A stretch of 26,571 nucleotides of DNA from a virus, in the IMG/VR virus record IMGVR_UViG_3300023176_007010, positions 1 to 26,571 of that record, one strand, 5' to 3'. Below are positions 1 through 26,571 of the stretch, piece by piece. Both the position numbers and the translations under genes were made by a program. A model generated the notes under the pieces. That model did no database searches, was not told the DNA's origin, and was given only the letters and a program-made list of their open reading frames with translations. The first letter of the stretch is position 1; each line of letters opens with the position of its first letter.

Positions 1-87
1 GACTACACCGAATGGTTCGAAGACGAAATATCACAAGGATTGCCATGGGTAAGGATTAAGAAAAGATTGGAGGAAAAGTATCTATAA
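1..87 (+). CDS. C-terminal end of an unidentified protein (partial)
   Basis: Frame 1 is open from the first base of the window and ends at TAA (85-87), giving 28 residues ending in KKRLEEKYL. The stop overlaps the next start in a TAATG arrangement (ATG at 87), the tight coupling usual in phage operons. The tail is charged and probably helical. Too little is present to identify a family. It could instead be a chance open frame, but the exact stop/start overlap favours a real gene. Confidence 0.5.
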   Translation, partial: DYTEWFEDEISQGLPWVRIKKRLEEKYL

Positions 88-842
88 TGCAGAAAATTCA
101 AATAGGAAATAGAAACCAGATAGAACCCATAGAATGGAAACCATACACTGGTGAGACAGTAATTCTTAAAACAATAATTAGAAAAGGCGAACGTATCCAG
201 GAAACCGGTTTCTTTGAAGATAAAGTAAAAGCAGTGCCTAGGGGCAATGCATATTGCATTGGGAACGGTCCGTCTAGGAAGGGATTTGATCTAAATCGAT
301 TAAAAGAGACAGGTCAAACATACGGATGTAATGCTTTGTATAGAGATTTCTTGCCTGACTTTATTTTCTCTGTAGATACTAAAATAACGATGGAGATGGT
401 CGAAAACGAAATAGGCAAGAAAACCATACATTATGCACCATCATTAGAAGTGAATCGTAAGCAAAGTAAAGGTATGTTGCACCTTATACCAAATAATCCA
501 CACTGGATATCTGGTAATGCCGCGTTCTGGACCGCAGGTGTACATGGACACAAAAACATTTACCTGTTAGGATATGATTTCAGAGAATACGGATCAGGAC
601 AACTTAACAACATTTACCAAAACACAAATTGTTACGGCGAACGTAATGATAATAAAATTTTTGAAGGTTGGCTAAAACAATTCCGGGATATGTTAAAAAT
701 GCGTCCTTACGTGAACTACACAATAGTTCATGACAATCCACCTGATTATCTGAACTACCTGCAAACTGGTGTTGATCTTAAAAATAGTAAAATTATAAGT
801 TACAAGGAATTTGAGAAAGTGTTAGCACCTAGTAAGGCCTAA
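87..842 (+). CDS. Putative glycosyltransferase-like protein (GT29/DUF115-like fold)
   Basis: A 251-residue protein. After a ~50-residue leader it has AYCIGNGPSRKGFDL (about residues 55-69), then YGCNALYRDFLPDFIFSVD (79-97) and GNAAFWTAGVHGHKNIYLLG (about 143-162) followed by YDF. This order, a nucleotide-binding-like GNGPS loop, an 'N..Y....D...D' segment and a late 'G..A......G...I.L.G.DF' segment, resembles the GT29 sialyltransferase-like protein at 15066-15677, where the same blocks read VGNAQS, CRIN and TGATAFY...LYGFDF. I infer transfer or handling of a sugar phosphate or nucleotide sugar; the donor is unknown. It starts on the stop of the upstream gene, and its 3' end overlaps the convergent SprT-like gene by 21 nt. 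It could also belong to the DUF115/MptE-like group. Confidence 0.5.
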   Translation: MQKIQIGNRNQIEPIEWKPYTGETVILKTIIRKGERIQETGFFEDKVKAVPRGNAYCIGNGPSRKGFDLNRLKETGQTYGCNALYRDFLPDFIFSVDTKITMEMVENEIGKKTIHYAPSLEVNRKQSKGMLHLIPNNPHWISGNAAFWTAGVHGHKNIYLLGYDFREYGSGQLNNIYQNTNCYGERNDNKIFEGWLKQFRDMLKMRPYVNYTIVHDNPPDYLNYLQTGVDLKNSKIISYKEFEKVLAPSKA

Positions 843-1298
843 TCCAGCACGTCTAAATTTTTCTTTCCACGCAAAAAAGTTTGAATTGTGGTTTGAATAT
901 GGATCTTTCAACCAAGTCATTTGGTAAAGATGTACCATCTCATGTGCCAAGGTTTCAACGAAGTCTTTCCATTTTGGAAACTTACAGTGTAATTCTATGT
1001 AAAAATCAACGTCTATGTGGTATGGTATTTTCCTTTGATCAAACTTACCTTTTGGTGTTTTTCTATTATCCCAGTTAGCGACACACCTGCCCCAATCTTT
1101 GTGTAATTTTTTTACATGTATTTCCACAATTGGTAATCTGCTGTTGAACAACCCCTTGTTTATTATTCTGAACCATGTGTAGGCTTGTTCTAGAGTGGGT
1201 CGAAATCCCACAGTATTTTTATACCTAGCCGCGGTGTTTTCCAACTTTACTTTAAGTTGTTTTTTTACATTTACCGCTTTACTCTTTGTTTTTTTCAT
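822..1298 (-). CDS. SprT-like zinc metalloprotease
   Basis: A 158-residue protein read from ATG 1298-1296; a TTG six codons upstream is less likely. It has the SprT/Spartan signature: an ETLAHEMVHLYQ motif (HExxH at about residues 119-123) preceded by a strand-rich region, and a downstream H137-N-x-x-F with FFAWKEKFRRAGLGL, the usual third-ligand region. SprT-family enzymes digest proteins, in eukaryotic Spartan those crosslinked to DNA. The C-terminal zinc ribbon present in many members is absent. It lies on the strand opposite the replication operon, and its start codon sits directly beside the -35 box of the plus-strand promoter at 1301-1328. The fold call is secure; a role in clearing DNA-bound protein is inference. 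Confidence 0.8.
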   Translation of the reverse strand: MKKTKSKAVNVKKQLKVKLENTAARYKNTVGFRPTLEQAYTWFRIINKGLFNSRLPIVEIHVKKLHKDWGRCVANWDNRKTPKGKFDQRKIPYHIDVDFYIELHCKFPKWKDFVETLAHEMVHLYQMTWLKDPYSNHNSNFFAWKEKFRRAGLGLTRC

Positions 1299-1300
1299 AG

Positions 1301-1328
1301 TTGACAATATTACCAATTATGCTATAAT
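1301..1328 (+). promoter_or_regulatory. Perfect-consensus sigma70-type promoter
   Basis: TTGACA (1301-1306) and TATAAT (1323-1328) are separated by 16 nt. Both hexamers match the bacterial housekeeping sigma consensus exactly. Transcription would start near 1335 and leave about 18 nt of leader before ATG 1353. It faces the replication operon, fitting a strong early promoter read by unmodified host polymerase. Confidence 0.8.
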
Positions 1329-1352
1329 ATACTAATAATTACCTAAAATATC

Positions 1353-2696
1353 ATGGATAAAATGCACACAGATTTGCCAAAAACAATTAACGAAGCACTC
1401 AAAATACTAGCATATAATGATTATTTGTGGGCTCAAGCACCAAACACACAAATAAAACCACATCCAAAGGATCATGAGACTGTGAGATCGTTAGCAGAAT
1501 CACAATACGCCTGGACAGAAAAACAGGCTCGGTTGGCGCTGGTGATACTGAAAAGATACCTCACGAAATTCCAAGCGCACGGAATGGACATCAAACCATT
1601 GCTGGATAATCCACAATATGAAGACGAATTTCGGATAATAAGTTTTGATAAGGTAATAGAAAAATACACAGACGACGACGGTGTAGACAGAATAGAATTA
1701 CGGTTTCCCTACAACAAAAAAGTTATCCAACTTATCAGATGTTTGAAAGATCATAGAGACTTCCCTGCGGGCTACAGTCAATACGACGGAGAGACCAAGA
1801 AATGGACATTCTTACACACAGACGTCACTGCCTACTATCTGACATTGATCGCGGCTAGATACGATTTCAAATTTACTGATGACAGTCTGCTGAAGGACTA
1901 CGAAATGATTAAAAAAGAAGTGATAGGACACAAACAAGCGTCAGCAAGATTGATCGGCGATGAGATTGTGATTGATCATGCTCCACAATCACTGCAAGAG
2001 TATTGGGATCTACATTTAAAAGGCAAACCAGCATTGAAACAAGTGGACTCGTTAAAAAATTTCCACATATCGACTGCCGGAATAGATGTTCACGCGGACA
2101 CGTTGATTGGAAAAAAACTTGCCCATAACAAATACCATAAGTTATGGATAGATTCAAAAGCGTTTTCAAAAAAAGAAGTTGTAAAAGGATTGCTTGAATT
2201 GGACTGCTTTCCACTGATCATGCCAGTTAGTGGGGACATACACATGGAGGCAGACGTTAAAGATTTTTGGGAATGGTTGAACGCATTTAAATCACATGGC
2301 ATAGATTTATTGAATCAATGCAGTTGGGGATTCAATGTCAAAGAGCCAATATTTAAGAAGGATATCGATAAACACAACGAGAACACTTACTTGTTAGACA
2401 ATCAAAGATCACAAGAGTTTTTTGAAAATTTATACGAGTTGCATCAAATGAGTAAACAGTTCAAACTCATTAACCAAGATACCAAAATAATCTTTGTGAG
2501 GAACAGAATACCCAGGGCACTTATCAAAAGCAAAATAGAACCAAAAGCATCTCTGGTAGCATTAGGTGGTGGTTACTATGCAACAGGAACTGATAACCTA
2601 AAAAGACTTCTTGAAAATCTTCCAAAAAAGTTGTATTATAGTGATCATCAACCGAGTAGTTGGGATTGGCATGATCATATTATAATAAAACTTTAG
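1353..2696 (+). CDS. Unidentified replication-associated protein with a HARP-like segment
   Basis: A 447-residue soluble protein and first gene of the early operon. I do not recognise the whole protein. Residues about 113-178 (IELRFPYNKKVIQLIRCLKD, then KKWTFLHTDVTAYYL) resemble the HARP domain pattern of SMARCAL1: a hydrophobic strand with FPYN, a basic helix, then 'K.W.F....' and another helix. In SMARCAL1 this domain binds forked DNA and is fused to an SF2 helicase. Here the next gene, one base away (stop 2694-2696, ATG 2698), is the UvsW SF2 helicase, so a DNA-binding partner is a reasonable inference. The C-terminal ~100 residues end in an aromatic, His-rich segment (SSWDWHDHIIIKL). No helicase motifs are present. 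Confidence 0.6.
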   Translation: MDKMHTDLPKTINEALKILAYNDYLWAQAPNTQIKPHPKDHETVRSLAESQYAWTEKQARLALVILKRYLTKFQAHGMDIKPLLDNPQYEDEFRIISFDKVIEKYTDDDGVDRIELRFPYNKKVIQLIRCLKDHRDFPAGYSQYDGETKKWTFLHTDVTAYYLTLIAARYDFKFTDDSLLKDYEMIKKEVIGHKQASARLIGDEIVIDHAPQSLQEYWDLHLKGKPALKQVDSLKNFHISTAGIDVHADTLIGKKLAHNKYHKLWIDSKAFSKKEVVKGLLELDCFPLIMPVSGDIHMEADVKDFWEWLNAFKSHGIDLLNQCSWGFNVKEPIFKKDIDKHNENTYLLDNQRSQEFFENLYELHQMSKQFKLINQDTKIIFVRNRIPRALIKSKIEPKASLVALGGGYYATGTDNLKRLLENLPKKLYYSDHQPSSWDWHDHIIIKL

Positions 2697-2697
2697 A

Positions 2698-4161
2698 ATG
2701 AGCAGTTGTAAATTAGTAATAAAAGACGAGGTCAACGTGAAGTTCGAAAACCTAAGCCTCGAATGGCGGAAGAGACTTTCCAATAAATTCAAATACGAGA
2801 TCCCTTATGCGAGGCACCTGCCTGCTGTGAAACTAGGTAGATGGGATGGCAAGGTCAGTTTCTTTGGTCTCGGAGGAACAACGTATCTAAATCTCGTGGA
2901 TCAGATCCTACCGATATTGGAAGACGGCGGAGTGTACGTGGATTTTGAAGATCGTAGAGAACAACACAACTTTCAATTCAAGGCAGTAGATAAAGATTAC
3001 CTTGCACACATCACATGGCCAGACACACATCCTTGTGCAGGACAGCCAATACAGTTACGTGATTATCAGGTAGAAACAATAAACAAGTTTATCGAGAATC
3101 CACAATGCATACAAGAGATAGCCACAGGCGCAGGTAAGACAATAATAACAGCCGCACTGTGCCAGTTAGTAGAACCTTACGGACGAACACTGACCATCGT
3201 ACCAAACAAGAGTTTGGTCACACAGACGGAAGAAGACTTCCTTGCCTGTAATCTCGATGTTGGGGTGTACTACGGAGACAGGAAGGAACTGGGTAGATTC
3301 AACACAATAGCAACCTGGCAATCACTGAACGTGCTTGAAAAGAAAAGTAAGGATGAACACACAACAGATTTCCTAGAAGCCATACAAGGCATCAACACAG
3401 TGATAATTGATGAGGTGCACATGGCGAAAGCAGATGTTTTGAAAAGATTACTCACAGGTCCCTTTGCACACTGCGGCATACGTTGGGGACTCACGGGTAC
3501 AGTGCCAAAAGCAGATTATGAATTCATGGGGTTAAAATGTAGTATCGGTGATGTTGCAAACAGGATTCAGGCAAGCGAATTACAAGACAAAGGTGTATTA
3601 GCCAACTGTCATGTCAACGTTTTACAGACTCAAGATCATCCACAGTTCAAAACTTATGGGGAAGAATTGAAATGGCTAACAACCGACACAACCAGAATGT
3701 CCTGGGTCGCAAACACCGTACAAGATATAGCAACTTCAGGAAACACGTTGATACTAGTCGACAGAATATCAGCAGGCGAGATACTCGAAAAGAAAATCAA
3801 GGATGCAGTGTTCGTGTCGGGATCAACTAAAAACACAGACAGGAAGGAACAATATGATGAAGTATCTACTAGCCAGAATAAAGTTATTATTGCCACATAT
3901 GGAGTTGCCGCTGTTGGCATTAATATTCCTAGGATTTTTAATCTTGTCCTTATAGAGCCAGGCAAGTCTTTTGTCAGGGTCATACAGAGTATAGGACGTG
4001 GCATCAGGAAAGCAGAAGACAAGGACAGTGTACAGATATGGGACATTACCAGCAGTTGCAAGTTTGCGAAAAGACATCTAGGGCAAAGGAAAAAGTTTTA
4101 CAAAGAGGCCAATTATCCGTATAATATAGAAAAGATAAATTATGAAAATCCTTACACTTGA
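2698..4161 (+). CDS. uvsW: UvsW-type DNA/RNA helicase (SF2)
   Basis: A 487-residue superfamily 2 helicase. The N-terminal ~110 residues match the small dsDNA-binding domain of UvsW (LPAVKLGRWDGKVSFFGLGG). Then come a Q-motif-like LRDYQVETI (120-128), Walker A ATGAGKTI (142-149), the DEVH box in TVIIDEVHMA (about 234-243), motif III-like GLTGT (264-268) and motif VI QSIGRGIRKAEDKD near the C-terminus. T4 UvsW branch-migrates recombination intermediates, unwinds R-loops and helps switch replication from origin-dependent to recombination-dependent mode. T4 UvsW is about 587 residues, and marine relatives are shorter like this one. It follows the HARP-like gene with no gap and overlaps the next gene by 20 nt. 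Confidence 0.92.
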   Translation: MSSCKLVIKDEVNVKFENLSLEWRKRLSNKFKYEIPYARHLPAVKLGRWDGKVSFFGLGGTTYLNLVDQILPILEDGGVYVDFEDRREQHNFQFKAVDKDYLAHITWPDTHPCAGQPIQLRDYQVETINKFIENPQCIQEIATGAGKTIITAALCQLVEPYGRTLTIVPNKSLVTQTEEDFLACNLDVGVYYGDRKELGRFNTIATWQSLNVLEKKSKDEHTTDFLEAIQGINTVIIDEVHMAKADVLKRLLTGPFAHCGIRWGLTGTVPKADYEFMGLKCSIGDVANRIQASELQDKGVLANCHVNVLQTQDHPQFKTYGEELKWLTTDTTRMSWVANTVQDIATSGNTLILVDRISAGEILEKKIKDAVFVSGSTKNTDRKEQYDEVSTSQNKVIIATYGVAAVGINIPRIFNLVLIEPGKSFVRVIQSIGRGIRKAEDKDSVQIWDITSSCKFAKRHLGQRKKFYKEANYPYNIEKINYENPYT

Positions 4162-4645
4162 TGACAGAACGTATAAGTTAGAAAAAATACCCGAATGGGT
4201 AGATGAGAAGTTGCGATTCGCAGTGCTGGACAATTCAGATCCTGCCAATCCGGATTTCTTCTATATACCTTTGATATTCCTGGAAAGTTTCAACGCACCC
4301 GCGGCGGTGCTGGAAATAGGAGATCACAAGATAAAAATGCCTCTAGATTGGAAAATGTTGATAGGTGAAGCAGGACAATCGGAAATGCACGTACTACCCA
4401 TTACAAGTTTAAATGACAGAGGTTTCGATGCATTCACTTTTAACCCGTTGTCAAGTTCCAAACCAGAATTCATGCCAATAGACGTTGTTGACATTTACAC
4501 AGAGGTGAAGTGGTACTTCCCAAAAATAAAATCAGGACAGATGCTAGCCGTCCCATTGACCGATGGACGCAGACCCATGTGTGCCTACTTTGTAAAGGAC
4601 ATATCAAGACAGTGCGAGCAAGTTGACTATGGCTCAGTCTGGTAG
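4142..4645 (+). CDS. Conserved hypothetical protein downstream of uvsW
   Basis: A 167-residue acidic soluble protein with no signal peptide or membrane segment. Notable stretches are MPLDWKMLIGEAGQSEMHVL (about 108-127 in the region after IKMPL), a LNDRGFDAFTFNPLSSS segment, and a C-terminal VKWYFPKIKSGQMLAVPL and CAYFVKD. I have an unverified impression of similar proteins beside replication genes in marine T4-like phages. I assign no function. It overlaps uvsW by 20 nt and the following small gene by 17 nt, so it is translated as part of the same operon. Confidence 0.75.
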   Translation: MKILTLDDRTYKLEKIPEWVDEKLRFAVLDNSDPANPDFFYIPLIFLESFNAPAAVLEIGDHKIKMPLDWKMLIGEAGQSEMHVLPITSLNDRGFDAFTFNPLSSSKPEFMPIDVVDIYTEVKWYFPKIKSGQMLAVPLTDGRRPMCAYFVKDISRQCEQVDYGSVW

Positions 4646-4862
4646 ACGAACAATCATCATAGATGCGCCCATAATGATAACCAGCAACAAAATTGCGGTA
4701 TGGATGGACGAAAATTGGATGCATGACTTTTTTGATTTTATGAAGGAAAACAAATTTAAACTTTCAGGTTTACAACACATGCACAATAAAATAAAATTAA
4801 CCTTTGTAACAGCAAAAGAATGTACAATGTTTGGATTGAAATATGCCAGCAGAAAAAAATAG
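4629..4862 (+). CDS. Small hypothetical protein
   Basis: A 77-residue protein from ATG 4629; a TTG two codons upstream at 4623 is an alternative start. It begins MAQSGRRTIIIDAPIMITSN, has a helix with WMDENWMHDFFDFMKENKF and ends LKYASRKK. The position and strand/helix/strand character recall small translational or clamp-associated proteins, but I see no RegA signature and assign no function. It overlaps its neighbours by 17 and 20 nt, which supports a real coding sequence. Confidence 0.65.
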   Translation: MAQSGRRTIIIDAPIMITSNKIAVWMDENWMHDFFDFMKENKFKLSGLQHMHNKIKLTFVTAKECTMFGLKYASRKK

Positions 4863-5295
4863 AAAATTTTTTGATCTAAGGAACGGACTCAAAGCGGTAG
4901 ACTTCCGTAACAAGGACTACTTCGACAGGATCGATGACAAAGAGAAATCTTTGTATTCACCATACATGCTGATGAGGTATGTATCGAATGTCTCATCAAA
5001 GGATAGATTCTTTGTAGAACACTACGTAGAGATGATAAACGAGTGTGTAAACAAACACTGCTTTACGTTAGGCAAACACAAAAAACTGCTATGGATATTG
5101 ACCGCGATGTGTGGTGCGTTACAACAGCAGTTCCATCCGTGGATGAAGCCGATGAAGCGTGTTCCAAATAAGAGTTTAAAAAAGTTACAGGAAATATATC
5201 CGACGTGGAAAGAATCCGATTTGGAAACACTGGACAAGGTTATAACAGACAGAGAACTTGAGGAGTTAATTGAAGCACATGGCATCAACGAATAA
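4843..5295 (+). CDS. 62: Probable clamp-loader small subunit, gp62-like
   Basis: A 150-residue protein. The order of elements matches my recollection of marine T4-like gp62: an N-terminal helix with NKDYFDRIDD, a SLYSPYMLMRYVSN block (cf. 'PF.INR.LS'), a helix running into CGALQQQFHPWMKPMKR (cf. 'IRP.KRF.KW.K'), and a C-terminal helical pair with LETLDKVITDRELEEL. In T4, gp62 joins four gp44 ATPases to load the gp45 clamp; it has no ATPase motif itself, and none is visible here. The gp44 and gp45 genes are not in the window. The operon position between uvsW and other replication genes fits. A different small helical protein remains possible. Confidence 0.6.
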   Translation: MPAEKNRKFFDLRNGLKAVDFRNKDYFDRIDDKEKSLYSPYMLMRYVSNVSSKDRFFVEHYVEMINECVNKHCFTLGKHKKLLWILTAMCGALQQQFHPWMKPMKRVPNKSLKKLQEIYPTWKESDLETLDKVITDRELEELIEAHGINE

Positions 5296-5962
5296 ATGCA
5301 CATACTGTGGCAAGGAATTCGCGAAGGAAAGGACCTTACAGGTACACTTGTGCGAACCCAAACGTAGATACCTACAGCGTGATGAAAAATGGGTGGTCAA
5401 TGCGTTCATGGTGTTTCAAAGATTCTATCAGATACACCAACACAACTCGAAACCAAAGACATACGACGACTTCGTGAAGAGTGCTTATTACAATGCGTTT
5501 GTAAAGTTTGGCAGATACATCATGCACATCAACCCATTGTATCCAGACAAATACATAGACTATGTGCTCCAATCAAAAGTAAAACTGGATCATTGGTCTA
5601 GAGACGACTTATATGAGTTGTATCTTGTAGAGGCACTCAAGACAGAGCCAGTGGAGGCGGCACTACAGAGGAGCATAGCCACAATGATGGACTGGGCGAC
5701 AGAGCAAAACGCACAATGGTCAGACTACTTCAGATTGGTAAACACAAACAGAGCAGTGGCACACATACAGCAAGGCAAGATCAGTCCTTGGTTGCTGTTA
5801 GGTTGCAACGCAGGCAAAAGGATGTTAAAATCATTCAACGACGAACAACTACAAATGATAGAAAAATTTATAAACCCAAGTTTCTGGCCAAGCAAGTTGA
5901 AAAGTTATCCGGCGGATCTTATGCTGGTACAGGACACAGCAAGGGAGGCCAAGATTGTCTAA
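5279..5962 (+). CDS. C2H2/C2HC zinc-finger-like conserved protein
   Basis: A 227-residue protein from ATG 5279; the in-frame TTG at 5270 is less likely. An N-terminal zinc finger, CTYCGKEFAKERTLQVHLC, has C-x2-C and H-x-C ligands at about residues 7-25 of the MASTNK start, followed by a basic KRRYLQRDEK. The rest is helical, with YYNAFVKFGRYIMHINPLYP and KISPWLLLGCNAGKRML. I recall zinc-finger proteins of this size in the replication region of cyanomyoviruses but cannot name a function; nucleic-acid binding is the obvious inference. It overlaps the gp62-like gene by 17 nt and the next gene by 8 nt. Confidence 0.75.
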   Translation: MASTNKCTYCGKEFAKERTLQVHLCEPKRRYLQRDEKWVVNAFMVFQRFYQIHQHNSKPKTYDDFVKSAYYNAFVKFGRYIMHINPLYPDKYIDYVLQSKVKLDHWSRDDLYELYLVEALKTEPVEAALQRSIATMMDWATEQNAQWSDYFRLVNTNRAVAHIQQGKISPWLLLGCNAGKRMLKSFNDEQLQMIEKFINPSFWPSKLKSYPADLMLVQDTAREAKIV

Positions 5963-6188
5963 AGTAAACTTAGAAATTGCAGATAACTTAGAGTTCGAAG
6001 ACGGAGACATGGCGATCACTATAAAACCCGATGGTGCAATAGGAAAGATCATAATGCCAAAGATGAACGAAGAGATCAGGAACAGCGAAGGTTACAGGAA
6101 AATGCTTGATGTTGTGGAACTGTTGTCACCGGGGGCCAAAGAAGAATTTATAAAACATGACTCGAAAGAAAAAGGAAGTGTACACTAA
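5955..6188 (+). CDS. Small acidic conserved hypothetical protein (TTG start)
   Basis: A 77-residue protein starting at TTG 5955, with an AGGGAGG-like site at 5942-5948 in good position. It contains LEFEDGDMAITIKPDGAIGK, then a helix with NSEGYRKMLDVVELLSPGA and ends KEKGSVH. It looks like a small beta-plus-helix protein. Its stop TAA (6186-6188) overlaps the ATG of the mini-DnaE gene, so the two are coupled. A functional link to that protein is possible but unproven. Confidence 0.7.
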   Translation: MSKVNLEIADNLEFEDGDMAITIKPDGAIGKIIMPKMNEEIRNSEGYRKMLDVVELLSPGAKEEFIKHDSKEKGSVH

Positions 6189-6778
6189 TGCCTGATGTAG
6201 ATATAGATTTTTATGACAGAGACAACACACTGAAGTTGTTCAAACACACACCTGCATCAATGATCAAAGACGGTAAAAGCGAGAAACACAAGACTGGAGT
6301 TTACTTCCACGCAGTGCCAGAACATCCTATCACAGGACACGCAACGCTTGATTACAAACAAGCAGAGGACAGAGGCTACTTCAAGATCGATTGCTTGAAC
6401 GTAAACATCTACAAGGACGTCAAGTCTGAGCAGGAACTAGTAGAACTAATGATACAGGAACCTGATTGGGACATGTTGAAAGATCCAAAAATTGTAGAAA
6501 CCCTTTTCCACCTAAATGGTCATTTTGACATCGTGTCCAGACTGGAACCAAAGACCATAGAACAACTTGCGGCCGTGCTGGCCATTATACGTCCTGCCAA
6601 AAGACACCTCATGCACAAAGACTGGGTGGACATAATGAAAGAAGTATGGGTGCGTCCAACTGACGGATCATACTTCTTCAAGAAGTCCCACGCTGTCGCA
6701 TACGCACAGGCCATAGTGGTGCAGATGAATCTGATACAAAAGGCTAAATATAGTTTTGATGCAACATCAAAAAACTAA
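6188..6778 (+). CDS. Miniature DnaE-like (DNA polymerase III alpha family) protein
   Basis: A 196-residue protein whose first residues are the C-family polymerase catalytic motif: M-PDVDIDF, with D3 and D5 matching E. coli D401 and D403. YFKIDCL (64-70) carries K66 and D68, matching the KFDFLGL motif with D555. IEQLAAVLAIIRPAKRH (124-140) parallels 'FEDLIAL.ALYRPGP', and FFKKSHAVAYAQAIVVQ (163-179) parallels 'GFNKSHAAAYALISYQ'. All three catalytic Asp positions survive. The N-terminal palm with its GS motif, the PHP domain, most of the fingers and the tail are missing; a normal DnaE has ~1160 residues. No upstream frame supplies them. A role as polymerase accessory, competitor or complementing subunit is inference. 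It is coupled (TAATG) to the upstream gene. Confidence 0.8.
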   Translation: MPDVDIDFYDRDNTLKLFKHTPASMIKDGKSEKHKTGVYFHAVPEHPITGHATLDYKQAEDRGYFKIDCLNVNIYKDVKSEQELVELMIQEPDWDMLKDPKIVETLFHLNGHFDIVSRLEPKTIEQLAAVLAIIRPAKRHLMHKDWVDIMKEVWVRPTDGSYFFKKSHAVAYAQAIVVQMNLIQKAKYSFDATSKN

Positions 6779-7043
6779 AAAGCTCAAAAAAAAATCCAAA
6801 ACACAAATAGTAGACCTACCCAATGATGGACCACTGACCATAATTCCTCTGTCGGCCGTGCTTTCAGACTACCTCAAGAATAAAAGCAAACACAGAGTCA
6901 AAGTACTAAACAAAGAAGACCAACTGGATTCTCGTTGGATAAAAGACGAAATGCCATACTGGCAAGCAATCTGGCTTGAAAAGGGAATAAGTTTGAAATG
7001 GGATCGCAGACAGCGATCTTTTTTTTTGAGTGCTGTTAAGTAG
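6759..7043 (+). CDS. Small basic hypothetical protein, last gene of the early operon
   Basis: A 94-residue protein from ATG 6759 (TTG 6756 is the alternative). The N-terminus is very lysine-rich (TKKLKKKSKTQ), the middle is PLTIIPLSAVLSDYLKNK, and the C-terminal third holds DSRWIKDEMPYWQAIWLEKG. The start overlaps the end of the mini-DnaE gene by 20 nt. The last residues, WDRRQRSFFLSAVK, are encoded by the operon's terminator hairpin and T-run (7002-7027). No function is recognised; the basic tail suggests nucleic-acid contact. Confidence 0.65.
   Translation: MQHQKTKKLKKKSKTQIVDLPNDGPLTIIPLSAVLSDYLKNKSKHRVKVLNKEDQLDSRWIKDEMPYWQAIWLEKGISLKWDRRQRSFFLSAVK
7002..7027 (+). terminator. Intrinsic terminator inside the end of a coding sequence
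   Basis: GATCGC (7002-7007), loop AGACA (7008-7012), GCGATC (7013-7018), then nine T (7019-7027). This is a perfect 6-bp stem with a strong U-tract in the plus direction, placed 16 nt before the stop codon of the last operon gene and just before the convergent gene ending at 7036. Confidence 0.85.
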
Positions 7044-7410
7044 GTTTACGTACTAGTTGGATAGTACGTCTCTTTACCCGTTTCTTAGAAATATCTGATA
7101 GTCTCACTGTTGGACCATGGACAATTTCAACGTCTTTGGAATTTAGAGTAACCAGAGTAGACCTAAAATATCTGAATTCACCTTTGAGGAATATGTTGAT
7201 TGGCAATTTCCTGTTAGACTCATGCCACCAAGTCTCACCACATTTTAGGAATCTCATCTTGTCCTGGGGCATCATGAGCCTGCCGTAATCGTAGAAACTG
7301 ATCACATTGACATCCTCGTTTTGTACTATGCCCACATACTCCAACTCGCCCTTCCTTATCAGGCTCAAAAATGGGAACTTGTCTCTTAATGTGTTAAAAA
7401 TTTCGTTCAT
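7036..7410 (-). CDS. Conserved hypothetical protein of marine T4-like phages
   Basis: A 124-residue soluble basic protein: MNEIFNTLRDKFPFLSLIRK at the N-terminus, an ISFYDYGRLMMPQDKMRFLK block, WWHESNRKLPINIFLKGEF, and a basic C-terminus KKRVKRRTIQLVRKPT. I recall a very similar protein as a strongly conserved hypothetical in cyanomyoviruses, but cannot verify this here and know of no function. It converges on the early operon, with 8 nt of overlap at 7036-7043, and is divergent from the virion-protein gene behind the TATAAATA box. Confidence 0.8.
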   Translation of the reverse strand: MNEIFNTLRDKFPFLSLIRKGELEYVGIVQNEDVNVISFYDYGRLMMPQDKMRFLKCGETWWHESNRKLPINIFLKGEFRYFRSTLVTLNSKDVEIVHGPTVRLSDISKKRVKRRTIQLVRKPT

Positions 7411-7418
7411 TCTATATC

Positions 7419-7426
7419 TATAAATA
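7419..7426 (+). promoter_or_regulatory. T4-type late promoter box TATAAATA
   Basis: An exact match to the T4 late promoter consensus, which is recognised by the gp55 sigma with the gp33 co-activator and the gp45 clamp. It lies 16 nt before ATG 7443 of a probable virion protein, so the transcript would start about 10 nt before that ATG. No -35 element is needed or seen. Confidence 0.75.
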
Positions 7427-7442
7427 CTGTTAAATATGTACT

Positions 7443-8246
7443 ATGCAAACAGTTTCAAGGTATTTACTATCACAGTTGGTAATAGCCTACATAAATGGTT
7501 ATCATGGGAGGAATTCAAAAGTGTACGATAGACGTCTAACACTGCACAGAGGGGTATCAAACCCCATAACTTTCACCTTCAAAAACGAAGACCAGAAAGC
7601 GCAGGACATAACTTCAAAGACGTACGAGTTCAATCTCATAGACTCTGAGAGCAAAAAAGCAGTCATAACGAAGACGCTGACTATCCTCGATGATGGTTCT
7701 ACTGTCAGCACAAAAGGAGACGCCAGTTGCACTATCACAGAAGGCGATCTGTTACCTCTTGATGCTAAGTTCTACAACTTTGCGGTGCGAGAAGTCAAAT
7801 CCGATGGTAGCAGAGAGGTAACTTATTCAGACACAGGATATGCGGCGGCGGGCACTGTAGAAATTCTAGACGGTGCTTACCCGGAATTTGTGGCCAGTAC
7901 TAATGTTTCTAGTTTCACAGCATCTGGCGGTCCTCTCACATACACATCAGGAACCGTTAATGCAAGGCCTGGTATCAACAACAACAAGGCCTTACACACA
8001 ATCGCAGTGTACACAAAAAACTTTTCAGGAAGCCTACGTGTTCAAGGATCGATGTCCTCCACTCCAGGATCATCTGAATGGTTTGACATCACAATGGATG
8101 GTGAGGCATCAGCAACAAACACTTTCACAAGTTCCACAGCGGTAACCAATTTCAACTTCACTGGTGTTTACCATAATGTAAGATTCAGTTGGGGTAACGA
8201 TTCTGGTAACACCGGAGTGATTGACAAAATTCTTTATAGACAGTAA
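7443..8246 (+). CDS. Probable virion structural protein (baseplate/tail-fibre-associated)
   Basis: A 267-residue, strand-rich, Ser/Thr/Gly-rich protein. The first ~100 residues (RRLTLHRGVSNPITFTFKNE, then YEFNLIDSESKKAVITKTLT) resemble the N-terminal beta-sandwich found in phage baseplate and receptor-binding proteins of the BppU type. The C-terminal half has repetitive strands such as HTIAVYTKNFSGSLRVQGSM and NFNFTGVYHNVRFSWGN. It is expressed from a T4-type late promoter, as virion genes are. The exact virion location is not determined by sequence. Confidence 0.6.
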   Translation: MQTVSRYLLSQLVIAYINGYHGRNSKVYDRRLTLHRGVSNPITFTFKNEDQKAQDITSKTYEFNLIDSESKKAVITKTLTILDDGSTVSTKGDASCTITEGDLLPLDAKFYNFAVREVKSDGSREVTYSDTGYAAAGTVEILDGAYPEFVASTNVSSFTASGGPLTYTSGTVNARPGINNNKALHTIAVYTKNFSGSLRVQGSMSSTPGSSEWFDITMDGEASATNTFTSSTAVTNFNFTGVYHNVRFSWGNDSGNTGVIDKILYRQ

Positions 8247-8261
8247 AATACACTATACACT

Positions 8262-8939
8262 ATGCACTTTCCTATATTAGTTGCTGGCGATAGTTACTCA
8301 TTGGATTGGCCCGCACAATTTTCGAAATTGGTTCCAAACCCAATAACAAATATTTCTTCTCGTGGTAGAAGTAATTTGTTTATTTGGTCTTCGACAGTAA
8401 ATTACCTTGCAAGGGTTAAGACTAAACACAAGGTCATAGTTGGTAATAGTTTTATAACGAGAAAAGATACTTGGGTGGAAAATCAAATTAATAAAAAAAC
8501 TTGGGATGAAGTACAGCACCCTGAACGGAAAAACGGAAATTTATCGATGCCATTACAACACTATGATAAAAAATATGAAGAATGGTTTAGAACTTCGGAC
8601 ATATGTACACTATGGCAAGAATATTATTATAATCTGTTTTGTTTTGCTCATACACTCAAATCGTTGGGACATGATTTTTTCTTGTTCAATGCGGCGGTAA
8701 ATGTAATGGGAGATCCGGAACTAAATTTTGATTTCCGTGGTTACTTATTCAACACACCTTATTACAATTGGTGTCATTCACAACCTAATATTTTACCAGG
8801 AGATACTTTTTCAATACCAACGTGGTGTGAGGGAAACAATGTTGAAACGACCAGCACAGGCCATATAGCAGATGCTGAAGGATGTTTGGTATTTTCAAAA
8901 TGGTTGCACAAGCAAATGGTAGAAGCAAAGTTGCTCTAA
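8262..8939 (+). CDS. Putative SGNH/GDSL-like hydrolase
   Basis: A 225-residue protein with a block I-like ILVAGDSYSLDW (about residues 5-16; Ser as the likely nucleophile in GDSYS), a block II-like ISSRGRSNLF, a block III-like VIVGNSF, and a block V-like TGHIADAEGCLVFSKWLH that keeps the His but has Thr where the usual Asp stands. SGNH enzymes remove acyl groups from carbohydrates or lipids. It follows the virion-like gene by 15 nt, so fibre-associated or glycan deacylation is conceivable. A+T content is high: one 60-nt row (8401-8460) has 20 G/C. The substituted block V Asp makes activity uncertain. Confidence 0.55.
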   Translation: MHFPILVAGDSYSLDWPAQFSKLVPNPITNISSRGRSNLFIWSSTVNYLARVKTKHKVIVGNSFITRKDTWVENQINKKTWDEVQHPERKNGNLSMPLQHYDKKYEEWFRTSDICTLWQEYYYNLFCFAHTLKSLGHDFFLFNAAVNVMGDPELNFDFRGYLFNTPYYNWCHSQPNILPGDTFSIPTWCEGNNVETTSTGHIADAEGCLVFSKWLHKQMVEAKLL

Positions 8940-8959
8940 ATCATAATCCGTGTTATAAT
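8931..8959 (+). promoter_or_regulatory. Possible sigma70-type promoter before the primase gene
   Basis: TTGCTC (8931-8936), a 17-nt spacer and TATAAT (8954-8959). The -10 is perfect, the -35 matches at TTG only. The predicted start of transcription falls at about 8966, essentially on the primase ATG (8965), so the mRNA would be leaderless or nearly so. Confidence 0.45.
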
Positions 8960-8964
8960 AAGTC

Positions 8965-9978
8965 ATGAATCTCATACAGAATACAATTCTGACTAGTCTT
9001 CCTGCGAATAGAAAGAAGACCCCAAGCGGATGGATCAGTTTCAACGCACCCTGTTGTGTGTACAATGGCGAGACAGCAGACAAGAAAAAACGTGGTGGCA
9101 TCATGACCAGTGCCGATGGCACAGTGAGTTATCATTGTTTCAACTGTGGGTTCAAAGCAAGTTATGTCATAGGACGTAAACTCTCATACAAGATGAGACA
9201 GTTCATGAGCTACATAGGCATACCCGAAGACACAATACGTAAATTGGCCATAGAGGCACTGCGTGAAGAGGAGAGTGAAGTCAAATATGAGAAAAAGAAG
9301 TTTGTAACATTTAACAAAAAAAGTTTGCCAAAAAACACACACAAACTAGACGTGTGGTTAGAGAAGTACGTGGCAAACGATCTCACAGAACCACAATGGA
9401 AAAAAATAGACGGGTTATTGAAATATCTCGAAGGCAGGGGCATAGGTGCAGACTGGTACGACTTTATGTACTCACCAGACAAAGTGTGGGACGTACATCA
9501 AAGATTGCTTATTCCGTTCTATTGGCGAGGTGAGGTTGTGGGGTTCACTGGCAGGATGTTCGAAGAGTCGGATGGAGTGAAATACTACACAGATGTGTGG
9601 CCTGGATACGTGTTTAACATGGATGCACAGGACTGGGCGAGGAAGTTTGTAATCGTCACAGAAGGACCCTTTGATGCGATATCCGTTTCTGGTGTCAGCA
9701 TACTCGGCAGTGAGATAAATGATACACAGCGAGAGCTCATAGACGGTCTCGGTAGACAGGTAATTGTTGTGCCAGATAGAGACGCACCGGGAGAGAAACT
9801 GATTAACCAAGCAATAGATTTCGGATGGAGTGTGGCTTTTCCAGAATGGGATAAAACGGTTGGAGATGTGGCAGATGCTGTGTTAAAATATGGTAGACTG
9901 TTTACTATACAATCAATACTGAAAACAACTGAATCCAGTAAACTGAAAATAGATTTAAAGAGAAAGATGTATGGCTGA
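8965..9978 (+). CDS. 61: DNA primase, gp61-like
   Basis: A 337-residue primase. The N-terminal zinc-binding region has C30, C31, C58 and C61 (the second pair in HCFNCGFKAS). A linker is followed by RLLIPFYWRGEVVGFTGRMF (about 180-199) and a TOPRIM domain: VTEGPFDAIS (231-240) with the conserved Glu, IVVPDRDAPG (267-276) with the DxD pair, and GDVADAV (300-306). It makes short RNA primers for the lagging strand and works with the DnaB-like helicase encoded next. The two genes overlap by 8 nt (ATG 9971, stop 9976-9978), as expected for primosome subunits made together. Confidence 0.9.
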   Translation: MNLIQNTILTSLPANRKKTPSGWISFNAPCCVYNGETADKKKRGGIMTSADGTVSYHCFNCGFKASYVIGRKLSYKMRQFMSYIGIPEDTIRKLAIEALREEESEVKYEKKKFVTFNKKSLPKNTHKLDVWLEKYVANDLTEPQWKKIDGLLKYLEGRGIGADWYDFMYSPDKVWDVHQRLLIPFYWRGEVVGFTGRMFEESDGVKYYTDVWPGYVFNMDAQDWARKFVIVTEGPFDAISVSGVSILGSEINDTQRELIDGLGRQVIVVPDRDAPGEKLINQAIDFGWSVAFPEWDKTVGDVADAVLKYGRLFTIQSILKTTESSKLKIDLKRKMYG

Positions 9979-11410
9979 ATACACATTTGATGTACAGAAA
10001 CTTTATATAGAGATGCTTCTAGCAGATGCGGAATCTTTCGCCAGGGCACAGAACATATTCAAACCAGAATCTTTTGATCGTAAACTTCAACCCATAGCAA
10101 AATTCGTCAAGGACTATATGGAGGAGTATAGGGTCATGCCCGACGTAGAGCAGGTAAACGCGAAACATGATATCAAGTTGAAATCGGCAAAGGATTTGGA
10201 TCCAAGCCATTTCAATTGGTTGCTGGATGAATTTGAAACATTCTCGAGACACAAAGCACTGGAACGTGCGATACTACAGTCAGCAGATATGTTGGAAAAA
10301 GGAGACTATGCTCCGGTTGAAGACATGGTCAAGGACGCTGTCAACGTGGGACTGACACGTGATCTCGGTACAGACTACTTTGAGGATCCTAAAGGAAGAC
10401 TTGAGGCACTCAAGGCAAACAACGGACAGATCAGCACAGGCTGGAATAATTTAGACAAGAAACTGTTTGGCGGTTTCAACCGTGGAGAACTAAACATCTT
10501 TGCAGGTGGATCAGGCGCAGGTAAGAGTTTGTTCTTACAGAATCTTGCGGTGAATTGGGCACTGGCTGGTCTGAACGTTTGTTACATATCATTTGAATTA
10601 TCTGAGCAACTGACAGCGATGAGGCTTGATGCCATGATGACAAACATTCCAACTAAGAAAGTGTTTCCTGAGATAGAAAACGTTGAGATGAAAGTCAAGA
10701 TGTTGAAAAAGAAATCTGGTACACTACAAATCAAATACTTGCCAAGTGGTAGTAATGTGTTGGATGTGAGGACGTATCTGAAGGAACTAGAACTCAAGAA
10801 CAAAAAGAAAATAGACTGCATACTGATAGACTATTTGGATCTCATGATGCCAAAGAGCAAGAAGATATCGCCGGCGGATCTATTCATCAAGGACAAGTAT
10901 GTGTCTGAAGAACTGAGGAACTTGGTCGTGGAGAAACAGTGTGTGTTAGCGACAGCGTCACAGTTGAACAGGGCATCAGTTGAAGAGATAGAGTTTGATC
11001 ACAGTCACATCTCAGGCGGACTATCCAAGATACAGACTGCTGACAACGTGATAGGTATATTCACATCGAGGGCGATGAAAGAACGTGGCAGGTATCAGAT
11101 ACAATTCATGAAAACAAGATCAAGTTCTGGTGTTGGACAGAAAGTAGACCTGGAGTTCGACGTTGACAGCCTGCGTATCAGAGACTTGGCGGATGATCCT
11201 GAATACAAACAGTTTGACAAACAGAGAAGTACAATATACGATAACCTAAAAAAGACATCCAAAGTTACAGGTAGTGGCACACCAACAGACGCAAGAACAG
11301 AAGTGCCTGATCCAACAAAAGGTGATACTATAGGAAAAGTAAAAGCCACAGTCGAAGGCGGCAAACTGAGGCAACTCTTAAACGAACTGCACTCAGATGA
11401 AGAACAGTAA
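9971..11410 (+). CDS. 41: Replicative DNA helicase, gp41/DnaB-like
   Basis: A 479-residue RecA-fold hexameric helicase. The N-terminal helical domain (1-130) is followed by a linker, then STGWNNLDKKLFGGFNRGEL (155-174), Walker A AGGSGAGKS (178-186), FELSEQ (208-213), Walker B ILIDYLDLM (284-292) and a TASQLNR sensor/DNA-binding motif. The C-terminal ~60 residues are charged and probably disordered, a common site for primase or loader contacts. T4 gp41 is 475 residues, so the length fits. It unwinds the fork 5'->3' and stimulates the primase encoded immediately upstream. It overlaps the endonuclease III gene by 14 nt. Confidence 0.92.
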   Translation: MAEYTFDVQKLYIEMLLADAESFARAQNIFKPESFDRKLQPIAKFVKDYMEEYRVMPDVEQVNAKHDIKLKSAKDLDPSHFNWLLDEFETFSRHKALERAILQSADMLEKGDYAPVEDMVKDAVNVGLTRDLGTDYFEDPKGRLEALKANNGQISTGWNNLDKKLFGGFNRGELNIFAGGSGAGKSLFLQNLAVNWALAGLNVCYISFELSEQLTAMRLDAMMTNIPTKKVFPEIENVEMKVKMLKKKSGTLQIKYLPSGSNVLDVRTYLKELELKNKKKIDCILIDYLDLMMPKSKKISPADLFIKDKYVSEELRNLVVEKQCVLATASQLNRASVEEIEFDHSHISGGLSKIQTADNVIGIFTSRAMKERGRYQIQFMKTRSSSGVGQKVDLEFDVDSLRIRDLADDPEYKQFDKQRSTIYDNLKKTSKVTGSGTPTDARTEVPDPTKGDTIGKVKATVEGGKLRQLLNELHSDEEQ

Positions 11411-12080
11411 TGACATTGAATACATCTACGAGAAGTTAAGTTCTCTTTATCCAGAATACTCGAACAAGAAACCCAAAGCAAAGATATATTCCAAGGCATA
11501 CACCAGTCTCATAGGTGTGATGTTGTCTGCACAGTCTCAAGACAAGAGGACGGCAATTGCTTGTAGACAACTGTTTGCACTTGCCAGCACACCAGAGGAG
11601 ATGTTGAAACTGTCACAAGAGGAAATCATAGAGGCAATTAAACCTGCGGGCCTATTTAACGCCAAGTCTAAAAACATCCTTGCGACGAGTAAGATACTCT
11701 TAGAGAAATTTAACGGACGTGTGCCAAGCACACAGAAAGAACTAATGACATTGCCGGGTGTTGGCAGAAAAAGTTCTGACATAGTGATGAGATTTGTTTT
11801 TGGTGAACCACACATAGCAGTCGACACACACGTGTTTAGAATGTTATGGAGATTGGGTTGGGCAGACAGCCTCAATGAAGGAAAGGCATCTATAACCGTT
11901 AACAACACTACACCAAGCAAATACAAGTATGGTGCTCATATGTATCTAATTACTCACGCCAAGTTGGTTTGTAAATCGAGATCCCCGTTGTGTGACACAT
12001 GTGTGATCAGTGCCGCATGCGACAAAAGAGATATCTCGATTCCAAAAAATAAATTACGTCAAAAAGTTTCTGCTTCATAA
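11397..12080 (+). CDS. nth: Endonuclease III-like DNA glycosylase/AP lyase
   Basis: A 227-residue HhH-GPD enzyme. It has VMLSAQSQDKRT (41-52), the helix-hairpin-helix LPGVGRKSSDIV (119-130) with catalytic K125, and AVDTHVFRM (141-149) with catalytic D143, equivalent to E. coli K120 and D138. A complete C-terminal iron-sulfur motif is present: C192-x6-C199-x2-C202-x5-C208. E. coli Nth is 211 residues. It should excise oxidised pyrimidines and nick the abasic site. Translation is coupled to the helicase gene (ATG 11397 lies within its last codons). It is immediately followed by a repair-like DnaE polymerase core, which suggests a base-excision repair pair. Confidence 0.93.
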   Translation: MKNSNDIEYIYEKLSSLYPEYSNKKPKAKIYSKAYTSLIGVMLSAQSQDKRTAIACRQLFALASTPEEMLKLSQEEIIEAIKPAGLFNAKSKNILATSKILLEKFNGRVPSTQKELMTLPGVGRKSSDIVMRFVFGEPHIAVDTHVFRMLWRLGWADSLNEGKASITVNNTTPSKYKYGAHMYLITHAKLVCKSRSPLCDTCVISAACDKRDISIPKNKLRQKVSAS

Positions 12081-12088
12081 TCTGCGCA

Positions 12089-12096
12089 GATAAATA
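12089..12096 (+). promoter_or_regulatory. Late-promoter-like box GATAAATA
   Basis: This matches seven of eight positions of TATAAATA and lies in the only gap of the replication run (12081-12140), 44 nt before ATG 12141. It would give the DnaE-like gene its own late transcript. No hairpin terminator is obvious in the gap. Confidence 0.45.
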
Positions 12097-12140
12097 TTCC
12101 TGCTCAAGGCAATAACAGGCAAACTTAAAAGCATAGGCAA

Positions 12141-13826
12141 ATGAAAGACAAGGAACTGAACGACATAACAAGGCTGTACGATAGATTCATCAGGCAATGT
12201 CCAGGCACAGAAGAATACACGCATAGGCTAGCCGAGGAGACTCGCATCATCCTTCAACTACGTTTCGTAGACTACTTCATACAAATATGTGACATCATAG
12301 CAATGACCCGAGACATACCACACATGACACGTGGTTCGGCCGGTTCGTCATTGGTCTGTTACCTATTGGGCATAACGGATGTGGACCCAGTGGAGTGGGA
12401 CATACCAGTGGCTAGATTCCTCAACCCAAACAGGGACGACCTTCCCGATGTGGACATAGATTTTCCCCACCACAAACAGGAAGAAGTAATGAAGAGGATC
12501 TTCAAGAAGTGGCCAGGACGCAGTGCTAGGATATCCAACTACGTGCTCTACAAGGATAAATCAGCACGACGTGAAGCGGCCAAGCGACTTGGAGTCAAGG
12601 GCAACCTACCCCGCAGGTTCACATACGATTCATTGGGCATTGATGTCAAGGAGGCCCGGAGGATCGAGAACAAACTGAAAGGCAAGAAGAGATGCATATC
12701 AAAACACTGCGGAGGAATACTGATGTTTCAAAGACAACTACCAAAGAGCCTGTTCACGGCGGAAAACCAAATACTACTAGACAAGAACGAAGTGGAGGAC
12801 CTGGAACACCTCAAGGTGGATATTTTAGCCAATCGTGGTTTGTCGCAACTCATAGAGATAGACCCCACGAGGAAACTGACAGATTATCCAGAAGAGGATT
12901 CCGCTACTTCGGAACTTTTGTGCAGAGGCGACGTGCTGGGAGTGACACAAGCAGAGAGTCCTGCCATGCGGAGACTGTTCAGGGCAATCAAACCAAAGAG
13001 CGTTAAGGACTGTGTGTTTGGCACAGCACTGATCAGACCCGTGGCGGTGTCCGGTCGTAAGAAAGCCACCATGTTCCATGACTGGAGCCGGGAACGTATG
13101 AGCGACACGATAGTGTACGAGGACGACGCCATAGACAGGATATCAGAAGTGCTGGGCATAGACAAGTACGAGGCAGACATGTACAGGCGTGCATTCGCAA
13201 AGAAGAACGAGGAAAGGATCATGGAATTCATATCAAGGCTCGGAGACCATCCACGCAAGGACGAGATCATAACAATGCTACAGTCATTATCTGGGTTTGG
13301 CCTGTGCAGGGCACACGCTGTGAACCTGGGCAGACTGATTTGGGCACTGGCATACCAGAAAGCACACAACAAAGAAAAATTCTGGCGGTCTTGTCTTAAA
13401 CACTGCCAAGGATCATACAAACGTTGGGTGTACAGGACAGAAGCAAAACGTGTTGGCATAGAAGTAGTCACACCAAGCAAATCCGACAAGTGGGACACTC
13501 CAGAGTTCCAATACAGGAAGTACGGTTGGTGGAGCCAGGACGAGTTCATGCCGGGAATGTACGTGAAAGAACTGTACCTTGACAAGGTCGAATTCGCGGG
13601 AATGATAGCCAACGGCAGGGTGTTTCGTGGAGACAAAGGCAGGTATGTTACCTTCTTAACTTTGGGAGTTGGTAACGGACAGTACATCGATGTCACCATA
13701 AAGAAAGCATTCGCATACAGTGACTATGATGTGGTGCGAGGACAAGGTACCGTTAGATATTCAAACAATTCAGAATACGTGGAGTGTTATGACTCAAAAG
13801 GTTTCCGACTAGAGAAATATCTTTAA
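12141..13826 (+). CDS. PHP-less DnaE-type DNA polymerase core (polymerase III alpha family)
   Basis: A 561-residue protein colinear with the polymerase core of bacterial DnaE: RFVDYFIQICDII (41-53), the palm motif TRGSAGSSLVCYLLGITDVD (63-82), catalytic PDVDIDF (102-108; D103 and D105), KHCGGILM (188-195), KVDIL (225-229; D227), GVTQAESPAMRRLFRAIKP (267-285), VYEDDAIDRISEVLGIDKYE (325-344), YRRAFAKKNEE (348-358) and GFGLCRAHAVNLGRL (385-399). The C-terminus, EFAGMIANGRVFRGDKGRYV (484-503), looks like the OB fold. The N-terminal PHP domain (~280 residues), the clamp-binding beta-binding segment and the tau-binding tail are missing. All three catalytic Asp residues are present, so activity is plausible. 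It follows the endonuclease III gene, hinting at repair synthesis. It may alternatively act in replication; no gp43 lies in the window. Confidence 0.88.
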   Translation: MKDKELNDITRLYDRFIRQCPGTEEYTHRLAEETRIILQLRFVDYFIQICDIIAMTRDIPHMTRGSAGSSLVCYLLGITDVDPVEWDIPVARFLNPNRDDLPDVDIDFPHHKQEEVMKRIFKKWPGRSARISNYVLYKDKSARREAAKRLGVKGNLPRRFTYDSLGIDVKEARRIENKLKGKKRCISKHCGGILMFQRQLPKSLFTAENQILLDKNEVEDLEHLKVDILANRGLSQLIEIDPTRKLTDYPEEDSATSELLCRGDVLGVTQAESPAMRRLFRAIKPKSVKDCVFGTALIRPVAVSGRKKATMFHDWSRERMSDTIVYEDDAIDRISEVLGIDKYEADMYRRAFAKKNEERIMEFISRLGDHPRKDEIITMLQSLSGFGLCRAHAVNLGRLIWALAYQKAHNKEKFWRSCLKHCQGSYKRWVYRTEAKRVGIEVVTPSKSDKWDTPEFQYRKYGWWSQDEFMPGMYVKELYLDKVEFAGMIANGRVFRGDKGRYVTFLTLGVGNGQYIDVTIKKAFAYSDYDVVRGQGTVRYSNNSEYVECYDSKGFRLEKYL

Positions 13827-13829
13827 ATA
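13822..13829 (+). promoter_or_regulatory. Late-promoter-like box TTTAAATA against a start codon
   Basis: Only five nucleotides (TCCTT) separate this box from ATG 13835. A T4-type late transcript would begin at or within the start codon. No Shine-Dalgarno sequence is visible upstream of the ATG. Confidence 0.45.
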
Positions 13830-13834
13830 TCCTT

Positions 13835-14491
13835 ATGCGTAAAGTACATGATTGGTTTTTACCAGATTACGATCAACACTACGAAGAGTGGATGAAGACA
13901 AACAATGAGGTAACCTACCAGAGACTTCAGAGGGAGTATGCAATACACCAAGTTAAGAATTTCAAGACAGCGATAGACATAGGCGGCAACATAGGATTCT
14001 GGAGCAGAGATTTCTGTGACAGATTCGAGAACGTGATAATCTTTGAGCCAGACGCCTCCAACATTGAGTGCTTGGAGACCAACCTTTCAGACAAACAGAA
14101 CTATGTGTTGCACAAGGTAGGTCTGGGATCAAAGGAAGAAACAAAGACTTTCTACAAATCATTGACCACGTCAGGTGGACACAGTTTCTTCAGAGACCAG
14201 GTATTCGAGGAACAAGTGGAGGAGAGTCAGTTACAGATAAAAAGATTAGACGATTACGGTTACAAGGATGTGGGACTGATCAAGATAGACACGCAAGGCA
14301 GTGAGTACGATATACTGCTAGGGGCAGAACAAACATTAATCGAAAACGATTGTGTGCTGAACGTTGAGATAGAACACAAGAACGAATCTCAAAGGCAAAG
14401 AGGAAAACAAATTATATCATACCTAAGTTCTCTCGGCTACAAAGAATACGGACGCTCTCGTAAAAAAGAAGTAGTTTTTTTAAAAGTGTAA
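13835..14491 (+). CDS. FkbM-family SAM-dependent methyltransferase
   Basis: A 218-residue Rossmann methyltransferase. The SAM-binding motif I is TAIDIGGNIGFWSRD (45-59), followed by VIIFEPDASNIECLETN (67-83, acidic motif II) and the FkbM hallmark IKIDTQGSEYDILLGAE (149-165) before an acidic ENDCVLNVEIE strand. FkbM enzymes O-methylate sugars and polyketides. Among several sugar-active genes here, methylation of a glycan is the natural inference. It starts right after the DnaE gene behind a TAAATA box and converges on the next methyltransferase (2-nt gap). Confidence 0.9.
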   Translation: MRKVHDWFLPDYDQHYEEWMKTNNEVTYQRLQREYAIHQVKNFKTAIDIGGNIGFWSRDFCDRFENVIIFEPDASNIECLETNLSDKQNYVLHKVGLGSKEETKTFYKSLTTSGGHSFFRDQVFEEQVEESQLQIKRLDDYGYKDVGLIKIDTQGSEYDILLGAEQTLIENDCVLNVEIEHKNESQRQRGKQIISYLSSLGYKEYGRSRKKEVVFLKV

Positions 14492-14493
14492 TT

Positions 14494-15036
14494 TTAAAGA
14501 GAAGGGGGATGGCCCACTTCTTCAAAGTTGTTAATCAAATGAAACTTTGGCGCTGTCCATTTTTCTACTCCCCCGCACCACATGTCCTGCCATTTTTTTG
14601 ATATATCAACATCGGAGTATGCTTTCTGCTTACTCATCTTTGGGGGTCTTCCTAATTGTGCGGCAACAAGTATGACATGGCTGGCCCACGAACGCATCTC
14701 TCCATATAACCAAGGTAAATCTTTCCGGGGGACCATGGGCAGGCAATCGAAGGCCCATACCATATCCCATTTGCCTTCGGGCCATTTATCTAAACCATGA
14801 ATACATGGATCATATTGTGTGACTTCGATACCGACCTGTTTATCAAAATGCTGTTCTGAGTACTGCTGTCCTTTGCCACAGCCAAAATCTAGAGCCGTAC
14901 GTACACCATACCTATCACGTAATACTTCTATCTGTTTTTGGTATTGAGCTGTGCCTAGACCTGTCCATTTGGGATGAGTCGCATGATAGTTGGTTCCAAT
15001 TTCAACAGAATCTATATAAGTTTTTGAGAAATTCAT
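14494..15036 (-). CDS. Class I SAM-dependent methyltransferase
   Basis: A 180-residue protein from ATG 15036-15034 (MNFSKTYIDS). The longer frame from 15072 would run its first codons through the TAAATA promoter-like box, so the internal ATG is preferred. Motif I is TALDFGCGKGQQYSE (47-61). KWDMVWAFDCLPMVP (89-103) forms the post-motif acidic/strand segment, and VILVAAQLGRPPK (121-133) the following strand. A WHxxC-type metal site is not evident. The substrate is unknown; the neighbourhood of sugar-active enzymes suggests glycan modification. It is convergent with the FkbM gene and divergent from the GT29-like gene. Confidence 0.82.
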   Translation of the reverse strand: MNFSKTYIDSVEIGTNYHATHPKWTGLGTAQYQKQIEVLRDRYGVRTALDFGCGKGQQYSEQHFDKQVGIEVTQYDPCIHGLDKWPEGKWDMVWAFDCLPMVPRKDLPWLYGEMRSWASHVILVAAQLGRPPKMSKQKAYSDVDISKKWQDMWCGGVEKWTAPKFHLINNFEEVGHPPSL

Positions 15037-15044
15037 AACAAAAG

Positions 15045-15052
15045 TATTTAAA
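15045..15052 (-). promoter_or_regulatory. Late-promoter-like box TTTAAATA, minus strand
   Basis: Read on the minus strand this is TTTAAATA, eight nucleotides (CTTTTGTT) before ATG 15036. It sits next to an oppositely directed box at 15053-15060, making a compact divergent promoter of under 20 bp. Confidence 0.45.
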
Positions 15053-15060
15053 CTTAAATA
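15053..15060 (+). promoter_or_regulatory. Late-promoter-like box CTTAAATA against a start codon
   Basis: Five nucleotides (TCCAC) separate this box from ATG 15066. The arrangement TTAAATATCC-nn(n)-ATG is the same as at 13822-13835. There is no visible ribosome binding site. Confidence 0.45.
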
Positions 15061-15065
15061 TCCAC

Positions 15066-15677
15066 ATGTCATTTATTTTAGAATCTATGTTTAAAAATAA
15101 AACAGTAGCATTAGTAGGGAATGCCCAATCTTTGCTGTCTCAACACAAGGGCACAGACATAGATAGTCATGACATTGTTTGTAGAATTAATTTAGGGCCA
15201 AACCTGTGTGGTACAGGAAGCCATGGTAACAAAACAGATGTGTTGTTCTTCAGTATGCCAGAATGGGCCACAGCAAATGATAAATTACCTAACGAAGTAA
15301 TAAAGATACACACAGGTCACTGTTACAATCCCTGTTTTATGACGAAGGAAGAAAGACAAAACTTTACTCCATCCATAAAAACAGATTACTTTTTTCCAAA
15401 AGAAAAATTTGATTTTTTGAAAAAACAAATAGGTTATACCAGACACAAAACATGGCCTTCTACCGGAGCCACTGCATTCTATATGTGTGTAGAAGCCAAC
15501 CCATCGGTACTTAATCTCTATGGATTTGACTTCAAAAAATCCTTTACCTTTTATCATGATGATAAAACCGGTGACCCAAAAACATCTCGCGATAAGAAGC
15601 GTAAGCACAACTGGGATCTCGAGAAAGAGTGGACAATGAAATTAATCAACCAAAAGACAAATTTAAGATTGGTGTAA
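15066..15677 (+). CDS. GT29 (sialyltransferase-like) glycosyltransferase
   Basis: A 203-residue protein. KTVALVGNAQSLLSQHKG (12-29) and DIDSHDIVCRINLGPN (31-46) match the sialylmotif L region of GT29 ('VAVVGNSG.L......ID.HD.V.R.N'). WPSTGATAFYMCVEANPSVL, then NLYGFDF (about 133-160), matches the motif S region. GT29 enzymes transfer sialic-acid-type sugars from CMP donors, and bacterial and phage members are shorter than the eukaryotic ones, as here. No signal peptide is visible; it should act in the cytoplasm on an intermediate or on a virion protein. It is followed after 6 nt by a second glycosyltransferase. Confidence 0.78.
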   Translation: MSFILESMFKNKTVALVGNAQSLLSQHKGTDIDSHDIVCRINLGPNLCGTGSHGNKTDVLFFSMPEWATANDKLPNEVIKIHTGHCYNPCFMTKEERQNFTPSIKTDYFFPKEKFDFLKKQIGYTRHKTWPSTGATAFYMCVEANPSVLNLYGFDFKKSFTFYHDDKTGDPKTSRDKKRKHNWDLEKEWTMKLINQKTNLRLV

Positions 15678-15683
15678 AAGTAT

Positions 15684-16394
15684 ATGTTGTATAAGACAAA
15701 TAAAAAAGGATTCTTTTGCGCTTCCGATACAATCTTTTTTAACAAATGGACCAAGATTTTTATAATGAGTGTTAGACGACACGCTCCATGGGCCAATATA
15801 AGGATACACATTTACGATGGCGTGGACCAGGATGTAGAGTGGTGTAAAAAAAATGGTGTGGAGTGTTCCACAGAACCAACTCTATCAGAATACACAGAAA
15901 ACCTAAAATCAAAAAAAGGATTTTGGGTTTGTGACAGATTCCGACAAGTTGTAAAACTGTTCGAGGAACAAGTACCTGTGTGGTGTGTTGATTCGGATAG
16001 TGTGCTTTGTAGAGATCTTTCTGAAGACGAATATGATCAAATCACTTCACAATCATGGGTAAATGTGTGGGGTGAGCCAAACACCAGAGCTTACAAAACA
16101 ATTGGATATTCAGTGGTTTTTTCAAGTAATGATAGGGCACGACACGAAATAGCAGTTAGACTTTCAAATCAAAAAAAATTTACTTGGTATCTGGATCAAG
16201 AAGTCATGGACTCTATGTTGCGTGAAAATTACTTTGCGCCTGTTGAAAGAACCTACAGCAACCATGTTTACAATAAAGATGCCTACATTTGGTCAGGAAA
16301 AGGCAAACGAAAACACATGTCGTCAAATAATCTGCAGAGTTTTCCGGGTCTTGCAAGGCACTATAAAAAAATTTTAGACAATGAACCAACATAA
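15684..16394 (+). CDS. GT-A-like glycosyltransferase with DxD motif
   Basis: A 236-residue protein with an N-terminal FCASDTIFFNKWTKIFIMSV and IRIHIYD strand, then VPVWCVDSDSVLCRDL (97-112) carrying the metal-binding D103-x-D105 expected of GT-A transferases, and WYLDQEVMDSML further on, typical of the 'D.....Q..' segment of GT8-like or DUF-type transferases. The C-terminus, WSGKGKRKHMSSN, has a basic loop. It probably transfers a sugar from a nucleotide donor, with the acceptor unknown. It is tightly spaced behind the GT29-like gene and before a methyltransferase gene (8-nt gap), so the three plus-strand genes may share a transcript. Confidence 0.68.
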   Translation: MLYKTNKKGFFCASDTIFFNKWTKIFIMSVRRHAPWANIRIHIYDGVDQDVEWCKKNGVECSTEPTLSEYTENLKSKKGFWVCDRFRQVVKLFEEQVPVWCVDSDSVLCRDLSEDEYDQITSQSWVNVWGEPNTRAYKTIGYSVVFSSNDRARHEIAVRLSNQKKFTWYLDQEVMDSMLRENYFAPVERTYSNHVYNKDAYIWSGKGKRKHMSSNNLQSFPGLARHYKKILDNEPT

Positions 16395-16397
16395 GTA
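16390..16397 (+). promoter_or_regulatory. Weak late-promoter-like box CATAAGTA
   Basis: This differs from TATAAATA at two positions and overlaps the end of the preceding gene. It lies five nucleotides (TTCGT) before ATG 16403, the same spacing as the boxes at 13822 and 15053. Considered weak on its own. Confidence 0.25.
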
Positions 16398-16402
16398 TTC
16401 GT

Positions 16403-16972
16403 ATGTCAAATTACGTAACAAACGAAAAATTTCCCCACCTAGGTGGCAATTTCGCTGAAGGCGATCCTGCCTGCTTCAGTGCTTCTGCTTTCAAATATTG
16501 TTTAGATAATCTAGAAATCAAAACTGTTATGGATATTGGATCCGGTCAAGGCCATACTGCTAAATGGTTTGTGGAGCAAGGATGCGAAGTGACAGCGGTC
16601 GAGGGCCTCCCAGAAAATGTTCAAAATGCAGTGGTGCCGACAATACAGCATGATTTAGTAAACGGTCCATACATACAACAAGTTGACCTAACCGTGTGCA
16701 TCGAGGTCGTAGAGCACGTGGATAAAAAATATGTTTCAAATTTAATTGATACGCTGACTAACGGAAAATGGATACTAATGACACACGCTGTTCCAGGACA
16801 GCGTGGTTGGCACCATGTTAATTGCCAGCCAACGGAATACTGGACAGATCTGTTGGGACAAAAAGGTTATTCTATAATAGAAGATCATTCTAAGAAAATA
16901 CAAATGCTATCTAAAAACGATGGTGCCAAACACATAGCACGTAATGGTTTTTTATTTGGCCAGCAGAAATAA
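16403..16972 (+). CDS. Class I SAM-dependent methyltransferase
   Basis: A 189-residue protein. TVMDIGSGQGHTAKWF (41-56) is motif I and EVTAVEGLPENVQ (62-74) is the acidic motif II. LTVCIEVVEHVDKKYV follows, with the EVVEH signature of Ubi/Coq-type methyltransferases, and WILMTHAVPGQRGWHHVNCQ carries the usual HHVN element. The acceptor cannot be read from sequence. It resembles the minus-strand methyltransferase that follows (7-nt gap, convergent) in general plan but not closely in sequence. Confidence 0.83.
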   Translation: MSNYVTNEKFPHLGGNFAEGDPACFSASAFKYCLDNLEIKTVMDIGSGQGHTAKWFVEQGCEVTAVEGLPENVQNAVVPTIQHDLVNGPYIQQVDLTVCIEVVEHVDKKYVSNLIDTLTNGKWILMTHAVPGQRGWHHVNCQPTEYWTDLLGQKGYSIIEDHSKKIQMLSKNDGAKHIARNGFLFGQQK

Positions 16973-16979
16973 ATCTAGA

Positions 16980-17537
16980 TTATTTTTTCAATATGCATTC
17001 GTAGTAAGCAGTGGCCAAAGGATCCTTGTCAGGCACATCTACCAGGTGGGCATATGCGTCTTCTTTAAACTTGTCCATTCCGGTATGTTTTAGTTCAACC
17101 TGCCACCAGTCTGGTGTTCTTACTGTGAGATGTGCGTTTCTGCCATCAGGAAGTATAGCAACGGCCTTGAAACAGGCAATCAAATGATATTGGCATATTT
17201 CAGATCTTTTTCCTAGATCTACTAAAGTTTCCTGCACTAGATTTGGTTCTACATGTTCAAGAACGTCTGTTGATATTATCATATCAACTTTCTCTGGCAT
17301 TTTTCCTTCGAACCTAGGATCCCACCCTGTCACATTAATGTTTGGATATAAATGTTTCAACTTGTTTACTAAAACCCCGGCACCACACCCGAAGTCTAAA
17401 ATACTTTTTGGTGCGAAAGTTTCTATGGCTTCTTTCATCATTTTAGGTATATCTCTGTCTCTGAAGTTACGCCCCCACTTTGGTTTTTTCACATGCATTT
17501 TTTTCAACAGTTCGTGATATTCTTTTGTCAATGCCAT
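16980..17537 (-). CDS. Class I SAM-dependent methyltransferase
   Basis: A 185-residue protein from ATG 17537-17535 (MALTKEYHEL); the frame is open further to 17552 but lacks a better start. SILDFGCGAGVLVNKL (45-60) is motif I, INVTGWDPRFEGK (67-79) motif II, and DMIISTDVLEHVEPNLV contains the DVLEH signature. RNAHLTVRTPDWWQVELK is the aromatic C-terminal part. Target unknown. It is transcribed away from the porin terminator region and converges with the preceding methyltransferase gene. Confidence 0.83.
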   Translation of the reverse strand: MALTKEYHELLKKMHVKKPKWGRNFRDRDIPKMMKEAIETFAPKSILDFGCGAGVLVNKLKHLYPNINVTGWDPRFEGKMPEKVDMIISTDVLEHVEPNLVQETLVDLGKRSEICQYHLIACFKAVAILPDGRNAHLTVRTPDWWQVELKHTGMDKFKEDAYAHLVDVPDKDPLATAYYECILKK

Positions 17538-17602
17538 ACACTTAATTAGCATTGAAATTATTGGTAATATGATAATTGGGGGATTTAAAAAAAAAGCGTA
17601 AA

Positions 17603-17626
17603 TTAGAAAAATAACGCGAAGCGTTA
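17603..17626 (-). terminator. Probable intrinsic terminator after the porin gene
   Basis: TAACGC-GAA-GCGTTA (17612-17626) is a perfect 6-bp stem with a three-base loop. Read on the minus strand it is followed by TTTTTC and further T-rich sequence (17611-17603). It is placed to end the porin transcript before the methyltransferase gene downstream. Related GCGTWAA words around 17595 and 17631 could allow alternative stems. Confidence 0.55.
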
Positions 17627-17685
17627 AAAAGCGTAAAGCCGGCCTTGACCTCTTGGATCTTGACCGACTTCACAGTGTTTGAGGA

Positions 17686-18624
17686 CTAGAATGTGAATTT
17701 GATTCCAGCCGCCATGCTTGTTGTGTCTGTACCTGTAGTCTTGTCAGTTACTTCGTAACCGGCGTACATGCTGAAGTTCTCACCGATCTTCTTGTCCGCA
17801 CCATAAGTCCAGTACTTGTTACCATCCTTGATCTCACCATAACCTGCTGAGAAAGTGGTTGCACCTATCGTGTGTGAACCCACGATCTCATTCGCTTTAG
17901 TGTCTAGATTGGTAGACTCTACAGTTTTGATTGTGTGGTTGTAACCGATTGTGGTTTCGTCTGTGAGGTCGAACGAAGCACCCAATCCTTTGTACTCGAT
18001 GGAGTTGACCTTGTCATCCGTGTATGCCACACCGATGTTCAAATTATCAGTCAATTCCATTGAAGCCGCAGTCTCATACACATCGATGCCTGATTTACCA
18101 GTCGAACCGTCGACCTTCATCAAGTTATCGATCTGTACTGCACCTATGTTGTTCGAGTACACGATAGTGTGTGAGTCTCTGCTGAACAACTTCTGTGCGG
18201 CGCTTCCGCCGAATTCTGGGAACACATCTGTCTTAGATGTAACAGCACCCTTGAACACTGAGTCCTGTCTTCCTGCCGATAGCACACCCGCGTTGCCCAT
18301 GTCCACACCAGCAAATGCCAGTTTTGAATCAAAAGGCGAACTGCCTGAGTCATCCGCGTCGATTTCAACTTCTAACTTGGCGAAGCCGTTGATTCCCTCT
18401 GCCAGGTTGCTACTAAAGTCAACACCGATGGAAGAACCGTTGTTCTCCGCTTTCGCTGTTGCTGTGCCGTTAGCGTCTTCGTTGTTTGAAAGCATGTAGT
18501 TCAATGAACCGTACACCTTCATCTCGGTCGCTTCAGCCGGAGTCGGTTTGAACACCGACCATAGTACTACAAGTGCCACTATTATGGCCGCACCTATAGC
18601 CATCTTCTTCTTAGTCATTTTCAT
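17686..18624 (-). CDS. Gram-negative outer-membrane porin carried by the phage
   Basis: A 312-residue protein from ATG 18624. AGGAG at 18636-18640 decides this start over the longer open frame to 18903. It has a signal peptide: basic MKMTKKK, hydrophobic AIGAAIIVALVVLWSV, then PTPAEA with likely cleavage after A32. The mature part begins with MKVYGSLNYMLSN, the usual first porin strand. It continues as alternating strands with Gly-Asp/Asn turns (GINGFAKLEVEIDAD, MELTDNLNIGVAYTDD, FSMYAGYEVTDK) and ends in GIKFTF, with the C-terminal Phe needed for BAM insertion. FAGVDMGNAGVLSAGRQDSV matches the loop 3 approach region of general porins. It should form a beta-barrel channel in the host outer membrane. 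A late-promoter-like box precedes it and a terminator follows. A role in receptor masking or uptake is inference. Confidence 0.88.
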   Translation of the reverse strand: MKMTKKKMAIGAAIIVALVVLWSVFKPTPAEATEMKVYGSLNYMLSNNEDANGTATAKAENNGSSIGVDFSSNLAEGINGFAKLEVEIDADDSGSSPFDSKLAFAGVDMGNAGVLSAGRQDSVFKGAVTSKTDVFPEFGGSAAQKLFSRDSHTIVYSNNIGAVQIDNLMKVDGSTGKSGIDVYETAASMELTDNLNIGVAYTDDKVNSIEYKGLGASFDLTDETTIGYNHTIKTVESTNLDTKANEIVGSHTIGATTFSAGYGEIKDGNKYWTYGADKKIGENFSMYAGYEVTDKTTGTDTTSMAAGIKFTF

Positions 18625-18635
18625 TATAGATTTTT

Positions 18636-18640
18636 CTCCT
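18636..18640 (-). promoter_or_regulatory. Ribosome binding site of the porin gene
   Basis: AGGAG on the minus strand lies 11 nt before ATG 18624 and decides the porin start. Several neighbouring genes lack any such site. Confidence 0.7.
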
Positions 18641-18700
18641 GTTTGTTCTATATGATTAGTTGCGATCAATGGCCTATTGACCGCTCTGGATTGTAAGGCA

Positions 18701-18708
18701 TATTTATC
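18701..18708 (-). promoter_or_regulatory. Late-promoter-like box GATAAATA upstream of the porin
   Basis: On the minus strand this reads GATAAATA, 76 nt before the porin ATG. It is identical to the box at 12089-12096. It predicts a leader of about 70 nt containing the ribosome binding site. The 170-nt gap 18625-18794 otherwise holds only a short inverted repeat (TCAAT...ATTGA, 18665-18679). Confidence 0.4.
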
Positions 18709-18794
18709 AAAAAAGCAACACTTTATACGTGTGTTTGGTAAACTTTTTACAGGGACGGTTACACCAATAATTACAACAACACAGGAGCAGAACC

Positions 18795-18962
18795 ATGGGC
18801 ATACACTACGACTACAAGAGCACACGCGGTGCCAAGAAGATGCAGAAGCAACAGGAACGTGAACAGCGCAGGCGCGATCGCAAGGCCAAGCAGGTGACCC
18901 CACAGAAGACGGACGAATCCAAACCCTTGACCATGGACATGATCACGGACCCCAACAAATGA
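18795..18962 (+). CDS. Small basic protein coupled to a radical-SAM gene
   Basis: A 55-residue protein (MGIHYDYKSTRGAKK at the start, ending MDMITDPNK). GGAG at 18784-18787 lies at a good distance before ATG 18795, and the stop TGA (18960-18962) overlaps the ATG (18959) of the radical-SAM gene in the classic ATGA coupling. The middle is a Lys/Arg/Gln/Glu-rich helix (about 14-33). It is too small to classify by family. Because a short peptide gene directly before a radical-SAM/SPASM-type enzyme is the layout of RiPP precursors, that possibility deserves mention. The lack of Cys and the strongly basic composition are also consistent with an unrelated helper protein. Confidence 0.65.
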   Translation: MGIHYDYKSTRGAKKMQKQQEREQRRRDRKAKQVTPQKTDESKPLTMDMITDPNK

Positions 18963-19960
18963 TCAACCAACGCTTGTTCGATCACTACGGCATAGACACC
19001 CACAAGGATCTCCGGGTCTCCAAGACCTGCGGCAGACCTTTCGACACCATACTGGTGGACAAGATGGGCAGTTGCTACGCCTGTGAGTGCCAGGCCTGGT
19101 TGCCCCAGAGCGTGGGCAATCTACTGAAGGATCCCATGGAGCAGATACTCCAGTCCGCCATGCGGGGTCACCTACAGCAGAGCGTGAGTGACGGCACGTA
19201 TCGATACTGTAACAACAAACTCTGTACCTACATCTCCAAGAACAAGTTCCCCCATGGGGATCTGACCGAGGGGCTCAAACAACTCAGGTTGGCCATCGAC
19301 GACAGTTGCAACCTGTCGTGCCCCAGTTGCCGGAAGGAGAAGATATTCCTCTACAAGGGTGGCACTTTCAGGCTGAGGATGAAAATAATGGAACAGGTGT
19401 TGGCATTCATGCACCGCAGGTCGGATCCCTTGTTGGTGCACATAGGTTCTGACGGTGATCCATTCGCCAGCATACTGTACAGGACACTGATGAAGAAAGC
19501 ACCAGACAAGGACTGCTTCTCTTACAGCCTGCAGACCAACGGACTGCTGTTCAAACAGATGTACCCTCGTGTGCGGCACGTGATAGACAAGGCCAATCAC
19601 ATCAACGTCAGCATCGACGGTGCCAGCAGGCACACCTACGAGACACTGAGGAGGGGTGGTGACTGGGACAAGATACAGCACAACCTCCAGTTCATTGGTG
19701 AGAAGAAATCATCGGGCTACAGGTTCGAGTTGCACATGGTTGTGCAGAAGTCCAACTGGCACGAGATGCCCGCCATGTTGGAGTTGGCACGCAGGGTGGG
19801 AGCAGATGAGGTCAAGTTCACCAAACTCGCGGACTGGGGCACATTTGACAGTTTCGAATCACAACAGCCTCCCACGGACAGCACCGAGTTCATGGACATG
19901 CTGGAACGTTGTGAGAGTGATCCCATCGGGCACACATGGTTAGATCCTGACTCGATCTAG
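18959..19960 (+). CDS. Radical-SAM protein with N-terminal cysteine cluster (twitch/SPASM-like)
   Basis: A 333-residue protein. DSCNLSCPSC (115-124) gives the CxxxCxxC motif with C117, C121 and C124, which bind the [4Fe-4S] cluster and SAM. The N-terminal 100 residues contain C24, C39, C42, C44, C84 and C89, consistent with a second cluster in a twitch-like domain placed before the radical-SAM barrel. VHIGSDGDPFAS stands where GGEP normally is, and HINVSIDGASRHTYETLRRG is a typical barrel strand/loop of this family. The reaction and substrate are unknown. It is coupled to the 55-residue gene. G+C is visibly high: one 60-nt row (19021-19080) has 34 G/C, far above the neighbourhood, suggesting separate acquisition. 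Confidence 0.85.
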   Translation: MINQRLFDHYGIDTHKDLRVSKTCGRPFDTILVDKMGSCYACECQAWLPQSVGNLLKDPMEQILQSAMRGHLQQSVSDGTYRYCNNKLCTYISKNKFPHGDLTEGLKQLRLAIDDSCNLSCPSCRKEKIFLYKGGTFRLRMKIMEQVLAFMHRRSDPLLVHIGSDGDPFASILYRTLMKKAPDKDCFSYSLQTNGLLFKQMYPRVRHVIDKANHINVSIDGASRHTYETLRRGGDWDKIQHNLQFIGEKKSSGYRFELHMVVQKSNWHEMPAMLELARRVGADEVKFTKLADWGTFDSFESQQPPTDSTEFMDMLERCESDPIGHTWLDPDSI

Positions 19961-21051
19961 TTGTTGTATATCTTTAAAATCGCTTCCAGGTTCTCTTTGT
20001 GTATGCTCTTGGGCGCACAGGTCCCGCACCTGCATCTATCCTGGGCACAGATCAGCGTTGGCATCCTGTCCTCCCGCTTCATCTTTTCTATGTAGTCGTC
20101 CATCGTGTCGATGGTTGCTATGGCACCAGTGGTGCCGTCTAGTCTCACCCTACAGTCCTTGTTGGTGGAGTATTCCCCCGATATGTTGTTTCCAGACAGG
20201 AAGAACTGGTTAGCCGCACAGTGCCACCCCCTGAAACCGAGATCCCTGGGTATCATGGACACATAGTTCTTGATGTCCCTGTTCATGCACATGGACCTGC
20301 CTCCACAACAGCCTCTGGTTTGATCAGCAATACGAGTCGTCTTGTCGATCTTCTTGATGTCCTCTTGGTCGAAGTTTTTTAGGTATGGCATCAATTGCTC
20401 TAGTTGTTTTTCGCTGTATAGTCCCTCTATGCCATCGAGGATCTTGGGTCTGGCATTCAAATTGTTTGTTTCACAGTACTTGAGGAAACCCATGCAGTCC
20501 TGCCAGTGGTCCTTGTGAGGATACATGCAGACTATAATGTCGTGTTCGATCTTTTGCTGGACCGCGTGTTCAATATTGTTCTTGAAAAAGGTTTTGAGTT
20601 TGTCTGGACCTTGGCTGTGATAACTGAAAGTGATGCCCTCTATGTGTTCACACACGGTCTTCCATCTTTTGGCAGTGGCCGTGGCGTTGGTGGTCATCCT
20701 ACGTCTCAGTCTCCACCTATCAGAATACTTTTCATATTCCTTGGTGGAACCTATCAGTATGTCTTCGATGTCAGGGTGGTACAATGCTTCTCCCCCATAA
20801 ACGTTTAGGATCACATCCTTGAAGGGATTTTTTTTGATCTCCATAACGGTGTCGGTGTACGAATACATCTGTTTCAACATTGTCATGCAACGTTCAACGG
20901 GTGGATGTGGTTTGGAGTTGTCATGACCCAAGGTACCTTCAGGACAATAGGTGCAGTCGTAATTGCATTTCAGTGTGAGCAACCAATCGATTAGGAAACC
21001 CATCTTGTTCTTTGGATGATAGGCGGCTTCTACTGTGTGGATTGTGGACAT
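19957..21051 (-). CDS. Radical-SAM protein with C-terminal SPASM-like cysteines
   Basis: A 364-residue protein from ATG 21051 (MSTIHTVEAAY); codons further upstream would run through the promoter-like box and the divergent gene. LTLKCNYDCTYCPEG (25-39) supplies C29, C33 and C36. LNVYGGEALYHPD contains the GGE motif. The C-terminal half is cysteine-rich (RGCCGGRSMCMN, RGWHCAANQ, DCRVRLDG and ICAQDRCRCGTC), fitting auxiliary [4Fe-4S] clusters of SPASM type. Such enzymes modify peptides, sugars or cofactors by radical chemistry. It overlaps the 3' end of the preceding convergent radical-SAM gene by 4 nt and is divergent from the SDR gene. Confidence 0.87.
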   Translation of the reverse strand: MSTIHTVEAAYHPKNKMGFLIDWLLTLKCNYDCTYCPEGTLGHDNSKPHPPVERCMTMLKQMYSYTDTVMEIKKNPFKDVILNVYGGEALYHPDIEDILIGSTKEYEKYSDRWRLRRRMTTNATATAKRWKTVCEHIEGITFSYHSQGPDKLKTFFKNNIEHAVQQKIEHDIIVCMYPHKDHWQDCMGFLKYCETNNLNARPKILDGIEGLYSEKQLEQLMPYLKNFDQEDIKKIDKTTRIADQTRGCCGGRSMCMNRDIKNYVSMIPRDLGFRGWHCAANQFFLSGNNISGEYSTNKDCRVRLDGTTGAIATIDTMDDYIEKMKREDRMPTLICAQDRCRCGTCAPKSIHKENLEAILKIYNN

Positions 21052-21058
21052 TTGGAAA

Positions 21059-21066
21059 TATTTAAG
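21059..21066 (-). promoter_or_regulatory. Late-promoter-like box CTTAAATA, minus strand
   Basis: Read on the minus strand, CTTAAATA is followed by TTTCCAA and ATG 21051. Together with the plus-strand box at 21081-21088 (TGTAAATA-TTTCCT-ATG) it forms a divergent pair whose two arms share TAAATATTTCC followed within two bases by ATG. Confidence 0.45.
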
Positions 21067-21080
21067 CAGTCTATGTGCCG

Positions 21081-21088
21081 TGTAAATA
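21081..21088 (+). promoter_or_regulatory. Late-promoter-like box TGTAAATA against a start codon
   Basis: Six nucleotides (TTTCCT) separate this box from ATG 21095. There is no ribosome binding site. It would drive the SDR/radical-SAM/sulfotransferase operon. Confidence 0.45.
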
Positions 21089-21094
21089 TTTCCT

Positions 21095-21604
21095 ATGCAG
21101 ATTGCAATCACTGGACACAAGAGAGGAATTGGGCAGGCGTTCGCCCAACAGTTAGAAAAACGTGGGCACCAGATAGTGGGCATATCCAGGAGTGATGGTG
21201 AGAACATCCGACGGGTGCTTCACACGGCATCAATCATAGAGCCGTGTGATATGTTCATCAACAACGCAATAAGCATGTACGCCCAAACTGAACTGTTGTT
21301 CGAAGTATGGCATAGATGGAAAGACAAGAAAGATGTGCATCACATATGGAACATATCAACACGTGTGTGCGAGTGGGACGAGGACAAACAGATCAACGGC
21401 TTGACCATGAGGGAGTCAATGGAGTACCGTAATCAGAAGATGGCATTGGAACTGGCACATGTACAACTTCACGCACAGACCAGTAATATCAAGATGGAAC
21501 TTATCAGGCCAGGCGGTGTGAACACCCAGTCATTCAGTGCACCAGGAAGCATGTCGGCAGAACAATACATCAAGGGAGTGTTGGAGCAACAGGACATAGT
21601 ATAA
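21095..21604 (+). CDS. Short-chain dehydrogenase/reductase (compact SDR)
   Basis: A 169-residue Rossmann-fold protein. The cofactor loop is AITGHKRGIGQAF (3-15; TGxxxGIG), MFINNAISMY carries the NNA motif, WNISTRVC the Ser strand, and YRNQKMALELA the catalytic YxxxK. VELIRPGG-type sequence appears as MELIRPGGVNTQ. Classical SDRs have ~250 residues; this is shorter between the cofactor loop and NNA, but keeps the key residues. It should reduce or oxidise a carbonyl/hydroxyl with NAD(P), probably on a sugar or small metabolite. Its stop TAA shares a base with the next gene's ATG (21604). Confidence 0.85.
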   Translation: MQIAITGHKRGIGQAFAQQLEKRGHQIVGISRSDGENIRRVLHTASIIEPCDMFINNAISMYAQTELLFEVWHRWKDKKDVHHIWNISTRVCEWDEDKQINGLTMRESMEYRNQKMALELAHVQLHAQTSNIKMELIRPGGVNTQSFSAPGSMSAEQYIKGVLEQQDIV

Positions 21605-22761
21605 TGGACGCCAAGAAATTTTTGACCAACAAGAGCATATGCACACTTCCGTGGACCGGATTTGAACTCGAGCCCAACGGTGATGTAAAGAACTGTATAA
21701 TATCCAGGGAAAAACTTGGTAACATCAACGGGTCTAGCATACAAGATATACTACACGGAGACAAGAACAAGCATCTCAAATCACAAATGTTAACAGACAG
21801 GAAGCCGTCTAACTGCGAGGGTTGTCACCTACAAGAGAAGTCAAGAAACGATTTGGGTAGCATCAGCAGTCGACTTTACTATCACAAGGAAATAGGGCCA
21901 AAGATAGATCTTTCCATGCTAGACGATGTTAACAAATTCAGTCTAAAACATGTAGACCTACGTTGGACCAACTCGTGCAACCAGGCCTGTGTGTATTGTA
22001 ATCCAGAATGGAGCAGTAAGTGGTCGCAGGAACTAGGACAACCTGTGAGGAGCAACAAAGATGATCGAGAGGAAGTAAAAAATTTTGTGTTTGAAAATAT
22101 CGAACAACTAGAGAACGTTTACCTGGCAGGCGGCGAACCTATGCTCATGAAAGAGAACAAAGAGTTCCTAGATCTGTTAAGCAAGAAGAATCCTGACATT
22201 CACCTGCGTGTGAATACAAACCTAAGCACTACTAAGACAGGGGTATTCGAATTATTGTGTTCATTCAAGAATGTACACTGGACAGTTAGTGTTGACACAA
22301 TAGAAGAAGAGTATGAATACATAAGGTATCATGGATCGTGGAATGACTTCCTAGCAAACCTAGACACAATAAACAAATTGCCTCATAAGATAAGTTTCAA
22401 CATGTTACATTTCATACTGAATTACACTAGCATACATGATTGCATTGATCTGTTGAAACAAAAAGGATTTCATGATAACAGTTTCATAGCGGGACCTTTG
22501 TACAGACCAAACTGGTGGAACTTGTTGAATTTGCCGGATAGAATGATTCAATCCGCCACCGACCTATTGAAGAAGAGGATCAACGACGGTACCTCCGGTT
22601 ATCTTAAAAACAGTTATGAGAACTGTTTGACATATTTCACTTCGACGCCATGGGAAAAAGATATTATAACATTCAATAAACAGATAGGAGACATGGACAA
22701 AAGAAGAGGCACGAACAGTGCAAAGGTTTTTAAAAAACTTTTCGAGGACATGAATGCTTAA
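21604..22761 (+). CDS. Twitch-domain radical-SAM protein
   Basis: A 385-residue protein. The N-terminal twitch-like segment has C13 in SICTLPWTGFELEPNGDV, C31, and C71/C74 in CEGC. The radical-SAM motif is SCNQACVYCNPEWSSKW (124-140) with C125, C129 and C132. LAGGEPMLMKEN holds GGEP, and VHWTVSVDTIEEEYEYIRYH is a barrel strand. The CNPxxSxxW pattern is one I associate with radical-SAM proteins seen in marine phages and bacteria, of unknown reaction. It sits in a coupled operon: 1-nt overlap with the SDR gene and 8-nt overlap with the sulfotransferase-like gene. Confidence 0.88.
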   Translation: MDAKKFLTNKSICTLPWTGFELEPNGDVKNCIISREKLGNINGSSIQDILHGDKNKHLKSQMLTDRKPSNCEGCHLQEKSRNDLGSISSRLYYHKEIGPKIDLSMLDDVNKFSLKHVDLRWTNSCNQACVYCNPEWSSKWSQELGQPVRSNKDDREEVKNFVFENIEQLENVYLAGGEPMLMKENKEFLDLLSKKNPDIHLRVNTNLSTTKTGVFELLCSFKNVHWTVSVDTIEEEYEYIRYHGSWNDFLANLDTINKLPHKISFNMLHFILNYTSIHDCIDLLKQKGFHDNSFIAGPLYRPNWWNLLNLPDRMIQSATDLLKKRINDGTSGYLKNSYENCLTYFTSTPWEKDIITFNKQIGDMDKRRGTNSAKVFKKLFEDMNA

Positions 22762-23281
22762 ACACTGGAAAAAATTGCTTTCTTCTGAATGTAAGGTTTT
22801 TGAAATAAAGGGCACTGCTGTACTTCCAATTTTCAAAGTGGGGTCAACAAGCCTGCGTCACTCCGCTGACCGTGTATACGTCAACGACGAAATATCTAAA
22901 TTTGACCTTGTGCATGTTTTGATTCGACGTCCGGAAGAAAGATTTGTGTCTGGACTAAACGAGTACTGCCAACAGAACAATCTCGACATCCACAAAACAT
23001 TGGATGACGTTAGGTCGGGACTTATATCGGACAGACACTTTGCACCCCAGTACATGTGGCTCTTACACCTATACAAGTTTTACAAAGGAATGATCAGAAT
23101 ACGACCTTTCGATGCGTTAAATGAATACACGGAACTACATAAAAAGAAAAGCACCATGGAAAAAGTTCAAGTCACTGCTTTGGAACAATACATTTTGATT
23201 GATAGGATGTTAACCAAACACTACGACACCGATATTGCACTGGAAGACATCATAAGGAGATATAAAAATGTTTTGTCCTAG
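22754..23281 (+). CDS. Sulfotransferase-like protein (Sulfotransfer_2 type)
   Basis: A 175-residue protein. FKVGSTSLRHSAD (27-39) corresponds to the 5'-phosphosulfate-binding loop ('..K.GSTSL...') and VLIRRPEERFVSGLNEY (about 56-72) to the 3'-phosphate motif ('.RDP.ERF.S.Y'). DRHFAPQYMWL further on matches the 'H..PQ' element of carbohydrate sulfotransferases. These enzymes move sulfate from PAPS to a sugar hydroxyl. The protein is shorter than usual (~250-300 residues), but the motifs are in order. It lies between, and overlaps, two radical-SAM genes (8 and 14 nt), so the three proteins are made together. Activity is plausible, not demonstrated. Confidence 0.75.
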   Translation: MLKHWKKLLSSECKVFEIKGTAVLPIFKVGSTSLRHSADRVYVNDEISKFDLVHVLIRRPEERFVSGLNEYCQQNNLDIHKTLDDVRSGLISDRHFAPQYMWLLHLYKFYKGMIRIRPFDALNEYTELHKKKSTMEKVQVTALEQYILIDRMLTKHYDTDIALEDIIRRYKNVLS

Positions 23282-24254
23282 ACTTGAACACTTTGTCAGA
23301 TTAAATCAAAACGGAACTATCGGCAGGTGTGGGCACATGATGGATGCAGTGAATTTTGAATCCTACACCAAATTAGAAAACAGCACTTGGTTGAAAGATA
23401 TCAAACAACAGATGTCGTTGGATAAATGGCCAAAGGAATGTGTGAGGTGCCAGCAGTCTGAAAGCACAAAAGGTGAGAGTGTGAGAACGAACAGTATCAC
23501 AAGACATAAACTACTCAAACCGATAAAAAAGGATTATCTGGTTGTGGGTGGTGTTCTGGACAACGTCTGTAACAGTGCCTGCCAGTCATGCAATCCAAAT
23601 CTCAGTACAAAGATAGGCAGTCTGGAATCAACGGACTACAAGCGGATAGACAATTACGTGAGGTTCTGGGAACTACCACAAGACAGGATTGTCGAGATAG
23701 ATGTAAATGGAGGAGAACCAACTGCTAGTAGGAATTACAAAAAGATCCTGAAGCACTTGCCCTCCAACACAAAAATAGTGAGAATGAATACCAATGGTTC
23801 AAGGACAATAAAAGAATTAGAAGACATAATGGCAAATGGTATAAAGGTAATTGTGACCATGAGCCTAGACGGCGTTGGGTCAGTACATGATTACACGAGA
23901 TGGCCTATTAAATGGAAAGATTACACGAAGACAGTAGAGCACTATAAGAAATTAAAAGACAGGAATAAACTCATGCACCTTGACATGTGGACAACAGTGA
24001 GTTGTCTAAACATCAACATACTACCAGAAATAATTGCTTACACTAAGAGCGAAGGAATACCGCACGATTGGGCGTTCCTCGAACAGCCTGGTGTATTAAA
24101 TGTGCGTTATACAAATAAGTTCACTTTGGGTGCCAAGAGAATGTTTCCTAACCAAATTGCAATAGACAAGGACAACACTCAGCAACTGAACGCATTTATC
24201 GACCGACAAGACTCATTGCGTGGCATTGACATTAAAGATTATCTTAACTGTTAA
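23268..24254 (+). CDS. Twitch-domain radical-SAM protein
   Basis: A 328-residue protein. The N-terminal cysteines are C3, C21, C58 and C61 (ECVRCQQ), the same twitch layout as the gene at 21604. The radical-SAM motif is NVCNSACQSCNPNLS (99-113) with C101, C105 and C108. IDVNGGEPTASRNYKK carries GGEP and VIVTMSLDGVGSVHDYTRWP the barrel strand. It is probably a diverged relative of the 21604 protein with a different substrate. It overlaps the sulfotransferase-like gene by 14 nt and ends in a palindrome before the convergent SGNH gene. Confidence 0.88.
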   Translation: MFCPRLEHFVRLNQNGTIGRCGHMMDAVNFESYTKLENSTWLKDIKQQMSLDKWPKECVRCQQSESTKGESVRTNSITRHKLLKPIKKDYLVVGGVLDNVCNSACQSCNPNLSTKIGSLESTDYKRIDNYVRFWELPQDRIVEIDVNGGEPTASRNYKKILKHLPSNTKIVRMNTNGSRTIKELEDIMANGIKVIVTMSLDGVGSVHDYTRWPIKWKDYTKTVEHYKKLKDRNKLMHLDMWTTVSCLNINILPEIIAYTKSEGIPHDWAFLEQPGVLNVRYTNKFTLGAKRMFPNQIAIDKDNTQQLNAFIDRQDSLRGIDIKDYLNC

Positions 24255-24258
24255 GATA
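24240..24258. terminator. Palindrome between convergent genes (possible bidirectional terminator)
   Basis: TATCTTAAC-T-GTTAAGATA is a perfect inverted repeat covering the stop codon of the plus-strand radical-SAM gene and lying just before the end of the minus-strand SGNH gene (24267). The stem is A/T-rich and has no long T-tract, so the terminator reading is tentative. Confidence 0.35.
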
Positions 24259-24266
24259 TTTCTAAA

Positions 24267-24950
24267 TTATCTTAATTTGTGTTTCATTAGGTCAACGAAT
24301 ATCTGCGCGAACCGTTTGTGATTTTCAATACCATAATGTATGCCATCCCTAGCACGGCTTGGTTTCTGTCTTTTCCTTTGTCCGAACTTATCCCAGTATG
24401 GCCAACAATTTTTGAGTGTGTGATTTTCAAGCACCAATGGATTGTTACCTTTTGATCGGAACTCGATATACACGTCTGCGAAACAGTGGAGGGTCTTGCA
24501 CTGGTTCTTCTCTGCGTACTTCTCCAGGAAGAAAACACTCTTAAGGAAGTTGTTGAGATCGGTCTTGTGATTTTCAAAACGCAGTTTCTCATCAGTGCCG
24601 TGTAGGTTAGAGGCGTAGTCTTCCAATCTCTCCCTACGACTCATCTCTGGCCACATGACTATAATAATGTTGGGGTTAATCACCTTCTCGCACGAATACA
24701 ATATACGCACCACCGTCTCGGGACTGGCGCCGGGCTGTCCCAGGTTCCAGTATCTCAACTTGTCTGTGTTGTGTTGGCTGACATGATGTGCCCAGGTCTC
24801 GTTGGGTTCCAGTCCCACACCCCAGGTATGGCTACAACCCAGTATCACTACGTTCTTCTTGCCATCGGGCATCGGATCCCACGAGGGGCAACGGAAAGGG
24901 TACTGCTTGAAAGTTTTCAAGTCGTTGTCAGAATAGAATCCGTACTTCAC
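24267..24950 (-). CDS. SGNH/GDSL-type hydrolase
   Basis: A 227-residue protein from GTG 24950, overlapping the stop of the upstream gene (ACGTGA) with AAAGG nearby. Block I is VVILGCSHTWGVGLEPNETW (34-53) with Ser40 as the nucleophile, block II is WNLGQPGASPETVV (68-81) with Gly, block III is IIIVMWPEMSRRE, and block V is SRARDGIHYGIENHKRFA with Asp and His in D-x-x-H. SGNH enzymes remove acetyl or other acyl groups, often from polysaccharides. No signal peptide is seen. It is a better SGNH match than the protein at 8262. Expressed from the tRNA side of the region, it converges on the radical-SAM operon. Confidence 0.8.
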   Translation of the reverse strand: MKYGFYSDNDLKTFKQYPFRCPSWDPMPDGKKNVVILGCSHTWGVGLEPNETWAHHVSQHNTDKLRYWNLGQPGASPETVVRILYSCEKVINPNIIIVMWPEMSRRERLEDYASNLHGTDEKLRFENHKTDLNNFLKSVFFLEKYAEKNQCKTLHCFADVYIEFRSKGNNPLVLENHTLKNCWPYWDKFGQRKRQKPSRARDGIHYGIENHKRFAQIFVDLMKHKLR

Positions 24951-25249
24951 GTGTTACCTTTCGCTATACTGAGTTTCTTTTGTATGAGTCTACTGATGTA
25001 CAACTCCAAGAAACCCATCCTGCCTTTGCCTTCAAAGATTTCAGGATATTTCATCCTTGCCATTGTCAAGTACTTCTCGTCGGCGTAACAATCGAGCCTG
25101 CTACGCGACTTCACAAACTTGAATGTCAGTGCACCGTTGTCACTCAGGTACTGTATCATTTTGGATTCCGCTTTCAACATCTCCTGTGCGACCGAAACGG
25201 GTATGAACTCCTTGTAGTGCTTGAGACGGATGGAATAGAATCTTTTCAT
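24947..25249 (-). CDS. Small hypothetical protein between tRNA-Arg and the SGNH gene
   Basis: A 100-residue protein from ATG 25249 (MKRFYSIRLKHYKEF). The in-frame ATG at 25270 overlaps the 3' CCA of tRNA-Arg and would be lost on tRNA processing, so the internal start is preferred. It is helical and basic, with FIPVSVAQEMLKAESKMIQY, ALTFKFVKSRSRLDCYADEK and a C-terminal FLELYISRLIQKK helix. Family not recognised. It is translationally coupled to the SGNH gene by a 4-nt overlap. Confidence 0.65.
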   Translation of the reverse strand: MKRFYSIRLKHYKEFIPVSVAQEMLKAESKMIQYLSDNGALTFKFVKSRSRLDCYADEKYLTMARMKYPEIFEGKGRMGFLELYISRLIQKKLSIAKGNT

Positions 25250-25269
25250 ACAAATAATTATCGATGTCA

Positions 25270-25346
25270 TGGTGGACCTGACAGGATTCGAACCTGTGGC
25301 CTTGGGTTCCGCAAACCCACGCTCTATCCAACTGAGCTACAGGTCC
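25270..25346 (-). tRNA. tRNA-Arg (anticodon GCG)
   Basis: A complete cloverleaf with an encoded CCA. The acceptor GGACCTG (25346-25340) pairs with CAGGTCC (25280-25274). The D stem is GCTC/GAGC, the anticodon stem TGGGT/ACCCA with loop TTGCGGA, and the T arm ACAGG-TTCGAAT-CCTGT. Anticodon GCG reads CGC and CGU. Most bacteria use ACG (inosine) for these codons. Confidence 0.93.
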
Positions 25347-25349
25347 ATT

Positions 25350-25426
25350 TGGCGTGCCCGGCAGGACTCGAACCTGCGACCCCAAGTTTAGGAAACTCGT
25401 ATTCTATCCATCTGAACTACGGGCAC
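25350..25426 (-). tRNA. tRNA-Arg (anticodon CCU)
   Basis: The acceptor GTGCCCG/CGGGCAC is followed by discriminator G and an encoded CCA. The anticodon stem CGAGT/ACTTG has one G-U pair, with loop TTCCTAA, anticodon CCU for AGG. The T arm GCAGG-TTCGAGT-CCTGC is intact. Three bases separate it from tRNA-Arg(GCG), so both should come from one precursor. AGG is frequent in the window's genes. Confidence 0.93.
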
Positions 25427-25434
25427 ATATTTGT

Positions 25435-25509
25435 TGGCGGTCCCTAGGGGAGTCGAACCCCTCTTTCGAGGATGAAAACCACGTGTCCTAACCGATAGAC
25501 GAAGGGACC
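25435..25509 (-). tRNA. tRNA-Glu (anticodon UUC)
   Basis: The acceptor GGTCCCT/AGGGACC, D stem GTC/GAC, T arm AGGGG-TTCGACT-CCCCT and encoded CCA are all intact. The loop is TTTTCAT, anticodon UUC for GAA/GAG. The anticodon stem CGTGG/CCTCG has a central U-U mismatch. The upstream protein gene runs 22 nt into this tRNA and stops at TAG (25488-25490) inside it. Confidence 0.9.
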
Positions 25510-26339
25510 GGATCGAAAGTCAGTTTGAGCAAATCTTTGTTGACGTAATTGTCGGGCTCGTCACTAAACTTATCGACTTTTCCAATAACAAATTCTAGAG
25601 GCATGTCTCGTACTGCCTTACCATATTTGTTGCACCAACTCACAAAACTTTCTGACTGGTACACCTGCTTTAAATTTTTGTTGACGTCTATGAAGAAGCC
25701 GCCGAACGATCCCAGCCTGCCAGTACAGTCCACGGCGGTCGGATCGTCATTTTCTTGGAACGATTGAAGCACACACTTGCCTAATATCGACCTGTCAAGC
25801 CTTACGGTGTAGTCGTAATTGTAATCAAAAAATTTATAGTTTTCGTCGTGCAATTTTTTTAGATCTATCCAGCAGTCCATGGGTATAGGATGTGCGGCGA
25901 CATGAAACCAAAGGTCGCTCGCGTAGCCTGTGTTCCTATCATTGGTGAATTCTTCCAACTCATGGACACAATAATTCACTCTGGAAACGAGATCAAACAG
26001 TTCGGAATCTTTTTCCACAGAAACTGCACTGTCGGTATAATAACGGTGTAGTTGGTTGAGAGTGTCTTGGTCGTGTGAAAATGTGTCAGGCAGTGTGATG
26101 CCCATGGGACGTACATGATCAAGTTTCTTTGCTGTGTCGAGTAATACGTCATAAACGTGTTTTATTTTCCTTGATTCGTCGTCGCTGAAGTTGTTGTCAT
26201 GCAAGGCCGATGTTTCGGAATTCAAACTGTATTGATATTTTCCAGATATCTTTTTCACATGGTCAGCCCATGGTTTCATACATTCGTGCAGTTGCACAAC
26301 GATGTGATGACCGTCAGAGAAGTCCAATCTAAATTTCAT
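25488..26339 (-). CDS. Hypothetical protein encoded between two tRNA genes
   Basis: A 283-residue acidic protein (MKFRLDFSDGHHIVVQLHEC at the start). It has several His- and Asp-rich segments (KLDHVRPMGITLP, LHRYYTD, NYCVHELEEF, LWFHVAAHPIPMDCWIDLKK) and a Gly-rich LGSFGGFFIDVNKNL. The YCVHELEEF and FHVAAHP segments could be metal ligands, but I do not recognise a family. Its GGAG (26347-26350) abuts the CCA of tRNA-Ala, and its last seven codons and stop lie inside tRNA-Glu. It must therefore be translated from the unprocessed tRNA precursor, or from a promoter in the tRNA-Ala region. Confidence 0.75.
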   Translation of the reverse strand: MKFRLDFSDGHHIVVQLHECMKPWADHVKKISGKYQYSLNSETSALHDNNFSDDESRKIKHVYDVLLDTAKKLDHVRPMGITLPDTFSHDQDTLNQLHRYYTDSAVSVEKDSELFDLVSRVNYCVHELEEFTNDRNTGYASDLWFHVAAHPIPMDCWIDLKKLHDENYKFFDYNYDYTVRLDRSILGKCVLQSFQENDDPTAVDCTGRLGSFGGFFIDVNKNLKQVYQSESFVSWCNKYGKAVRDMPLEFVIGKVDKFSDEPDNYVNKDLLKLTFDPVPSSIG

Positions 26340-26346
26340 TCATTAT

Positions 26347-26350
26347 CTCC
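26347..26350 (-). promoter_or_regulatory. Ribosome binding site flush with the tRNA-Ala 3' end
   Basis: GGAG directly follows the encoded CCA of tRNA-Ala, seven nucleotides before ATG 26339. Maturation of the tRNA at CCA would leave this site as the very 5' end of the mRNA. Confidence 0.6.
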
Positions 26351-26424
26351 TGGTGGAGGATAGGAGAGTCGAACTCCTGACTCATCCATGCCATGGATGC
26401 GTGATCCCACTTCACCAATCCCCC
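26351..26424 (-). tRNA. tRNA-Ala (anticodon GGC)
   Basis: The acceptor GGGGGAT/ATCCTCC contains a G3-U70 wobble, the main identity element of alanine tRNA. The D stem is GTG/CAC, the anticodon stem CATCC/GGATG with loop ATGGCAT (anticodon GGC, reading GCC/GCU), and the T arm AGGAG-TTCGACT-CTCCT, with discriminator A and an encoded CCA. Position 32 is A rather than a pyrimidine. Confidence 0.92.
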
Positions 26425-26495
26425 AAACACACCGTCACATGCAAGACCATTGAGTTATTTGGTGATAATGGTAATATTGGCATGTTTGGTGTACG

Positions 26496-26571
26496 TGGTG
26501 CCGCTTCACGGATTCGAACCGCGGACCTACTGATTACAAATCAGTTGCTCTACCAACTGAGCTAAAGCGGC
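26496..26571 (-). tRNA. tRNA-Thr (anticodon UGU)
   Basis: Complete at the window edge: acceptor GCCGCTT (26571-26565) pairs with AAGCGGC, D stem GCTC/GAGC, anticodon stem ACTGA/TCAGT with loop TTTGTAA (UGU, for ACA), T arm CGCGG-TTCGAAT-CCGTG, discriminator A and encoded CCA. The 71-nt spacer to tRNA-Ala (26425-26495) shows no cloverleaf or coding frame. Confidence 0.93.

Follow-up and report, generated by a model that had tools for sequence, protein, structure and literature searches.

Within a stretch of virus DNA (IMG/VR virus record IMGVR_UViG_3300023176_007010, positions 1 to 26,571; the whole 26,571 nt are called the window below), four radical SAM (rSAM) genes lie close to genes for an SDR, a sulfotransferase-like protein (ST) and a 55-aa protein. 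Do these genes form a single unit, and what could such a unit make? The original prediction placed all of them in one cassette, possibly for the modification of a sugar or a surface. The ORFs between 18795 and 24254 were recovered at the coordinates listed here, that of rSAM-M as 19957-21207 on the minus strand.

55-aa basic protein, 18795..18962, plus strand: ATGA overlap with rSAM-C; backbone
rSAM-C, 18959..19960, plus strand: backbone radical SAM gene bounding the insertion site on the left; outside the cassette
rSAM-M, 19957..21051, minus strand (most likely start): divergent radical SAM protein with C-terminal Cys clusters; in the insert here, sporadic elsewhere
SDR, 21095..21604, plus strand: 169-aa classical-type NAD(P)-dependent reductase; cassette core
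rSAM-A, 21604..22761, plus strand: N-terminal twitch/SPASM-like plus radical SAM enzyme of the NF033640 family; frequent, optional member
ST, 22754..23281, plus strand: short sulfotransferase-fold protein; cassette core
rSAM-B, 23268..24254, plus strand: N-terminal 4-Cys (C3/C21/C58/C61) plus radical SAM enzyme; cassette core
SGNH/GDSL-like protein, 24267..24950, minus strand: bounds the insertion site on the right; backbone

Extent of the cassette and its insertion sites

The ORF coordinates bear out that SDR, rSAM-A, ST and rSAM-B (21095-24254) overlap end to start by 1, 8 and 14 nt, and these four genes do belong to one cassette. The rSAM-C and 55-aa protein genes had been counted in as well, wrongly: both persist in phages without the SDR-rSAM-ST-rSAM block and therefore constitute a separate backbone unit. 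The 55-aa protein occurs in 42 viral loci, with rSAM-C within the fetched stretch in 37 of them. With an invariant MGIHYDYKxTR N-terminus, a basic middle, a conserved C-terminus and no Cys, it looks like no RiPP precursor. A RiPP-type cluster was also rejected, as this gene belongs with rSAM-C and the unit itself holds no precursor; there is no small ORF between its overlapping genes. The start of rSAM-M is most likely at 21051 (MSTIHTV...) and not at 21207, because homology with a 72% identical homologue in another phage locus (L022) begins there; rSAM-M would then be divergent from the SDR gene without overlapping it. On the other flank, the 24267 protein has conserved GCSHT...DGxHxG motifs, which suggest an SGNH/GDSL-like protein; it had no Pfam or PHROG match. 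Other neighbors in the window include GT29-like, FkbM and other methyltransferase genes.

At least 485 viral contigs contain a relative of rSAM-B. The cassette of overlapping genes occurs in hundreds of fragments from uncultured viruses, and many of these fragments come from giant-genome phages. In the 80 nearest loci seeded with rSAM-B, ST lies directly upstream in 79, SDR within four genes in 75, rSAM-A is present in 60, and a gene for a 2OG-oxygenase-fold protein joins the cassette in 42. Seeding with ST gives the same picture: rSAM-B is adjacent in 71 of 78 loci, and five of the seven exceptions are at contig ends. That the genes travel together elsewhere is thus confirmed from both seeds. 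Single-sequence pattern queries of the viral contigs had returned no relatives of ST and one of rSAM-M, since such patterns are too strict, and ST was then searched by alignment. Tens of independent contigs, at 40-75% identity, show the same association of four genes, which is more than chance would give. Searches of the INPHARED phage isolates with ST, the 55-aa protein, rSAM-C, rSAM-M and two rSAM-B queries all came back empty. The one bacterial contig that bears rSAM-B is probably phage DNA. We found no description of an SDR-rSAM-ST-rSAM cassette in the literature.

The cassette occupies two sites, each with natural empty versions. Site I lies between the rSAM-C gene and the 24267 gene. Phages that keep rSAM-C and lack the insert (L129, L138, L148-L150, L152, L157-L159 and L161) have the 24267 gene directly convergent with rSAM-C, and the empty gap is -17 to +3 nt. 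rSAM-M can stand alone between these two genes (L142) or together with the cassette (L032, L046, L085 and L103). Site II is found in jumbo-like phages, between the genes for SSB (gp32) and RecA/UvsX; these two genes are adjacent in the isolates CBB and Atu_ph07. The cassette is thus a discrete, horizontally moving four-gene metabolic unit of large-genome phages with a core of ST, rSAM-B and SDR. The common extras are rSAM-A, the 2OG-oxygenase-fold protein and, in the source phage, rSAM-M.

Where dS is not saturated, dN/dS is 0.09-0.20 for the cassette genes, which implies purifying selection. The divergence of rSAM-B correlates best, among cassette genes, with that of SDR (Spearman 0.62 overall and 0.74 in site II), compared to 0.38 with UvsX. 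The rSAM-B/SDR correlation is modest, and rSAM-A is the gene that most often overlaps SDR. ST diverges about 1.46 times as fast as rSAM-B, as would be expected of a step in which the acceptor varies.

Predicted enzymes of the cassette

All four rSAM proteins contain the predicted CxxxCxxC motif (CNLSCPSC, CNYDCTYC, CNQACVYC and CNSACQSC), which is 100% conserved in homologues of rSAM-A, rSAM-B and rSAM-C. Pfam Radical_SAM (PF04055; cut-off 29.5 bits) recognizes rSAM-A with 66.4 bits and rSAM-B with 37.4, and just misses rSAM-C (28.9) and rSAM-M (24.0). The predicted extra Cys clusters are likewise present and conserved across homologues. In rSAM-A, C13/C31/C71/C74 and the CxxxCxxC are kept in 100% of 70 homologues. 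Seven Cys of rSAM-B, which has the extra cluster C3/C21/C58/C61, are conserved in 82-84 of 84, and nine Cys of rSAM-C in 100% of 27. rSAM-A is a full member of NF033640 N_Twi_rSAM (266.6 bits, cut-off 170). With 140.1 bits, rSAM-B falls below the same cut-off. Its homology to rSAM-A spans the entire protein (hhalign 99.1%), and it forms a virus-borne sister family of N_Twi_rSAM. Viperin-like synthesis of antiviral nucleotides was considered and rejected, as NF038283 (cut-off 180) scores rSAM-A at 37.0 and rSAM-M at 32.2 bits.

The SDR has 169 residues compared to ~250 in a typical classical SDR. Pfam places it at the border of two families, with 26.0 bits for adh_short (cut-off 26.6) and 21.8 for Epimerase (cut-off 20.9). 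GHKRGIG (GxxxGIG), NNA, S88 and Y111xxxK115 are invariant or nearly so in 83 homologues: G7, G11, G13, Y111 and K115 in all 83 and S88 in 77. Judged by its motifs, it is a classical SDR with a GxxxGxG cofactor loop and Ser/YxxxK catalytic residues.

The AF2 model of ST (pLDDT 84, pTM 0.81) has as its best viral fold match in BFVD a “Sulfotransferase family” protein (E 3e-11, TM 0.81). In the PDB fold search the top matches were PAPS sulfotransferases, none with E<0.001 (E>=0.25). Pfam gave no confident match; the best E for Sulfotransfer_2 was 0.037, in 3 of 13 members. K/R28, G/A30, R58, R63, G67, H95 and Q99 are conserved in 81 homologues, the first five in every one; S66 is kept in 72, and S31 varies. 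These residues correspond to a predicted 5'-PSB loop (K-x-G-S/T-S/T) and 3'-phosphate motif (R..P..R..SG). ST is therefore a putative PAPS-dependent sulfotransferase, and the word “sulfated” in the original prediction rests on this assignment by fold and motif. Across the cassette there is no sign of degenerate key residues, since the Cys, the Y-K pair of SDR and the main ST motif residues are kept at 90-100%.

The AF2 model of the 2OG-fold partner matches 2OG dioxygenases, among them the aminoglycoside dioxygenase KanJ, at the level of fold only. A comparison of its family to a phage Asp/Asn hydroxylase by hhalign was not significant. Of 12 large contigs, three have partial, ambiguous matches to an APS kinase and three an A-type Fe-S carrier without a tie to the cassette.

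Possible substrates and comparison with known systems

The gene context of rSAM-A relatives points to sugar chemistry. In phages L005-L009, rSAM-A alone is followed by a 390-aa gene and then an epimerase of the GalE/GDP-mannose-dehydratase type (Epimerase E 1e-49). Pfam, PDB and PHROG searches gave no support for the 390-aa gene as a GT-B glycosyltransferase. In cellular genomes with an above-cut-off NF033640 match, glycan genes lie alongside in three of three, a presumed phage contig being left out. The match adjoins Wzt, and is once fused with it, in G077, where WbsX and TylF are also found; it lies with a GT2, an NDP-sugar epimerase and a methyltransferase in G744, and near a GT2 in G112. 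A fourth genome, G304, has a sub-threshold match that lies outside any glycan cluster.

This context favors the sugar or surface modification of the original prediction. We consider it an evenly balanced proposition that the cassette tailors a sugar by radical redox chemistry or deoxygenation and sulfation to give a modified glycan of the host surface or the virion. The twitch-type rSAM-B, perhaps also rSAM-A, would abstract H from a sugar carbon and oxidize or dehydrate that carbon. SDR would reduce the resulting ketone to give a deoxygenated or epimerized sugar, and ST would then sulfate a hydroxyl with host PAPS. The product would most likely alter the host surface glycan during infection and, less likely, a virion glycan. 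Against this stand the lack of a glycosyltransferase or NDP-sugar gene inside the cassette and the small number of genomes behind the bacterial context; twitch/SPASM rSAMs also modify peptides.

An alternative, in our view unlikely, is that rSAM-A and rSAM-B cross-link or oxidize residues of a host or virion protein, with SDR reducing the product and ST sulfating a tyrosine or hydroxyl. Many enzymes that modify peptides and proteins have a twitch/SPASM architecture, the peptide maturase SkfB is the nearest PDB sequence to rSAM-B (E 6e-7), and sub-threshold NCBIfam matches include many RiPP maturases. However, the overlapping cassette leaves no room for a small precursor gene, the 55-aa protein lies outside it and goes with rSAM-C, and the cellular and phage relatives of rSAM-A sit with sugar genes. 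The position of site II between SSB and UvsX, beside replication genes, could instead suggest that the cassette hypermodifies phage DNA or nucleotides for protection from host nucleases, and the frequent 2OG-oxygenase-fold partner fits this, as known routes of base hypermodification in phages involve radical SAM and 2OG enzymes. We regard this as quite improbable: in relatives, site II is no more than a space between core genes, site I is elsewhere, the contexts of rSAM-A relatives contain sugar genes, we noticed neither a base-hydroxymethylase nor another base-modification enzyme among the annotated genes of the window, and we know of no sulfated DNA bases.

It also seems improbable that the product is not a polymer but a diffusible small molecule, or that the genes act as an auxiliary metabolic pathway that alters a cofactor or metabolite of the host. 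The cassette contains no scaffold-building enzyme and its relatives occur in a glycan context, even though SDR, rSAM, sulfotransferase and 2OG oxygenase are enzymes typical of tailoring, KanJ is among the matches of the 2OG-fold protein, and a secondary-metabolite cluster has been proposed for a jumbo cyanophage (PMC7824862). Chance clustering in a gene-rich hypervariable region can practically be dismissed. There are published accounts of rSAM-rich T4-like phages (PMC5332604, PMC2853527), and in large phages genes of this type accumulate in hypervariable regions (PMC7029224), but the recurrent order, the overlaps and the clean empty sites, with the neighborhood counts, refute this explanation.

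The sugar-tailoring reading can be extended, more tentatively, to a phage-borne pathway that may couple radical-SAM deoxygenation or epimerization of a sugar to sulfation, re-coating the infected cell (or virion) with a sulfated unusual sugar. Such a pathway, absent from the cellular genomes searched, would travel in one piece between its two fixed sites in the genomes of jumbo-like phages, and would reassort its sulfotransferase. It may reveal radical-SAM and sulfotransferase chemistry used by phages against competitors or hosts.

Several known systems resemble parts of the cassette. rSAM-A shares its N-terminal twitch plus rSAM layout with NF033640 N_Twi_rSAM, which includes the KVP40-type phage rSAM (phrog_14086); KVP40-like Vibrio phages have a protein 22% identical to rSAM-A and no match for ST or rSAM-B. 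In the C3'-deoxygenation of apramycin, the radical SAM diol dehydratase AprD4 works with the NADPH reductase AprD3 (PMC5461906). The cassette similarly has rSAM-B and rSAM-A adjoining SDR, with rSAM-B and SDR co-varying. Its rSAMs differ in their N-terminal twitch, no AprD4/AprD3-type family is among the 25 best NCBIfam matches listed, and the proposed analogy is one of working. BtrN, the rSAM dehydrogenase of a sugar-derived aminocyclitol, together with a reductase could be an alternative model of this kind for a cassette rSAM with SDR. Its auxiliary-cluster (twitch) domain weakly matches the N-terminal domain of rSAM-A (E 1e-3), although the matched region is C-terminal in BtrN.

Jumbo-cyanophage polysaccharide/secondary-metabolite clusters, with sugar- and amino-acid-modifying genes and 2OG oxygenases, have been proposed to change surface polysaccharide (PMC7824862). 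They are similar as phage-borne modifying genes with 2OG oxygenases, but have glycosyltransferases, carbamoyl transferases and a halogenase, and the words “radical” and “sulfotransferase” are absent from that account. Passages of other accounts give 12 rSAM genes for the T4-like phage TARA_ERS488813_N000010 (PMC5332604), 11-12 for Campylobacter phages CP220/CPt10 (PMC2853527), and rSAM gene cassettes in the host-recognition region of pelagimyophages (PMC7029224). Shared features are the abundance of rSAM genes in single large phages, which reaches 13 on the 145-kb contig G758, and exchangeable rSAM-bearing blocks; the SDR-rSAM-ST-rSAM unit and its two sites are not described in those passages. 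The vague notion of many radical-SAM genes in big phages is thus replaced by a defined, conserved and mobile four-gene unit with natural empty-site controls, which opens its function to a direct test through the expression of three or four genes.

Cassette genes and their recurrence

All seven open reading frames predicted between 18795 and 24254 are borne out at their coordinates, including the overlaps of 1, 8 and 14 nt within 21095–24254, and family profile scores and motifs support all four radical-SAM identifications. The features are as follows.

87–842 and 15066–15677: a pair of sialyltransferase-like genes on the same phage fragment (phrog_4603, E 3e-4; Glyco_transf_29, E 1e-13)
17686–18624 (−): outer-membrane porin gene carried by the phage, with a signal-peptide-like start (longest ORF: Porin_1, E 5.5e-9)
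18795–18962 (+): 55-aa protein; N-terminus MGIHYDYKxTR almost invariant, C-terminus conserved; ATGA stop–start overlap with rSAM-C
18959–19960 (+): radical-SAM enzyme rSAM-C
19957–21051 (−): radical-SAM enzyme rSAM-M
21095–21604 (+): short NAD(P)-dependent reductase (SDR)
21604–22761 (+): radical-SAM enzyme rSAM-A
22754–23281 (+): sulfotransferase-like protein (ST)
23268–24254 (+): radical-SAM enzyme rSAM-B
24267–24950 (−): SGNH/GDSL-like protein
25270–26571, right end: five tRNA genes (Arg ×2, Glu, Ala, Thr)

Homology of rSAM-M with locus L022 begins at 21051, which is probably its start; rSAM-M would then be divergent from SDR and not overlap it. The record is linear (26.6 kb), and its DnaB-like helicase shares 50% identity with the one in Pseudomonas phage PA5oct (287 kb) and 46% with the one in Agrobacterium phage Atu_ph07 (490 kb); the window therefore most likely comes from a jumbo phage.

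The rSAM-A query retrieved 20 viral loci and the rSAM-M query one further locus. The window-type arrangement recurs in loci L002, L003 and L004, and in L022 but without rSAM-A; a second group of contigs has the permuted order ST–rSAM-B–SDR–rSAM-A. The rSAM-B profile matches at least 485 viral contigs. Among the best 80, the nearest of this larger set and still including some near-identical contigs, ST lies directly upstream of rSAM-B in 79, SDR within four genes in 75, rSAM-A within four genes in 60, and a small optional 2OG-oxygenase-like gene (ox7) nearby in 42. Almost all cassette-gene junctions in these 80 overlap (98.7% for ST to rSAM-B). In an ST-seeded scan, rSAM-B directly followed ST in 71 of 78 cases, with contig ends explaining five of the seven exceptions; from both seeds, the genes travel together as predicted.

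A search of 84,980 species genomes with two strict patterns, which could miss rarer or more divergent cellular homologues, gave a single genome with rSAM-B. The matching contig (10 kb, from a Porticoccaceae MAG) has the gene order of the phage site and is most likely phage DNA. No homologues of rSAM-B, ST, rSAM-C, rSAM-M or the 55-aa protein were found in 50,697 phage records.

Insertion sites and reassortment

The cassette is a mobile block with natural empty-site controls. In ten loci (L129, L138, L148, L149, L150, L152, L157, L158, L159 and L161) rSAM-C and the 24267 gene abut end to end (gap −17 to +3 nt), and cassette-bearing loci carry 2.0–6.0 kb at this exact junction (4,306 nt in the window). 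Locus L142 holds rSAM-M alone there, and L146 rSAM-M and ST. This comparison assigns rSAM-M and SDR–rSAM-A–ST–rSAM-B to the insert, and rSAM-C, the 55-aa protein and the upstream porin to the backbone. Of the single cassette originally proposed for 18795–24254, the SDR–rSAM-A–ST–rSAM-B block therefore stands, whereas the 55-aa protein and rSAM-C fall outside it. The 55-aa protein may serve rSAM-C as a partner or a substrate; of the 42 loci having its gene, 28 have an annotated porin. Separately, the 145-kb viral contig L088 has thirteen radical-SAM matches.

Most other loci have the cassette at a second site, flanked by an SSB (gp32-like) gene and a RecA/UvsX gene; the UvsX there is 66–68% identical to those of jumbo phages CBB, GAP32, XbC2 and Atu_ph07. 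The gene preceding the RecA-like gene is directly adjacent in CBB and Atu_ph07 (58 and 73 nt), and in CBB is annotated as an ssDNA-binding protein. Between loci L035 and L103, rSAM-B is 98% identical but ST only 46% and SDR 68%, which implies recombination inside the cassette and reassortment of its pieces.

Conservation and enzyme identity

In alignments of 70–84 distinct homologues, seven Cys of rSAM-A and the cofactor glycines and Y–K pair of SDR are invariant; each of seven Cys of rSAM-B is kept in 82–84 of 84. ST retains R58, R63, G67, H95 and Q99, with K/R28 and G/A30, in 81 of 81, and S31 is variable. The cassette genes have dN/dS of 0.09–0.20 (pairs with unsaturated dS). Judged from sequence, the enzymes look active.

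The AF2 model of ST is confident (pLDDT 84, pTM 0.81), and among viral folds it best matches a phage protein annotated as a sulfotransferase (E 3e-11, TM 0.81). The top PDB matches are PAPS sulfotransferases (NDST1, 3-OST), none significant, and the only Pfam match is Sulfotransfer_2 (best E 0.037, in 3 of 13 members); we therefore call ST sulfotransferase-like. In ox7, HxD, H and R are invariant, and its model (pLDDT 90) matches 2OG dioxygenases (64 matches, E<0.001).

Sugar context and comparison with known systems

The rSAM-A family (N_Twi_rSAM, NF033640) is rare in bacteria, occurring in 4 of 398 Pseudomonadota genomes (the Porticoccaceae MAG included) and 2 of 385 genomes from the class to which G112 belongs. 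Its above-cut-off bacterial members adjoin surface-glycan genes: four in tandem next to ABC-2 permease, Wzt, WbsX and TylF in genome G077, with one of the four fused in frame to Wzt; one beside GT2, epimerase and methyltransferase genes in G744; and one close to a GT2 gene in G112. That fusion is a bacterial ORF of 854 aa (locus L117, 8579–11143, −) in which a Wzt ATPase of O-antigen export is joined to an N-twitch radical-SAM protein; it lies among the four tandem copies. Downstream of cassette-free phage rSAM-A (L005–L009) come a conserved 390-aa gene and an epimerase of the GalE/GDP-mannose-dehydratase type. The run in L008 (5989–12668) comprises rSAM-A, the 390-aa gene, the GalE-type epimerase, GTP cyclohydrolase I, Asp/Asn hydroxylase and IMPDH-like genes. 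Together with these neighbors, the weak resemblance of the rSAM-A twitch part to that of BtrN and the GT29-like, FkbM and methyltransferase genes of the window point to sugars.

Among the cassette genes, co-variation is strongest between rSAM-B and SDR (Spearman 0.62; 0.74 at the SSB–RecA/UvsX site), and ST evolves fastest, at 1.46 times the rate of rSAM-B. Combined with the sugar pointers, this suggests sugar tailoring followed by sulfation: a radical enzyme and SDR would jointly oxidize, deoxygenate or epimerize a sugar, as modeled on AprD4 with AprD3 (PMC5461906), and sulfation would be the next step. We infer the substrate, the sulfation and the advantage for the phage. The target may be host LPS or capsule, a virion glycan or a soluble sugar; the position of the cassette near replication rather than structural genes slightly favors a host-directed role.

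A full-text search for radical-SAM enzymes, sulfotransferase and phage in combination, with most subscription journals and preprints outside its coverage, found no paper on such a unit. Passages in PMC5332604, PMC2853527 and PMC7029224 already report large phages rich in radical-SAM enzymes, and phage polysaccharide clusters are also known (PMC7824862). Phage modification cassettes as a kind are already known; what is new is the enzyme combination.
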